A stretch of DNA of 64,000 nucleotides from an uncultured Cohaesibacter sp. GTDB taxonomy: Bacteria; Pseudomonadota; Alphaproteobacteria; Rhizobiales; Cohaesibacteraceae. Below are positions 1-64,000 of the stretch, in pieces. Both the position numbers and the translations under genes were made by a program. The DNA lies in assembly GCF_963666525.1 (NCBI RefSeq), contig NZ_OY762905.1:3699501-3763500 (forward strand), in the 5' to 3' direction. A model generated the notes under the pieces. That model was not told the DNA's origin and ran no database searches. It was given only the letters and a program-made list of their open reading frames with translations. Each line of letters starts with the position of its first letter. The stretch's first letter is position 1.

Positions 1-51
1 CAAGGCGAAAAGGTTCCAACAAAATTCAAATAAAAATATGGCGCGATTTCA

Positions 52-77
52 GGAACAAAGCGTGGTTTTCCCGCATT
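52..77 (+). promoter_or_regulatory. possible EcfG-type promoter
   Basis: GGAAC at 52-56 is followed after 17 bases by CATT at 74-77, one base off the EcfG -10 CGTT. It lies 67 bases before the DUF883 gene at 145, whose family is often under general stress control. The mismatch makes this weaker than the sites at 2698, 3629, 4281 and 7110. Confidence 0.35.
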
Positions 78-144
78 GGTCTGGTGTCTGGCAAACAACA
101 ACAATGACAGACACGACAACAAACATCCTAAAGGAGAGTGCGTT

Positions 145-465
145 ATGGCTGTTGCCAACAACAAAAGCGAAACCGCCAAGGAAACTGATCTGAACAAGCA
201 GATCGAAGAGCTTCGCAATGACATCGCCAGCATCACGGAACTGCTTGCAAAGCGCGGGTCCGAAGATGTGATCAACCTGCAGGACCGTGCCCGTGGCGTG
301 GCCAAGGCGGCCGTTGAGAAGGCGCAGGAGAAACTGACCGTCCTCAACGAGGACGCCGGTCGCGCTGAAGCCCGCATGATGCTGGAAATTCGCAAGAAGC
401 CTCTGGCCGCCGTCGGTCTGGCCGCAGGGGTTGGCTTTCTGGCAGCGCTTCTGGTGCGCAAGTAA
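145..465 (+). CDS. DUF883 (ElaB/YqjD-like) tail-anchored protein
   Basis: 106 aa. Residues 15-80 are charged and helical, probably coiled coil. The C-terminus (about 84-106) is a short glycine/alanine-rich membrane segment bounded by KKP and RK, the typical DUF883 layout; E. coli relatives sit in the inner membrane and bind ribosomes in stationary phase. The start at 145 is chosen over an upstream in-frame start at 76 because AAGGAG lies at 131-136. The next gene begins 3 bases after the stop, so the two are probably co-transcribed and translationally coupled. Function here is inferred from family only. Confidence 0.8.
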   Translation: MAVANNKSETAKETDLNKQIEELRNDIASITELLAKRGSEDVINLQDRARGVAKAAVEKAQEKLTVLNEDAGRAEARMMLEIRKKPLAAVGLAAGVGFLAALLVRK

Positions 466-468
466 CCC

Positions 469-882
469 ATGGGCGCTCTTGTCTCCATCTTGGTCGATCT
501 CGCCGGTCCCGGTATGAAGCGCGAGCTTCGCGGAGGCGTCGAGGACGGACTGCTGATTGTGGCATCCTCGATCGCCTTTCTGATCGGAACCGGCTTTGGT
601 CTGCTGGCGCTGTATATCTGGCTGGAGCGCACTCTGGGGGGCCTGGAGGCGTCGATAATCCTCGCCGCTCTGGCCTTCTTTCTCAGCGCCATCGTGCTTT
701 TGTTGCTGGCGCGTCGTCGTCGACTGAGGGCACGTCTGAGAGCCGCCGCGCGGGCTACCGCCGGTGTGGACTTTGCCACGACACGGGCGATCCTGCAGAT
801 TATCAGCGCATCACCGATGCTGATGATGGCGTTGGGAGCCGGGATCACCGCTGCCGGATATGTTTCGCGCAAGCGGCGCTAG
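469..882 (+). CDS. phage holin-like family (YqjE-type) membrane protein
   Basis: 137 aa with two hydrophobic hairpin segments (about 27-50 and 60-80), a basic stretch (RRRRLRARLR, about 82-91) and a last hydrophobic segment near 112-131 ending in RKRR. This matches the small 'phage holin family' membrane proteins that accompany DUF883 genes in Proteobacteria; despite the name it is not evidence of a prophage. It starts 3 bases after the DUF883 stop without a clear Shine-Dalgarno of its own, suggesting coupled translation. Probable role is envelope stress, by association. Confidence 0.7.
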   Translation: MGALVSILVDLAGPGMKRELRGGVEDGLLIVASSIAFLIGTGFGLLALYIWLERTLGGLEASIILAALAFFLSAIVLLLLARRRRLRARLRAAARATAGVDFATTRAILQIISASPMLMMALGAGITAAGYVSRKRR

Positions 883-1026
883 AGTCTTTGATTGCGCTCC
901 ATGCCGATTTGAAATTTTGCCCGAGAATGAGGTCGGACGCCTTTGTGCCGGTCTGACCCCCATGCGCCCATCTGTGAGCGCAAGTCCTTACAGGTGCGGG
1001 CTTTTATTGGAAGAAAGGATCTCATT

Positions 1027-1536
1027 ATGACTGTTCAAGCTGTATTGCAGACTGCACCCAGTGAATCCCACCTTAACAATGGGCTGGACACCACCTATCG
1101 CAAGGATATGGCCGAGGCCCTGTCAGATATTCTGGGGGCTACCTACAAGCTGACCGTTGTCTGCCACATCTATCACTGGAATGTTGTCGGTCCGCTGTTC
1201 AAGTCGCTCCATGAGCTGACAGAGGATCACTACAACAATCTGTTCGTGGCTGCCGACGTCATTGCCGAGCGCATCCGCGCTCTTGATGCCCTGGCGCCCG
1301 TGCGGCAGGGCAACTTCGGTGCCTTCATGCCCGAGCGCGGCGAGGTAAAGGATCTCAAGGCCAAGGACATGGTCGAAGACCTGATCGTCATGCATGAGGA
1401 GCTGGTGCGTACCATGCGCCGCGCCGGGCAGGCCGCCGGCGACGCAGGCGATCTGGTGACCGAAGATATGCTGACCGCCCGTTTGACCTTCCATGAAAAG
1501 GCACTCTGGATGCTCCGGGCAATCGTCAGCGAGTGA
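1027..1536 (+). CDS. dps: Dps family DNA-binding ferritin
   Basis: 169 aa, usual length for the family. Ferroxidase-site residues are readable with the correct spacing: H50 in HW, H62, E66/D67, D77 and E81 in the DVIAER motif. Dps dodecamers oxidise Fe(II) with peroxide, store iron and protect DNA in starved or oxidatively stressed cells. Start at 1027 has AAGGA at 1015-1019; an upstream in-frame start at 943 lacks such a site. The gene stands alone, ends at a strong terminator, and sits between a stress-type membrane gene pair and the general stress response regulators. No EcfG-type promoter is visible directly upstream. Confidence 0.9.
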   Translation: MTVQAVLQTAPSESHLNNGLDTTYRKDMAEALSDILGATYKLTVVCHIYHWNVVGPLFKSLHELTEDHYNNLFVAADVIAERIRALDALAPVRQGNFGAFMPERGEVKDLKAKDMVEDLIVMHEELVRTMRRAGQAAGDAGDLVTEDMLTARLTFHEKALWMLRAIVSE

Positions 1537-1570
1537 TCGCGAAGCCGGAAAGGGCAAGGCTCGCTTCCTG

Positions 1571-1609
1571 CCCCTCTTCATCCAGCAAGGATGGGGAGGG
1601 GTTCTTTTT
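1571..1609 (+). terminator. Rho-independent terminator of dps
   Basis: A 13-bp stem (1571-1583 with 1589-1601, two G-U pairs, 5-base loop) is followed by TTCTTTTT, 34 bases after the dps stop. Confidence 0.85.
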
Positions 1610-1790
1610 GTGCCGACCCGGCGAGAGAGTAATCTGCTTTTGTGGGGAAGGCGTGTGGTGGGGGACCAGCTCGCGGAGCGTCTATCGAGACGATGTCGGA
1701 TGGAAGACAGAAAACACCCGGATCGACTGAAGAGGCGCCTCTGTCTTGGAAGAAGTGGATCTATTGGACCTCAAGGGGGATTGACCAAAC

Positions 1791-1823
1791 AAAAGGCCCG
1801 ATGCGCTGGAGGCGCATCGGGCC
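1791..1823 (-). terminator. Rho-independent terminator of nepR-ecfG
   Basis: A perfect 12-bp stem (1795-1806 with 1812-1823) with a 5-base loop; on the minus strand it is followed by TTTTGTTT. It lies about 40 bases downstream of the ecfG stop. Confidence 0.75.
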
Positions 1824-1864
1824 GAAAGGGTATAACAGGATTTGGTGATGAAAAATTCGGGGCC

Positions 1865-2419
1865 TCAGCTTACAAAGGCCTGGGAAACAACGGAAGCGGC
1901 AGTGTTGTCCGGATGATAGGTTCCATCTTCATCCAGCGACAGCAGCTCCTGAAGATGCGTCCGGGCCCGGTTCACCCGGCTCTTGATGGTGCCGACCTTG
2001 CAATTGCAGATCTCGGCAGCCTCCTCATAGGACATGCCCGATGCGCCGACGAGAATGATCGCCTCGCGCTGGTTGTCCGGAAGCTTTGACAACGCCTCGC
2101 GGAAATCCTGCAGATCCATCTGTCCGTGCTGGGCTGGCTGGATGCTGAGATTGTTGGTGAAGGTGCCTTCGCTGTCCTGCACTTCCCTGCCGCTCTTGCG
2201 CATCTGGCTGTAGAACTCATTGCGCAAGATCGTAAAGAGCCAGGCGCGCATGTTGGTGCCGATCTCGAAGCTGTCCTGCTTTGACCAGGCCTTCATGACA
2301 GTGTCCTGCACCAGATCATCCGCCCGGTCATGCTTGCCGCACAGCGACATGGCAAAGGCTCGAAGGCTCGGGAGAACGGAAAGCATCTCCCGTTTGAAAC
2401 TGTTGTCAGCATTTTGCAT
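1865..2419 (-). CDS. ecfG: EcfG-type ECF sigma factor of the general stress response
   Basis: 184 aa. Sigma-70 region 2 spans about 16-80 (RADDLVQDTVMKAW, with the NMRAWLFTILRNEFYSQMRK core) and region 4 about 106-160 (LPDNQREAIILV, then SYEEAAEICNCKVGTIKSR). This is the ECF15/EcfG group found only in Alphaproteobacteria. It directs RNA polymerase to GGAAC-N16/17-CGTT promoters once NepR is removed by PhyR. It lies 9 bases after nepR on the same strand and is divergent from phyR, the classic arrangement. A consensus EcfG promoter precedes nepR, so the operon is probably autoregulated. Four such promoters are visible within 5.3 kb of this gene. Confidence 0.95.
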   Translation of the reverse strand: MQNADNSFKREMLSVLPSLRAFAMSLCGKHDRADDLVQDTVMKAWSKQDSFEIGTNMRAWLFTILRNEFYSQMRKSGREVQDSEGTFTNNLSIQPAQHGQMDLQDFREALSKLPDNQREAIILVGASGMSYEEAAEICNCKVGTIKSRVNRARTHLQELLSLDEDGTYHPDNTAASVVSQAFVS

Positions 2420-2428
2420 GTTGAGCGT

Positions 2429-2650
2429 TCACCTCTCACCAAGGCTGTTTGCGGCGCGTTCTGCTTCATCCAGCCGCTCAAGCAGATCCAGAAAACGGTC
2501 TGGAATGGCTTCCTGTTCGGTCTGGGTGTATAGCGCTTTCAGCTTCTGCGCGATGGCACCATTCGGATCCAACTCTTCGTCCGGGCGCATAGATCGCCCC
2601 AACATGTCGGATGCGCTCAAAATGCCCTTTTTTACATTATCTTTTACCAT
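2429..2650 (-). CDS. nepR: NepR anti-sigma factor
   Basis: 73 aa, the usual small size. The conserved core (about 31-64: AIAQKLKALYTQ, then EAIPDRFLDLLERL) forms the two helices that clamp EcfG and, under stress, move to the sigma-like domain of PhyR. It is first in the nepR-ecfG operon and is divergent from phyR. Family assignment rests on this core, size and context. Confidence 0.93.
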   Translation of the reverse strand: MVKDNVKKGILSASDMLGRSMRPDEELDPNGAIAQKLKALYTQTEQEAIPDRFLDLLERLDEAERAANSLGER

Positions 2651-2697
2651 TTAGAACACCTATAGAGGCCAAGGATTTGTCTCGGTCTTGCTATCAA

Positions 2698-2722
2698 AAC
2701 GCCCCATTCGCAAAATAGTTCC
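2698..2722 (-). promoter_or_regulatory. EcfG promoter of nepR-ecfG
   Basis: On the minus strand, GGAAC (2722-2718) is followed after exactly 16 bases by CGTT (2701-2698), a full match to the general stress consensus. It is 48 bases upstream of the nepR start, implying positive autoregulation. Confidence 0.9.
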
Positions 2723-2825
2723 CAAAAAAGATCCAAGGGTCGGGAACTTTTTTTGGATTGATGAATTGTATCGATATACTACATTTTCGATGTTTCTATC
2801 GATCTCATCAAGGAGAGTATTATAG

Positions 2826-3608
2826 ATGACGCTTTCTACTCGAGTTGCCGCGCATCTTCCCTATCTTCGTCGCTACGCTCGTGCTGTGACGGGGTCTCAA
2901 ACGTCTGGAGATGCCTTTGTGGCGGCCACCCTGGAAGCTCTGATCTCAGATGTTTCCCTGTTCCCCGAAACCGGCAGTGACCGTGTTTCCCTCTATAAAC
3001 TTTTCTCTGATCTCTACCGCAGGGCCAATGTGGATGTGCCTCCGGCCCAATCGCCCTATGGTTGGGAAAGCCGGGCGCAGGCAAACCTGCAAAACGTTCC
3101 TCCTGCTCCGAGACAGGCCTTTCTGCTGGCCTCGGTCGAGGAATTCGCAGAGCATGAGATCGCGCTCGTTCTTGGCGTCGAAACCGACGTGGTGGCAGAC
3201 CTCCTTGGCGAAGCCTCAGTCATGATTTCCAAACAGGTCGCGACCGATGTCATGATCATCGAGGATGAGCCGCTGATCGCCATGGACATCGAGCAGATGG
3301 TCGAAAGCCTTGGCCACCGGGTCACCGGCATCGCCCGGACCTACGACGAGGCGATCGAGCTTTACAACAGCGACAAGCCGGCGATGGTGCTCGCCGATAT
3401 CCAACTGGCTGACGGTTCCTCCGGAATCGATGCGGTCAATGATATTCTCAAGGACAGCGATATCCCGGTGATCTTCATCACCGCCTTTCCTGAGCGATTG
3501 CTGACTGGCGAACGCCCGGAACCGACCTTCCTTGTCACCAAGCCATTCAATGAAGACATGGTCAAGGCGCTGATCAGCCAGGCCCTGTTCTTCGACGGAA
3601 AAGCTTAG
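2826..3608 (+). CDS. phyR: PhyR response regulator (anti-anti-sigma factor)
   Basis: 260 aa. Residues 1-130 are a sigma-factor-like domain lacking DNA-binding function, used as a decoy for NepR; 140-255 are a receiver domain. Readable receiver residues are the acid pair E146/D147, phospho-acceptor D191 (LADIQ), T219 and K239. The FITAFPERLLTGERPEP stretch is the FATGUY signature of PhyR-type receivers. When phosphorylated it binds NepR and frees EcfG. It is divergent from nepR. Start at 2826 has AAGGAG at 2810-2815. A GGGAAC -35-like element at 2742-2747 faces it, but no CGTT follows at 16-17 bases. Confidence 0.95.
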   Translation: MTLSTRVAAHLPYLRRYARAVTGSQTSGDAFVAATLEALISDVSLFPETGSDRVSLYKLFSDLYRRANVDVPPAQSPYGWESRAQANLQNVPPAPRQAFLLASVEEFAEHEIALVLGVETDVVADLLGEASVMISKQVATDVMIIEDEPLIAMDIEQMVESLGHRVTGIARTYDEAIELYNSDKPAMVLADIQLADGSSGIDAVNDILKDSDIPVIFITAFPERLLTGERPEPTFLVTKPFNEDMVKALISQALFFDGKA

Positions 3609-3628
3609 GAAAAATGCGAGTGAGGCAT

Positions 3629-3654
3629 GGAACAAACTCCTAGTATTGATCGTT
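3629..3654 (+). promoter_or_regulatory. EcfG promoter of the DUF1328 gene
   Basis: GGAAC at 3629-3633 and CGTT at 3651-3654, separated by 17 bases: a full consensus match, 30 bases before the ATG at 3684. It overlaps the longer in-frame extension beginning at 3627, which argues for the later start. Confidence 0.88.
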
Positions 3655-3683
3655 TAATAGATGTAGTGCAAAGGAGAAATGAC

Positions 3684-3848
3684 ATGCTTTATTACGCAGT
3701 GGTATTTTTTATTGTAGCAATCATCGCTGGTGTACTTGGGTTTGGTGGTATTGCGGGGGCTTCAGCCGGAATTGCGCAGATTCTGTTCTTCCTGTTTCTG
3801 GCGTTCCTCGTTCTCTCCCTGCTCATGCATCTCGTTCGAGGACGATAG
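3684..3848 (+). CDS. DUF1328 small membrane protein
   Basis: 54 aa with two hydrophobic segments (about 3-24 and 28-48) separated by a GGIAGASAG turn, ending in HLVRGR: the DUF1328 pattern. The start at 3684 has AAAGGAGA a few bases upstream and follows an EcfG promoter. The family is widespread, of unknown biochemical role, and often stress-induced. It lies 75 bases downstream of phyR but has its own promoter and a strong terminator, so it is a monocistronic member of the general stress regulon. Confidence 0.85.
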
Positions 3849-3874
3849 GGTGATAGACCTGCATCTCACGGAAA

Positions 3875-3910
3875 AGCGGCTCTGATGGATCATCAGAGCC
3901 GCTTTTTTTT
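3875..3910 (+). terminator. Rho-independent terminator of the DUF1328 gene
   Basis: A perfect 13-bp stem (3875-3887 with 3891-3903) with a 3-base loop, then seven or more T. Confidence 0.92.
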
Positions 3911-3968
3911 GCCTTGGCACTGCCTAGTTCAGAGAGACGCTGACAGGACCGAAAACGAATGCGGCAAA

Positions 3969-3998
3969 CAAAAAGGCAGAGCCGGGTCCGGCTCTGCC
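3969..3998 (-). terminator. Rho-independent terminator of csbD
   Basis: A perfect 11-bp stem (3975-3985 with 3988-3998); on the minus strand it runs into TTTTTGTTTG. It lies 30 bases downstream of the csbD stop. Confidence 0.85.
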
Positions 3999-4027
3999 TC
4001 GGTTCCGTCAGATGGGGTGGACACCCG

Positions 4028-4225
4028 TCAGCGTCGCGCGATCCAGTTCTCGATTTCACGTTCCGCTTCCTCTTCGCGCTTGCCATAAAGCTCTTGCAGT
4101 TTGCCTGCGAGCTGCTTGCGGTTGCCTGCAATCACATCAATGTCGTCATCGGTCAGACGACCCCATTCGGCCTGCAACTTGCCTTTGAACTGCGCCCAGT
4201 TGCCTTCGATCTGGTTCCAATTCAT
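4028..4225 (-). CDS. csbD: CsbD family stress protein
   Basis: 65 aa, beginning MNWNQIEGNW with the FKGKLQAEWGRLTDDD core that defines CsbD. These small hydrophilic proteins are among the most strongly induced in alphaproteobacterial general stress responses; their molecular role is unknown. The start at 4225 is chosen over one nine codons upstream because AAGGAGG lies just before it. A consensus EcfG promoter lies at 4281-4305, so it is a likely direct EcfG target. Confidence 0.92.
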   Translation of the reverse strand: MNWNQIEGNWAQFKGKLQAEWGRLTDDDIDVIAGNRKQLAGKLQELYGKREEEAEREIENWIARR

Positions 4226-4280
4226 AACGTTCCTCCTTGCTTTGTTGAACATCGGGACTTCATTGCGTCCTCATACTATC

Positions 4281-4305
4281 AACGGTCCAGCCTTGCGAAT
4301 GTTCC
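4281..4305 (-). promoter_or_regulatory. EcfG promoter of csbD
   Basis: On the minus strand GGAAC (4305-4301) and CGTT (4284-4281) are separated by 16 bases, a full consensus match 56 bases upstream of the csbD start. Confidence 0.9.
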
Positions 4306-4522
4306 AGAAATTTTGGGCAGGGTACAAGATCTGAAAGCAAAAAGACGCCACAAATGGGCAGTAATTCTTTTCCTGTTATTTCGCAATTAAGCATCTTTTG
4401 TTTCGCCCTCAGCGGTTTTCGGGGATGACTTCTTTTTGGGATGCCAATTTGTTTTGACTTTTTCTATACTCGCCCGGCTCGCCAGAAGATTGTGGCGGGT
4501 ATCCCTCAGTGACGGAACGCCC

Positions 4523-6244
4523 ATGCACAGACTGATTGCCCCCATCGTCTTCTCCACGGTCATGATCATCGGAACCGGGGTGTCCCTGATGCTGTACAAT
4601 GGTGCCGAGCGGGCACACGAGAGCCGGGCCGAGGATGTCGCCGGTCAGTTGGTGGACCGTGTATCCCTGCGTCTGTCCCAGCATTTCGCACTTTTGAGGG
4701 CAACCAATGCCTTCTTCAAGGCCTCGCCGACGCGCATCCAGCACCAACAGTTTGCCAAGATCATTTCAGGCTTTCGGTTGGAAGAAAACTATCCGGGGCT
4801 GCAGGGGATCGGTTTTGCCGAGGCCTTCAATCCGGACGATGATGCCGCGATGAATGCCGTGCTGGCCTATGACTATGGCGACGGGGCGAAGGTCTGGCCG
4901 GAGACTGATCGGGGCGAGAGGGCGGCCATCGCCCTGCTGGAGCCAATGGACGATCGCAATCTGGCGGCCATCGGCTATGACATGTACTCCGAACCGGTCC
5001 GACGCTCCGCTATCCGCAAGGCGTATGAAACCGGGGAGATGGTGGCCTCCGGGCCTGTCGAGCTGGTGCAGGAAATCACGGCGATCAAACAGGCCGGTTT
5101 TCTTGTCTATTCACGCTATGAACGCAGTGAAGCCAGAAAAGCCGAGGGAGCCTTTGAGGCCCTCGAGCAGCCCTCGGTCGACCGTAAACCGGTAAGGGGG
5201 GTAATCTATGCGCCCTTCCGGGCTGGTGATCTGTTCATGACGGCGCTGGCCGAGAAGCCACAATTGCCTGTGGCCCTGCAGGCGCATGACCTTGATGACA
5301 AGAGCCATCCGCTGTTCAAGTCTGCGCTCTATGACGATGTCGACAAGTATGGTGATCGCGTGACGCGGGTTATCGCAGTCGCCGGACGGCAATGGGTGCT
5401 CGACATCCGCGTCCAGCCGAAACAGACCCTCGATCTTGAGGATGTGGCGCCCTATGTGTCGATTGCGGTGTTTTTGCTGCTTGCCACCATGCTGGCCTGG
5501 ATCACCCATTCGCAGCTGAAGGCGGTGCGAACCGCCAGAACAATGCAGGAGTTGTCGGAAAAGAACCTGACGGAAAAGGACCTGCTGTTGCAGGAGATGA
5601 AGCACCGGATCAAAAATTCCATCGCCCGGATTCTGGCCATGGCGCGTCAGACCGCCCGCCATTCCGATACTCTTGAGAATTTTTCCGACAGCTTCACGGC
5701 CCGTCTTCAGGCGATGGCCAACGCGCAGGATGCCCTGACGCGCTCTCATTGGCAGCGGGCGGATCTGTCCGATCTGTTGTCACGGGAGCTGGGGCAGGTT
5801 TTGGGAGAGGACCAGTTTGGCGGCATGATTTCCGGACCAACCGTGGAACTGGACGAGACCACGGTTCAGGCCTTCGCACTCACCTTCCACGAGCTCGCAA
5901 CCAACGCCCTGAAATACAGTGATGTTGCAAGCGACAACACGGCTCTGAGCGTTCGCTGGTCGGTTGATCTCAGGGGCAAAGACCGCATTCTGACGCTGGT
6001 CTGGCAGGAACGCAGTCAGGAGCCGGTGAAGGCGCCTGACCACAAGGGATTTGGCACGCGACTGATCGATGCCAATATCCGGGGTGAATTGCGCGGCTCC
6101 ATCGACCGCCGTTTCGAGGAAAACGGACTGACAGTCGAGATCACGGTGCCCCTTGTGACAAAGGCCAAGGGTCCGTCAAAGTCAAAGCCGGGCAGTGCGC
6201 CGGCCGCCGGGTCCGGCAAGGAACCAGACAATCAGGCCAAGTAG
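4523..6244 (+). CDS. CHASE-domain HWE/HisKA_2 sensor histidine kinase, PhyK candidate
   Basis: 573 aa. TM1 about 6-24, a periplasmic CHASE-type domain (about 50-300), TM2 about 310-328, then a HisKA_2/HWE dimerisation domain with phospho-acceptor H361 (QEMKHRIKNS) and an ATPase domain (N-box HELATNALKY, N461; HKGFGTRLI G-box). Kinases of this family phosphorylate PhyR, often from a neighbouring gene, so this is a candidate general-stress kinase. The ATG at 4523 puts the signal anchor right at the N-terminus; a TTG 29 codons upstream (4436) is possible and neither has a convincing ribosome site. The last 63 bases overlap a gene on the other strand. The external signal is unknown. Confidence 0.85.
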   Translation: MHRLIAPIVFSTVMIIGTGVSLMLYNGAERAHESRAEDVAGQLVDRVSLRLSQHFALLRATNAFFKASPTRIQHQQFAKIISGFRLEENYPGLQGIGFAEAFNPDDDAAMNAVLAYDYGDGAKVWPETDRGERAAIALLEPMDDRNLAAIGYDMYSEPVRRSAIRKAYETGEMVASGPVELVQEITAIKQAGFLVYSRYERSEARKAEGAFEALEQPSVDRKPVRGVIYAPFRAGDLFMTALAEKPQLPVALQAHDLDDKSHPLFKSALYDDVDKYGDRVTRVIAVAGRQWVLDIRVQPKQTLDLEDVAPYVSIAVFLLLATMLAWITHSQLKAVRTARTMQELSEKNLTEKDLLLQEMKHRIKNSIARILAMARQTARHSDTLENFSDSFTARLQAMANAQDALTRSHWQRADLSDLLSRELGQVLGEDQFGGMISGPTVELDETTVQAFALTFHELATNALKYSDVASDNTALSVRWSVDLRGKDRILTLVWQERSQEPVKAPDHKGFGTRLIDANIRGELRGSIDRRFEENGLTVEITVPLVTKAKGPSKSKPGSAPAAGSGKEPDNQAK

Positions 6245-6376
6245 CGGGAAGATGATTATGCCCAGGATCCACAACAGCTTGACGCCGGTGCTCTCGTGGC
6301 TGCCAATCACCTTGACGATGGCGTAGATGTCGAGAAACAGGATGATGAGGCCAACAAGGCCATAGCCGGTAAACAT
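6182..6376 (-). CDS. PLDc_N-type small membrane protein
   Basis: 64 aa with two transmembrane segments (about 4-21 and 32-55). The DIYAIVKVIGS turn and LLWILGIIIFPLLGLIVWFLAG match the 'phospholipase D nuclease N-terminal' family, a two-TM module often found alone. Start at 6376 has AAGGAGC close upstream; a longer frame to 6484 is unsupported. The 3' end overlaps the convergent kinase gene by 63 bases. Role unknown. Confidence 0.78.
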   Translation of the reverse strand: MFTGYGLVGLIILFLDIYAIVKVIGSHESTGVKLLWILGIIIFPLLGLIVWFLAGPGGRRTARL

Positions 6377-6521
6377 GAAAAGCTCCTTGTGCAGGTGTGC
6401 AGGGGCAAAGTGCAAAGTGCCGCATGATGCGGCCCGATGATCATAGCGATGCGGGGCGGAAGGAAATGACCCGACCTCATCCATCCAGAGCTACAGGACG
6501 GCGCTGTCGGGTCAGCCCCAG

Positions 6522-7016
6522 TCAGTCGGCCAGCGTTCGCAGTTCGATTTCGCTTACGGCCAGCGCGAAGTTGAGGCCGGTCTGGGCGGAAACACTGATT
6601 GGCTGCAACGCAATGGTTTCCTTGGAGCCGCCGACCAGAAGGTTGCCGCCAACGCCAGCTCCGACGGTCGCTTCGGCGGTGATGCCGCCATAGTCGCCTG
6701 CCAAGGCACCGGGACGATACTTGTCCGTGGTCGGCGCCAGAACCAGCCATGAGATCACGCCATGATCCGTGGTGCCGATATCCAGACCGAACTTGTTGAT
6801 GGCGCCGAAATAGGCCTCATCCGGAACACCGCTCTGAGCGGATTTGAAGGTGCAGGACAGGTCCTTGGTGGACTTGAAAATGAAGCCCTTTCCTCCTTTC
6901 ACGGCGCAATCCAACTGGCCGATCTCGACCCTGTCGATGGGCTCGGCGCGCACCGGAGCGCTGACGGTGAGGGCGGGGAGCGCCGCAAGAAAAAGATACT
7001 TGAACAATCGGGTCAT
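6522..7016 (-). CDS. DUF992 secreted protein
   Basis: 164 aa with a signal peptide (about 1-24, cleaved after PVRA). The mature part begins with a cysteine-containing strand (VEIGQLDCAVKGG), has a second cysteine (DLSCTF) that may pair with it, then a glycine-rich region (EATVGAGVGGNLLVGG) and an IALQPISVSAQTGLNFA end, the DUF992 pattern. The family is periplasmic, restricted to Alphaproteobacteria and of unknown function. GGAG precedes the start. The consensus EcfG promoter at 7110-7135 marks it as a stress-regulon member. Confidence 0.85.
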   Translation of the reverse strand: MTRLFKYLFLAALPALTVSAPVRAEPIDRVEIGQLDCAVKGGKGFIFKSTKDLSCTFKSAQSGVPDEAYFGAINKFGLDIGTTDHGVISWLVLAPTTDKYRPGALAGDYGGITAEATVGAGVGGNLLVGGSKETIALQPISVSAQTGLNFALAVSEIELRTLAD

Positions 7017-7109
7017 GGGGTCAATCTCCAGGTCTTTGTCAAAAACAATGTGTCAAGGTCTGGAAGTCCGCCCATAACGGGCCCGACTTGCATCCCTGTT
7101 TGACGAATA

Positions 7110-7135
7110 AACGTAAGACCTGCCTGTTTTGTTCC
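7110..7135 (-). promoter_or_regulatory. EcfG promoter of the DUF992 gene
   Basis: On the minus strand GGAAC (7135-7131) and CGTT (7113-7110) are separated by 17 bases, a full consensus match 94 bases upstream of the DUF992 start. Confidence 0.82.
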
Positions 7136-7212
7136 GCACCAGGTGAGCGCTCACGGTTGATCGCATCTGGAAACCTTGGATCAAGCCATTGAGAAACAAG
7201 AAGAACCAGTTT

Positions 7213-7905
7213 TCAGAACAGTGTTTTGGGATGTGTGTCCGCCGGTGCGATCAGATCGGGGCCGGAGGCGCTGCTGTTGCCCACTGCGCGGTCGACCGGG
7301 TAGGAAATAAGCTCCCGGTCGCGGTGCTCTTCAAGCAGCAGACGTGCCGCGTCGACCGATGTGTGGGGGCTGACCCAACTGTCAAATACCGAAGGCTTGA
7401 GGATGATGGGCATACGCGAGTGGATTGCCCGGATTTCGTCCACGGCCGGAGCGGTCAGAATGGTGCAGCTATAAAGGTCAAGCGTCGGGTTGTAGCTTGA
7501 AAGACCGGCAAAGGCGAAGGGCTCGAAATCGGGCAGATGCAAAAGATGCGGATCCTTCTTGCCGTCTGCCTTGCTGGTGGTCCACTCATAATAGCCGTCC
7601 GCCGGAATGAGACAGCGTCCGGTCTTGTAGGCATCGCTAAAGGCTGGCTTGTTATGGGCTTCTTCCGAGCGGGCATTGAACATCGGGTACCGGCTTTGCA
7701 GCTCCTTGGCCCAATGGGGCACCAGCCACCAGCGCCCTTCCAGCAGCCGACGCTCGCCTTTGACCTCGGTGACATAGAGGACATCGTTGGTTGGAGCTAT
7801 GTTGTAACGGGCAGGCAGATTGCGCTGTCGGTCTTCTGGCCGGATGAGATTGTACATCTCGTGAATATCCGCCCATGAGCCCTTCAGTATGAAACGTCCG
7901 CACAT
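7213..7905 (-). CDS. SRAP/YedK-HMCES family abasic-site DNA-crosslink protein
   Basis: 230 aa. The catalytic Cys2 follows the initiator Met (MCGRF). The other active-site residues are readable: N77 (NARSE), E107 (GYYEW) and H162 (HSRMP). These proteins form a thiazolidine crosslink with abasic sites in single-stranded DNA and so shield them from error-prone bypass. AAGGA lies just before the start. No LexA-type GTTC-N7-GTTC box is seen upstream, so SOS control is not supported here. Confidence 0.93.
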   Translation of the reverse strand: MCGRFILKGSWADIHEMYNLIRPEDRQRNLPARYNIAPTNDVLYVTEVKGERRLLEGRWWLVPHWAKELQSRYPMFNARSEEAHNKPAFSDAYKTGRCLIPADGYYEWTTSKADGKKDPHLLHLPDFEPFAFAGLSSYNPTLDLYSCTILTAPAVDEIRAIHSRMPIILKPSVFDSWVSPHTSVDAARLLLEEHRDRELISYPVDRAVGNSSASGPDLIAPADTHPKTLF

Positions 7906-8307
7906 TGCCTTGTCCTTCCGGGTGCTTGCCGATGGCGCTGTTGCACCGGCTCGGGCTCGCCTTGATGATGGCAGAACCTTGCGTCACTTTGATCGGCATC
8001 GCAATCCCCTTTGTCTGCGCCTTTGCTGCTCACGCAGTTTGTGCCGATGACCGGTGATAGGGCCGGAAGGAGGACGTGATCTTTTTGCCATGGCTTGAAA
8101 AACCCTCGCACCGGAGCCATTTTTCCCTTGCATCGATTGGCAAATTCCCGCATGGCTGACCTCGCTGTCCGGCCTTTCCGGCTCGCTCCATCGCGGGGCT
8201 GGGTCAGACAGGATGCGGATCGTTGATCGAAGAAGTCGGTCGAAGGAAATGTGATCCGGCTTTTCTCTTCTGAGCAAATCTCGCGGACCTACTCAAGGAT
8301 GGTTGCC
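7906..8307. other. gene-free divergent spacer
   Basis: 402 bases between the divergent SRAP and MFS genes. Short open frames on the minus strand have no family resemblance or ribosome site. No clear promoter motif or repeat is seen beyond the AAGGA at 8295-8299 used by the MFS gene. Confidence 0.6.
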
Positions 8308-9738
8308 ATGGCCAAGATATTTGCACCAATCGCCTCTCTGTTGCTTTCCGTCACCCTGCTGCTGCTCGGGCATGGCTTGCAGAGCACCCTGATTCCGCTT
8401 GCCTCGCGTGCCTTTGCATTCAGTGACCTGCTCATCGGCTTTGCGGCGTCGGGCTATTTTGCCGGCTTTGTCATGGGCGGCATTGTCACCCCGCATGTCG
8501 TGGTCAGGGCCGGTCATATTCGCGGCTTTGCGGTGATGGTGTCCTCGATGTCTGCGGCGGCATTGCTGCATCCCCTGATCGCCGATCCCTATGCCTGGAT
8601 CCTGTTCCGTTTCATCACCGGCTTTTCGGTCTCTGGTCTCTATCTGATCATCGAGAGCTGGCTGAACGAGTTCGCCGACAATTCAAACCGCGGACTGGTG
8701 ATGTCGACTTACATTATCGTCAACTACGCGGCTTTCACTTCAGGGCAGCTGATGGCAACGCTGGCGCGGCCGGAAAGCTTCTATCTGTTCGCCGTGGCAT
8801 CGATCATCATCTCCGTTGCAGTCATGCCGGTCGCCATGACCAAGGCCGCCCAGCCGGCTCCGATCGCCATTGTCAGGCTCGATCTGCGCAAGGTGTTCAA
8901 GACCTCGCCCGCAGCCATCGTCTCGGCCTGTCTGATCGGCATGGTGGTTGGCTCGCATCTGACCTTTGCGCCCATCTATGCGGTAGAGAGGGGCTATGAT
9001 GCACTCAAGCAGGCCCCGGTCTTTGCCGCCATGCTGTGCCTCGGGGGCATCATCAGCCAATGGCCGATCGGGCGCTTTTCCGACCGCATGGACCGCCGCG
9101 TCGTTCTTCTGGTCATCAGCATTCTGGGCGGGTTGGCCTCCATCTCCATCACGCTGCTGCATGATCTGCCATTCTACGCCTTTCTGGCGGTCGGCGCGCT
9201 GATCGGGGCCCTGACCCAGCCTGCCTACTCGCTGGCGGCAGCGCATGGCTATGACAATGCCAAGGAAAACGGTTATGTGCGCATGGCCGCGGGGCTGCTG
9301 GTTGCGTATGGCATCGGCTCGACGATCGGTCCCACCGTCACTTCGGTGCTGATGCAATATTTCGGGCCTGACGCGCTGTTCCTGTTCCCCACCGTTCTGC
9401 TGGCGGTCCTGTCGGCCTATCTGGTTTGGCGTATTCGCCAGAAGGACCCGGTTCATGAGGCCCAGAAGGAAGACTTCGACCTTGCCGCGACCGCTGCGGT
9501 TGCCGGTGTGGTTGCACCGGAAATGTTCAGCGAGGAAGACCGGTTCGTGGTGGTGCCTGAATCCTGGGAGCCCTCTGAAGAGCCGCAGGCTGTGATCGAA
9601 GCAGAGCCAGAGCCAGAGCCAGAACGGGCACCTGATGGAGCCATAGAAACGGTTGCGTCCGACGGCGAGCCCGAAGGGGGCCGTGGCGACGTATCTGGCG
9701 AAGCGGACAGGGGCAACCGCCCCGAAGGCACGTCATAG
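8308..9738 (+). CDS. MFS transporter (YcaD-like)
   Basis: 476 aa with about 12 transmembrane segments in the first 395 residues. The region WILFRFITGFSVSGLYLIIESWLNE is characteristic of the YcaD branch of the major facilitator superfamily, and GRFSDRMDRR is the inter-domain loop motif. Residues 400-476 form an acidic, low-complexity cytoplasmic tail with an EPEPEPE run, absent from typical relatives. Start at 8308 follows AAGGA (8295-8299) by 8 bases; starts at 8251 and 8299 are less well placed. Substrate unknown. Confidence 0.83.
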   Translation: MAKIFAPIASLLLSVTLLLLGHGLQSTLIPLASRAFAFSDLLIGFAASGYFAGFVMGGIVTPHVVVRAGHIRGFAVMVSSMSAAALLHPLIADPYAWILFRFITGFSVSGLYLIIESWLNEFADNSNRGLVMSTYIIVNYAAFTSGQLMATLARPESFYLFAVASIIISVAVMPVAMTKAAQPAPIAIVRLDLRKVFKTSPAAIVSACLIGMVVGSHLTFAPIYAVERGYDALKQAPVFAAMLCLGGIISQWPIGRFSDRMDRRVVLLVISILGGLASISITLLHDLPFYAFLAVGALIGALTQPAYSLAAAHGYDNAKENGYVRMAAGLLVAYGIGSTIGPTVTSVLMQYFGPDALFLFPTVLLAVLSAYLVWRIRQKDPVHEAQKEDFDLAATAAVAGVVAPEMFSEEDRFVVVPESWEPSEEPQAVIEAEPEPEPERAPDGAIETVASDGEPEGGRGDVSGEADRGNRPEGTS

Positions 9739-9807
9739 TCCAAGATCTGGGCCTTCGCAAAAGGTTCCCGCTCCAGAAGCACGCCCCTGACATCAGAGTT
9801 CAACAAC

Positions 9808-9840
9808 AAAAGGCCCGGAGCATTGCTGCCCGGGCCTTTT
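9808..9840. terminator. bidirectional Rho-independent terminator
   Basis: A perfect 11-bp stem (9808-9818 with 9830-9840) with A-run and T-run flanks, between the convergent MFS and chemoreceptor genes; it can serve both strands. Confidence 0.85.
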
Positions 9841-9899
9841 GCTTTTGGAGACCAGTCTTGTGACGGAATGTCAAAGGCAGGTCGGGGGACAGGGTGTCG

Positions 9900-11597
9900 T
9901 CAGGCCGCCGCTATGCTCTCGTTGCGCACGTCATCCAGGAAGCTGTTGACGCGGCTCTTGAGATGTTCGGCTTCCTGCTGCAACTTCAGGGATGAATCGT
10001 TGACCATCGAGGATGTCTCGCGGGTCTTCTCTGCCGTTTGCGTCACATTGCCGATGCTCATGGAGACTTCGTTGGTTACGCGGGAGGCCTGAGTGACGTT
10101 TGTTGCGATTTCCTCTGTTGCCAGTCGTTGCTGGTCCACAGCTGTGGCAATCTGACTGGAGATGGTGCTTAGGCTTTCAATGGTTTGGGAAATCTCCGAA
10201 ATGGCATTTACCGCCAGATCCGTCTCATGCTGGATTTCGGAAATCTGCTTGTCGATTTCCTCTGTTGCCTTGCTGGTCTGGTTGGCCAGTTCCTTGACCT
10301 CGGCGGCGACCACGGCAAAGCCCTTGCCGGCTTCTCCGGCGCGTGCAGCCTCGATGGTCGCGTTGAGAGCAAGCAGGTTGGTCTGCTCGGCAATTGCCTG
10401 AATGAGGGTGACCACTTCAGAGATCTGTTTGGCCGCCTGGGAAAGACGTTCCACACGCTGGTTGGTGCTGGAAGCTTCGGACGAAGCCTTGTGCGCCATG
10501 TCGTTGGAGGTCTGGACCTGCCGGGCAACTTCGCTGACTGATGCTGCCAGTTCTTCGGCGGCAGAGGCAACGGCTTCAACGTTGCTGGACGCCTGAGCGG
10601 AAGCGCTGGAGACCTGTTCGCTCTGGGCCGAGGTGCTCTGGGCATCGGAGCTCATCATCTGCGAAGCATCCTGCAGGCCCTTGGCTGCATCGCCAACGGT
10701 TGCCAGCATCCGGGCCACTTCCTGATCAAAGGCCCGGCAGAGTGTCTGCACATTCTCGCCCCTTGTCAGGGCTTCCTTCTGGTTCTTCTCATGCTGGCTT
10801 AACAGGGCCTTGCGGTTGTTTTCGTTGTCGACGAAAATCTGCATCGCCTTGGCCATGGCTCCGATTTCGTCGGAGCGGTTCTGATCGGACACCGTGATGC
10901 TTGAATTGCCGTCAGCCAGCGAACGCATGTTGGCGACCAGACCGGTGATCGGCCGGTTGATCGAGCGGATCACGAAGAAGGAGATCGTGCCGGCCAGCAG
11001 CAGCGACAGCAGGGTTGCGAGTCCGGCAAAGGCAGCCTGGCTGTAGAATGCGGCGTCCATATCATCAATATAGACCCCGGTGCCAATCATCCAGTCCCAC
11101 TCGGGGATGGCTTCCGACCAGCTCAGTTTTTCAAAAGCCTCTTCACTACCCGGCTTCGGCCAGTTGTACGCATACTCACCGCCACCCTTTTTGGCGATAT
11201 CAATCAGGTTGCGCACGAGATAGCGGCCATCCGAATCCTTCATGTCGATGAGGTTCTTGCCCACCAGCTTCTTGTTTGGCAGGACCAGGTTGGTACCATC
11301 ATATTTGTAGACGAACAGATAGCCGGCTCCGCCATCGTAGCGCATCGCGTCGAGCGCCATCTTGGCACGGTCCTGAGCCTCTTCTCGGCTCAGTTCACCG
11401 CTTTTCTCAAGGGCGTAGAAGGCCTGAGCGACGGCCTCTGCCGTGTGGGTGATGTCTTTCAGACTGTTGATGCGCTCAGTGCGCATCGAGCTTTTAAGAT
11501 TTGTCAGGCTGATTGCCGAAAGGGCGATCATGAAAAGAAATACTGCGATTGTCGGTGCTGCTATTTTCCAGGACAGCGGGAGCTTGGCGATATTCAT
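9900..11597 (-). CDS. methyl-accepting chemotaxis protein, sCache_2 type
   Basis: 565 aa. TM1 about 10-30, a periplasmic single-Cache domain (about 40-185, with [14 protein letters not shown] and [13 protein letters not shown], the sCache_2 hallmarks), TM2 about 188-210, a HAMP linker (about 210-265) and a cytoplasmic signalling domain whose hairpin tip reads [19 protein letters not shown]. sCache_2 receptors usually bind small carboxylates. No che genes are in the window, so this is an orphan receptor. AT-rich DNA lies upstream. Confidence 0.92.
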
Positions 11598-11857
11598 TTT
11601 GAGGGTCCCGAACTTGTTATATTTACGGTAATCCTCGGGTAAAGCGACTAATTATTTATTAATAAATCAAAATATGGAAATATATTGAAGAAAAAGAATA
11701 GTAGGAAAACTGTCTGAATCAAATAGTGAGTAAGAAAAACTCTCAATTAGCTACGTAGAAATAACTAATCGCCAAAGTAATTCTATCTTTGATTGTTTGA
11801 ATCCGTAATTGCAACCGATGTCCAAAATCGTCTCGTATCAGGCAGCGGCTTGGCAGA

Positions 11858-14713
11858 TCACATGCCGCTGGATGCAATCCCCATATGGCTCTTGCGGATC
11901 TGACGGGGCCCTGATGGAGTCAGAATGCCAACGTTGCGTTTCTCCCTGATCCAGCGGGTCATGCCGTCAAAGGTCAGAGGACGCGACACCAGGTAGCCCT
12001 GAATAGAACAGTTGGCGATCTGGGATACGGTCGCGAGCTGCTGATGGGTTTCGACGCCTTCGCAGACAACCCGCAACTGCATCATGCGGGACATCGACAT
12101 GACGACTTCGACGATGGCTTTCTGCTTCTTGTTGACGACGATGTTGTTGACGAAGGAGCGATCGATCTTGATGCCGTCGATCGGCAGGCTTGAAAGATGC
12201 GAAAGCGACGCATAGCCGGTGCCGAAGTCGTCGAGCTCCACATGAACTCCGCGCGCCGACAGTGTTTCGAACAGCTCGTTGATGTTGGTATACTGGTCAT
12301 CAAGCAGAATGCCTTCAAGCAGTTCAACCGCCAGCAGATCCGGATTGATGTCGTATTTCTCCATGCTCTGCAGGAAATCGTCGATCAATGTCTGCCGTTG
12401 CAGGTGGGCAGGGGAGAGGTTCACCGACAGACGGCCGAAGGAAAGCCCTTCGTCGATCCATTGCCGGGCCGACCACATGGCCTTCTCGAAGATGGTCTTG
12501 CCAAGGGCAGAGGCCATACCGTTTGCCTCGACGATGCCCATGAACAGGCCCGGAGGAAGCTGGCCACGTATGGGATGGTTCCAGCGCACCAGCGCCTCGA
12601 TGCCCGTGATGCTCTCGTCAATGGTGCTGATCTGCGGCTGAAAATGCAGCTCGAACTCGTCCATCTTGAGCGCGTGGCGAACGTCTGCCTCGATAGAGGC
12701 CTCGCTGTCGAGGCGCTCTTTCATATCCGAGGAGAAGAACTGGTATCCGTCGCGGCCCATTTCCTTGGTCTTGTAGAGAGCCAGATCGGCATACATCATC
12801 AGAGAGGACAGATCCGAGGCATCGTCCGGATAGATGGCAACGCCAAGGCTGACTGTTGGCCAGAGGGTCGAATTCTCGTAAGGTACAGGAATGGCGATAA
12901 GGTCTGTCAGCTCCTGACACAGATTTTCAAGCTCGGTGCTGGTGACATCGTTGACAATGGCGACGAACTCGTCTCCGCCCCAGCGATAGGGCTGAAAGCT
13001 CGGGACCTTGGAGGCCAGAAACGCCAGGCGGGATCCGATCTCCTTGAGCAGATGGTCGCCTGATACGTGTCCCAGCGTGTCGTTGACCCGTTTGAACTTG
13101 TCGAGGTCGATCTGGATGATGGCAAAGCGAGAGTCCGGCTGCTTGTTGCTGAACAGCGCTTCCAGATCCTGTTGCCCACGGGCCCGGTTGGGCAGGGCCG
13201 TCAGGGCATCGAAATAGGCGATGTGGCTGAGAGCATCACGGGCGCGCACCAGTTCGGCCTCGCGCAGGCGTTCCTCGGTCACATCAATGAAATTGGAGGT
13301 GATATCGCCATTGGGAAGCCTGGTGCTGTAAAGAACCAGATGGCGTCCCTCTATGGTCTCGAATGTTGCTTCGTACTGGTCAGCGGTCTTGAAGCGTTCA
13401 ACGAAGATGTCGAGCCAGTTGTCGGGCAGTTCCTGCTTGAAGTTCCAGAAGCCGATTTTATGTCCGGCTTCCAGAAATTCACGCACCGACATACCCGGGC
13501 GGATGAGATGGGCCAGTTCCTTGTGATAGTTCCGATAGGCTTCGTTGGCCGTGACCAGCTTCGCGTCCTTGTCCCACAGTGCGAACCCGCCGCGCATGGA
13601 ATTGATGGAGTCGATCAGGCGTTTGTGGGCCTGTTCCTGGGCCTGTTGTGCGGCAAGCAACTGGGCGGCTGAAGCTTCCGCTTCCTCGTTCCTGCGGCTA
13701 AGGTGCTTCAGCATGGCCTTGTGTTCGGTGACGTCGTAATAGGCAGCGACGATGCTTCCATCTTCTAGCGGCCAGCTTTCAATCTCGATTTCGCGTCCTG
13801 TCGGCAGTGTCTTGGTACACTTGAGTTTCTTGTTCAGTGAAAGCGGCTCGTTGGCCCCATCAGCAGACAGGGCTTCTCCGACAAAGCTGATCGTACCGGA
13901 CTGAAGCTGCTCCTTGAGAACATCCGCATAGATCTTGCCGACCGGAAACTGGTCAGGGGTAATCTCCATCAGATCATAGAAGGACTTGTTAGCCAGCAGC
14001 AGGCGTTGGTCGGCGTCAAATACACTGATGCCACCGGGGAAATTCTCGAAGGTTGTCTTCAAAAGCGCGCTGTAGCTCTTGAGTTCGGATTCCTTCTTCT
14101 TGATGTCCGTGATGTCCGTCCGGATCGAAATGATCTCTTCCAGCTTGCCTGTCGTGTCCATGATCGGGACAATGGTGGTCGTGATCCAGTAGAGCGATCC
14201 GTCCTTGGCCTTGTTGCAGATTTCTCCGGTCCAGCTCTCGCCTTTCCAGACGGTCTTGTACATCTCTTCGAAAAAGGCGCGATCATGCGTACCAGAATTC
14301 AGGATTCGGTGGTTCTTGCCAATCAGCTCTTCTTCGCTGTAGCCGGAAACCTCGCGAAACTTTTTGTTCGTATAGGTGATCCGGCCCTTGGTATCGGTTA
14401 TGGAAACGATCGCATGGGCATCAATGCCCAGCTTGTGCGATGCCAGTCGGGCCGCCAGCTGATGAGACTTGTCTCGTTCCCTTTGCAGAACCTGTGCCTG
14501 CTTTTTTCTGTTCTTGTAGCCAACAAAGAGCAGAAAGCCCAAGGAAAGGGACAAGAGCAGAAGAAACTGGGAAAAGAGCTTGAAGAGGGGTTCGGTTTCC
14601 TGCTGGGCATCGGAGGCGATGAAAAAGTTGAGAACCACTTCATCCATCAAGGTCAGAACAATCAGGCCCGCCAAGAGGGCGACGAACTGGTTTCTCTTTA
14701 CAAGGTCTTTCAT
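11858..14713 (-). CDS. membrane PAS-GGDEF-EAL c-di-GMP enzyme
   Basis: 951 aa. Two transmembrane segments (about 11-33 and 47-65), then three PAS-like domains (about 95-205, 215-330, 365-480), a GGDEF domain with intact GGDEF at 579-583 and an EAL domain with EALVRW at 706-711, SVNLSP, DDFGTGY, KIDRSF and CEGVET all present. Both active sites look competent, so it could make and break c-di-GMP; no RxxD inhibitory site precedes GGDEF. The start at 14713 has GAGGT upstream; the longer frame to 14788 has no ribosome site. It lies between two chemoreceptor genes, suggesting motility control. Confidence 0.9.
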   Translation of the reverse strand: MKDLVKRNQFVALLAGLIVLTLMDEVVLNFFIASDAQQETEPLFKLFSQFLLLLSLSLGFLLFVGYKNRKKQAQVLQRERDKSHQLAARLASHKLGIDAHAIVSITDTKGRITYTNKKFREVSGYSEEELIGKNHRILNSGTHDRAFFEEMYKTVWKGESWTGEICNKAKDGSLYWITTTIVPIMDTTGKLEEIISIRTDITDIKKKESELKSYSALLKTTFENFPGGISVFDADQRLLLANKSFYDLMEITPDQFPVGKIYADVLKEQLQSGTISFVGEALSADGANEPLSLNKKLKCTKTLPTGREIEIESWPLEDGSIVAAYYDVTEHKAMLKHLSRRNEEAEASAAQLLAAQQAQEQAHKRLIDSINSMRGGFALWDKDAKLVTANEAYRNYHKELAHLIRPGMSVREFLEAGHKIGFWNFKQELPDNWLDIFVERFKTADQYEATFETIEGRHLVLYSTRLPNGDITSNFIDVTEERLREAELVRARDALSHIAYFDALTALPNRARGQQDLEALFSNKQPDSRFAIIQIDLDKFKRVNDTLGHVSGDHLLKEIGSRLAFLASKVPSFQPYRWGGDEFVAIVNDVTSTELENLCQELTDLIAIPVPYENSTLWPTVSLGVAIYPDDASDLSSLMMYADLALYKTKEMGRDGYQFFSSDMKERLDSEASIEADVRHALKMDEFELHFQPQISTIDESITGIEALVRWNHPIRGQLPPGLFMGIVEANGMASALGKTIFEKAMWSARQWIDEGLSFGRLSVNLSPAHLQRQTLIDDFLQSMEKYDINPDLLAVELLEGILLDDQYTNINELFETLSARGVHVELDDFGTGYASLSHLSSLPIDGIKIDRSFVNNIVVNKKQKAIVEVVMSMSRMMQLRVVCEGVETHQQLATVSQIANCSIQGYLVSRPLTFDGMTRWIREKRNVGILTPSGPRQIRKSHMGIASSGM

Positions 14714-14889
14714 TGCCACCTCGATTTCGGCAGGCTTGGTTCTGGCCGCCGCTTCCTGATCCGACAAATGGGCACGGCGCAGGGCCATGGGTTTCGCAGG
14801 TCATCTATCGTGATTGGCTTAGAATTATCTCAGAAAAGTTTGAAATAAGTATAAAAGGAAGGGCACAAATTTTGACTTCAGGCATGAAC

Positions 14890-14917
14890 AAAAAACTGCG
14901 CCTTACTAGGCGCAGTT
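14890..14917 (-). terminator. Rho-independent terminator of the chemoreceptor gene
   Basis: A perfect 9-bp stem (14894-14902 with 14909-14917), 6-base loop, followed on the minus strand by a T-run; 47 bases below the chemoreceptor stop. Confidence 0.8.
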
Positions 14918-14963
14918 GAATATTATTGCATTTGCAATCTTGTGAATTCTCTGGCGCTCAAGG

Positions 14964-16718
14964 TTAACCGGCAAGTCTGGCCTCACCTTTTGCGAGTTTT
15001 TGCGTGCTTTGACTACGAATGGTGGTGAGGAAGATGTCGACCTGATCGGCCAGAACCTCGATCTGCTCCCTGAGCCGGTTGGTGTTGTCCGACATGGTCT
15101 CGGCGCTTTCCGAGTTCGACTTGACGAGATCGCTCATGACACTGGTGTTGTTGGCAATTTCCCGTGTTCCGGTTGCCGCATGAACGATGTTCTCGCTGAT
15201 TTCGCCTGCGGCCACACCCTGCTGTTCCACGGCTGCGGCGATCGTGCCGGAAATGGCGGTCATCTGATGAATGGTGAGTTCCACTTCGCTCACGGCCTCA
15301 ACCGCGTTTCCAATGTTGGTCTGGATGGCGGAAATCTGTCCGGAGATCTCTTCCGTGGCCTTGCCGGTCTGGGCTGCTAGGTCCTTCACCTCGGCTGCCA
15401 CCACGGCAAAGCCCTTGCCGGCCTCGCCAGCGCGGGCCGCTTCGATGGTGGCATTGAGTGCCAGCAGATTGGTCTGGGCGGCAATGTCCTGAATAAGGCC
15501 AACGATCTTGCCGATGGCAAGCGAAGCGTTGGAGAGGGTGGAAATCACATTGCTGGCCCGTTTGACTTCATCAACGGCATTTTGCGAGACCTTGCCACTT
15601 TCGGTGACCTGATTGGAGATTTCGCAGATGGAAACGGACATCTCTTCCGATGCACTGGCGACCGCCTCGACATTGGTGCTGGCTTCTTCCATGGCGGACT
15701 GGACCGCCTGCAGCCGCTCGTTATTTTCAAGGGACCGATGGGCAAGGCCGTTGGATTCTGTTCCCAATTGCTGGGCAGCCTGCTGTACCTGGGCGATGAC
15801 CGAACCGACCTGCTTGTCGAAGGCATCGGCCATTTCACCGACCATGCGGCATTTTTCGGCCTCTGCTTCGGCGTCGCGTTTGGCCTGCTGCTGTTCGAGC
15901 TCCTTACGCTCCTTGGCGTTGTCTCGGAAAATCAGCAGGGCACGGTTCATGTTGCCGATTTCGTCCTGCCGGTCGCTCACGTTGATCTCGACGTCGAGAT
16001 TGCCCTCTGCCAGTTGCAGCATCGAGCGGACAATCCGCAGGATCGGACGCGTAAGAGACGTGGCAATGAGGAACGAGACCAGCGCAATGATCAGGAGAAC
16101 CGTAGCGGCGCTGGTGAGCAGATCTTTCAGATTATCCCAGAACAGGGCGTCCAGATCGTCGATGTAGGTGCCCGTGCCGACAATCCAGCCCCAGGGCTCG
16201 TAGGCCTGAACATAGGACAGCTTGGGCGCAGGCTGTGTGCTGCCCGGATGTGGCCATGAGTATTCGACGACACCACCTCCCGGTTGGCGGCCGACCTTGA
16301 CGAATTGCTGAAAATACAAAAGCCCATCGGGGTCTTTGGCTTCGGTATAGTCCTTGCCGACGGTCGAGGGATCGGTTCCATGCATCAGCATGCGATGATC
16401 CATGCCGTTGATCCAGAAGTAGTCTGCGCCATTGTATCGGAAATTGGCCAGAAGGCCCATGGCGACTTCCTTGGCCTTGCCTTCCGTCAGGTTACCTGCC
16501 TTGACGTCATCATGCAGTGCACTGATGGTCGATAGGGCGGTTTCTACCAGATGGTGCAGTTCTTCGGCCTTGGACTTCTTCAGGTCGACCTTGCTGACAA
16601 GGCTTGCCTGTAGAGTGAGTACTCCAATTCCAAGGACTGCCAAAAATACAATGGAGTAGATTTTAGCACTCAGACCGCGCGCCCAATGGGGCAATAAAGA
16701 CAACAAGGATGACAGCAT
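14964..16718 (-). CDS. methyl-accepting chemotaxis protein, sCache_2 type
   Basis: 584 aa. TM1 about 15-38, sCache_2 domain (about 45-190, with [20 protein letters not shown] and [13 protein letters not shown]), TM2 about 195-217, HAMP and a cytoplasmic signalling domain with the invariant [16 protein letters not shown] tip. The start at 16718 has GGGAG upstream; the open frame runs 53 codons further through AT-rich DNA that does not look coding. It resembles the receptor at 9900 in layout, but the sensor domains differ, so ligands may differ. Confidence 0.92.
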
Positions 16719-17474
16719 GATAGGGGCTCCCGTGGCGAATTTCGTGTCGTGAAGGGGTCGGTGCTCTGGAATTTTGAACTCGTTATAATTGCCAGTATTC
16801 TCAAGTAAAATAGTTAAAAAATGTAAAAAAATTAGTATTTGACTGAATGGTGGTGTTTCATTTCGAGAAAAATTCAAGGGTAAAACTGTATACTGGAATT
16901 CTATTGAATATATTTATTTGAATATGAAGTTTTGTTCTTGATGTATATCGAAATCAGCCGAATAACATAATGTGATTTTTTTATGAATAATTAACTTGGT
17001 AATTTTACCTCGAAATTCGCATGAATTTACTTTGCTGGTTGTCAGTTTTGATTTTGGTTACTTTGCAATATTGAAGTATCTCCCATGCGTAAATGTGTGG
17101 GATTACAAGGGCTGCGAGCCAGCGAATTGCAAACTTGTCTTTGGTGCTTCAACAAGCGGCGGCGAGTGGAGCCGGCCCTGACGGAAGCAAACTTCGAACC
17201 GCAGGTTTGGCGTCAGGTTTGTTTCGGAGGTTGCGCCTGCTTCCTTGAAGTGGATCCATGCTTTGGGCAAAGTGCGTACGATTTGGACTGGCCTTGCTCG
17301 GTTGCCAATGATAAGACTGACTGCTCTGATCGAACTTAGGCAAATATTGGTCGCGGCAATACTTCTTCTTCGAATTTTCGTGGCGGCAATTTGCTGCGCA
17401 TTTCATAGCCATCCCTATTTGAACTTGATTCCCTCGCGCCTTCGCAGCGCCGGGGGATTTTGAGGAACCCCGTA
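16719..17474. other. 756-base gene-free region
   Basis: The part next to the chemoreceptor (about 16780-17080) is very AT-rich and presumably carries its promoter; the right part has average composition. Short frames (for example 17245-17463, hydrophobic) lack a ribosome site and any recognisable family. A TTCGAA stretch near 17192 looks like a tRNA T-loop but has no paired arms. I see no known RNA. Confidence 0.6.
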
Positions 17475-18773
17475 ATGACAAAACAGAACGGTCTGCAATC
17501 TGCAGGGGCCGCTGACAATCAGGCGCGAGGTGCCCGGGCAACGCATATTGCCGAGCCCAACATGCCTTTCGTGGAATTCATCATCCTGATGGCACTCTTG
17601 ATGTCGCTCGCGGCTCTGTGCACGGATTCCATCATGCCCGCATTCTCGGTCATCGGTGCCGAGTTTGGTCACTCCTCGCCACAGGAGCTGCAGAAGATCA
17701 TCACCATCTTCTTTGCCGGGCTTGCCATCGGCCAGTTGATCTATGGCCCGCTCTCCGACCAGATAGGCCGCAAGAAAGGCATGGCCATCGGGCTGGTGAT
17801 CTTCATCATCGGCAACGTGATGAGCTGGTTCTCGACCAGTTTTGAAATGCTGTTGCTGGGCCGCTTTCTTCAGGGCTTCGGTGTCGCCGGACCGCGCATC
17901 GTCATGATCGCGCTGATCCGCGATCTTTATGCCGGTCGCGAAATGGCCCGCATCATGTCCTTCGTCATGGGGTTGTTCATTTTTGTGCCCGCTCTGGCGC
18001 CGATATCCGGACAGGTCATCATGGCGGTCTCTGGATGGCGATCGGTGTTCTTCACCTTCATTCTACTCGCCACGATGGGCGGTATCTGGCTGGCGATCCG
18101 CCAGAACGAGACACTGCATGTTTCAAGGCGCATCAAGGTGACGCCGAGAAATCTGCTCAATGGCTCGAAGGTGATCTTCACAACGCCAAGCTGCGTCGGC
18201 TACATGGTTGCGGCGGGCTTTGTGCAGGGGCCTTTCATGCTCTACTTGAGCACGGCGCAGGATCTGTTCCAGACCACTTACGGGCTCGGCACCTATTTCC
18301 CTTTCGCCTTTGCCGGTCTGGCGATTTCGGTTGGCTTCGCCTCCTTCATGAACAGCCGTCTGGTTCTGAAATTCGGCATGCGCTATCTGGTCCGCCGGGC
18401 GCTCTATGCCATGATCACTCTTGCGGCGCTGGCAATGCTTTGCAGCTTGCCGTTTGGCTTCGTGCCGGAGCTCTGGATGCTGTTTGTCTTCTTCTGTCCG
18501 ATGTTCTTCAGCGTTGGCCTGCTGTTTGGCAACATGAACACGCTTGCCATGGAAGAGGTCGGGCGCGTGGCGGGCATGGCTTCCGCCTGGATCGGAGCCA
18601 TCTCAACCCTTATCGCCATGACCATCGCCACGGTGATGGGCCAGATCTATGACGGGTCCATTCTGGCGCTGGTGGCAAGCTTCCTGGTTGGGGGTTCGGT
18701 GACGTTGCTTCTGACCATCCTTACCGAGCGCTGGCGTGAGCACAAGGACAAGGCCGCAGCAGCCTCTGCCTGA
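17475..18773 (+). CDS. Bcr/CflA-type MFS drug efflux transporter
   Basis: 432 aa with about 12 TM segments. TDSIMPAF in TM1, IGQLIYGPLSDQIGRKKG (loop 2-3) and GRFLQGFGVAGPRI (TM4-5) are hallmarks of the DHA1 Bcr/CflA group of proton-driven exporters. The start at 17475 is preceded by GAGGAA; a TTG five codons earlier overlaps that site. No regulator is adjacent, and substrate cannot be read from sequence. Confidence 0.85.
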   Translation: MTKQNGLQSAGAADNQARGARATHIAEPNMPFVEFIILMALLMSLAALCTDSIMPAFSVIGAEFGHSSPQELQKIITIFFAGLAIGQLIYGPLSDQIGRKKGMAIGLVIFIIGNVMSWFSTSFEMLLLGRFLQGFGVAGPRIVMIALIRDLYAGREMARIMSFVMGLFIFVPALAPISGQVIMAVSGWRSVFFTFILLATMGGIWLAIRQNETLHVSRRIKVTPRNLLNGSKVIFTTPSCVGYMVAAGFVQGPFMLYLSTAQDLFQTTYGLGTYFPFAFAGLAISVGFASFMNSRLVLKFGMRYLVRRALYAMITLAALAMLCSLPFGFVPELWMLFVFFCPMFFSVGLLFGNMNTLAMEEVGRVAGMASAWIGAISTLIAMTIATVMGQIYDGSILALVASFLVGGSVTLLLTILTERWREHKDKAAAASA

Positions 18774-18950
18774 GCCGGGGCGAATTGATGGCGGGCCAAT
18801 ATAAAGGGGAGGCGCACAGCAAAGCGAAAATGCCTTGCAAGTGTCGCCTGTCGTGCGGATTATCCTTGAAAAGGCCCTAATTCTGGGCAGAGGATGCCGC
18901 AAGGTAAAAAGAGACCGCGACAACGGCACCATCAGAGGAATGCCACGGCC

Positions 18951-20009
18951 ATGGAAAGCAAGCCAGAAGGTCCATCAAGCTTTGAATTGCTCAGGAGCGT
19001 GAGCATAGATCGCCACCTGCTGGATGAACTGACCGCCAGAGGCTCGATCGATCAGGACCTGCGCCTGGAAAGCCTTGGCTGGCTGCATCCCGGTCACCTG
19101 TGGGCGCGCTGGACGATGGTCATGCTGATGGCTTTCGGGGCAGGACTCGTGCTGGCCGGGATTGTCTTTTTCTTTGCCTTCAACTGGGCCTCCATACCCG
19201 ATCTGGTCAAGCTCGGTCTCATCGAGTCCGCAATCATCCTAACCGCGCTTGGTGCTTGGCTGTTGCCACAGGAGGCCTTGCCCGGTCGCCTGTTGCTGCT
19301 TGCCGCGGCGGTTCTGACCGGTGTCTTTCTGGCTGTTTTCGGCCAGATCTACCAGACCGGAGCCGACGCCTGGCAGTTCTTTGCGCTCTGGGTGGTGTTG
19401 ATCACTCTCTGGACAGCCATCGGGCGGCTTTTGCCGCTCTGGGTGTTGTGGCTGCTGCTTGCCAACCTGTCCTTTTTCCTCTGGTGGAGCGATCAGCCGG
19501 GGCTTGAGGATGATCACACCAGCCTGATGTATCTGGTCCATGCGCTGGCCAACGGGGTGGTGCTGCTTGTCCGTGAATGGCTGTTGCCCGACCCAGTCGA
19601 GACCGAGAACGAAGCCTTTGGCTGGCTCGCGCCACGCTGGACGCGTTGGCTGTTGCTGGCTGCCATGTTGAGCTTCCTGTTTCCGACGCTGATGATCTGG
19701 ATTGCCAACTGGGAAACGGCAAGTGCCTCGGTTGCCTTGTCGGCTCTGGTTGCTGCCGGGGTCACGCTGGTGCTGTTTCTGGCCTTTCGCTTCTGGCGAC
19801 CCGATGTGCCGGCACTGGCCATGGAACTGCTGATGGTCTGCATTCTGGTCATCATGGCGGTGGCCATCATCATGTTCGATGATATTTTCGCTTCTCTGGG
19901 AACGACATTTTTCACGGCGATTGCCGCCGTAGTCTGCTTCGGCGGGGCTGCGGGCTATCTGCGCAGCCTGCTGGCGCGCGGCATCGATGAACAGGAGGCC
20001 GGGTCATGA
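18951..20009 (+). CDS. DUF2157 membrane protein
   Basis: 352 aa. A soluble N-terminal helix region (about 10-55) is followed by about ten transmembrane segments. The N-terminal pattern and the downstream partners identify DUF2157. GAGGA lies 11 bases before the start. Its stop overlaps the next ATG (ATGA), so the three genes 18951-21798 form a tightly coupled operon. No function is established for the family; co-occurrence with DUF4401 and GDYXXLXY proteins suggests a membrane complex. Confidence 0.8.
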   Translation: MESKPEGPSSFELLRSVSIDRHLLDELTARGSIDQDLRLESLGWLHPGHLWARWTMVMLMAFGAGLVLAGIVFFFAFNWASIPDLVKLGLIESAIILTALGAWLLPQEALPGRLLLLAAAVLTGVFLAVFGQIYQTGADAWQFFALWVVLITLWTAIGRLLPLWVLWLLLANLSFFLWWSDQPGLEDDHTSLMYLVHALANGVVLLVREWLLPDPVETENEAFGWLAPRWTRWLLLAAMLSFLFPTLMIWIANWETASASVALSALVAAGVTLVLFLAFRFWRPDVPALAMELLMVCILVIMAVAIIMFDDIFASLGTTFFTAIAAVVCFGGAAGYLRSLLARGIDEQEAGS

Positions 20010-21271
20010 CCGAGACGCCAAACCCGAGAGTCTTCCGCTTCCTGATGGAAGCACCCGGTGTGCTGGACTGGCTGAAGCATCTGCGTGACAGCCAACGGAT
20101 TGATGTCCACCAGCTGGATGTGATTGCGCGGGACATCCTTGTCATCAAGACACGCAGAACAGAAGAGGCGCCAATCTACCTCAGGGCCCTCAGCGCGATC
20201 GGGGCCATCATCTCCGGCTTCCTGTTTCTCTATCTGCTCTATCTGTTCGGCCTGTTTGATCTCAGCATGGTCAACCTCAGCGTCAACGGTCTGGTTTTCA
20301 TCGGGCTGGCGTCGCTGCTCTATCGGCTCGGCATGAAGAAGACCAGCCTCAGTGGTGATTTCTACATCCAGCTTGCCCTGACCTTTCTGCAGGTTGGCAA
20401 ATTCGCTCTGGTCGCAGGGTTGGGCCAGATCGTGCATGACGCATTCGATCTCAACTGGTTCTGGACGATCTCGGCCATTCTCGGGTTGGTGATGGTGCTC
20501 AGCTTTGTTGCATTTCCCTCCACCATCGAGCGCTTCGTTGCTGCCTTTGTCTTTCTGGCCTCGTTGTGGATCAGCCTGCTGGCCGATACCCCGCGCAATC
20601 TTGAGCTGGTCGGTTTCGATCTGTTGCTGGGGGCTCATATTCTGGCGCTTGCCGCCCTGCTGCGCTGGCCTGCGTTGCGTCAGTCTCTGACGTCCTTCTA
20701 TGACGCACTGCTATTGTCGCTCTGTCTGGCCATCGGCCTCATCGAGAGTTTTGTCAACGGCGGGGAGAGCTATTGGGGTGACCTGTCGGAAAAGATGCAG
20801 ATGTTTCTGGGGTTTGGCTATAAATGGTCAATCCAGGTGACGCTGGCGATCACGCTGGGGGCATTGATCCTTTGGGTCACCGGTCGCAAGGGCAGGCTTG
20901 GCCAGCAGGCAGGACTGATCTCGGAACCGATCCTGGCTGCCTTTGCCGGTGTTCTGGCGTTGGCGCTGCTGTCGAATGCCGGCATCCTGCTTGCGATGGG
21001 GCTGATGATCCTCGGTTTTGCCACCCACCGGCAGGTGCACACCCTGCTGGGATTGCTGTTCGCGCTGGTCTTCGGCTTTATCTACTATTACATGCTGGAT
21101 CTGACGCTGTTGCAGAAATCCCTGATCCTCATTGCATCCGGGGCCATTCTGCTGATCGGGTCCGGCTATATCTTCTGGCGCGGCTGGTCGAACAGCCCCG
21201 ATGAGGATACTGCGAGCAATGGAACGGGTGGCCCCGCGCCATCAGCGGTCACGCGGAGGCGCAGCCTATGA
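20006..21271 (+). CDS. DUF4401 membrane protein
   Basis: 421 aa. About 60 soluble residues, then 11-12 hydrophobic segments with short loops, consistent with DUF4401. It overlaps both neighbours by 4 bases (ATGA at 20006 and 21268), a mark of stoichiometric co-translation. In other genomes DUF2157 and DUF4401 are fused or adjacent, which fits a common complex. Role unknown. Confidence 0.78.
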   Translation: MTETPNPRVFRFLMEAPGVLDWLKHLRDSQRIDVHQLDVIARDILVIKTRRTEEAPIYLRALSAIGAIISGFLFLYLLYLFGLFDLSMVNLSVNGLVFIGLASLLYRLGMKKTSLSGDFYIQLALTFLQVGKFALVAGLGQIVHDAFDLNWFWTISAILGLVMVLSFVAFPSTIERFVAAFVFLASLWISLLADTPRNLELVGFDLLLGAHILALAALLRWPALRQSLTSFYDALLLSLCLAIGLIESFVNGGESYWGDLSEKMQMFLGFGYKWSIQVTLAITLGALILWVTGRKGRLGQQAGLISEPILAAFAGVLALALLSNAGILLAMGLMILGFATHRQVHTLLGLLFALVFGFIYYYMLDLTLLQKSLILIASGAILLIGSGYIFWRGWSNSPDEDTASNGTGGPAPSAVTRRRSL

Positions 21272-21798
21272 GACGACATCTTGTTCTGCTGGCGTTGCTG
21301 CCTGTTCTTGCCGTCCTCAATTATTCGCTGTACGAGCGGGAGACCTTGAGACGCGGGGGGGAACTGGTGCTGCTTGAATTGGCCCCAGCGGATCCGCGTT
21401 CCCTGATGCAGGGTGACTACATGCGCCTGCGCTATGAAGCAGAACAGAAGGCTGGAGCTGCATGGAAGCGCCTGACAGAAGAGGATCCGGACCTTGAAAC
21501 CCGGGGGCCCACCTCTCGCAAGATCGTGCTCAGCCTTGATGACAAGGCAAGAGCACGCTTCGATCGCTTCCACAGGGAGGGCGAGGTGCTTGCCCCACAG
21601 GAGCGCCTGCTCAGCTTCCGCTTCCTGCCCGACAAGGGCAGCAGCAGCATCCGGATCGAGCCCCAGTCCTTCTTCTTTCAGGAAGGCCATGGCGACCAGT
21701 TCAGCGCGGCCCGCTTTGGCATGATGCATCTGGGGAGCGATGGAGACCATTTGCTCGTCGGGTTGGCCAATGAGGCCTTGGCGGAAATCAGACCGTAG
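21268..21798 (+). CDS. GDYXXLXY domain protein
   Basis: 176 aa. An N-terminal hydrophobic segment (about 3-20) acts as a signal anchor; the family motif GDYMRLRY is at about 49-56. The rest (about 57-176) is a predicted beta-rich extracytoplasmic domain. It is the third gene of the DUF2157-DUF4401-GDYXXLXY operon and would present the only large extracytoplasmic domain of the set. Biochemical role unknown. Confidence 0.85.
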   Translation: MRRHLVLLALLPVLAVLNYSLYERETLRRGGELVLLELAPADPRSLMQGDYMRLRYEAEQKAGAAWKRLTEEDPDLETRGPTSRKIVLSLDDKARARFDRFHREGEVLAPQERLLSFRFLPDKGSSSIRIEPQSFFFQEGHGDQFSAARFGMMHLGSDGDHLLVGLANEALAEIRP

Positions 21799-21997
21799 GC
21801 TGGGACGGTTACGAAGGCATTCAGCCTCCAGGCATGGCGTTATGGCAAGCGCGTCGTCCGGTCAGGCCGAGCACTGGCAATGCCACAATTAACGCAAAGC
21901 TAACCATAATAAGTTAAGCTTTCGGGTGATATCCGCGCCCGGGTCTGGATTTTGACACTCGGGGACATTGCCATACTTGCTGGATTTAGAGACCCGA

Positions 21998-24184
21998 ATG
22001 CTCGAATTTGCCCGAATGCTCATGTCTATTCTCGGTTTGGGGCTGCCATTCGGTCTGATCATGGTGATGTCCGGCCGAGTCAAATATCGCAATGAACTGG
22101 ACACGTTTCTCAGGATTATTGCCGCATTCTGCATCTCAATCATCGTCTATTGGGCCATCGGATATGGGCTCTACAGCGGCGAGACCATTCAGGGTTTCAT
22201 CGGATCCACCACCGGCTTTTCCCATCGCAATGACCTGCTGCAGGGAGAATCCGACCTGCGACTGCTGGTGCTGTTCACCGTTCCCGCCATTAGCACAGCT
22301 GCCGCCATGGCCGAGCGCGGGAAATATCACTCCGGTAATCTGCTTTCCATGTTTGTGGCTGTGGCCATAGCCCCGGTGGCAGCACACTGGGCCTGGCACA
22401 GTGACGCCAGTGGCGACGGATGGCTGTTTGCTCGCAAATTTCTGGACAGCGGCGGCACCATTGTGATTTTTATTTCGTCCGGCTTCGCTGCTCTGGCGGT
22501 ATCGTTGAGCCTTGGTGCGCGCCTCGGGCGCTTCCCGATGCAGATGGGACGACCCCGTGGCCAGGGGCCAACCTGGTATGGCATGGGGGTCATTTCCGTT
22601 GTCATTTCCATCGTCACGCTCACGGCAATGAATTCCTCGAGCTTGGGCGAAATGACAGCCGCCTTCTATGTGCTGCTCATCGGTTCCAGCTTTGCCACCT
22701 TGGCTGGCTCTTTCATGCTGGTGATCATGCGCCGGGGCGAAATGACACAGAATATCTCGACTTCAGTGCTGGCCGGTACGGTCGCGCTGACCTCGGTCGC
22801 AGCAAATGCAGAGCCGGCTGACGCGGCCCTTACGGGCATGCTCGCTGGAGCCGTTTCCATCGCCTTCAACCGTATTCTGGTGACCATCGAGGTGGATGAT
22901 CCGGGCGAGTTGATTTCGGCTTTCCTGTCGGGCGGATTTGTCGGTGGGCTGATGGCCCCGCTCGCGCTCAAGGAATATGGCGACAGCCTCGCCAATGAAT
23001 TTGTCACCCAGTTGATCGGCATCGGAGCCATCGGTGCCTGGTCGTTCCTCGTCACGTTTATTGCAGCGCAGTTTTTGAGGTTCGCAGGTGGTTTGCGGGT
23101 CAGCGAAATCGATGAAAAGCGAGGTCTTTCCGTTACCCATTTCGGCTTCCTCAGTGAACCCGACTTCATGATTTCCAATGTCATGCGGCTCAATGACCGC
23201 CAGATGCTCGGCTCCGGGGAACGCAACTCTGTACTGGTCAAGATCTCCACGGACTTCACGCAGGCGATAGTCAGCCTGCATGATGCCACCATCCGGGCAA
23301 CTGATCGCATCCTGTCTACCAGCACCGACCCCAGAAAAGGGGCTGCCATGGTGGCTCGAATCCGGCTGGCCGAAGACAGTGTCCGGGTGAAAGCGGAAGA
23401 TATCATGATGCTGCTCGAGGAGATCCTGCGCAAGGGAGACGAGGGGGACCTCAACAGCGAGCGGTTTCTGCAGTGGGGCCAGGCAGCGCTCGACCGCCTG
23501 CTGGTCCCGGTGAAGACCGACATCGACAAGCTGGCGCGCCACATTCCGCTACAGGCCGAGTTGGCAGAGCTTGAGGGGATTGTCATCACTGCGGCCGAAG
23601 TTCTGTCCGCTGGTGCCCACCAGATCGAGCTGCTGCGCGATCTGGAGGAGGCTCAGATCGATGGCTTCTTCGCCAATGACCACATTTGCGACATCGCAGC
23701 TCTGCTGCATGAGCGCTCAGACCGCATCAAGGCGCTTGCCGAAGTGCGCAACCGCCCAATCCAGATCGATTGCCCGGTCACCGAAGGGTTGACCGTCATT
23801 GGTGATGCAAACGCCTTTGCCCGTATCCTGACACTGACAGTGGAAGGGGCCCTGAACCGGCAACTGTCTTCAGGCATCAAGCCGGTGCGACTGGAACTCA
23901 AGGAGCACAGTTCCGGGCAATATGTGGTGCTCGATTGTCTTGACACCGGCACCTCGTTGTCAAACCGGCAGATCAGGGCCATCCGCGAGCCACTCTCCGA
24001 AGACCGTGCCCTTGACGAACTGGGGCTCAATCAGATCCTGCCGCTGATCCTGGCCGCTCGCCTCGTTCGATCTATGGGAGGAGAATTTGCCATTTCAAGC
24101 GAGCATCAGGCTGGCACTCACCTGCGCTGCCGCTTCAGGAAACGGCAGAAGAAGGGGCAGAATCCGGGCCGCAAGGCAGCTTGA
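21998..24184 (+). CDS. ammonium-transporter-like sensor fused to a degenerate histidine kinase
   Basis: 728 aa. Residues 1-380 align by eye with Amt/Rh channels in order: LPFGLIMVMSGRVKYRN (Amt TM1), YWAIGYGL, AERGKY then APVAAHW, LDSGGTIV, VDDPGE and GLRVSEIDEKRGL. Both pore histidines are lost: Amt GGTVVH is GGTIVI here and the one in FGVHG is replaced by Phe309, so ammonium conduction is unlikely. From about 410 a helical region leads to an ATPase-like domain (about 600-715) with weak N-box (VEGALNRQL) and G1 box (DTGTS) but a recognisable LVRSMGGEFAISSEHQAGTHL end. It is probably a sensor with altered kinase output. A TTG start at 21968 is possible. Confidence 0.75.
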   Translation: MLEFARMLMSILGLGLPFGLIMVMSGRVKYRNELDTFLRIIAAFCISIIVYWAIGYGLYSGETIQGFIGSTTGFSHRNDLLQGESDLRLLVLFTVPAISTAAAMAERGKYHSGNLLSMFVAVAIAPVAAHWAWHSDASGDGWLFARKFLDSGGTIVIFISSGFAALAVSLSLGARLGRFPMQMGRPRGQGPTWYGMGVISVVISIVTLTAMNSSSLGEMTAAFYVLLIGSSFATLAGSFMLVIMRRGEMTQNISTSVLAGTVALTSVAANAEPADAALTGMLAGAVSIAFNRILVTIEVDDPGELISAFLSGGFVGGLMAPLALKEYGDSLANEFVTQLIGIGAIGAWSFLVTFIAAQFLRFAGGLRVSEIDEKRGLSVTHFGFLSEPDFMISNVMRLNDRQMLGSGERNSVLVKISTDFTQAIVSLHDATIRATDRILSTSTDPRKGAAMVARIRLAEDSVRVKAEDIMMLLEEILRKGDEGDLNSERFLQWGQAALDRLLVPVKTDIDKLARHIPLQAELAELEGIVITAAEVLSAGAHQIELLRDLEEAQIDGFFANDHICDIAALLHERSDRIKALAEVRNRPIQIDCPVTEGLTVIGDANAFARILTLTVEGALNRQLSSGIKPVRLELKEHSSGQYVVLDCLDTGTSLSNRQIRAIREPLSEDRALDELGLNQILPLILAARLVRSMGGEFAISSEHQAGTHLRCRFRKRQKKGQNPGRKAA

Positions 24185-24243
24185 CGCCTCGTTGCCAATG
24201 GCAGATCTCTAACAAATCGGACTTGCCCGCCGGCCGGCGAATG

Positions 24244-26061
24244 TCAATGCAGGGTTTCCCGGGCAATGGGGGTCCAGGCGGCATTGATGTGATGCTGAAC
24301 AAGGCTCAGCTGTTCGCTGACTGGTTTTGAGGCATCAAGCTCTATCCAGTGCACCGCGTCACGATGACCAAGGGACACCTCCTGAAGGCTCTGGAGGTCC
24401 GTCTGCGAAACGATAGCCGCCGGGGTGATGACCGAATGCCCCTGAGGTTTCATGGGATGGGGCAGGAAGGCCGAAAGCGCTTCCCTGCGACGCAGGTCTT
24501 CCTTGCTGCAGGAAAAGAGGCTGAGCGCGATCAGGGAATTCTCCATGCCCGTTTCCTCGGCCAGATCCGACAGCTGCTGCCGGAGCATCGGGGTGTCGAA
24601 CGCGCCTTCCAGAATGACCGAATAACCGGCGGCCAGAGCATGTCGTGCCTTGTCGGCCATGCGGCGATAGACCAGTTCCCAGACCGAATTGCGGCTCGAT
24701 GACTGAGGCAGATCCTCCACGCGTTCCACCTCGTAGAGAGCAAGGCATTCCTGCTCTGCCGAGAGATAGAGCGCACCGGGCATCCGTCCGGTGGTCGGGG
24801 CCAGCAGACGGGCCAGATTGGAGCGGTCGGTCTGGCTGCCACCGCTGATCGCGATCAGTCGGGTTTCGTCCTGCAACAGGCTGTCGCGGGCGGTCTTGAT
24901 ATGGCCTTGCAGGACGGTTTCTTCCGTGCCGCCCTGGAACAGCCCCGATGGCATCGTCTGGCCGGTGGCCGCGCGCGCATTCAGGGTTGCCTTGATATTC
25001 TTGGCATCGGCGAGGGCCTGCAGGAAGATATAGAGGTCCAGTACCTGCAAGCCTTCCAGAGCATGGCTATCGAACAGGCGGTTGCAGTAATGCGAGAAGA
25101 CCCAGTTGGCCTGCCGGGTGAACCCGCGCGACCACAGCTCGCCAATCAGGGTGGCCAGATCGTAGAACGGATCGCCTATATGGTCGCGCATCACGCTTTT
25201 CGAGCCGTTGACCTTCGGGTTGACCATCCGGAGCCCGTCCGAAAGCTTGACCACGTTGCGTAGACGCAGGTTGCCATGGATCTGGCCGAACAGACCCCGG
25301 TCGGCCCGGCGCTGTATGGCTGCTCTGGTGCGGTCGAGCTGGTCCTGTGCCCGGTTGAAACAGGCCCGCAGGGTGTTTTTCTTGGACTTGATGCCGAGCT
25401 TGCGGACCACTGGCTCCAGATCATCAAACATCTCGTCCATGAGGTCGAGCCAGGAATGGACGTGCCTGGCTGGCGTATCGATCGTGTGCCCCGGCGTGAC
25501 CAGACGGGCCAGATCTCGGCATTCGGCGAAATTGGGCTGATAGAGCTCTGCCAAATGATCGTAGCGCTTGGAGAAATCATAACGGCGCATCACGATCACC
25601 CAGTCGACGATGGCACTCTCGTCGCCATGGCTGATGGTGTCGGCAACCCGGCTCTGCTGTTCCGCTGTCGGAACCTGCATGGTCAGCATGGTGCCACGCT
25701 GGCGAACGGGAATGAGATCGAGATACAGCTCCGGCGCATAGTTGCGCCCCAGCAGTACTTCCTTGGCTGCCAGACTGTGGCGCTCATCAAGCGAGAAGGG
25801 CTCGTTGCGCCCAAGGGCGTTGCGACGCAGCAGCTTGTAGCAGAATTCCCCCGCCATGAAGAACAGGAACTGGGGCGTCTCCATGCGCTCGACAGAGGTT
25901 TCCAGCCCATAGCTTTCCGGAGCGCTCAGAAAGGCGATGACCTTCTCCTGCAACAGCGCATAGCGATCCATCGACACCGGATGGCGCTTGCTGAGAACAC
26001 TTTCGGACTCGTTGGAAGATAGTGTGGCTGGTCTGCTGCGTTGGGAATTTTCAATACCCAT
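24244..26061 (-). CDS. AAA/APH bifunctional-family protein with degenerate active sites
   Basis: 605 aa. Residues about 35-370 have the aminoglycoside-phosphotransferase-like fold of the COG2187 family and about 400-590 a P-loop kinase-like domain (COG0645). The expected catalytic HGDLH motif reads HGNLR (262-266), the metal-binding Asp region reads MVNPKVNG, and the Walker A loop expected as GxSGSGKST reads SGGSQTDRSN (406-415) with no lysine. Both halves therefore look catalytically impaired. AGGA precedes the start at suitable spacing. The gene converges on the Amt-kinase gene with only 59 bases between. Role unknown. Confidence 0.7.
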   Translation of the reverse strand: MGIENSQRSRPATLSSNESESVLSKRHPVSMDRYALLQEKVIAFLSAPESYGLETSVERMETPQFLFFMAGEFCYKLLRRNALGRNEPFSLDERHSLAAKEVLLGRNYAPELYLDLIPVRQRGTMLTMQVPTAEQQSRVADTISHGDESAIVDWVIVMRRYDFSKRYDHLAELYQPNFAECRDLARLVTPGHTIDTPARHVHSWLDLMDEMFDDLEPVVRKLGIKSKKNTLRACFNRAQDQLDRTRAAIQRRADRGLFGQIHGNLRLRNVVKLSDGLRMVNPKVNGSKSVMRDHIGDPFYDLATLIGELWSRGFTRQANWVFSHYCNRLFDSHALEGLQVLDLYIFLQALADAKNIKATLNARAATGQTMPSGLFQGGTEETVLQGHIKTARDSLLQDETRLIAISGGSQTDRSNLARLLAPTTGRMPGALYLSAEQECLALYEVERVEDLPQSSSRNSVWELVYRRMADKARHALAAGYSVILEGAFDTPMLRQQLSDLAEETGMENSLIALSLFSCSKEDLRRREALSAFLPHPMKPQGHSVITPAAIVSQTDLQSLQEVSLGHRDAVHWIELDASKPVSEQLSLVQHHINAAWTPIARETLH

Positions 26062-26424
26062 TGGATCCGGTCCTGATCACTTTTACTTGGAGTAAAACTC
26101 TCACTTTGCATGCAAAGGCAAATCAAAAGGCTATCGAGAGCTCGGGCCGGAGTTTGGCGAGGATGGCGCGTAACTGCATTGATGGAAATCAAGATAAATA
26201 AAAAGTAGAATTTCTAAAGTATAACATAGACATAATGTTTAGCTTTATAGTTTGAATGCGAGAAATGTTATAATCAGGACAGGTACCCCAAGTGTGGTTC
26301 CCGAGGTTTCTGCAGTCATCGGACGGCAACGACAGGCGCAATTTCTGTCTCGGACGGATGTTCTTCAGAAACGTTGTAAAGAGCTGCCGTCACAATCAGA
26401 AAAATTCTGTCGGAGGAGAAGGAA
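26062..26424. other. gene-free divergent spacer
   Basis: 363 bases between divergent genes, AT-rich around 26180-26260. GGAGGAGAAGG just before 26425 is the ribosome site of the next gene. No EcfG box, hairpin or known RNA seen. Confidence 0.6.
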
Positions 26425-26802
26425 ATGGCTCAGAGCATCATGCACAAGATAAGACTGAACCTGGCACGCAATGCCGAATTTCCGGCAGGAAGTGCGCTTC
26501 ATGGTTATGAATTCGTCGCCCCCCTCAACGAAGAACGGTTCATTGATCCGGAAAACTGGCGAAATCACCGGGAACAATGTCGCGTCCGTCGCTTCTGGGC
26601 GGGGGAGAATGACGAGATCGGCCATCTCATTCACCGACCCGGAGGCAGTTGGGCTTTCAGCTACGACATCAATGGAGAAGACGATGTCGAGGCGGGCTAT
26701 CGCTTCGGCGCCCATGCCTTCACTCCGGGTGAATATGTCTCCATCAAGGATGAGGATGGCGAGCTCTACACCTTCCAGGTGGTAACGGTTGAACCAATCT
26801 GA
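26425..26802 (+). CDS. conserved small hypothetical protein
   Basis: 125 aa, acidic, without signal peptide or membrane segment. Distinctive stretches are HGYEFVAPL, RVRRFW, HRPGGSWAF and EYVSIKDEDGELYTF. I recognise it as resembling an uncharacterised alphaproteobacterial family, but no function is known to me. It has a strong ribosome site (GGAGGAGAAGG). The gene stands alone; the next terminator on this strand is 330 bases downstream (27131). Confidence 0.75.
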   Translation: MAQSIMHKIRLNLARNAEFPAGSALHGYEFVAPLNEERFIDPENWRNHREQCRVRRFWAGENDEIGHLIHRPGGSWAFSYDINGEDDVEAGYRFGAHAFTPGEYVSIKDEDGELYTFQVVTVEPI

Positions 26803-27373
26803 AGGAGGCATTTCGCCGCTTAAAATAGGGTAGGTTGTCAGATATCTGATACAATATCCTGTATTTTTCCTCAGGGAGAAATAAGATTTTACGTGGCCCT
26901 GACAAAAATTTGAGCCATGTCAAAGAGACGATATGCGAGAATCACCATGCTCGAATGGTTCGGGAACGAAGTCTCAGTCTGTTTTGAGTCCCCACCTTCG
27001 TCCAGAACCGGATTGCAAGGCCTCGCCCTTTCAGTATTTCGGGAGAGAGCCCGGTGAGTTGCCTGCAAGACCACGGAAAAAGAGAAGAGAGAAGAGCGCG
27101 GCGGTTTTTCTTTCAGCTTTTCTGAACAAAGCGGGAGTGCAATGGTCCCCCATTATTGCACTCCCGCGATTTTTTGTGGACTGGCGGCGGAGCATCATCT
27201 CATGGCTGCCAGAATCTTTCGGGCCAATGGAGCCCGTGCCACCCTCTCCGGCACCTTGCATGACCGTTGATCCGCCGCGCGCGATGTTGCACAGGGCTTT
27301 AAGCCCACGCCCGATGTCTTTTGGGGGCCCCTGACGATACGTGCGCCAAAGGACTGCCTTAAGGGCTTTCGCG
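26803..27373. other. gene-free region with possible small RNA
   Basis: 571 bases. The only open frames lack ribosome sites and compositional support. Within it, CAGATATCTG (26840-26849) is a palindrome with TTGT and ACAA flanks, 27013-27070 can fold into an imperfect stem-loop, and a strong terminator lies at 27131-27176. A small RNA or a long 3' UTR of the 26425 gene would both fit. Confidence 0.35.
27131..27176 (+). terminator. Rho-independent terminator
   Basis: A perfect 12-bp stem (27131-27142 with 27156-27167), 13-base loop, then GATTTTTTG. The nearest upstream coding stop on this strand is at 26802. Confidence 0.88.
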
Positions 27374-30088
27374 TCAGATGAGGTTTGCGATCTTGTCCGA
27401 AATATCCGGCACCTGAAAGACCATGTGCACCAGATCCGGGTCGTCCGGATCCATGCGCGTGTCAAACCCGAGGGCTTCGCACATCTGTCGCATGGTTTGG
27501 TTGGAGCGCAGCACTTCGCCTTCCACTTCCTTGAAACCGTCCTTTTCCGCATAGGCAAGGATCAGCTTCATGAGGATCCAGCCCAGTCCCAACCCCTTGA
27601 GATCCGATCGCACCATGACGGCATATTCACCCTTTTCATGGTCCGTATCACCCATCAGGCGCACAGAGCCGAGCATTTCACCGCTGCCCTTGTCCAGTGC
27701 AATGAAAGCCATCGAGCGGGCATAGTCGATCTGCGTCAGGCGGGCGATGAAAGCATGGCTCATGCTGCGTGCGGCCGAGAAGAACCGCAGGCGCATGTCA
27801 TCATCGGTGACGCGCTCGAAAAAGGAGGGGAACAGGGCCTCGTCTTCCGGTCGCATGGGGCGGATGAAGGCAATTCGCCCATCCTTGAGCTGGCGCTCCT
27901 GCTCCCATTCGTTGGGGTAGGGTTTGATGGCAAACCGCTGGTGCGGATGGTCATGCTCAGCGGTCGGGGCAACGCGCACCCGGGCGTCGGCAATCACGTT
28001 GCCGTTGACGTCGGCGAGCACCGGGTTGAAATCCAACTCCTGAATTTCCGGGAAGTCAGCGATCATCTGGCTCATTCGAACCAGCATTTCCGCCAGAGCA
28101 TCCTTGTCGCAGGGCGCGGTATCCCGATAGCCCTCAAGACGGCGGTTGACGCGGGTCTTCTCGATCATGGCCCGCGCTGACAAAAGGTCAAGCGGTGGCA
28201 GAGCCAGCGCCTTGTCGCGGATGACCTCCACTGCGGTGCCGCCACGGCCAAAGACCATCACCGGGCCGAAGACTTCATCGACCATCATGCCTGCCAGCAG
28301 TTCAATGGCGTGAGGCTTGCGGATCATCGGATGCACGGTGACGCCCTTGATGTTGGCGTCCGGATGGGCTTCGCGGGCTCGCTCCATCACCTGCTGGGCG
28401 GCCGTAGCCACTGCGCCGCTGTTGGCCAGCCCCAGAACGACGCCGCCGATATCGGATTTGAAGCGAATGTCGGGGCTGTTGATCTTGACCACTGCAGCTC
28501 CGTGGCTGGCGATGATCGGAGCCGCCAACTGAGCAGCTTCCACCGCGCTGGCGGCCGCGTGCGATGCAGCCATTGGCAGGCCATAGGCTTTCAGCAGGGT
28601 CGAAACGTCAACGGCATCGAGGCAATCATGCCCATCGACCAGCGCCTCGTCGATCACCGTGCGGGCAGCCTCATAATCGGGCTGGAACGTGCCAAGGGCA
28701 GGGGGCATCAGCATCAGTTGATCCTGCGCCTTCATGTGGCGCAGGACATAGCTCAGGCCCTGAATGGCATCGGCAGGTGTTTCGAAATGGGCGATGTCCG
28801 CATCCTCATAGAGCTTGACCACATCAGGCCCGCCGCCAAGCCGAACGGCAAAGACCGGCACGCGTCGCTTGCCCGCCTTCTTGCGCTCGGCCATCAGGGC
28901 TGCGACGCTGCGGGCAGCATCCTCGCTTGAACCAATGGCTGACGGGCTGAACATGCCCAGTACCGCATGGACGCCCTTGTCATCCATGACCACATCGAGA
29001 GCCGCCTTGTAGCGATCGGTGTTGGCATCGGTAACGATATAGACGGGGTTGTTGCGTGACCATCCCGTGGGCAGGATGTCATCCAGCCTGGCGATGGTCT
29101 CGTCTGAAAGAGTGGCCAGACTGCCGCCGCTTTCCACCAGGTGATCCACGGCCAGCACACCGACGCCATTGCTGTTGGCCACGATCGCCAGATCATGACC
29201 CTTGAGTGTACGGATATGGGTGAGGGTTTCCACCGCATCGAAGATGGCATGCAGGCTGAACACCCTGAGCAGTCCAGCCCGCTCGAAGGCGGCATCATAG
29301 ACTTCGTCGGCCCCTGCCAGCGCACTCTTGCGCGAGGCGACCGCCGCCAGCCCCTGCGGATGACGGCCCGTCTTCATCAGGATCACTGGCTTGGCACGTG
29401 CAGCAGCCCTTGCCGAAGTCATGAACTTTCGGGCATCGCGGATATTCTCGATATACAGCAGGATCGCGCGGGTTTGCGGATCCATGGCGAAATAGTCCAG
29501 CATGTCGGCAATATCGACATCAGCCTTGTCACCCAGCGCCACCATGCCGGAAAAGCCGACATTGTTGTGGCTGGCCCATTCGGCAACAGATGTCACGATG
29601 GCACTTGACTGGGAAATCAGCCCCAGGTCGCCAGAGAGGCCCGGGACGTGACTGAAGGAGGCATTGAGACCGGCCATGGGCGACAACACGCCGATTGTGT
29701 TCGGGCCGAGCAGGCGAATGTGATGTCGGGCGGCGACTGCTGCGGCCTCATCGGCCAGCGAGCCCTCTCCTGCGCCCATGTTGATGGACAGGATGATGGC
29801 GCCGCGGCATCCCTTCTGGCCGAGCTGTTCTATGGTTTCAACCACGGATGGCGGAGCGATGGCGACGATGGCCAGATCGACGATCCCGTCGATATCGGGG
29901 ATAGACCGGTAGACGGGGATCCCTTCCACCGTTCCTCCCTTCGGGTTTACCAGAAACAGTTTTTCTCGATACTTGCCTTCCAGAAGGTTCTTCACCAGCG
30001 CATTGCCGATGCTTCCTGTTGTTGCTGATGCCCCGATCAGGGCAACGTTGCGAGGGCGAAAGAAGACATCTAGATTGAAACTGCTCAT
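27374..30088 (-). CDS. ACD-like (acyl-CoA synthetase, ADP-forming) and GNAT acetyltransferase fusion, Pat-like
   Basis: 904 aa. A CoA-binding Rossmann domain starts at once (VALIGASATTGSIGNALVKNL, about 15-35), followed by succinyl-CoA-ligase-like domains (about 150-450), an ATP-grasp domain (about 480-700, ending with ELDFNPVLAD) and a C-terminal GNAT domain (about 740-900, KGLGLGWILMKLI as the acetyl-CoA loop). This is the architecture of Pat/YfiQ protein lysine acetyltransferases, which acetylate enzymes such as acetyl-CoA synthetase. No weak or missing segment is seen. It has no operon partners here; acs is not in the window. Confidence 0.88.
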   Translation of the reverse strand: MSSFNLDVFFRPRNVALIGASATTGSIGNALVKNLLEGKYREKLFLVNPKGGTVEGIPVYRSIPDIDGIVDLAIVAIAPPSVVETIEQLGQKGCRGAIILSINMGAGEGSLADEAAAVAARHHIRLLGPNTIGVLSPMAGLNASFSHVPGLSGDLGLISQSSAIVTSVAEWASHNNVGFSGMVALGDKADVDIADMLDYFAMDPQTRAILLYIENIRDARKFMTSARAAARAKPVILMKTGRHPQGLAAVASRKSALAGADEVYDAAFERAGLLRVFSLHAIFDAVETLTHIRTLKGHDLAIVANSNGVGVLAVDHLVESGGSLATLSDETIARLDDILPTGWSRNNPVYIVTDANTDRYKAALDVVMDDKGVHAVLGMFSPSAIGSSEDAARSVAALMAERKKAGKRRVPVFAVRLGGGPDVVKLYEDADIAHFETPADAIQGLSYVLRHMKAQDQLMLMPPALGTFQPDYEAARTVIDEALVDGHDCLDAVDVSTLLKAYGLPMAASHAAASAVEAAQLAAPIIASHGAAVVKINSPDIRFKSDIGGVVLGLANSGAVATAAQQVMERAREAHPDANIKGVTVHPMIRKPHAIELLAGMMVDEVFGPVMVFGRGGTAVEVIRDKALALPPLDLLSARAMIEKTRVNRRLEGYRDTAPCDKDALAEMLVRMSQMIADFPEIQELDFNPVLADVNGNVIADARVRVAPTAEHDHPHQRFAIKPYPNEWEQERQLKDGRIAFIRPMRPEDEALFPSFFERVTDDDMRLRFFSAARSMSHAFIARLTQIDYARSMAFIALDKGSGEMLGSVRLMGDTDHEKGEYAVMVRSDLKGLGLGWILMKLILAYAEKDGFKEVEGEVLRSNQTMRQMCEALGFDTRMDPDDPDLVHMVFQVPDISDKIANLI

Positions 30089-30561
30089 ATCGAAATCGGA
30101 GCCTCGGTCTGAGTGGACCCGGCATTACGGGCCGAGCGCTGAAAAGACAGATCTGGCAATAGTTTCTGTCAAAGTGCTTCGATTCTCAAAGGTTTTCGGT
30201 CCAATTCGTCCAGAAGTATAACGTGCCTTTTCATGCATGAGACGTATCGGTTGCTGAACCGAAAAGTTGTTTATTGTTTCGAGCTATTTCCAAACAGGGT
30301 TAATCATTTCATAATGGTCGATTGGATGAATTTGTCAGTATTGATCTCAATGCGGGCGTGTTTGTAAATAGAAGTACACTTGTTCATAAAAGAAAATAAC
30401 AATATTTGAATAAAATTTATGTAATTGGCGTGAATGGGTGGTCTGATTGTTGGATTGCTAACGCGATTGTTGCGGCAAGGAGTTAAAGCATATGAACAAA
30501 AATTTAAATCATTGCTGATAGTCTGGAGAAAACTCGTGGAATTGCTGCTGGGAGGCCAACA
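30089..30561. other. gene-free divergent spacer
   Basis: 473 bases between divergent genes, AT-rich from about 30230 to 30520. GGGAGG at 30550-30555 is the ribosome site of the next gene. No known motif recognised. Confidence 0.6.
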
Positions 30562-30915
30562 GTGGAACCAGAAGAATTCAATCTGGAGATTCGAAGGATC
30601 AGGGCGGATATAAATAGCCTTGGCAACAAGATCCGGGCGGCAGATTATGGACACTCCTCTGACGCCAAAATGGTTGCCAAACAGATGGGAGACCTCAAGG
30701 AGCAGGTGAACATGCTGCTTCATCAGGTTGCCCCCATCGAGGATATCCATCTCAAGAGTCTCTCCGTCGAAAACAGGCTTGAGCGTGTTGAGCGACGTTT
30801 GAAAAAGCAGGACGAAATCAAGCAGCTGATGTCGGTTGAACAGCTGCGCCATACCTGGCTGCCCATTTTCGCCCTCATCCAGTTGGTTTTGAGTTGGGCG
30901 ATCTTCTTCAAGTGA
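30562..30915 (+). CDS. tail-anchored coiled-coil hypothetical protein
   Basis: 117 aa, starting at a GTG preceded by GGGAGG. Residues 1-90 are charged with heptad-like spacing, probably coiled coil, and about 97-116 form a single C-terminal membrane anchor (LPIFALIQLVLSWAIFF). I do not recognise the family. It is monocistronic and ends at a clear terminator. Confidence 0.65.
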   Translation: MEPEEFNLEIRRIRADINSLGNKIRAADYGHSSDAKMVAKQMGDLKEQVNMLLHQVAPIEDIHLKSLSVENRLERVERRLKKQDEIKQLMSVEQLRHTWLPIFALIQLVLSWAIFFK

Positions 30916-30946
30916 TCGTGCAGGTCAGGCAACCATCTTGGTATGC

Positions 30947-30980
30947 AAAACCCGGTAGTCCAACGGACCCCGGGTTTTTT
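30947..30980. terminator. bidirectional terminator
   Basis: AAAACCCGG (30947-30955) pairs with CCGGGTTTT (30970-30978), with an inner GTCC/GGAC stem, then a T-run. It lies between the convergent genes at 30562 and 31012 and can serve both. Confidence 0.82.
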
Positions 30981-31011
30981 GTTGTCTGGTCGGCGCCCGA
31001 TCAGGCGAGCA

Positions 31012-31848
31012 TCAATGGGCCATCAGGCACGGAACCGGCATGGTATCCAGCATGTCGCGCGTTACACCACCAAGGATGAATTCTCTGACGCGACTGTGGC
31101 CATAGCCACCCATGACCACCAGATCGTTGCCGTTGGCTTCAACATGCTTGACCAGTGCATCGGATGCCCCGCCCTCGGTGGAAGGGATCTTCAGGACGGT
31201 CACATTGACGCCGTGGCGGGAGAGATAGACAGCCAGATCGGCCCCCGGATCACCCGGCAAATGCAGCTTTTCGGCATCGACGATCACGACCTGAACCTCG
31301 TCGGCCTTTTCAAGGATCGACATGGCGGCATAGACGGCGTGTGCCGAGGTTTTTGAACCGTCCCAGGCAACCAGAATCTTCTTGGCCGAGAAGGCTTCCA
31401 CCCCGACATAGGGCACCAGCAGAATGGGGCGGCCGGAGTCGAACAGGGCCGCTTCGATGAGGTCTGCCCTCAGTGGTTCCGGACGATCCGGATGATCCTG
31501 TCCGATAACGATCAGGTCGCACATGCGAGCGTGGTTGAGCAGTGTGTCCAGCCCACCCGGCATGATGTCCAGAATACGGGTTTCAAACGGGGTGCCGTTG
31601 ACTTCGGCATATTCGGCAAAACGCTCGATCGCAGATTCCGCCTTTTCCTTGGCCCTGTTTCTGGCATCGGCAATAAACTGATCTGGAACGGGTTGCACCA
31701 TGAGCGCCGGCACAATCGGTTCGATCAGTGGCGCAACGCCTGTCAGATGGGCACCCATCTGGGAGGCCAGTTCGTTGGCGATCTGTACCGTGGCTGTCGT
31801 GAGATCCGTTTCAATGTCCAGTATGCAGACAACGTCTTTAATGGCCAT
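31012..31848 (-). CDS. universal stress protein, tandem UspA domains
   Basis: 278 aa with two Usp-like halves (about 1-140 and 150-278). The second keeps the ATP-binding signature G-x2-G-x9-G (GGYGHSRVREFILGGVTRDML); the first has only a weak version (VIGQDHPDRPEP). The start at 31848 has GAGGAG upstream; a longer frame to 31875 has none. No EcfG box is visible upstream, so its stress control is by other means. Confidence 0.87.
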   Translation of the reverse strand: MAIKDVVCILDIETDLTTATVQIANELASQMGAHLTGVAPLIEPIVPALMVQPVPDQFIADARNRAKEKAESAIERFAEYAEVNGTPFETRILDIMPGGLDTLLNHARMCDLIVIGQDHPDRPEPLRADLIEAALFDSGRPILLVPYVGVEAFSAKKILVAWDGSKTSAHAVYAAMSILEKADEVQVVIVDAEKLHLPGDPGADLAVYLSRHGVNVTVLKIPSTEGGASDALVKHVEANGNDLVVMGGYGHSRVREFILGGVTRDMLDTMPVPCLMAH

Positions 31849-32123
31849 GTTTGGCTCCTCTATATGCCGGAGCACGAGCGACTTCTGCCGTGCACCATGT
31901 GTATATTGCTTGAATTATTTCCGGCCTTGCCACAGGCATGAAGAGACCGGAGCAATATCCCTTGATCAAAACTATGCCGCCGGGCTTTGCCCGGTATCTT
32001 TGACAGGGATCAATCATTTCCCCGAATTAATGGCTTCGGGTATATACTTAGGCAGTAGATGTGACCAAACCAGCATGCGGGATGCTGAAATTATAATGTT
32101 TCCAGCGTGATAGCCCGCACTTG

Positions 32124-33029
32124 TCAGAGTGGTTGTGAGGCTGCCGCCGCCGCTTTCAATGCCTTCAGGTTGGCGCGCTTGACAGAATGCTCGCGCCAGA
32201 TGGTGAAGGCTCCGGCTGCCACGACAATGACGCAGCCCAGCAACATGACCATGGTCACGTCTTCGGTGAAGATGAAATAGCCGATCAGCAGTTCATAGAC
32301 CAATTGGAAATAGGTGATGGTCTGCACGGTCACTGCCTCGGTGAGGGCCAGCGCCTTGATCAGGAAATAGTGACCGCTCACGCTGGTCAAGCACAGCCCG
32401 CCGAGCCACAACCAGTCGACCGGCGTGATTGGGGCCCAGAAGAAGGGGCCGATGATGCTGGTCACGATCAGACCGATGACTCCGGTGTAGAAGAAGCTGA
32501 CGAATGCCGTATCATGCCGCCCTGCGATGCGGGTCATGATGTTGTAGAAACCGAGGGTTATGGTGCAAAGAACCGGCATGACCAGCCACGGGGACAGTTC
32601 CTGTCCGAACGGATTGATGATCAGCATCATGCCGCTCATGCCAATGACAATCGCCAGCCAGCGCCGCCAGCCAACCGTTTCGCCCAGCAGCGGCACTGAG
32701 AGAACAGCAACCACCAGCGGACTGGCCGCGAAGATGGCCTGGCTCATGGCAAGGCCTACGTAGGCGAAGCTGAGGATGGAAATGATGATCTGGCCGACCA
32801 GCAGAAAGCTGCGTGCGATCTGCAGCCAGAGATGATTGGTATGAATCGCCTGTCGGAACCCCTTCTTCGATTTCAGCGCCCAGAGAATGGCAAAAAGCGC
32901 AAACGCCCAGTAGCGGACCATGGTGATCTGAACCGGAGAGTAGCTTGAGCCGATGACCTTGGTAATGGTGTCCTGGGCGGCAAAAATCGTGACTGCAAGC
33001 ATTGCATAGAAGGGACCGGAAAGTCTCAT
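32124..33029 (-). CDS. DMT superfamily (EamA) transporter
   Basis: 301 aa with ten hydrophobic segments in two EamA repeats. LSGPFYAMLAVTIFAAQDTITK and SQAIFAASPLVVAVLSVPLLGE are typical of the drug/metabolite exporters. The start at 33029 puts TM1 at the N-terminus; the open frame extends 29 codons further but with a proline run unlike a transporter start. Substrate unknown. Confidence 0.82.
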   Translation of the reverse strand: MRLSGPFYAMLAVTIFAAQDTITKVIGSSYSPVQITMVRYWAFALFAILWALKSKKGFRQAIHTNHLWLQIARSFLLVGQIIISILSFAYVGLAMSQAIFAASPLVVAVLSVPLLGETVGWRRWLAIVIGMSGMMLIINPFGQELSPWLVMPVLCTITLGFYNIMTRIAGRHDTAFVSFFYTGVIGLIVTSIIGPFFWAPITPVDWLWLGGLCLTSVSGHYFLIKALALTEAVTVQTITYFQLVYELLIGYFIFTEDVTMVMLLGCVIVVAAGAFTIWREHSVKRANLKALKAAAAASQPL

Positions 33030-33270
33030 GGGGCAGCTTTCAAACGGGGGAGGGGGCGACAGAACTCGGAGAAAACCGAAAAATCGCATTATTCGAGAAT
33101 GATGATAATTATCCATTTCAATCGTTATAAATTCAAGTGTTTATTCGATGAATGAAAGAACTATCCAGATTCCCGTTACCCCGGCCGCAGCGAAGGTGCG
33201 GCAGCCTATGGTGCCCTGACAATGCGGAGGGATTATATGGAGCGGCTGGCTCTCCGGGCTCGCAGGCACA

Positions 33271-33296
33271 AAAAAAGGGGAGCCGAGGCTCCCCTT
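33271..33296 (-). terminator. Rho-independent terminator of the 6-TM chemoreceptor
   Basis: A 10-bp stem (33275-33284 with 33287-33296), followed on the minus strand by eight T; 24 bases after the stop. Confidence 0.88.
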
Positions 33297-33320
33297 GTCA
33301 AGCTGCTGTCTTGAAACGGC

Positions 33321-34778
33321 TCAGGCGGCCCGGACCGACGACAGGAAGCTTGCGATCTGATCGCGGATGCGCTGGGTTTCCTCTGCCACGGATTGGGACC
33401 CCTTGAGCACTTCACGGGCGCTTTCCGAGGTTTCGGATACCGAAGCCGTTACTTCATCGATGTTGGCATCAACTGCGGTCGTGCCATGAGCCGCTTTCTG
33501 GATGCTTGAGCTGATTTCGAGGGTTGCCTCACCCTGCTGCGACACCGCACTTGCAATCGAGCTGGTGAAGCTGTTGACATTCTGCATCGAAGTGGCGATC
33601 GCCTCAATGGCCTGTACGGCATCCTTGGTTGCCAGCTGGATGTCGTTGATCTGGTTGGAGATTTCCTCGGTTGCTTTTGAAGTCTGGTTGGCCAGCTCCT
33701 TCACTTCGGCAGCCACAACAGCAAAGCCCTTGCCCGCTTCGCCCGCGCGAGCCGCTTCGATTGTGGCGTTGAGCGCCAGCAGGTTGGTCTGTTCAGCGAT
33801 GTCGCGGATCAGGGTCAGAACCTGCCCGATGCGCTGGGCCGAGCTGTCAAGGCTTGCCACTTTCTCGTTGGTGTTCTGGGCTGCTAGCGATGTGTCCTGA
33901 ACAACGCGCTGGGTTTCGCCGATCTGGTTGGAGATCTGGTCGACGGAAGAGGCCAGCTGTTCTGCCGAAGAGGCGACAGATTCCACGTTGGTGGTCGCAT
34001 GGGTGGATGCGGTTGCCACCTCGCGGGACTGCGAAAGGGTGCTCTCTGTCTTGTTGAACAGGGCCTGCGCAATGGTTTCAAGATTGTCGCTGTGGTTGCC
34101 GACGCGGTCGAGCATTTCGCCTATGCTTGATTGGAACTGGCCGATCAACTCGTCAATCGAGCCGGAGCGGGCCTTCTCCCGTTCCTGAATCTGTTCCTGT
34201 TCCTCGGCCAGAGTGGTCGCCCGATTGCGGGCAACGTTGGCCTGATCGATTGCCTCGTTGGCGGCGGAAATGGCCTTTGCCAGCGTCGCTGTCAGCCAGA
34301 TCAGAACGCCAGCCTGAAGGATCAGCACGGCAGCATGCATCAGGACCCGAACAATGTCGGCACCATCCGGGAACACGGCCATCGGGTAGACGAAGTTGAG
34401 CAGCAGGTGATGGACGGCCACCACAGCCGCGCCAACCACGATCGTGCGCCAGTTGCACCAGCCAGCCAGAACTGCCAGCGTGGCAAAGAAATACATGTGC
34501 CAGTCGATCTGGTAGGGATGTTCGGAGAAGATATAGACGATCAGGGCGACCTGCGACGCAAGGGCCACGGCGCTCAGATCCTGGGTCATCAGGGAGGCGC
34601 GGCTCTTGAGCGCGGAAAGCGTCGTGACACCGGCGCCGACCAGCGAAACCGCCACGGCGATCCAGCCGGTGTTGCTGGACAAGGTCAGGGTAAAGACAGC
34701 AGCCAATACGACATTCAGCCATAGCAGGCCTACGATGAATTTCAGAAATTGCGCTCTGATGCTATTTAGGTTGATCAT
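33321..34778 (-). CDS. methyl-accepting chemotaxis protein with 6-TM membrane sensor
   Basis: 485 aa. The first 170 residues hold about six membrane segments with short loops and no periplasmic domain; [19 protein letters not shown] and [10 protein letters not shown] are conserved, and the several histidines within the membrane region could bind a cofactor. The cytoplasmic part carries a full signalling domain ([16 protein letters not shown] tip) without an obvious HAMP. TAGGTG precedes the start. It lies 22 bases downstream of the 34801 gene, suggesting an operon. Confidence 0.88.
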
Positions 34779-34800
34779 GACACCTACTCGCTTTTTATTT

Positions 34801-35217
34801 TTATTCAGTTGATCCGTCGAGTGAAGGCGGCTCAAGCCTTCGCTCTTTCAGCAGACTTGCCGGGAGGCAGGCTGAGAATGCTTCACCACTTCCAACAAAC
34901 CAGGCACCCGATCGGTAAAGGCGCGAGACGAAGCCGTCCTTGTCCGAAACCCCGATTGCGATCCAGGGCCTGTTGCCCGTGCCGACAAAGGCCCCGCCAG
35001 CTCTTGCGATGACTTCGACGGCTGCCGTTGGTCTTGACCATGGCGAAACGAACACCACGATCTTGTTGCCGACGGCGCGTGGCAACGAGGCAAAGCCGAT
35101 GACACCTATTGTCAGGACAATGAAAAACAGGCCAATGATGCCATAATGGCTCTGGCTCGGTTTGTCCGGATCAGGGGTGGTCACCCCTTGGCAGCTGGTA
35201 TAGGCGTTTCCTCGCAA
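34801..35217 (-). CDS. hypothetical single-TM protein
   Basis: 138 aa in the longest form (TTG start at 35217, with AAGAG six bases upstream); a GTG at 35184 is an alternative. One membrane segment (about 24-46), then an extracytoplasmic-type domain beginning with [22 protein letters not shown] do not recognise the family. It is the upstream partner of the chemoreceptor gene, 22 bases apart, and might supply a sensory accessory. Confidence 0.6.
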
Positions 35218-35505
35218 GGCGCGCTCTTGTTGTTGTTTTGTGGTCCTTTTATGGTCACTCGTGTTATGAGGAAAAGTGATTAAAAAACAGGTAACTAAGG
35301 CAAGGTTTCTGATCTAGGGTTAGGAAATTGTTGCAATTTCATGAAGATATGCGGGAATTGTTAAAAATACTAAGTAGATACACCTAAAAGGCCGCGTTCG
35401 ATGTGCACCTGAAAGCGCAATGATCTTGTAAGGCGGGCGCAGGTTCGCAGGGCCGAATGCGGTTTGCAGTCAGCGGAAACATGGTCCGAAGCTGAAATTG
35501 CAGAT

Positions 35506-36066
35506 TTATTGTGGCTTGTAACTGAGAAACGTCAGCCTGGTGTCACCATAGCTGCGGTCTTCCAGCTGTTCGAACCCCTCCGGGATCGAAAGCTCGGCCT
35601 TGGCGTCTTCTTCCCAGACGATCAAGGCACCCGGTACCAGCCACCCGCCCCTGTCGGCGCTGGCCAGAGCCTGTTCACCAAGCCCCTTGTTGTAGGGCGG
35701 GTCCATGAACACCAGAGTGAAGGGCTCCATCGTGCCTACATCTCCAAGCTTGGTGGCGTCACGGCGGAAGATCTTGGCGACACCATTGAGACCGAGGGTT
35801 TCCATGTTGGTGCGGATCAGCCCGCGCCCTTCGACGCCATCCTCGACAAACAGGGCCGCCTTGGCCCCGCGTGACAGGGCCTCGCAGCCCAGCGCCCCTG
35901 TTCCTGCAAACAGATCCAGCACCCGGGCATCGACAACAACATTGTCATAGCTGTGGGCAAGGATGTTGAAGAGTGTTTCCCGAACCCGGTCGGTTGTCGG
36001 CCGGATATCCTGACTTTTCGGGCTGGCGAGCTGTTTGCCTTTGGAGCGTCCACCTACGATGCGCAT
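35506..36066 (-). CDS. rsmD: 16S rRNA (guanine(966)-N(2))-methyltransferase
   Basis: 186 aa. The N-terminus MRIVGGRSKG is typical; motif I (LDLFAGTGALGCEALSRGA) binds S-adenosylmethionine and DPPYNKG is the catalytic NPPY-type motif of N6/N2 methylases. AGGA lies 7 bases before the start at 36066, which is preferred over an upstream frame to 36120. It is 135 bases downstream of the pseudouridine synthase gene on the same strand, a pairing common in Rhizobiales. Confidence 0.95.
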   Translation of the reverse strand: MRIVGGRSKGKQLASPKSQDIRPTTDRVRETLFNILAHSYDNVVVDARVLDLFAGTGALGCEALSRGAKAALFVEDGVEGRGLIRTNMETLGLNGVAKIFRRDATKLGDVGTMEPFTLVFMDPPYNKGLGEQALASADRGGWLVPGALIVWEEDAKAELSIPEGFEQLEDRSYGDTRLTFLSYKPQ

Positions 36067-36201
36067 GATCGGATCCTGGGTTGGGCTTGGATGATGGGCC
36101 GTGGGGCACCGCCAAGACAATGCTACGATGCCATCGGAAGAGGAGGGCAGAGACTGCCCTCACTCCGAGAGTATTAAAGGGGCGCCTTAGGCTTGTCCCT
36201 G

Positions 36202-38340
36202 TCAGCGCGAACCGCGATCCGAACCGCCGCGCGGTTTGCCGCCGCGGAAGCCGCCGGGACGATCTCCGCCGCCGCTACGTCCGGACGGACGGTCCCCAAA
36301 CTTGCCTGCCGGACGGTCCCCAAACTTGCCCGAGGGACGGCCACCGGAACGTCCTTCGGAGCGTCCTTCTGGGCGAGCGTCGGAACGAGCGCCTGATGCG
36401 CCGAACTTGCTGCCACCGGGTCTGCCAGCGCCGGACTTGCCAGCGCCAAACTTGCTTGGGCCGGAATGGCCACCCTTCTTGACGATGCGGGCATTCGGAT
36501 CCATCAGATCGGCCTTGTGCGGACGGCCGCCTACCTTGCGGGCGCTGCGTCCCTCGGTCTTCTTGCCGTCGGCGCCTTCTTCACGATAGACGAAGTTGGT
36601 GCGTCGTGGAGCCGCCGGGTCGAACTTCTTGCGTTCGGCGTAAGGTACGGCATTGTAGCCGACCTTTTCACGATCAGCACCGCGATCATCACCGTCGCGA
36701 CGATCCCTGCGGTCGCCGCGATCCCGCCGATCGCTACGATCCCGATCACCACGATCCCGATCACCACGATCCCTGTCTCCGCGACTTCTGTCACCGCGCT
36801 CCCGGTCACCGTCCTCGAAGCGCTTCTTGCCGCCCTTCTGTTCGGACATGACGCGGGCGCCTTCCTTGGCAGACAGATAGCCGCCCTTGGCACCGCCGGA
36901 TTTCTTGCGATCGTCCTTCTTGTCCTGTTTGGGCTCTTCCTTGGGCAGTTCGGTCAGGATCGGAGCGTCGAAGTCGGCACCGGCTTCCTCAACGAGGCGT
37001 TCGCCAAGCTGGTCGCGCAGCACGCGGCCCTTGACTTCCTGCACCTTGCCTTCTTCCAGATCCAGCAACTGGAACGGGCCGTAGGACACGCGGATCAGGC
37101 GGTTCACATCAAGGCCGAGATGGCCCAGAACCTTCTTGACTTCGCGGTTCTTGCCCTCGCGCAGGGCAACCGTGATCCAGACGTTGTCGCCAACCTCGCG
37201 TTCCAGCTGGGCATCGATCGAGCCATAGAGCACGCCTTCGAGCGCAATGCCGTCAGCCAGACTGTCGAGCTGGGACTGGGTGACCTTGCCATAGGCACGC
37301 ACGCGATAGCGGCGCAGCCAGCCGGTGGTCGGCAGTTCGAGAACCCGTGCCAGACCGCCGTCGTTGGTCAGCAGCAACAGGCCTTCGGTATTGATGTCGA
37401 GGCGTCCAACGGTGATCACGCGTGGCAGGCCCTGCGGCAGCTTTTCAAACACCGTTGGCCGACCTTCCGGATCGGACGTGGTGGTCACCAGACCACGCGG
37501 CTTGTGATAGAGCCACAGACGGGTGCGCTCACGCACCGGCAACGGTGCGCCATCGACCAGAACCTTGTCTTTGGTGTGGATGTTGACTGCAGGTGTCTCC
37601 AGCACCTTGCCATTGACCGTCACACGGCCTTCCTTGATCCAGGTTTCCGCATCGCGACGCGAGCACAGACCTGCGCGTGCCATGATCTTGGCAATGCGCT
37701 CGCCTTCTTCCAGCGCGCGGGTCGGTGGAGTATAGGCCGGACCTTTCGGCTTGTCGTCAGCGGGCTTCTGGAAGCGCTGGCTGTTCATCCGGGGTGCCGA
37801 GGCAAAGCTCTTGCCGGTGCCTGCACCAGTGCCGCCACCAAAACGGCGTCCCTTGTCGAAGCTGCGATCCTTGTTGAAACTACGGTCTTTGTTGAAACCG
37901 GCGCCACCTTCCCGTTTGGGACGGCTGTTGGGGCGACTGTCGTAGCGGCTGTTGCTGCGGTCACTCTGGCCGTCCCGTTCAGGACGGTCGCTGATACCGC
38001 GCATGTTGCGCTCTTCGGCGGTTTCGCGGCGCGCATCGATACTCGGTGACCAACCGGCATCCCGGTCATCTCCCCGCTTGTCAAAGCTCTTCTTGCCTGC
38101 GAATTTGCCACTTGGCTTGCCGGAGAATTTTCCGCCGGGCTTTCCGAAGGATTTGCCACCCGGTTTGCCGGAGAATTTACCGGAGAATTTGTTAGAGGCA
38201 TTTTTGCGCATGCCGCCGCTCTTGTCGGAGGTCGATGCGAATTTGTTGCGATGGGCGCCGTCGCGGCGCGCATTTTCGGAACCTTCTGGCGACGTCGCGT
38301 CGGCAGAACGGTGTCCTTTGTGAGCAGATTTGCGTTCCAT
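36202..38340 (-). CDS. rluB: RluB-like rRNA pseudouridine synthase with long basic low-complexity extensions
   Basis: 712 aa, much longer than the 250-300 aa of E. coli RluB. The central part holds an S4 RNA-binding domain (RIAKIMARAGLCSRRDAETWI) and the RsuA/RluB catalytic domain with Asp in GRLDINTEG. The N-terminal ~200 residues are rich in GKFSGK/GKPGGK repeats and the C-terminal ~270 in DRGDRDR runs and GRSGGRPSG repeats, highly basic or alternating charge and surely disordered. The start at 38340 follows AAAGG. Divergent from tadA, as usual in Rhizobiales. Modifies 23S rRNA, by homology. Confidence 0.92.
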   Translation of the reverse strand: MERKSAHKGHRSADATSPEGSENARRDGAHRNKFASTSDKSGGMRKNASNKFSGKFSGKPGGKSFGKPGGKFSGKPSGKFAGKKSFDKRGDDRDAGWSPSIDARRETAEERNMRGISDRPERDGQSDRSNSRYDSRPNSRPKREGGAGFNKDRSFNKDRSFDKGRRFGGGTGAGTGKSFASAPRMNSQRFQKPADDKPKGPAYTPPTRALEEGERIAKIMARAGLCSRRDAETWIKEGRVTVNGKVLETPAVNIHTKDKVLVDGAPLPVRERTRLWLYHKPRGLVTTTSDPEGRPTVFEKLPQGLPRVITVGRLDINTEGLLLLTNDGGLARVLELPTTGWLRRYRVRAYGKVTQSQLDSLADGIALEGVLYGSIDAQLEREVGDNVWITVALREGKNREVKKVLGHLGLDVNRLIRVSYGPFQLLDLEEGKVQEVKGRVLRDQLGERLVEEAGADFDAPILTELPKEEPKQDKKDDRKKSGGAKGGYLSAKEGARVMSEQKGGKKRFEDGDRERGDRSRGDRDRGDRDRGDRDRSDRRDRGDRRDRRDGDDRGADREKVGYNAVPYAERKKFDPAAPRRTNFVYREEGADGKKTEGRSARKVGGRPHKADLMDPNARIVKKGGHSGPSKFGAGKSGAGRPGGSKFGASGARSDARPEGRSEGRSGGRPSGKFGDRPAGKFGDRPSGRSGGGDRPGGFRGGKPRGGSDRGSR

Positions 38341-38446
38341 GGCGAAAGCCTTTACCACAAGTGCTGAACAGAAGGCGAGAGGAAATCGTGCTCGCGAATG
38401 CATAGCTGTCAGATTTTGGCGACAAGGCTAACAGAAGAGTTGAGAC

Positions 38447-38935
38447 ATGGCACAAAACCCGGCCAATGCGACCCGAAAAGAAGCGGCTGAAAAGGCCAGC
38501 TTCATGGAAATGGCGCTTGAGGAAGCCCGCAATGCGGAGGCGCGCGGGGAAGTGCCGATCGGTGCGGTTCTCGTCCATCAGGGAAAGATCCTGGCGCGGG
38601 CTGGCAACCGGACCATCGAAACCAATGATCCGACCGCCCACGCCGAGATTGTCGTGATCCGCGAGGGCTGTGCCAAGCTCGGGAGCCAGCGATTGCCTCA
38701 GTGTGATCTCTATGTGACCCTGGAGCCTTGCCCGATGTGCGCTGCTGCCATTTCCTTTGCCCGGATCCGGCGGCTCTATTATGGGGCCGTCGATATCAAG
38801 GGCGGAGCAGTCGAAAGCGGTCCCCGGCTTTACAGCCAGCCAATATGTCACCACGAACCGGAAGTCTATTCCGGCATAAGCGAGACACAATGCGCTGACC
38901 TGTTGACGTCCTTCTTCAAATCGCGACGAGACTGA
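38447..38935 (+). CDS. tadA: tRNA adenosine(34) deaminase
   Basis: 162 aa. Zinc and catalytic residues are present: HAE (PTAHAEIVVIREG) and PCPMC (LEPCPMCAAAI), with the catalytic Glu in HAE. Converts A34 to inosine in tRNA-Arg(ACG). Divergent from rluB with 106 bases between starts. Starts at ATG 38447. Confidence 0.95.
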   Translation: MAQNPANATRKEAAEKASFMEMALEEARNAEARGEVPIGAVLVHQGKILARAGNRTIETNDPTAHAEIVVIREGCAKLGSQRLPQCDLYVTLEPCPMCAAAISFARIRRLYYGAVDIKGGAVESGPRLYSQPICHHEPEVYSGISETQCADLLTSFFKSRRD

Positions 38936-39005
38936 AAGTCAAACGGTGACTGAAGGCAGAAAGGCCATCGGGAAAGGGGCTTCAGGGATAGTCTCGGGCA
39001 CGGCC

Positions 39006-39314
39006 TCAGAGCGAGTGGTGGGCTCTGTGTCTGCCGTGCAGAAGTCTCTCGACAAGAACGACGATTTTATCGGCAAAATACAGCCGGGACTCCGTCGACA
39101 GAATGCCGTCGTCGTCTTCCTTGCAGAAAAACATGATTGATGAAACCGGTACGCCGAATATCTCGGAATACTTTTGAATGATCTCTGGTGTCGGCCGAAC
39201 CATGCCGAGCTCGTAATCCAGTGCGGCTTCGGACGAAACGCCCAGCTTGCTGGCAACCTCGTGAATGGTCATCCCCTCGTTCTCACGCATCAGAGAGAGA
39301 ATTTTGTTGAGCAT
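39006..39314 (-). CDS. XRE-type helix-turn-helix regulator
   Basis: 102 aa. An N-terminal Cro/C1 HTH (about 5-60, EGMTIHEVASKLGVSSEAALDYELG) and a short helical tail with a conspicuous acidic CKEDDDG segment. Two starts are plausible: ATG at 39314 with AAGGA, and TTG at 39344 (ten codons longer) with a strong GGAGG eight bases upstream. Convergent with tadA, no partner gene. Target unknown. Confidence 0.75.
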   Translation of the reverse strand: MLNKILSLMRENEGMTIHEVASKLGVSSEAALDYELGMVRPTPEIIQKYSEIFGVPVSSIMFFCKEDDDGILSTESRLYFADKIVVLVERLLHGRHRAHHSL

Positions 39315-39654
39315 GGAAGTATCCTTACCGTTATCCAATGACAAAGTGTTCTCCTCCTGAGCGCCACCGTAGACCTCTTGGACCGCATTGCAAGACAGGC
39401 AGAAGTATTACTTAAGATGATGTGCGTAGGTTTGGACAGATTTGCACAGATTGCAAGCATCAGGTGCATGGCTGCTTTGCGGTACAGTCAAGTGGCCGGC
39501 AAAGGGGGCGGAAATGGCGCCATCCAGAGCCGAAATCGCAGATCGGCGGAAGCCGTTTGAAGCGCGATCAGGTCTGTGGCAGACTCAATGACCAGACGAG
39601 CCGACCGTGGTGATTCTGCCATTCTTTTCCTCCAGATCATGTGTGCCCCAATCG
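39315..39654. other. gene-free spacer
   Basis: 340 bases between the divergent XRE and mutL genes. It contains GGAGG on the minus strand near 39355. No promoter consensus or repeat recognised. Confidence 0.55.
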
Positions 39655-41733
39655 ATGAGCGAAAGCCTTTCCAAGATCAGACAGCTAGACGAAGCAACCA
39701 TCAACAAGATCGCCGCTGGCGAAGTGGTTGAACGGCCTGCAAGTGTCGTCAAGGAACTGGTGGAGAATGCCATCGATGCCGGGGCAGACCGGATCGAAGT
39801 GGTGACGGCCGGTGGTGGCAAGAACCTGATCCGTGTATCGGATAACGGGTTGGGGATGTCCCGGCAGGACCTGCAAATGGCCATCAGGCGTCACTGCACC
39901 TCCAAGCTCAATCCGGATGATCTGATGGACATCCGTCATCTGGGATTCCGCGGCGAGGCTTTGCCTTCCATTGGCTCTATCGCTCGGCTCGGCATCACCT
40001 CGCGCCACGCCTCCGAGCCGCACGCCTGGGAGATTGCCGTCGAGGGAGGCAAGGAGAGCGAACCCAAACCCGCCGCTCTCAACATCGGTACGCGGATCGA
40101 GGTCAAGGACCTGTTTTTCTCGACGCCTGCCCGTCTCAAGTTTCTCAAGACTGATCGGGCCGAGAATATGGCCGTTTCCGAGATCGTCAAGCGTATCGCG
40201 ATGGCCAATCCGAAGGTGCGCTTCAGCCTGACTGGCGAAGACCGCTCCCGCCTCGAATATGCTTCCGTCAACGGCCCGGACGCTCATCTGGTGCGCATGG
40301 GGCAGGTGATGGGCAAGGACTTCCGCGACAATGCGGTCGAGATCGACGCCCTGCGGGATACGGTGCGGCTCACCGGCTTTGCCGGGTTGCCAACTCTCAA
40401 CCGCGCCAACAGCCTGCAGCAGTTCGTTTTCGTCAATGGCCGTCCGGTGCGTGACAAGATGATGCTAGGTGCCATTCGGGGCGCTTATGCGGACTATCTC
40501 TTCGGAGGCCGCCACCCTTGCGTTGTGCTGTTCATTGACCTTGATCCGCACGAGGTGGACGTCAATGTGCATCCCACCAAGGCCGACGTGCGCTTTCGTG
40601 ATTCCGGTCATATTCGCGGGCTGGTGGTTGGGGCCATCCGGCAGGCCATCGCCGCAGCCGGGCATCGCTCCACCAATACCGGTGGCTCTGCGACGCTGGC
40701 CGCCCTGCGTCCTGACGGGGTGCGGGCGACAGGAGCTGGCAGTTCGATCCTTTCAGGAACTTCTCCAAACCTTGCTACCGGCACGCCCGAGCGCCCGGTG
40801 ACAGGGCTGCGCCCACAGGCCTATCAGCCAGTCAGACCGGCCAACTGGGATTGGCGCCAGAGTGTCTATGCCCCCGACGATGCCGATGATGCGGTCGCAG
40901 CCGACGGACTGGCCCCTGGGCCGGGTAGCGTTGAAGGTGGCTTCTCCCAACCATCCGTGGGCGCAACATCAGGGCTGGCCGAGGCTGGCATGGGCAGCGG
41001 CTTTGCCGGGATGCCTGTATCGGGGATGCCTGTATCGGGGATGCCACGATCCGATATGCCCCCATTCGAAATGCAGGGCCGCATGGCTGATGTGGCCGTT
41101 CCCTCGGCAGACGCCCGCGCCAACGATAGCGACCTCGATGCCGCCGCACTGACTCGGCCGCTCGGCGCAGCGCGAGCGCAGATTCACGAGAATTATATTA
41201 TCGCCCAGACCGAGGACGGTCTGGTGATTGTCGACCAGCATGCTGCCCACGAACGTCTTGTCTATGAAAAGCTCAAGGCCTCCCTTGCCCAACGCGGCAT
41301 CGCCCGACAGGGATTGCTGATCCCCCATGTGGTGGAGCTTGACGAGGATGATGTTCACCGCCTGCTCGAAGCGGGTGAGGATCTGGAACGTCTTGGCCTG
41401 ACGCTGGAAAGCTTCGGGCCGGGTGCCGTTGCGGTGCGTGAAACCCCGGCCATCCTGGGAAAGCCCAACATCGAGCGGCTGGTACGCGATGTTGCCGATG
41501 ATCTGGCCGAGTGGGACAAGTCGACCCGCGTCGAGGAAAAAATCCTGCATGTGGCTGCCACCATGGCCTGCCATGGCTCGGTACGGTCCGGTCGTCGCCT
41601 GCGGGCCGAGGAAATGGATGCGCTGCTGCGCGAAATGGAAGCAACGCCGCATTCCGGCCAGTGCAATCATGGTCGCCCGACCTATGTGGAACTCAAGCTG
41701 AGCGATATTGAACGGTTGTTCGGTCGGAGCTAG
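39655..41733 (+). CDS. mutL: DNA mismatch repair protein MutL (endonuclease type)
   Basis: 692 aa. The GHL ATPase motifs are NAIDAGAD, DNGLGM and HLGFRGEALPSI. The C-terminal half keeps DQHAAHERLVYE, the DQHA(x)2E(x)4E metal-binding endonuclease motif, plus PHSGQCNHGRP, so this MutL nicks DNA and the organism does not need MutH. The linker (about 340-510) is glycine/proline-rich and holds short MPVSG repeats (41011-41040). Start at 39655 gives the usual N-terminus IRQLDEATINKIAAGEVVERP. Its stop overlaps the convergent lipoprotein gene by 4 bases. Confidence 0.95.
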   Translation: MSESLSKIRQLDEATINKIAAGEVVERPASVVKELVENAIDAGADRIEVVTAGGGKNLIRVSDNGLGMSRQDLQMAIRRHCTSKLNPDDLMDIRHLGFRGEALPSIGSIARLGITSRHASEPHAWEIAVEGGKESEPKPAALNIGTRIEVKDLFFSTPARLKFLKTDRAENMAVSEIVKRIAMANPKVRFSLTGEDRSRLEYASVNGPDAHLVRMGQVMGKDFRDNAVEIDALRDTVRLTGFAGLPTLNRANSLQQFVFVNGRPVRDKMMLGAIRGAYADYLFGGRHPCVVLFIDLDPHEVDVNVHPTKADVRFRDSGHIRGLVVGAIRQAIAAAGHRSTNTGGSATLAALRPDGVRATGAGSSILSGTSPNLATGTPERPVTGLRPQAYQPVRPANWDWRQSVYAPDDADDAVAADGLAPGPGSVEGGFSQPSVGATSGLAEAGMGSGFAGMPVSGMPVSGMPRSDMPPFEMQGRMADVAVPSADARANDSDLDAAALTRPLGAARAQIHENYIIAQTEDGLVIVDQHAAHERLVYEKLKASLAQRGIARQGLLIPHVVELDEDDVHRLLEAGEDLERLGLTLESFGPGAVAVRETPAILGKPNIERLVRDVADDLAEWDKSTRVEEKILHVAATMACHGSVRSGRRLRAEEMDALLREMEATPHSGQCNHGRPTYVELKLSDIERLFGRS

Positions 41734-42221
41734 TGACCACGCGAGCGGGGTGACACCCACTCGATCTCCGGAATGTCCTTGCCGGTTGCCTCCGCCTCCG
41801 ATGCGTCTCCTTCTGCTACGGGACAGGCATAGGTGAAGCGATAGCGCGGTTCGACCACCAGTCGACCCTTGCTGATCGGGCACGCCTTGCGGCCCGTTTC
41901 ATCGAGATATTTGCGCGCAGCCCGCAGATGGGCTTCCCTGCCGGGCAAGACATTGGCCATGCCCAGTGCCAGCCCGTTGATCAGGCCACCCTTGAGGGAT
42001 GCCCCGAGTGGTGGCGTCGTGGTCACCGTCTTCTGCTCTGCATTTTCCATGATGCGATAGGAAAGACCATCAAGCTCCACATGGCGCACGTCGGTTATTG
42101 AAGTCACATCCTCGGTCACGCCAGAACAGCCGGCAATGGAACTGCCAGCAAGAAGAAGTGCGGCGCAGATTTTGCACCGAAATCCGGAGGCAGCTGCAGG
42201 GAAGGGTCTGGCAGCCTTCAT
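41730..42221 (-). CDS. putative lipoprotein
   Basis: 163 aa with a signal peptide and lipobox LLAGSSIAGC, so Cys about residue 32 becomes lipidated. The mature part has no recognised domain. AAGGGA precedes the start at 42221; the open frame runs 62 codons further but is unsupported. The stop codon region overlaps mutL by 4 bases on the opposite strand. Confidence 0.75.
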   Translation of the reverse strand: MKAARPFPAAASGFRCKICAALLLAGSSIAGCSGVTEDVTSITDVRHVELDGLSYRIMENAEQKTVTTTPPLGASLKGGLINGLALGMANVLPGREAHLRAARKYLDETGRKACPISKGRLVVEPRYRFTYACPVAEGDASEAEATGKDIPEIEWVSPRSRGH

Positions 42222-42456
42222 GATGATTCCCTTTGATACGGATTTGACGTGTTGCAATCTTGTCGCGTATCCGATTGCCGGCACATCGAAAACGGGCAAA
42301 AAATGTCCGGGCGTCCGGCCTATCCCCTGCTTTTTGCCCCCTGTTCGCGGAAGGGCAAGGGCACTCGTCATCTCCCTGTCACACCAATCAAGTGAAACAG
42401 TCCCCAAATCCAGATTGGCTGATGTTCCATCTTCAAACCAACAGGCGAATGAGCAA

Positions 42457-42807
42457 ATGAACCATATCCGGCATGTCCTTGACGCAGCGACCTACTCCTA
42501 CGCCGGGTTTCTCCGGCTTTTGCAGGAGACGGCCGCACAGGCCGAATGCATGTTCTTTGCCATCCTGCTGGCCATCTATACTGCGGTTGGTGCGGATGCA
42601 GGACAGTTTGCCATTCTCGGCTTTCTCTTCCTGTTGACCATTGCCATCGAGGCCCTGAACACGGCTGTGGAAGTTCTGGTGGATCATTTGACCAATGAAT
42701 TCGCCGAATTCGCCCGACAGGCCAAGGATCTGGGGTCGTTTGCGGTCTTTTGCGGCTTGACCATGATGTCGCTATACAGTCTTTATGTGGTCTATAGTCA
42801 CCTGTAA
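42457..42807 (+). CDS. dgkA: diacylglycerol kinase (DgkA type)
   Basis: 116 aa with three TM segments. The signature EALNTAVEVLVD (about 67-78) matches the DgkA active site, where diacylglycerol from lipid turnover is phosphorylated with ATP to phosphatidate. The Glu preceding (IEALNT) is the catalytic candidate. A weak ribosome site; the ATG at 42457 gives the normal length. The next gene follows after 20 bases. Confidence 0.9.
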   Translation: MNHIRHVLDAATYSYAGFLRLLQETAAQAECMFFAILLAIYTAVGADAGQFAILGFLFLLTIAIEALNTAVEVLVDHLTNEFAEFARQAKDLGSFAVFCGLTMMSLYSLYVVYSHL

Positions 42808-42827
42808 CCGAAGAGACTGACAGCATC

Positions 42828-43355
42828 ATGCGCAAGAACCGTCCGCAACTCACAAGGGTCAAGAACCAGATTCCGGGTCGGACCCGCGCGATCAAGGGGA
42901 CCGGCGGCATCGCGTTGTTGATCCTTGCCTACTATCTGGTCTTCGGAATGTCTTTCGATGGCGAAAATGTCTACCTTTTGGCGGGTGTTCTGATTGTGGC
43001 GTTTGCCTCTTTCGGCTTTGGCTGGGCCTTCGCGTCACAAGGCATCATGGGCTGGTCTCGCCAGTATGAGATTGATCTGGACCGCCGCGAGTTGACGCAG
43101 GTAACGGCATCGATGCTGGGGCGTTCCCGGCCGTTTGTCGTGCCATTTGTGCGCATTGCCGGGTTCCAGTTGCTTCCCGCTGATGGCTCCAGCGATCCTG
43201 ATGGCCGGACCAATGTGGAATTGGCCGATATCCATGGTGGCATTCTGCTGCAGATCGAGACTTTCGCAACCCGCGCCGAAGCCGAAGACATCGTGGCGCG
43301 CATCAAGGCCGCCGTCGCCGAGGATGCGGACCCGGACGAAATAGCGTCCTCATGA
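42828..43355 (+). CDS. two-TM membrane protein with possible PH-like cytoplasmic domain
   Basis: 175 aa. A basic N-terminus, two membrane segments (about 28-42 and 48-69), then a soluble domain from about 80 (YEIDLDRRELTQVTAS, RSRPFVVPFVRIAGFQLLP). The plan is shared with the gene at 47887 (two TM, then LDLEGQQLIQTTRDWLFRRRETRTPF); similarity is weak but consistent. Not recognised as a named family. It lies 20 bases downstream of dgkA. Confidence 0.65.
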   Translation: MRKNRPQLTRVKNQIPGRTRAIKGTGGIALLILAYYLVFGMSFDGENVYLLAGVLIVAFASFGFGWAFASQGIMGWSRQYEIDLDRRELTQVTASMLGRSRPFVVPFVRIAGFQLLPADGSSDPDGRTNVELADIHGGILLQIETFATRAEAEDIVARIKAAVAEDADPDEIASS

Positions 43356-43565
43356 TGACAGGTCGGACATTCGGCCCCAGCGCACCCGCGACCACAGCCT
43401 TTCGTGAAAACAGTAGAAGACGAAGCTGACAACGGCGGAAGCGATGGCTATGCCGCTGCTCGCGGTCAGCGAGCGGGTGAAGAGGTAGCCCACGAGGGTC
43501 ATGGAAACGAGCCCCATGAGCTGCCAGCTGATGGCCTTGGCGATTGTTCTTGTTCTGCTGTCCAT
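43350..43565 (-). CDS. DUF2061 membrane protein
   Basis: 71 aa. Two hydrophobic segments (about 16-31 and 38-51) with the DUF2061 pattern AISWQLMGLVSMTLVGYLFT and YCFHERLW. Convergent with the 42828 gene, with stops overlapping by 6 bases. Family function unknown. Confidence 0.85.
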   Translation of the reverse strand: MDSRTRTIAKAISWQLMGLVSMTLVGYLFTRSLTASSGIAIASAVVSFVFYCFHERLWSRVRWGRMSDLSS

Positions 43566-43850
43566 TTTTCCTATCCGTTATTCTTGTCCATGTGACACGG
43601 CTTTGGGTTGGCTGTTGCGCTGTCCCTGAGCGACAGGCAGGCACATCGCGTCCTTGCTGTGCGGTCGTCCCGCGCAGCAGTCTGGTTGATCAATGAAACT
43701 AAACTGGATGCCGGGGGAGGGAGACTGTCTGAACAGGTGTCATTGTTTTCTCGGCTATTCGTTTGTAGCGCAGAGTTCGGGGGCTAGACAGTCTGTTCTT
43801 TTGCTGCATAAAATGCAGTTTGCAGACTTAAATCAACAATGGTGGAGAAA

Positions 43851-44696
43851 ATGGACAGGCGAAACCGTGCATCCCTCTTTCGTGAACGGTTGCTGGCAGC
43901 GATGGACCACAGCGCCATGTCGCGCAGTGCTCTGGCGCGGGCAACCCGGGTGGATCGCTCGACCATCGGGCAGTTGCTGAAAGAGGATCTCGCCCGGCTA
44001 CCCAATGCCCAGCTTGCGGCCGACGCCGCCATGGCGCTCGGCGTCAGCACCGACTGGCTGCTCGGGCTCACCGATCGGCCTGAACGACCCGGCGATATCG
44101 TGGCCGCGTCTCTGGCGCTGAGCCCGGCCGAACGCAGCGCAGCCGATGCCCAGATACTGGATTGGCACAAGGAAGCGGCCGGCTACAAGTTGCGGCATGT
44201 TCCCGCAACCCTGCCGGACATGCTCAAGACAGAAGCGATGCTGAAGTGGGAATATGCTTCTGCCTTTGAAAACGCTTCACAATTGGCCATCGAAGCCATG
44301 CAGGAGCTGTTCGCGTGGCTTCGTTCCGGTCAATCGGACTATGAGATCGCCATGCCGATGCACGAGTTGAACGCCCTTGCCTCGGGCAGTGACTACTATG
44401 CGGGTTTGGCGCGCGAGGTGAGGCTGGAGCAACTCTCCTCCATCTCTCGCTTGTGCGAGGATCTCTATCCGCGTCTGAGGCTGTTTCTGTTTGACGCGCA
44501 CCATATTTTCAGCGCGCCGGTGACCATCTTCGGCCCCAAGCTGGCGGTTGTCTATATCGGGGAGTTCTACATCGCCTTTCGCGAGAGCGCACGGGTGGTC
44601 TCGCTGACCAGCCATTTCGACCGGCTGATACGGGAAGCCTCGGTCGATCCGAGGGACGTTCCCGGCTATATCGATGCACTCAGGAAGGACCTTTGA
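43851..44696 (+). CDS. XRE-family transcriptional regulator with long C-terminal domain
   Basis: 281 aa. N-terminal HTH of the Cro/C1 type (about 10-65, SALARATRVDRSTIGQLL and ALGVSTDWLLG) followed by a 200-residue all-helical-then-mixed domain of unknown type (FDAHHIFSAPVTIFGPKLAVVYIGEF), unlike the small phage repressors. GGAG lies a few bases before the start at 43851; the ATG at 43839 has none. Convergent with the lipoprotein gene at 44741. Target and ligand unknown. Confidence 0.8.
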   Translation: MDRRNRASLFRERLLAAMDHSAMSRSALARATRVDRSTIGQLLKEDLARLPNAQLAADAAMALGVSTDWLLGLTDRPERPGDIVAASLALSPAERSAADAQILDWHKEAAGYKLRHVPATLPDMLKTEAMLKWEYASAFENASQLAIEAMQELFAWLRSGQSDYEIAMPMHELNALASGSDYYAGLAREVRLEQLSSISRLCEDLYPRLRLFLFDAHHIFSAPVTIFGPKLAVVYIGEFYIAFRESARVVSLTSHFDRLIREASVDPRDVPGYIDALRKDL

Positions 44697-44740
44697 AGCA
44701 CGGCCCCTCCAGTTGCCGGGATCATGTCGGACAGGGAAAC

Positions 44741-45412
44741 CTAGCGCTTGCTCGGGCCGGAATCGAAGCCGACCAGAATCTGAACATTGCGCTCATGCGG
44801 CATCGGAATGGCTATACCCTCGTCGACCTTGGCAAACAGGCCGGAACGATCCGGCGGGGCCAGCATCACAGGCACCTTGTGCAGCTGGGAATAGAGCACA
44901 GCGTCCTTCTGCTTGATCACGATGCGCAGCGGCAATACGGCCTTGTCCTTGTCGGTGGACTTCGGCCCGCCAAGAACCCGGCCTGCAACGCCGACCTTGA
45001 TGAACATTTCGGCACCCATGTCGGTGCACTCCCGCGCGGTCTGGGTGATGTTGGCCTGATGGATCAGCATGTTGGCATTGCCCTCGCCATCCTTGGCGTA
45101 GGACTGGTAGACGTTGGTGTCACCCAGAATGCTGACTGAAGGGCAGTAGCCGTTGATATTCTTGGCGTTGGAAAGAATGAGGTTGGTGGTGCTGTCGACG
45201 ATCGCGCCACCGTTGGCCACATCTGCAGCGCTCGAAGTCACGCCCGGTGTCGCTGGGGCAGATGCTGGGTAGGTTGCCTGACTATCTGTGGACTTGTTGC
45301 CAAAGGAAGGCATCTTCATGCCGCCGGGGCCGGTTATGCAGCCTGATAGGGAAAGACCCAAGGCGCCCACGGCCGCCAGTTTGCAGATATTGGAAAAAGA
45401 TACCGACATCAT
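44741..45412 (-). CDS. putative lipoprotein
   Basis: 223 aa with a signal peptide and lipobox LSLSGC (Cys about residue 25). The mature part has a serine/alanine-rich segment (about 40-65) and then an alpha/beta domain (INGYCPSVSILG, QTARECTDMGAEMFIKVGVAGRVLGG) with two further cysteines. No named function is known to me. Monocistronic. Confidence 0.75.
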   Translation of the reverse strand: MMSVSFSNICKLAAVGALGLSLSGCITGPGGMKMPSFGNKSTDSQATYPASAPATPGVTSSAADVANGGAIVDSTTNLILSNAKNINGYCPSVSILGDTNVYQSYAKDGEGNANMLIHQANITQTARECTDMGAEMFIKVGVAGRVLGGPKSTDKDKAVLPLRIVIKQKDAVLYSQLHKVPVMLAPPDRSGLFAKVDEGIAIPMPHERNVQILVGFDSGPSKR

Positions 45413-45767
45413 CCACTCTTTCTAAACGCACCACTAAATACGCATCGCACGGCAAAGGGGATCCTGTGTCTTCAGAGCGACTCGATCCTGGCCCATGCCC
45501 TTGTTTGGCCCAGACTTATAGCATAATTGAGGCCGATGGCGAATAATAACCGGCATCCTGCCAATTGCAATTCATCCAGAGAGCCAAATTGCCGTCCATC
45601 GTTCCTTTCTTGCATATTCCGGCAGCGAAAATCCATTCTCTTTACAGGGGAATCTGCCTGAGAATGACTTTTCCAAACCTTCTCACCTTGACATCAGCCG
45701 GTTCACACTCTTCATATCCCTATTGATGAGCGATTTGCTTCAACCCCTCCCTCAAGGTGAAGACGAC
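45413..45767. other. spacer with ispH promoter
   Basis: 355 bases between divergent genes. It contains the probable ispH promoter at 45688-45717; nothing else recognised. Confidence 0.6.
45688..45717 (+). promoter_or_regulatory. probable housekeeping promoter of ispH
   Basis: TTGACA at 45688-45693 and TCATAT at 45712-45717 with an 18-base spacer. Transcription would begin near 45724, supporting the ispH start at 45768 rather than the in-frame codons at 45723-45726. Confidence 0.55.
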
Positions 45768-46775
45768 ATGAGCAAGACGAACCCGCCGCTGGAAATTCTT
45801 CTGTGCGCCCCCCGTGGCTTCTGCGCAGGCGTTGACCGGGCGATCCAGATCGTCGATCTGGCTCTCAAGACCTTCGGAGCTCCGGTCTATGTGCGTCATG
45901 AGATTGTCCATAACAAATATGTGGTTGAAAGCCTGAAGGCAAAGGGTGCGGTGTTCGTTGAGGAGCTGGACGAGATACCGGCGACCAACCAGCCGGTGAT
46001 CTTCTCGGCGCATGGGGTGCCAAAATCGGTGCCGGAAGCGGCAAAGGCGAAGAATTTCTTCTATCTCGATGCCACCTGTCCGCTGGTTTCCAAGGTGCAC
46101 AAGGAAGCCATGCTGCACGACAAGCGCGGCCACGAGGTGGTTCTGATCGGCCATGCCGGCCACCCCGAGGTGATCGGCACCATGGGGCAGCTTGCCGACA
46201 ACGTGGTCAAGCTCATCGAGACGGTGGACGATGTGGCAGACTTCGAACCGCGGGATCCGGACAATCTGGCTTGGATCACGCAGACGACCCTGTCGGTGGA
46301 TGATACCGCCGGGATTGTCGATGCGCTGAAGGCCCGCTTTCCCAACATTCAGGGGCCGAACAAGGATGATATCTGTTACGCCACCACCAACCGGCAGGAA
46401 GCGGTGAAGACCGTTGCCCCACGCGCCGATGTGATGATTGTGGTGGGCGCTCCCAACAGCTCCAACTCCAAGCGCCTGCGCGAAGTGGGCGAGAGGGCCG
46501 GCTGTCGCCAGTCTCTGCTGCTTCAGCGCGCCGCTGACATTGACTGGGACAGCCTAGGCGACATTTCGTCGGTTGCCATCACGGCTGGTGCCTCGGCGCC
46601 GGAAATCCTGGTCGAGGAAGTCATTGAGGCCTTTTCCGCCCGCTATGCGGTGACCGTAGAGGTCATCACCATCGCCAAGGAAGACATGGTCTTCAACATC
46701 CCGCGTGAATTGCGTGAAGCGGCCATCGCCGCAGGGGTGCTGGAAGAGGGCCCCAAAGCGGAGCCCGTCAGATAA
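45768..46775 (+). CDS. ispH: 4-hydroxy-3-methylbut-2-enyl diphosphate reductase
   Basis: 335 aa. The three iron-sulfur cysteines are in [21 protein letters not shown] and [11 protein letters not shown]-type context (NSSNS follows). Last enzyme of the MEP pathway, making IPP and DMAPP. AAGGTG precedes the start at 45768. Followed after 106 bases by thrB, a gene order typical of Rhizobiales. Confidence 0.96.
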
Positions 46776-46881
46776 CAGCCGGAGCCATCAAGCCTGAAGG
46801 CTCGAACAGAAAGAATGGGGAAGGGCCGGGTACGGTCCCCTCGCATCGGAAATAGAGAAGACAAGTTGAAAGGGGACCGAT

Positions 46882-47847
46882 ATGGCGGTCTATACGGAAG
46901 TCAGCGATGAAGAACTGAGCGCCTTTGTAGACAACTACAATGTGGGTGCGCTCACCTCCTACAAGGGCATCGCGGAAGGTGTCGAGAACTCGAACTTCCT
47001 TGTTCAAACCGAAACCGGCCCCTACATTCTCACGCTCTACGAAAAGCGGGTCAACCCGAGCGATCTGCCCTTCTTTCTGGGGCTGATGGAGCATCTGTCT
47101 GCTCGCGGTCTCAACTGTCCGACACCGTTGAAGAATCGCGAAGGCAGGGCTCTTGGCCATCTTGCCGGGCGTCCCGCCGCCATGGTCACCTTCCTTGAGG
47201 GCATGTGGGTGCGTCGCCCTTCCGTCGAGCAGTGCGAGCAGCTTGGGGAAGCCATGGCCCGCATGCACAAGGCTGGCGAGGGCTTCGAGATCGTGCGTCT
47301 CAACGCATTGTCGGTCGGTGGCTGGCGGCCATTGTTTGCCATGTGCGCCAACCGGGCCGATGAAGTGCAGAAGGGCTTGCAGGCGGAAATCGAGAAGGAA
47401 CTCGAGTTCTTCGAGGCTCACTGGCCGCGCGATCTGCCCAAGGGCATCATTCACGCCGACCTGTTCGTCGACAACGTTTTTTTTCTGAGGGGCGCCCTGT
47501 CGGGCATCATCGACTTCTACTTTGCCTGCAACGACCTTCTGGCCTATGATATTGCCATCTGCCTCAACGCCTGGTGCTTCGAGCCTGACGACATGTTCAA
47601 TGTCACCAAGGCCCGCGCCATGCTCAAGGGCTACCAGTCGGTTCGTCCGTTGCAGGTGGAGGAATACAATGCCCTTCCGCTTCTGGCCCGCGGGGCAGCC
47701 TTGCGCTTCCATCTCACGCGCCTCTATGACTGGCTGAATGTGCCGGAAGGGGCGCAGGTCACGCCCAAGGATCCGATCGAATATCTCAAGAAACTTCGCT
47801 TCCATCGCTCCATCCGGACACCGATGGATTATGGCATCGAGCGCTAG
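46882..47847 (+). CDS. thrB: homoserine kinase, APH-fold type
   Basis: 321 aa, the length of the choline/ethanolamine-kinase-like ThrB of Rhizobiales rather than the GHMP type. Motifs: GVENSNFLV in the N lobe, catalytic HADLFVDNV (about 193-201) and the metal-binding IDFYFA. Phosphorylates homoserine for threonine synthesis. AAGGGGA precedes the start. Likely same transcription unit as ispH. Confidence 0.94.
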
Positions 47848-47886
47848 GATCCTGGAGGATCAACGGCGACAGCACAGAGGGACAGG

Positions 47887-48534
47887 ATGAGCAGTTGCGG
47901 CATCAACACCGGGACGAAGGCCAAGGATGATCCCTTCCTGTTTCACAATCACTATCCCCTGCCGGTTCGTGTAATGATCGGACTGTTCGGGGGGGTGTTG
48001 TGGCTGTTGCCCTATGCGTTGCTGGTCGCACCCCAGTGGAACCGCTTCAGCTGGGTGCTGATCCCCTATGGCATTCTGGGGCTGCTCGGCGCGGCGGGCG
48101 GAACGTCCTTCCTGCTCTCGGCGCTCATGGGAGAGGCACGGGATACCCGCCTTGATCTGGAGGGACAGCAACTGATCCAGACAACCCGCGACTGGCTTTT
48201 TCGCCGCCGCGAGACCCGGACGCCCTTTGCCGATATTTCCATTCTGGAGTTTCACCGCCCCAACTGGGCGACCGACGAGACGGTGATCGAGATCCATCCC
48301 ATTCTGGAGAATGGCGACAGCCTGCCCGCCTTCGGTGCCTTTCCTTCCGCAGAAGAGGCTGAAAAAATTCGCGAGTTGATGGGCTTCCGCTCACACGGCA
48401 TGGTCGAGGTTTCCGGCTTGCGGGCACTCTCGGATCGCTGGCGTGGTCGCCTGAAGGTGATCAATGGTGGCCAGAATGGATCTGACCGCAACGACGACAC
48501 CCCTTCAAATTCAAACATCCACCGTCTGCACTAG
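47887..48534 (+). CDS. two-TM membrane protein with possible PH-like cytoplasmic domain
   Basis: 215 aa. Two hydrophobic segments (about 29-48 and 57-76), then a soluble region (about 85-165) of alternating hydrophobic residues consistent with a beta-rich PH-like fold, and a polar tail. The layout parallels the gene at 42828; they are possible distant paralogues. GAGGG near the start. It follows thrB by 39 bases and may be in its operon. Confidence 0.65.
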   Translation: MSSCGINTGTKAKDDPFLFHNHYPLPVRVMIGLFGGVLWLLPYALLVAPQWNRFSWVLIPYGILGLLGAAGGTSFLLSALMGEARDTRLDLEGQQLIQTTRDWLFRRRETRTPFADISILEFHRPNWATDETVIEIHPILENGDSLPAFGAFPSAEEAEKIRELMGFRSHGMVEVSGLRALSDRWRGRLKVINGGQNGSDRNDDTPSNSNIHRLH

Positions 48535-48558
48535 AGGACAGGCCATGCCTTTCGGCAT

Positions 48559-48993
48559 CTAGCCAGGCAGGGCTTCGAACTGAGGCAGAGCGGCCAGATC
48601 ATCATCCCACTCGGCACGCGATCCGGTGAAGATGTGGGCTTCGGCGCGCATCGCTAACGGTGTGTCGAGACATCCGGCAGGCACCAGAACCAGTCCCAGT
48701 TCGGGCTTGGCAAGGGGCACCGCCGAGCCGCAGTTTTTGCAGAAGCAGCGGGCATGGCGGCTCTCGGGAACATGATAATGGCACAGAAGGTCCTCGCCGC
48801 TGAGCCAGACCACACTTGCCGTCGTGCTGAACAGATTGGCGGTGTGGGCGGTGCCGCTGGCCTTGCGGCAGCGCTGGCAGTGGCAGAGAAAGAAATGCTC
48901 GAAGGTACCAGAGATCTCGAAGGCCACACCACCACACAGACAGCTTCCCGTGTGATGATTGGTTTGATGCGTGGTCTGTTCGGTGTGAGACAT
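48559..48993 (-). CDS. GFA (glutathione-dependent formaldehyde-activating) family protein
   Basis: 144 aa. Zinc-binding cysteines in the family order: GSCLCG, CHCQRCRKASG and CKNCGS. Family members include Gfa, which speeds the reaction of glutathione with formaldehyde, but most are uncharacterised. AAGGA lies before the start. Convergent with the 47887 gene. Its monocistronic position gives no pathway clue. Confidence 0.88.
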   Translation of the reverse strand: MSHTEQTTHQTNHHTGSCLCGGVAFEISGTFEHFFLCHCQRCRKASGTAHTANLFSTTASVVWLSGEDLLCHYHVPESRHARCFCKNCGSAVPLAKPELGLVLVPAGCLDTPLAMRAEAHIFTGSRAEWDDDLAALPQFEALPG

Positions 48994-49074
48994 GGGGTGT
49001 TCCTTCTCGCAGGTCTATAGGGGGGTGTCGGCAGGGTATCAATAACCGCTGGCAACTGCGTTGGCCGGGCAAAC

Positions 49075-49096
49075 AAAAGGCCTCTTTGCGAGGCCT
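49075..49096 (-). terminator. Rho-independent terminator of ialB
   Basis: A 7-bp stem (49078-49084 with 49090-49096), followed on the minus strand by TTTTG; 32 bases downstream of the ialB stop. Confidence 0.7.
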
Positions 49097-49128
49097 CAGG
49101 TCGTGTCGTCTCCGGCGATCATCAGCCG

Positions 49129-49695
49129 TTACTTAAGGGCATCAAAACCCGATTTGAAGCCATTGAGCTCAATGGGAATGCCGATGCCTTCTTCCGGCGT
49201 CTGGAAGACGATGAAGGTAGCAGTCTTGCCCCCTTCCAGAAGCTTGAGCAACTGGTCATCCATGATGACTTCGGCGATGCAGCCCTGTGGCAGACAGCGC
49301 ACGAAGCCTGCATTGCCCACATCGGTGGTATCCACGTGCAGGCCGAGGCCATGGGGCAGCAGCACACCAAGCGGTGTCAACACGCGCAGGATGCGGGCCG
49401 ACTTGTCAGCGGTTTTCAGAATGATCACGGTGAGCCCCACATTGTCACGATCCGCCGCAGTCACATACTGCATCAGCGCGCACTGCTCGGATGGCGCACC
49501 CGGAGGCGTGTCGCAGCGGATTTCCCAATCGCCATGCTTGGAGCGTACGGCCCCTTGCGCATTGGCGTCACTGGCCGAAAAGCCGATGGTCACGAGAGAT
49601 GTCAGGAGAAGGGCTACGGCAAACAAGGCGCCAGATGGCAACTTGCTGAAATAACGAACCGGGGCGTGCTTGCAGGTCATTGAAAGTGTCACCAT
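49129..49695 (-). CDS. ialB: invasion-associated locus B (IalB) family protein
   Basis: 188 aa with a signal peptide (ending near SASDANA). The mature part shows KHGDWEIRCDTPPG, the IalB family signature, with the usual cysteine pattern (IRC, EQC, RCLPQGC). In Bartonella IalB affects erythrocyte invasion; in free-living Rhizobiales it is a periplasmic protein of unknown role. Starts at 49716 and 49680 are also possible; none has a clear ribosome site. Confidence 0.85.
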   Translation of the reverse strand: MVTLSMTCKHAPVRYFSKLPSGALFAVALLLTSLVTIGFSASDANAQGAVRSKHGDWEIRCDTPPGAPSEQCALMQYVTAADRDNVGLTVIILKTADKSARILRVLTPLGVLLPHGLGLHVDTTDVGNAGFVRCLPQGCIAEVIMDDQLLKLLEGGKTATFIVFQTPEEGIGIPIELNGFKSGFDALK

Positions 49696-49716
49696 GACTA
49701 TCGCCCTAAAGGGCAT

Positions 49717-50252
49717 GAAGGGGCATGAAGCGTTAGGGACGCAAACCGGACTCTATTTGCCTGATTCGCCGACCCGCTGTCTTGGAAATGCTTCCACAGA
49801 CAGCACTAGGCTGCAATTGTGGCAATAAAATTTTGGGGATATTTTCGGTGCACTTTGCCTTGTGAGGGGAATGACGCATGTGGATATTTTTGAATATTAA
49901 AGAATAAATTGTGAAGTAGGGCATTCTGTCGCACTAATGGACTATGCGCAGAGGTTGCGACATCCGGTCGCATGTGTCTGAATATTCCTGACTTGATCTG
50001 AATCAAATTGAAATTCGGTACGACCCTGTTTCCGGGCCGGTTTCCAGGAAGGCAAGACAAGCGGAACCCGACCTGATCAGGAGCGGAAAGACCCTCTGGC
50101 CCGAGACTTCGCCCGAGATCTGGCCAGAGATCTTGCCCAAGGCCATTACGGCGCGTCGAACCACCATTCCAGGAAGCAGATCAGCAAGACATCCGGTGAT
50201 GCGGGTTGACCGGCGCCCCGGATTTGAGAGGTTTGACAAGGGAGGAGCGACC
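49717..50252. other. cox operon upstream region
   Basis: 536 bases between divergent ialB and coxB. It holds the FNR/FixK box at 49993-50006. An open frame from 50133 into coxB is unlikely to be translated because GGAGGAG at 50241-50247 supports a start at 50253. Confidence 0.6.
49993..50006. promoter_or_regulatory. FNR/FixK box upstream of cox
   Basis: TTGAT-CTGA-ATCAA, a perfect palindromic FNR/FixK-type site, centred about 253 bases before coxB and 284 before ialB. It suggests oxygen-linked control of the oxidase operon, by activation or repression. Confidence 0.7.
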
Positions 50253-52797
<2,545 letters not shown>

Positions 52798-52825
52798 GGG
52801 CAAAGGGCAAGTGAGGAGGCCCGTC

Positions 52826-52853
52826 GCCAAGGCTTGATCGCTCGAGCCTTGGC
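52826..52853 (+). terminator. hairpin between coxA and ctaB
   Basis: A 9-bp stem (52826-52834 with 52845-52853), 10-base loop, followed only by a short T-rich stretch (CTTTC). More likely a partial terminator or RNA-stabilising element than a full stop. Confidence 0.4.
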
Positions 52854-52991
52854 CTTTCAGGCACCGAACTCTGACCGAAAACCAGCAAGCCAGGCGCTTG
52901 AGAGCAAAGCGCCTGCGAAAAGAAGATCGAAGAGAAAGACAAAAGGACCGGATAACAACGAGGCAGGCTGAAACCTGTCGGGAGAGAGACC

Positions 52992-53990
52992 ATGACCCTT
53001 GTGGACCATGCGGACCATGCCGAGCGCAAACAGGCCCTTTCGGCCGTTGCCACCACCAAGGCGCTGACCCGAGCCGATTACGGCGCGGATTTCGGCGGCG
53101 CGGAGGTGCGCGACTATATCGCCCTGCTCAAGCCGCGGGTGATGTCTCTGGTGATCTTTACCGCCCTCGTTGGCCTGATGGTTGCTCCCGGTCATTTGCA
53201 CCCTTTGGAAAGCCTCATCGCCATTCTCTGCATCGCCATCGGCGGTGGCGCCTCCGGGGCGCTCAACATGTGGTATGACGCCGACATCGACGCAGTGATG
53301 AAGCGCACCGCCAACCGGCCCATTCCGGCAGGACGCATCACGCCGGGTGAAGCCCTCAGCTTCGGCTTGACGTTGTCTGTCGGCTCCGTGCTGATGCTCG
53401 GCCTGCTGGTCAACTGGCTGGCCGGCGGGCTCTTGGCCTTCACCATTTTCTTCTATGCGGTGGTCTACACCATGTGGCTGAAGCGCCGCACGCCGCAGAA
53501 TATCGTTATCGGTGGCGCGGCAGGGGCGTTCCCGCCGATGATCGGCTGGGCGGCCGTTACCGGCACGGTCAGCATAGAGTCCATCGTGCTGTTTCTTATC
53601 ATCTTCATGTGGACGCCGCCTCATTTCTGGGCGCTGGCCCTCATCAAGAGTGATGACTATCGCGCCGCCAAGGTGCCGATGCTGCCGGTTGTGGCCGGTG
53701 AGGCGGTCACCCGCTCGCAGATCCTCATCTATTCGCTGCTACTGGCGCCCATCGGAGTTTTGCCTGCACTGCTCGGTTTCGCCGGTGTCACCTATGGAGC
53801 CCTGTCGGTGGCGCTGGGTCTCTTGTTCATCGGGGCAGCCTTGCGGGTCTATGCCCTGCGCGAGGGAGGCGCGGCCAGAAAGGCCGCCGGACAGATGTTC
53901 GGCTTCTCCATTCTCTATCTTTTTCTGCTTTATGCGACGCTGCTCTTCGAGCGCCTCGCGGGACTTCCTGCGCTGCCCTCGCTCCTCTGA
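52992..53990 (+). CDS. ctaB: protoheme IX farnesyltransferase (heme O synthase)
   Basis: 332 aa, about nine TM helices. UbiA-type motifs [15 protein letters not shown] and [10 protein letters not shown] bind the Mg-prenyl diphosphate. Makes heme O, precursor of heme A for CoxA. GGGAGAG precedes the start. It follows coxA in the cox operon. Confidence 0.95.
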
Positions 53991-54035
53991 GCAAAAGGCA
54001 ACCGGAACCTCATGACCCTGTGAAAGGACATTGTC

Positions 54036-54197
54036 ATGGCTGAAATCATCGAACGGGTCACCCTGACCGACACCCAGAAGAAGCGCCAGCGTCGTCGTTC
54101 CATGGCGATTGCTTTCGCGCTCGGCGCTCTGGTGTTCATTTTTTACGCCATCACCATCGTCAAGATGGGGCCGGGCGTTATGAACCGGCCGCTTTGA
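54036..54197 (+). CDS. small CoxF-like membrane protein
   Basis: 53 aa: a basic N-terminal stretch (TQKKRQRRRS) then one TM segment (about 24-42) ending in VKMGPG. A small protein of this type sits between ctaB and ctaG in many Rhizobiales and is named CoxF; it may support oxidase assembly. AAAGGA precedes the start. Position and composition support it; sequence is too short for certainty. Confidence 0.75.
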   Translation: MAEIIERVTLTDTQKKRQRRRSMAIAFALGALVFIFYAITIVKMGPGVMNRPL

Positions 54198-54228
54198 ACC
54201 GGTTGGCGCAACAGGAAAGTGTGATCCG

Positions 54229-54888
54229 ATGAGCGAACAGAACACGACAGAGAAAAGGGAAACCCGCCCGGCCGACAATGCCCGCGCCAACCTGCGTCTG
54301 GCCTATGGTCTTCTGGGTTTTGTTGGTGTGATGGTCGGCATGGCCTACGCCGCCGTCCCACTCTATTCGCTCTTCTGTCAGGTGACCGGTTATGGCGGTA
54401 CGACGCGGGCGGCAACCGCTGCCCCGGCGGCCCCGATTGCCCGCAAGATGACCGTACGTTTTGACGCCAACGTATCCGGCGGGCTCAGCTGGACCTTCCG
54501 GCCCGAGACCAAGCCCGTGACTCTCAAGGTGGGCGAGACCGGCGAAGCCTTCTACAAGGTGGTCAACCTGGGCCAGCATGCGTCTGCCGGAACCGCCACC
54601 TTCAACGTCACGCCGCAGGCTGCGGGTGCCTATTTCAACAAGCTGGAATGCTTCTGCTTTACCGAACAGACGGTCAATGCGGGCGAGACCAGCCACATGC
54701 CGGTGATCTTCTTTATCGATCCCGATATTGACAAGGATCCGGATCTCAGATTCATCGACACCATCACCCTGTCCTACACCTTCTTCCCGCTGGAAAAGGA
54801 ACCCGCCGACAAGGCGGCCAAGGTGGGCGGTAGCCCCGCACCCACCGACAGGACATCGACGCGCTTGGGAGGAGCAGACAATGGCTGA
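54229..54888 (+). CDS. ctaG: cytochrome c oxidase assembly protein Cox11/CtaG
   Basis: 219 aa. N-terminal TM (about 24-44), then a periplasmic copper-binding domain with CFCF (in NKLECFCFTEQ) and VPLYSLFCQVTGYGG. Delivers copper to the Cu-B site of subunit I. The stop overlaps the coxC start by 8 bases. Confidence 0.95.
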   Translation: MSEQNTTEKRETRPADNARANLRLAYGLLGFVGVMVGMAYAAVPLYSLFCQVTGYGGTTRAATAAPAAPIARKMTVRFDANVSGGLSWTFRPETKPVTLKVGETGEAFYKVVNLGQHASAGTATFNVTPQAAGAYFNKLECFCFTEQTVNAGETSHMPVIFFIDPDIDKDPDLRFIDTITLSYTFFPLEKEPADKAAKVGGSPAPTDRTSTRLGGADNG

Positions 54889-55717
54889 GGCTCATAGCAA
54901 GAACCACGACTATCACATCATCGACCCCAGCCCCTGGCCGATCATCGCCTCGGTGTCTGCCTTTGTCATGGCAATTGGCGCAGTCACGCTGTTCCATGGC
55001 GGCACAAGCCTCATTCTGCTGGCGGGCCTTGTCGGCGTCCTCTATACCATGCTTGGCTGGTGGCGCGATGTTGTCAGGGAAGCTCATGAAGGGCACCACA
55101 CGCCGGTGGTTCAGCTGCATTTGCGATATGGCATGATCCTGTTCATCGCCTCGGAAGTGATGTTCTTCGTGGCCTGGTTCTGGGCTTTCTTCGATGCCAG
55201 CCTGTTTGCCGACGAGGCCAAGCAATATCTGCGCACGGAATTTCTTGGCGGTGTCTGGCCTCCCAAGGGGCTGGAAGTCATCGATCCGTGGCACCTGCCG
55301 CTGTTCAACACGCTTCTGCTGCTGGCCTCGGGCACCACGGTGACATGGGCGCACCACGCATTGCTGGAGAATGATCGGGACGGGGTCAAGAAAGGGCTGG
55401 CGCTGACCATTCTGCTCGGCGCCGTCTTCTCGGCGGTACAGGTCTATGAATATGTTCACGCCCCGTTTGCCTTCAAGGAAAGCATCTACGGTGCCACCTT
55501 CTTCATGGCGACCGGCTTCCATGGCTTCCATGTGTTTGTCGGTACCATTTTCCTGATCGTCTGCCTTATCCGGGTCTACAAGGGCCATTTTACGCCAGAG
55601 CAGCATTTCGGCTTCGAAGCCGCTGCCTGGTACTGGCACTTTGTTGACGTGGTCTGGCTGTTCCTGTTCACGGCCATCTATGTCTGGGGCAATTTCGGCG
55701 GCACCATCGGCCACTAG
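54881..55717 (+). CDS. coxC: cytochrome c oxidase subunit III
   Basis: 278 aa, seven TM helices. Contains REAHEGHHTPVVQLHLRYG and the WYWHFVDVVWLFLF C-terminal helix. GGAGG lies before the ATG at 54881; the overlap with ctaG means translational coupling. Confidence 0.96.
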   Translation: MAEAHSKNHDYHIIDPSPWPIIASVSAFVMAIGAVTLFHGGTSLILLAGLVGVLYTMLGWWRDVVREAHEGHHTPVVQLHLRYGMILFIASEVMFFVAWFWAFFDASLFADEAKQYLRTEFLGGVWPPKGLEVIDPWHLPLFNTLLLLASGTTVTWAHHALLENDRDGVKKGLALTILLGAVFSAVQVYEYVHAPFAFKESIYGATFFMATGFHGFHVFVGTIFLIVCLIRVYKGHFTPEQHFGFEAAAWYWHFVDVVWLFLFTAIYVWGNFGGTIGH

Positions 55718-55760
55718 GCCGGTGCCGTGCACCGCTCGGCCGGTGGAGGGAGTGTGGATC

Positions 55761-56141
55761 ATGGCGGAAAGTGGCGGCAGCATTGCCCGAACGGCCCTTG
55801 CGGGAAAATGTCCGCGTTGTGGCAAGGGCAGGCTTTACCGGAGTTTTCTCAAGGTCGCCGATCGCTGCGATGTCTGCGGCCTTGACTATGCCTTCATCGA
55901 CAGTGGCGACGGACCGGCAGTCTTTGTCATCATGATCGTCGGCTTCATCTCCACCGGTGGGCTGCTCTATACCGAGTTCACCTATGAACCTCCGGTCTGG
56001 CTGCAGGTGATCATCTGGGCACCGGTCGCCATCCTGCTGTGCCTTGCCTTCCTCTATTGGCTGAAAGGGGCGCTCATCGCCCAGCAATACCGCACCAAGG
56101 CCGAGCAGGGACAGCGGATCAGTGACGCAGGATCAGACTGA
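55761..56141 (+). CDS. DUF983 membrane protein
   Basis: 126 aa. N-terminal zinc ribbon CPRCGKG-x-CDVCGL (about 17-40), then two TM segments (about 55-73, 81-100). DUF983 genes regularly follow coxC in Rhizobiales; role unknown, possibly oxidase assembly. GGAGGG lies 11 bases before the start. Confidence 0.88.
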   Translation: MAESGGSIARTALAGKCPRCGKGRLYRSFLKVADRCDVCGLDYAFIDSGDGPAVFVIMIVGFISTGGLLYTEFTYEPPVWLQVIIWAPVAILLCLAFLYWLKGALIAQQYRTKAEQGQRISDAGSD

Positions 56142-56448
56142 CCAGATCCGGCACGATCTCCTCCCATCCGGCAACGGAGGTGAAAAAGGACAACCCACCC
56201 ATCGCGAAGACGGAAACAGCGTTGAACAGCATAATGGTGATCAGCGCCACCCGTTGCCAGGCCTTGTGATAGAAGGCGAGGCTGATGTTGGCCACATTGA
56301 TCAGGACTATCACCGGCAGTGCCACGGCCAGCGTGCGCAGGTTTGGACCGAACAGGCCGATGATTGCCACTCCGATCTGGACCGCCAACGGGAAGAACAG
56401 ATTGAGCGAGAAGAAGACGAGGGCAAAGCGGGCAGGTTGGGAGCGCAT
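56119..56448 (-). CDS. four-TM hypothetical protein inside the cox operon, opposite strand
   Basis: 109 aa with four hydrophobic segments (about 8-30, 40-58, 66-80, 84-100). The opposite-strand frame over the same region is charged and non-domain-like, which favours this strand as coding. Overlaps the DUF983 gene by 23 bases at the 3' end and sits between it and SURF1. Not a recognised family; could still be a chance open frame. Confidence 0.55.
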   Translation of the reverse strand: MRSQPARFALVFFSLNLFFPLAVQIGVAIIGLFGPNLRTLAVALPVIVLINVANISLAFYHKAWQRVALITIMLFNAVSVFAMGGLSFFTSVAGWEEIVPDLVSLILRH

Positions 56449-56564
56449 GTCAGCAAATCCTCTTTGCGCGGGGGCTTGAGCGGATGTTGGATGGCACGAA
56501 GGCCGGAATCCCTATAGCATCCCGTCTGGTAGCACAAAGACATGAGGAGCGTGTGGGAAAAGTG

Positions 56565-57359
56565 ATGTCCAGAGCGAAATTCTGGCTGTTCAGCCTGAGT
56601 GCCCTTACGGTTTTTATCCTCCTTGTATCGCTGGGTAACTGGCAGGTGCGACGGCTGGCCTGGAAGGAACAGCTGATAGCGGATGTGAACAGCCGCGTCG
56701 CTGCATCCCCTGAGGATGCTCCGGGGCCGGACCAATGGACAGATCTTCAGCCCGATGCAGCAGTCTACCGCCCCGTGCGTCTTGTTGGTCACTATGACCA
56801 CAGCCACGAGGTCCATGTCTGGTTTGCCCTCAATGAGCCTCGAGGCGGCCCGCTGAGAGGACCCGGCTACCTGATCATGACCCCTTTCATCACCACCGCT
56901 GGCTGGCAGGTGATCGTCAATCGCGGTTTCGTGCCCGAACCGTTGAAAAAGGCACAAAGCCGCCCCGAAACGCTGATCTCGGGCGAGGTGACGCTCACCG
57001 GTCTTATGCGGTTTGACGAGCCGAAAAACTGGCTGAGTCCGAAGGCGGACAGGCAAAAGAATGTCTGGATCGTCCGGCAGGTTGGCGAAATGGCGACCTA
57101 TCTGGATATGGATCCGGCAGCCACTGCGCCCTACTGGGTCGATCTTCTCAAGGGGCAGGGGGTGCCATCCGGCCCTGGTGGGGTGAGCCTGCCGCAGGGG
57201 GGCGAAACCCGCATCAGCTTCCGCAACAGTCATCTGCAATATGCACTCACCTGGTATGGGTTGGCAGCGGTGCTGGCCGTGATCTTCCTGCTTTTCCTGC
57301 GGAAAAGCCGCCGCAAAAGCCGGCCCGCGGCGTTGGAACACGCCGATAGCGGCAAATAA
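56565..57359 (+). CDS. surf1: SURF1 family cytochrome oxidase assembly protein
   Basis: 264 aa. Two TM helices (about 7-25 near LLVSLGNWQ and 230-250), SURF1 motifs WQVRRLAWK and WQVIVNRGFVP, FRNSHLQYALTWYGLA near the end. Needed for heme A insertion into subunit I. The ATG at 56565 has GGGA six bases upstream; a frame to 56484 overlaps the opposite gene's upstream region. Last gene of the cox operon. Confidence 0.93.
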   Translation: MSRAKFWLFSLSALTVFILLVSLGNWQVRRLAWKEQLIADVNSRVAASPEDAPGPDQWTDLQPDAAVYRPVRLVGHYDHSHEVHVWFALNEPRGGPLRGPGYLIMTPFITTAGWQVIVNRGFVPEPLKKAQSRPETLISGEVTLTGLMRFDEPKNWLSPKADRQKNVWIVRQVGEMATYLDMDPAATAPYWVDLLKGQGVPSGPGGVSLPQGGETRISFRNSHLQYALTWYGLAAVLAVIFLLFLRKSRRKSRPAALEHADSGK

Positions 57360-57485
57360 TTGGCCCCAGCCCATTGACCTCATACGTCCAAAGGTCCACA
57401 TGAAGGATTTCGTGCGCCCTGCCGGTTTCCGACCTGTCAGGCTGCACGCTTCGGGTTGATGCAGACGATAGCAAGGATGGACAAG

Positions 57486-58157
57486 ATGCTGGTGATTTTT
57501 GACTGTGATGGCACGCTGGTGGATACGGAAATCATCTGGGCCAAGGCATCCATCGAGGTGTTTCAGGAAGAGGATCTGGAAATGGATCTGGATTCTTACA
57601 ACAGCACCTACGCCGGCATGACCAATGCCGAGATCGTCCAGCTCATTGAAGAAGAACTGGAGCGCTCTTTGCCGTTCGACATTCTGCAGCGTATCGAAGA
57701 CCGCGCGATGCAGAAGATTGAGACGATGAAGGTCATCGAGGGCGCGCACGAAATGCTCGACCAGCTCGACTACCCGCGTTGTGTCTGCTCCAACACCGGC
57801 TCGGAACGGCTGGAGAGCAACATGCGGCGCGGCGACCTGTGGGACCGCTTCCGCCCCTATGTCTATTCCGCCATGGAAGTGGGCACCAAGCAGCCCAAGC
57901 CGGATCCGAATGTTTTCCTGCATGCCGCAACGGTTCTTGAGACCGATCCGGCCGATTGCATCGTCATCGAGGACAGCACCCACGGTGTTCAGGCCGCCTG
58001 TCAGGCCGGGATGCGGGTGATCGGCTTCATTGGTGCCAGCCACAGCTACCCCGGTCATGGGGAACATTTGATGGATGCCGGCGCGGAAACCGTTGTGCGT
58101 CGTCTCGTCGATATTCCGGCGACTATCGAGGCGCTGAAGGACTGGCACGAGAAATAG
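57486..58157 (+). CDS. HAD-superfamily hydrolase (phosphatase-like, subfamily IA)
   Basis: 223 aa. Motif I DCDGTLVDTE (nucleophile Asp about 7), motif II in VCSNTGSERLE, Lys in GTKQPKPDP and motif IV VIEDSTHGVQAA. Could dephosphorylate a sugar phosphate such as phosphoglycolate; substrate not assignable. AAGGA precedes ATG 57486 by 8 bases; upstream starts at 57456-57477 overlap it. Confidence 0.9.
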   Translation: MLVIFDCDGTLVDTEIIWAKASIEVFQEEDLEMDLDSYNSTYAGMTNAEIVQLIEEELERSLPFDILQRIEDRAMQKIETMKVIEGAHEMLDQLDYPRCVCSNTGSERLESNMRRGDLWDRFRPYVYSAMEVGTKQPKPDPNVFLHAATVLETDPADCIVIEDSTHGVQAACQAGMRVIGFIGASHSYPGHGEHLMDAGAETVVRRLVDIPATIEALKDWHEK

Positions 58158-58401
58158 AGGGCCTTGGAGGCATCCGACCGGATGGGCAGCAGGCTTTCCA
58201 ACCGGTCTTCTGTCAAAAGGCAGAGTCTTGGCGGAAAGCCGTTGCGCGGCTCTTTGCTGCAGTCGCGCGTTAACTTTCAATTAAGCATAATACGACAATT
58301 CAAGCACATTCCCGTTTCCTCCGGTTCCACCCGGTAACGTTTTACTATTTGTGAATGCCCCCTGTGGTTTGATTTGTCACAAACAGGGCAGGGGGTGAAC
58401 A

Positions 58402-58959
58402 ATGGCTCGACGGGGAAATATGGAGGGTGTGCTCGCAAGAGTACGCCTAAAATTGGTCTGCTGCATCATCTTCTCCATGGTCACAAGCCTGGAGGCCTAC
58501 TCGGCATTTGCCTATGCCGATGAGCTGAGCAGGCCGCAACATGACGTCATCCTGACTGTGACCGGCAGGCTCGACAACCACAATGCCAACGGGGCGGTGC
58601 TTCTTGATCGTGCAATGATCGAGAAAATCGGACTCAGGGAGCTTCACACCCATACGGCGCGTTCGAAAAGTGCCCATCTTTGGCATGGCGTTCTGATGCG
58701 GGATCTTCTCGATTTTGTCGGTGCCAAGGGTGAGCAGGTGGAGTTTCATGCCCTTGACGGTTACAGCGTCACCATCCCCATCAAGGATTTCTATGAGCAC
58801 GATGTGTTGCTGGCCATTCGTCAGAATGGAGAAAATCTGAGCGTCCGTAGACGCGGCCCGACACGGATCATCTATCCCATGGATATGGATGAGTCGCTTC
58901 TTGATCCGAAATACACAGCGCGCTCCGTTTGGCAAATCGAGAAGATGATTGTGAAATGA
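58402..58959 (+). CDS. secreted molybdopterin-oxidoreductase-like (SUOX-fold) protein without cysteine ligand
   Basis: 185 aa with a signal peptide (about 1-39, ending AYA). The mature part resembles the Oxidored_molyb domain: HLWHGVLMRDLLDF, DGYSVTIPIKDF and RRGPTRIIYP are in the expected order. The cysteine that would bind molybdenum is absent: THTARSKSA stands where TxTCVE-like is expected, and the mature part has no Cys at all. A cofactor-free binding or sensory role is inferred. GGGGGTGA precedes the start. Its stop overlaps the ATG of the next gene (ATGA). Confidence 0.75.
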   Translation: MARRGNMEGVLARVRLKLVCCIIFSMVTSLEAYSAFAYADELSRPQHDVILTVTGRLDNHNANGAVLLDRAMIEKIGLRELHTHTARSKSAHLWHGVLMRDLLDFVGAKGEQVEFHALDGYSVTIPIKDFYEHDVLLAIRQNGENLSVRRRGPTRIIYPMDMDESLLDPKYTARSVWQIEKMIVK

Positions 58960-61097
58960 GACTGTATTCCAAGGCTTTGGCCGCCGCATACATGGTTTCT
59001 GTCGTCGCGCTGCTGGTGCTGGAGTTCTCCCAGTTCCAGAAGGTGGACCGGTTGCGCGGTCAGATTGCTCAGAGCTACGAGATGATTACCGGCCGCGATG
59101 AAGGCATTCGCCTTGAGCTGGATTATCGACGGTTCAGGAGCATCGTTGCCAAATATGCACTGGGCGTCAATCTCGATCCGAGCGATATCGGCCCCGTCGA
59201 AGGGCCCGATGGCAACCGCGGCGATGCTCAAGATGTTTCCCACCAGACGGTTCACAAATGGTTTGACATTCTCTGGAGCCGCGCTTTCAGCATCAATACC
59301 ACCAGCGTTGACATCCCGCCGGACCAATATGAGCACTTCAATCAGATGATGTCCGGTCTGAGGGTTTCCCTGCGAGCGATTGATCCGCTCGTCCAGTCTC
59401 TGGAGCCGGGCGACTTCATGAAGCTGCAGAAGATAGATCGGCAACTGGCCCTCTATGAAGACGGGATTTCGTCCATGGCTGCCATCGTTGCCCAGACCCG
59501 GGTGAAGCGGGCATCACAGTTGCAGAACCGTCTCGATGATGCGCTGAAGTCGATGGATGTAATGCTGCTCTCCTCGGCTGTCGGTGTCATGCTGATCCTC
59601 ACCCTGTTCGGAACCGAAGCCTACAGGGCACGCAAGGAAGAGACCAGAATCAAGGGCCGGGAGGCCCGTGTCCGCTTTCTGGCCGAGCATGATCCCCTGA
59701 CCGGCCTTGGCAACAGGTCCTTCCTCAATCAGAAAATGAACCAGTTCATCAGGTCCGCAAACGAAACCGGCAAGGGCTTCAACCTGATCCTCTTCGATCT
59801 GGACAAGTTCAAGGACGTCAACGACACATTCGGCCACCCGATGGGAGACCGGCTGTTGAAGAATGCGGCAGCGCGCCTGTCCAATATCTTCGCGCACGAA
59901 AGTGACATCGTTGTGCGTCTGGGGGGCGACGAGTTCGCCATTCTGCAGTGCGCCGATTTTGCCGAAACGGAGCGCTCGGTGGTCCAGGCCATCAACGCCC
60001 TGAGTTCGGCGTTCGATCTGTCCGGCAACGATATACGGATTTCCTCGTCGGCAGGCATCTCTCGTTATCCGGATCTGTCCAGTTCCTCCGATGAGCTGCT
60101 TCGCGACGCCGATCTGGCGCTGTATGAGGCCAAGAGCCGGGGACGTCAGACCTATTCCCTCTATGAAACCGGCATGAGCGTTGCCATCCAGAATCGGGTG
60201 CGTCTGGAAGCAGACCTCAGGCATTCTCTGTTGCATGGCGGCAAGGGACTGGAAGTCTACTACCAGCCGCAGGTGACACGGAATATGGAAACCGGTCAAT
60301 GCCGTGTTACCGGCGTGGAAGCCCTGGTGCGCTGGTTCCATCCCGAGCAGGGCCAGATCCCCACCATGGAATTCATCGAAATCGCAGAAAACTCCGGTCT
60401 GATCGGCTCTCTGTCCGACTGGATCTTCCGGCAGGCCTGTAGCGATCTGGTGAGTTGGCACAAGGCGGGGCACAAGCTGCATCTGTCCATCAACCTCAGC
60501 CCGCATCAGTTGAACAACTCCAATCTCGATGTGGAACTGATGGACCTGCTCGACAGCACCGGTTTCGACCCCAACTACCTCACCGTCGAGATCACCGAAA
60601 GCGTCGATGTTCAAGACACCCGCAAGGCGGCAAGCATGCTGTCGCGCCTGTCCGCCAAGGGGATTTCCCTTGCCATGGACGATTTCGGCACGGGCTATTC
60701 GAACCTTGGCTACCTCAAGAGCCTGCCGCTCGATGTTCTCAAGATCGATCGCTCTTTCGTTCAACAGATCGAGGACAAGGAAGAGGATCGCAAGCTGGTG
60801 CGCGGCATCATCAACCTGGCGCGCGGCATGGGGTTGAAAGTGGTGGCCGAAGGGGTCGAGACCGAGAAGCAGATGCTGTTCCTGCAGGATCAGCGCTGCG
60901 AGATCTTTCAGGGCTATCTGTTCGGCCGACCCATGCACAAGCTGGCGATTCTGGCGATGCTGTCCGGCGCCAGTCAGGACAGTGGTGAACAGGGCACCGA
61001 TGATCTTCAGTCCCGGCAAGCCCCGCAAACATCGAACGAGACAGTCGTCGGGCCAACCCGCCCGGAACTGACCCTGATCAAGGGCAGATCGCGATAG
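58956..61097 (+). CDS. membrane GGDEF-EAL c-di-GMP enzyme with periplasmic sensor
   Basis: 713 aa. TM1 about 5-25, a periplasmic region (about 26-200) of unknown fold, TM2 about 203-220, a GGDEF domain with GGDEF at 323-327 and an EAL domain with EALVRW at 455-460, plus SINLSP, DDFGTGY, KIDRSF and AEGVET: all intact. No RxxD inhibitory site. Translationally coupled with the upstream SUOX-like protein, which may be a periplasmic partner. The start at 58956 lies in that gene's stop. Confidence 0.9.
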   Translation: MRLYSKALAAAYMVSVVALLVLEFSQFQKVDRLRGQIAQSYEMITGRDEGIRLELDYRRFRSIVAKYALGVNLDPSDIGPVEGPDGNRGDAQDVSHQTVHKWFDILWSRAFSINTTSVDIPPDQYEHFNQMMSGLRVSLRAIDPLVQSLEPGDFMKLQKIDRQLALYEDGISSMAAIVAQTRVKRASQLQNRLDDALKSMDVMLLSSAVGVMLILTLFGTEAYRARKEETRIKGREARVRFLAEHDPLTGLGNRSFLNQKMNQFIRSANETGKGFNLILFDLDKFKDVNDTFGHPMGDRLLKNAAARLSNIFAHESDIVVRLGGDEFAILQCADFAETERSVVQAINALSSAFDLSGNDIRISSSAGISRYPDLSSSSDELLRDADLALYEAKSRGRQTYSLYETGMSVAIQNRVRLEADLRHSLLHGGKGLEVYYQPQVTRNMETGQCRVTGVEALVRWFHPEQGQIPTMEFIEIAENSGLIGSLSDWIFRQACSDLVSWHKAGHKLHLSINLSPHQLNNSNLDVELMDLLDSTGFDPNYLTVEITESVDVQDTRKAASMLSRLSAKGISLAMDDFGTGYSNLGYLKSLPLDVLKIDRSFVQQIEDKEEDRKLVRGIINLARGMGLKVVAEGVETEKQMLFLQDQRCEIFQGYLFGRPMHKLAILAMLSGASQDSGEQGTDDLQSRQAPQTSNETVVGPTRPELTLIKGRSR

Positions 61098-61140
61098 GGG
61101 GTGCGTTGGCATCTGCAAGACATCCGACGACGGACAAAAC

Positions 61141-61175
61141 AAAGGCGCAGCAGCCATATGGCTCCCGCGCCTTTT
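61141..61175. terminator. bidirectional Rho-independent terminator
   Basis: An 8-bp stem (61141-61148 with 61167-61174) enclosing an AGCC/GGCT stem, with T-runs on both strands, between the convergent GGDEF-EAL and gcvH genes. Confidence 0.8.
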
Positions 61176-61197
61176 GTCAATGGTCAGACGAGAGGGG

Positions 61198-61572
61198 CTA
61201 TTCCTGCTCGGCGACGAAGTCCTTGTAGTCTGCTTCGCTCATCAGATCATCGAGCTGGCTCTTGTCGGTGATCTTGATCTTGAAGAACCAGGCGTCGCTC
61301 TCGGCGTCGCTGTTGACCAGAGCGGGCTCGTCTTCCAGCGTTTCGTTGACTTCGGTGACTTCGCCGTCGATTGGCGAATAGACTTCAGACGCGGCCTTGA
61401 CGCTTTCCACGACGGCGGCTTCTTCGCCCTTTTCCAGTTCGCGGCCAACTTCCGGCAGTTCCACGAAGACGACATCGCCGAGCTGCTTCTGGGCAAAGTC
61501 GGTGATGCCGATGGTGGCAATCTTGCCGTTCACTTCAACCCATTCATGGTCTTCGCTGTAATAGGTGGTCAT
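61198..61572 (-). CDS. gcvH: glycine cleavage system H protein
   Basis: 124 aa, normal length. The lipoylation site is the Lys in [33 protein letters not shown] is conserved. Carries the aminomethyl group between P and T proteins. Lies 72 bases after gcvT. No gcvP follows before the terminator. Confidence 0.96.
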
Positions 61573-61644
61573 GTGTGAGTTCCCTTGTCGATATGCAATG
61601 ATTCTGATTGTTGCTTTGTCAATAAGTGTTTGCCGATGGTCGGC

Positions 61645-62781
61645 TCAGGGTTTGCGAACATACCGTTGCGGAACGAACGGCATGCTGGCGATTTCTGCTT
61701 CAAGCGCACGTTTGCGAACCACCAGATTGACCTTGGTGCCGATGTCAGCGAAGGCTGGTGCCACATATCCCATGGCAATCGGGATCTGCAGGGTCGGGGC
61801 GAAACCGCCTGACGTCACCTGTCCGATCACGTTGCCATCCTGATCCTGAATCTCGGCGCCTTCGCGCGCCGGGGCCTTGCCCAGAAGTCGGATGCCGACG
61901 CGAATCCGTTCCGGGCCTTCTTGCAGACCCTTGAGGATGCGCTCGGCGCCCGGAAAGGCGCCATCGTCTCGGCGGCTCTTCTGGATTGCCCAGCCAAGAT
62001 TGGCTTCCGCCGGATCGGTGTCTTCGTCCAGATCGTGACCATAGAGGCAAAGGCCGCTTTCAAGGCGCAGGCTGTCGCGTGCGCCAAGTCCGGCCGGTTC
62101 CACTTCCGGTTCAGCCAGCAGCAGGCGGGCCAACGCTTCGGCGTCGCTCGCGTTGCAGGAAATCTCGAACCCGTCCTCGCCGGTATAGCCGCAGCGGGAA
62201 ATCCCGACGGCAACTCCGTTGATCTCATCGGGGGTGTGGCTCATGAAGGAAAGGCCCTCGGCCCTTGCTGCGTGACGGCTGAGTGCGTCCACGGCCTTGG
62301 GGCCCTGCAGGGCAATGAGCGCCTTGTCATCAAGCTGTTCGAGGGTGATGCCTTCTGGCAGGTTGGCGCTGAGGAACGCATAGTCCTTTTCCTTGCAGGC
62401 TCCATTGACGACCAGCATCAGCGTGCCATCAAGGGCCGGATCTTCCGGCCGTGTCACGATGAAGTCGTCGATGATGCCGCCCTTCTCATTGAGAAGCACG
62501 CTGTAGCGCATCCGGCCAGGTGCCAGCTTGGTGAAGGCTGACGGGGTGATGGCTTCCAGAGCACTGGCGGTGGTGGCATGATCCGGTCCTACCAGCAACG
62601 CCTGCCCCATGTGGGAGACGTCAAACAGTGCGGCGTTGTCGCGGCAATGAAGGTGTTCGGCCATGATGCCGGCAGGGTAGCGCACGGGCAGGGCATAGCC
62701 GGCGAAATCGACAAGGCTTCCGCCCAGTTCCTCGTGAAGGGCAAACAGGGGTGTTTTCCTGGCTTCGCTCAGGTCAGCCAT
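61645..62781 (-). CDS. gcvT: aminomethyltransferase (glycine cleavage T protein)
   Basis: 378 aa. GcvT motifs: ADLSEARKTPLFALHEELGG start, LFDVSHMGQ, GCGYTGEDGFEI (folate site) and GYVAPAFADIGTKV. Transfers the C1 unit from H-bound intermediate to tetrahydrofolate. Preceded by a tandem glycine riboswitch, and followed by gcvH. Confidence 0.97.
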   Translation of the reverse strand: MADLSEARKTPLFALHEELGGSLVDFAGYALPVRYPAGIMAEHLHCRDNAALFDVSHMGQALLVGPDHATTASALEAITPSAFTKLAPGRMRYSVLLNEKGGIIDDFIVTRPEDPALDGTLMLVVNGACKEKDYAFLSANLPEGITLEQLDDKALIALQGPKAVDALSRHAARAEGLSFMSHTPDEINGVAVGISRCGYTGEDGFEISCNASDAEALARLLLAEPEVEPAGLGARDSLRLESGLCLYGHDLDEDTDPAEANLGWAIQKSRRDDGAFPGAERILKGLQEGPERIRVGIRLLGKAPAREGAEIQDQDGNVIGQVTSGGFAPTLQIPIAMGYVAPAFADIGTKVNLVVRKRALEAEIASMPFVPQRYVRKP

Positions 62782-62879
62782 TGCATCTCTCTTTCTGTAA
62801 CGGGCGCCAAAATGCGGCGCTCACGGGTTGCACGGGTGCAGACTGGTCGGCTCCGTGAGGAGTTTCCATCTTGCATCGG

Positions 62880-63150
62880 TGCCTCCTCTGTCACAGAACC
62901 TGAGAGATTTCCCGCCTTCCTTTTGGCTGACCTGCCCACGCATCCGGGCTTTGGCCAGTCGTCATGAAGACGGCTGCTTCCTTCGGTGAGCCTTGAGGGT
63001 AGGCCATGGTCCATGACGCTCGCCTTCGAGGCTGCTTTCCAGAGTTCGCTGGTCTGGCGGTCCCTTGTGCCTGAGAGTTTCCGAGGCGGTTGCTCCTTCG
63101 GCGCCCTTGTTGTCCTGCCTTGCAAGACTGGGGGGCTCTCCCGCTGACCT
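62880..63150 (-). ncRNA. tandem glycine riboswitch
   Basis: On the minus strand two glycine aptamers are read. The first has GCGGGAGAGCC, GCGCCGAAGGAGCAA and AACTCTCAGGCAC; the second has CACCGAAGGAAGC and CTCTCAGG near its end. This is the classic cooperative gcvT riboswitch, normally switching on gcv expression at high glycine. It ends about 100 bases before gcvT. A weak CTTGAC -35 lies at 63242-63237 upstream. Confidence 0.92.
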
Positions 63151-63348
63151 GAAACCAGGCCGCCGATCGGCGGTATGGTCTGCAGGATCGCGATCATTCT
63201 TCCTGCTTGTCAAAAGTGCTTGGCAGGCCCGGTAAAGTCAAGCCGGGAATACCACGATTGTTCGTCTGCCATCGACAAAATATGTGCGAAACCCGCGTCG
63301 GTGGCGAGCAGCGGGATCATTCTCTCCGGGTGCTGCTCAAGAGCCGTT

Positions 63349-64000
63349 TCAGGCGCGCTTCTGTGCAAGCACCAGATGACCATAGATCGGCTTGCCCTCA
63401 TCCGAGCGCACCACGATCAGCTCGAAATGCTTCACATCCATCTTGTTGGCATCCAGCAACTGCCGGATATAACGTTCGGAATGGGCGAACCGCTGCTTGG
63501 GGCCAACCTTGTAGGCTGCGCCGTCAAAGGCATCGTCCGGCAGGGTTTCGGAGGAAAAGGCAAACAGGCCGCCGGCGTCCAGACAGCGGGCCACATGGTG
63601 GAACTTCTCTTCCAGCTCGCCCAGATAGGGCAAAACGTCGGTGGAGACAATGAGGTCCCAGCCACAGGATTCGCCTTCGCCATCATCCTCGATTTCACTC
63701 AGGAACTCGACCACATCGCCAGCATAGAGATCGTCATAGACCTCCTTGTCATAGGCTTCATCCAGCATGCCGGTGGAAATGTCCACACCGATCATGTTGT
63801 CCACCTTGTCCTTCATGGAAATGCCTGTCAATCCGGTGCCACAGCCCAGATCCAGCATGCGGGCAAAGCGCCGCTCCGGCTGATACTTGACGATCATTTC
63901 GCGCACCATCATCGGCACGGCATAGCCAAGGTCATCCACGAGAATCTTCTCGAAGGCGGCCGCATGCTGATCGAACAGCGTTGCGACATAGGCAACCGGC
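63349..64000 (-). CDS. class I SAM-dependent methyltransferase (TPR-methyltransferase type), partial
   Basis: The frame runs off the window edge with no stop up to 63999, so the N-terminus is missing. The visible part has the upstream stretch YVATLFDQHAAAFEKILV and motif I MLDLGCGTGLTGISM (S-adenosylmethionine binding), then DVLPYLGELEEKF. This resembles the predicted TPR-repeat methyltransferases (COG4976), which carry TPRs before this point. A GTG at 63939 is probably internal. Substrate unknown. Confidence 0.82.
   Translation of the reverse strand, partial: PVAYVATLFDQHAAAFEKILVDDLGYAVPMMVREMIVKYQPERRFARMLDLGCGTGLTGISMKDKVDNMIGVDISTGMLDEAYDKEVYDDLYAGDVVEFLSEIEDDGEGESCGWDLIVSTDVLPYLGELEEKFHHVARCLDAGGLFAFSSETLPDDAFDGAAYKVGPKQRFAHSERYIRQLLDANKMDVKHFELIVVRSDEGKPIYGHLVLAQKRA

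Follow-up and report, generated by a model that had tools for sequence, protein, structure and literature searches.

A Cohaesibacter Amt-kinase fusion with both pore histidines replaced and degenerate kinase motifs

Among described systems, Ks-Amt5 of Kuenenia stuttgartiensis (PDB 6eu6) shares with the protein considered here an N-terminal ammonium transporter (Amt) domain and a C-terminal DHp-CA region (phmmer 79.4 bits; target TM 0.86). Ks-Amt5 has an active kinase and binds NH4+ at a high-affinity site, and it retains the twin-His of the pore, the Phe gate and the residues of S1 (PMC5764959); the Cohaesibacter protein has lost the kinase motifs, the twin-His and those high-affinity residues that could be mapped. 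Sd-Amt1, a receptor from Shewanella denitrificans (PDB 8qj3, 8qj4 and 8qpf), matches the Amt domain best, in sequence (125.1 bits) as in fold (target TM of at most 0.88); in contrast to the Cohaesibacter protein, it retains both histidines in the aligned part, the comparison covering the Amt domain. For the C-terminal half, a likeness is found in DivL, a Caulobacter pseudokinase (PDB 4q20) with a histidine-kinase (HK) fold but no phospho-acceptor His, which differs in carrying a PAS sensor in place of the Amt domain. DivL is said to keep the remaining HK motifs and, although disabled as a kinase, to sense a regulator in its phosphorylated state (PMC4211667); it is also reported to regulate CckA (PMC9430884). 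There are precedents for receptors that descend from transporters and for pseudo-histidine kinases; in the Cohaesibacter protein the two are united, with both halves disarmed under strong selection. A literature search, for which most subscription papers lay out of reach and in which the Sd-Amt1 papers were absent, returned no Amt-pseudokinase and no Amt fusion devoid of the twin-His.

The Amt domain and its pore

The gene (Table 1) lies in the window, meaning the whole stretch of 64,000 nucleotides of Cohaesibacter DNA that was analysed. Its ATG at 21998, from which residues are numbered, is conserved across the genus; a longer alternative start, TTG at 21968, is not. The preliminary description, drawn from the letters alone, had proposed an open reading frame with an Amt-like N-terminal and a kinase-like C-terminal region, and this arrangement is borne out: the N-terminal part matches the Pfam family Ammonium_transp with 131.8 bits (cut-off 23.2). 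An AlphaFold model (mean pLDDT 79.2, pTM 0.57, with a 19-sequence alignment as input) recovers the Amt fold when compared with Escherichia coli AmtB and Ks-Amt5, so that a model devoid of this fold, the outcome named beforehand as refuting, did not appear. The top Foldseek matches are Sd-Amt1 (in both ON and OFF states), Ks-Amt5, Af-Amt1 and AmtB, with target TM of 0.84-0.88 (0.86-0.88 for Sd-Amt1 and Ks-Amt5; 0.84-0.87 for AmtB).

Table 1. Coordinates of the fusion gene and its parts in the window
Feature	Residues	Window position	Strand	Basis
Whole CDS, Amt domain and degenerate histidine-kinase region	728 aa plus stop	21998..24184	+	
Amt-fold membrane domain	17-382	22046..23143	+	Pfam Ammonium_transp, Foldseek
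Phe replacing first pore His (AmtB H168, Ks-Amt5 H171)	Phe158	22469..22471	+	three alignments
Phe replacing second pore His (AmtB H318, Ks-Amt5 H326)	Phe309	22922..22924	+	three alignments
Helical region between Amt and DHp-like parts (helices 408-441 and 445-481)	408-481	23219..23440	+	secondary structure of AlphaFold model
DHp-like two-helix region, no recognisable phospho-acceptor His	487-552	23456..23653	+	alignment, model, HisKA
CA/HATPase-like domain, alpha/beta in model	560-716	23675..24145	+	Pfam HATPase_c, RetS and HK853 fold matches
Former N-box, RILTLTVEGALNRQ, Asn to Gly	609-622	23822..23863	+	alignment of genus members
Former D-box, DTG kept, next Gly lost	645-665	23930..23992	+	alignment of genus members
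Former G2 box, GLGL to Q(I/V)LPL	674-690	24017..24067	+	alignment of genus members

The protein thus has the fold and family profile of an Amt but lacks the twin-His in the pore that marks membership of the family. The two pore positions were mapped by three routes that agree, namely phmmer against Ks-Amt5 (in which all 13 mapped residues agree in letter and number with those published), MAFFT, and hmmalign with a profile from which the clade was left out; none of these alignments, the alternatives that might have kept the pore histidines, does so. Replacement of both histidines had been claimed, and it holds at both positions, with Phe309 as stated; the first histidine is replaced by the Phe of the IVIF motif and not by the Ile that precedes it. 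Across the clade, which comprises 17 Cohaesibacter sequences and one from the same family (G019), the first position is Phe in 18/18 members and the second is Phe in 14, Ala in two, and Ser and Thr in one each. Each of the 45 remaining distinct Amts in the MAFFT alignment keeps the twin-His (two of these rows are partial sequences taken from phmmer alignments), and so, by motif search, do 29/29 of the best-scoring loci from other orders of the class. A shifted pore histidine was considered and rejected: H130, the sole invariant His of the Amt domain among the 17 genus members, belongs to an HW motif common to Amts, and hmmalign to the clade-free profile puts Phe in the first column in all 18 clade members.

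Residues of the ligand site have also changed. The high-affinity site of Ks-Amt5 is formed by Q24, E31, N47, D50, T51, T109 and T112, of which T109 and T112 fall in a gap and Q24 lies outside the mapping; the four mapped residues E31, N47, D50 and T51 correspond in the phmmer alignment to M24, I40, A43 and F44, and all four are lost. Whether the Phe gate is lost is doubtful: its first position is Ala by phmmer or Leu by MAFFT, but F93 adjoins that Leu, and the second is Met by phmmer or Leu by MAFFT (the latter read by eye).

The kinase-like half

In the model, the helical connector is followed by two DHp-like helices (487-515 and 522-552). No HisKA match was obtained in the window protein or in any of the three genus members scanned, whereas two intact Amt-kinases taken for comparison score 83.8 and 70.0 bits for HisKA and 89.9 and 99.5 bits for HATPase_c. 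When the alignment is anchored by eye on the Pro of the H-box, a register that is not secure, no His occurs at the phospho-acceptor position or adjoining it in the 17 genus members; MAFFT and hhalign instead pair the intact H-box with residues that lie upstream of this register, and there one of 27 degenerate rows (L067) does have a His. An acidic mimic at the H-box is not claimed, given that the Pro anchor yields mostly Asp or Glu and an A-R-R/H anchor yields Arg, Lys or aliphatic residues. Conservation of the DHp-like region is moderate, with 12/66 positions invariant, and it therefore presents no evident docking face for a response regulator.

The description of the C-terminal half as weakly HATPase-like is confirmed by profile search, HATPase_c scoring 21.4 bits in the whole protein and 23.1 bits in the fragment, both below the cut-off of 26.4; the G019 copy, at 32.1 bits, lies above it. 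The N-box Asn position is Gly or Ala in 17/17 genus members, and G2 has become Q(I/V)LPL in the same 17. In the D-box, D649 and G651 are invariant in the genus and DTG is followed by L(S/T).RQ(I/V)R. The ATP motifs are broken apart from this Asp and Gly, and, given their invariance, some nucleotide binding may still occur. The former ATP pocket, defined as residues 609-622, 645-665, 674-690 and 706-707, is the best-conserved stretch of the CA-like domain and carries new fixed letters: 23/54 of its positions are invariant compared with 20/103 in the rest of the domain (mean entropy 0.58 versus 1.09; Fisher p 0.003, a descriptive value, as the pocket boundaries were set from the motifs after the invariant residues were known). 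Conservation of the pocket could also reflect core packing.

Among known kinases, the RetS kinase region (PDB 6dk7 and 6dk8) is the best HK fold match by Foldseek, which also matched HK853, and the NCBIfam model for RcsD scores 43.7 bits against a curated cut-off of 634; orthology is claimed for neither RetS nor RcsD. The architectures of RetS and RcsD differ from that of an Amt-kinase fusion. A family profile of 32 sequences finds DivL as its best PDB match (104.9 bits; next 77.5), though this match stems from the relatives (73.4 versus 63.1); a profile built from the genus alone does not match DivL and weakly matches 7z8n (24.0 bits) and RetS. In their own comparison, intact Amt-kinases rank DivL 13th. 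The Tyr H-box typical of DivL orthologues is absent from the window protein. In the same genome, a separate protein (L141, at C1:3194465) carries SYELRSP in the H-box place and is likely the DivL of this genome, and two other kinases outscore it. DivL was rejected as the direct source of the domain, since the genus-only profile misses it and the relatives have a linker that matches the one in intact Amt-kinases; DivL serves to illustrate how such a protein could work, and no common descent is asserted.

Relatives and the order of losses

A search of 297 genomes from the order gave whole-length relatives in 12 genomes that belong to a single other genus, and in two further genomes (G112 and G223). 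All 14 retain both pore histidines, and HATPase_c lies above its cut-off in the four of them that were scanned. In the 12 genomes of the related genus, SHELRTP corresponds to GRTFR.P, with Arg in place of the phospho-acceptor His (read by eye on the Pro anchor), a register weakly backed by a HisKA score of 11.3 bits, below cut-off, in one locus (L066); G112 has no His at this place and G223 (L079) has one that is one place off. In other orders of the class, the 29 best-scoring loci include 25 Amt-kinases that carry HELRTP and both pore histidines; the remaining four are two plain Amts and two fusions, one with GGDEF and one probably with MCP. Amt-kinase fusions had been said beforehand to be known from anammox bacteria, a statement that is too narrow in view of these intact alphaproteobacterial ones. 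The intact alphaproteobacterial Amt-kinases have the same architecture as the window protein and a related linker (hhalign against 11 relatives of one genus, E 9e-37), and differ from it in retaining the HELRTP box and both pore histidines. A profile of the C-terminal part alone, run against 385 genomes of the class with at most five candidates scored per genome, matched only the protein's own copy (E 1e-45).

In a whole-length tree, 27 degenerate sequences fall on one branch (SH-aLRT 97, the only form of support computed, with long branches that meet and drew warnings), and a single origin of the degenerate group is likely. In the Amt tree, the window protein groups with sensor-type fusions, and 12 of 13 plain Amts lie elsewhere. 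Disarming of the kinase probably preceded that of the pore, because most relatives with both pore histidines also have no recognisable phospho-acceptor; the simplest order would be loss of the phospho-acceptor followed by loss of the pore histidines. Taken as a series, the sequences suggest a passage from intact Amt-kinases in other orders, through forms of the same order with the kinase motif lost and the pore histidines kept, to the loss of both in Cohaesibacter. With such naturally occurring stages one can ask how a transceptor still signals once transport, ligand chemistry and phosphotransfer are gone. Another Amt fusion (G114, L106 849-3032), with the twin-His intact and HATPase_c below cut-off, perhaps represents a separate loss of kinase function.

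Candidate function and genomic context

A full-length orthologue occurs in 17/18 genus genomes, the genome without a match (G004) being 64% complete, and Cohaesibacter haloalkalitolerans JC131 carries a relative that is 97% identical. Over 10 pairs, with the Amt, helix/DHp and CA parts taken separately, dN/dS ranges from 0.02 to 0.13 (Amt 0.05-0.13; helix/DHp 0.05-0.11, one pair being without a value; CA 0.02-0.11), with distant pairs near saturation at synonymous sites. The gene is under strong purifying selection and is not decaying, as follows from its full length in 17 of the 18 genomes together with the low dN/dS. Decay into a functionless gene would fit the many motif residues lost and the fast-evolving Amt domain, yet in the face of these values it is scarcely credible. 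Compared with its counterpart in the Amt-MCP protein encoded in the same genomes, the Amt half of the fusion does evolve faster, with identities of 40.7-97.9% compared with 86.1-99.5% over 28 genome pairs.

With the pore histidines gone, no phospho-acceptor recognisable and the ATP site broken, the membrane fold, the helical connector and a conserved surface remain, which makes docking the likeliest output. The favoured reading, held with a little less than even confidence on the basis of sequence, model and analogy, is that an Amt-type ammonium sensor kinase gave rise to a membrane receptor which would neither conduct nor phosphorylate and would work by docking to another signalling protein. 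The protein would trimerise as other Amts do, its Amt domain would conduct no ammonium and its kinase-like region would not autophosphorylate. A ligand that is perhaps not ammonium would alter the conformation of the Amt domain, and this change would travel via the helical connector to the DHp/CA-like region, which, its re-used ATP pocket included, would dock on another two-component protein in a DivL-like manner. Of the earlier proposal that the protein is a sensor that neither transports nor phosphorylates, the loss of both activities is supported by sequence across the clade; the sensor role is presumed, all four mapped residues of the Ks-Amt5 site having gone. A more specific version is put forward tentatively, with appreciably less confidence: channel, ligand site, phospho-acceptor and ATP site would all have been replaced, the old pocket would have become a new binding site under strong selection, and the protein would act as a non-catalytic adaptor.

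Several alternatives compete with the docking receptor. The most serious, though still unlikely, is that the protein remains an ammonium sensor, with NH4+ bound at an outer S1-like site, the change relayed to the C-terminal region and conduction alone lost. The S1 Asp (D150; AmtB D160) is conserved in 17/18 clade members and the S1 Trp (W133) in 12/18, and the closest Amt kin in the tree are sensor-type fusions. The phmmer alignment also retains the S1 Ser as S215, and a Phe (F93) adjoins the Leu at the first gate position; these two points add weight to a persisting ammonium sensor and take some from the docking receptor. Weighing against it, 6/18 members carry Lys, Met, Gln or Arg at the S1 Trp position, the S1 Ser column of the MAFFT block, read by eye, is not Ser, and the mapped Ks-Amt5 high-affinity residues are lost. 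Less probable again is a dead subunit that tunes a working Amt, either AmtB or another fusion, within mixed trimers. Amts are trimers, and the genome encodes three other Amt proteins (Amt-PAS-GGDEF-EAL, Amt-HAMP-MCP and AmtB). Human RhD and RhCE, non-transporting partners of RhAG, offer a parallel. The kinship and trimer structure of these proteins are treated in PMC10985258. Judged by frame length, 17 of the 18 genus genomes have the dead fusion, 14 have the GGDEF-EAL fusion and eight have the MCP one, and three genomes (G008, G010 and G017) have the dead fusion without either other fusion, though they do possess plain Amts; together with the faster divergence of the Amt half, this distribution argues against mixed trimers.

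Two further possibilities would restore an activity to one half or the other. Continued kinase function, by way of another phospho-acceptor or unusual ATP binding, could appeal to D649 and G651 and to three histidines, H515 and H541 being His in 17/17 genus members and H562 in 16/17. It is nonetheless quite improbable, for H515 ends the first DHp-like helix and H541 lies in the second, neither at an H-box, both positions are Arg in 14/14 relatives (Arg and Gly in G019), and the genus no longer has the N-box Asn or the G2 Gly. Variants of AmtB with the twin-His changed to Ala can become channel-like for NH4+ (review, PMC10433425), so absence of transport is not to be assumed; loss of the twin-His in the window protein might open a leaky, channel-like NH4+ path, and the second position is indeed Ser, Thr or Ala in 4/18 clade members. 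With a bulky Phe at the first position throughout the clade and at both positions in 14/18 members, such a channel is very improbable.

The genomic neighbourhood names no partner. A response regulator was sought among the neighbours, as the preliminary description advised; no regulator was recognised among those neighbours of the order relatives' genes that were inspected by eye, a subset of them, and the nearest receiver domain of the genome (window 3249-3566) lies about 18 kb from the gene, out of 65 receiver-domain matches above cut-off. The genome has two PII genes, one adjoining AmtB and neither near the fusion gene; an adjacent response regulator or PII was rejected on these grounds. Sigma-54 sites show no marked excess in the window (48 matches with at most two mismatches against 41.8 expected), and a promoter scan gave one site, on the opposite strand, against 0.9 expected. 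In the window and in 12 genus relatives, the gene comes after an MFS gene and runs towards a convergent AAA_33 gene, with DUF2157, DUF4401 and GDYXXLXY genes intervening; by ORF calls, G012 is without GDYXXLXY and G010 without all three, its Amt gene remaining. In the window, this upstream cluster occupies 18894-21798 (+), with consecutive ORFs overlapping by four bases, and the convergent gene at 24244-26061 (-) combines an AAA_33 P-loop match (28.3 bits; cut-off 27) with an uncharacterised N-terminal part.

The other Amt fusions of the genome keep their pore histidines. The Amt-HAMP-MCP protein (827 aa; L002 1306-3786, at C1:1270737) retains both pore histidines and is likely an ammonium chemoreceptor. 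The Amt-PAS-GGDEF-EAL protein (1084 aa; L105 1531-4782, at C1:4235638) also keeps the twin-His and perhaps links ammonium to cyclic-di-GMP; its gene adjoins a divergent gene with a receiver domain.
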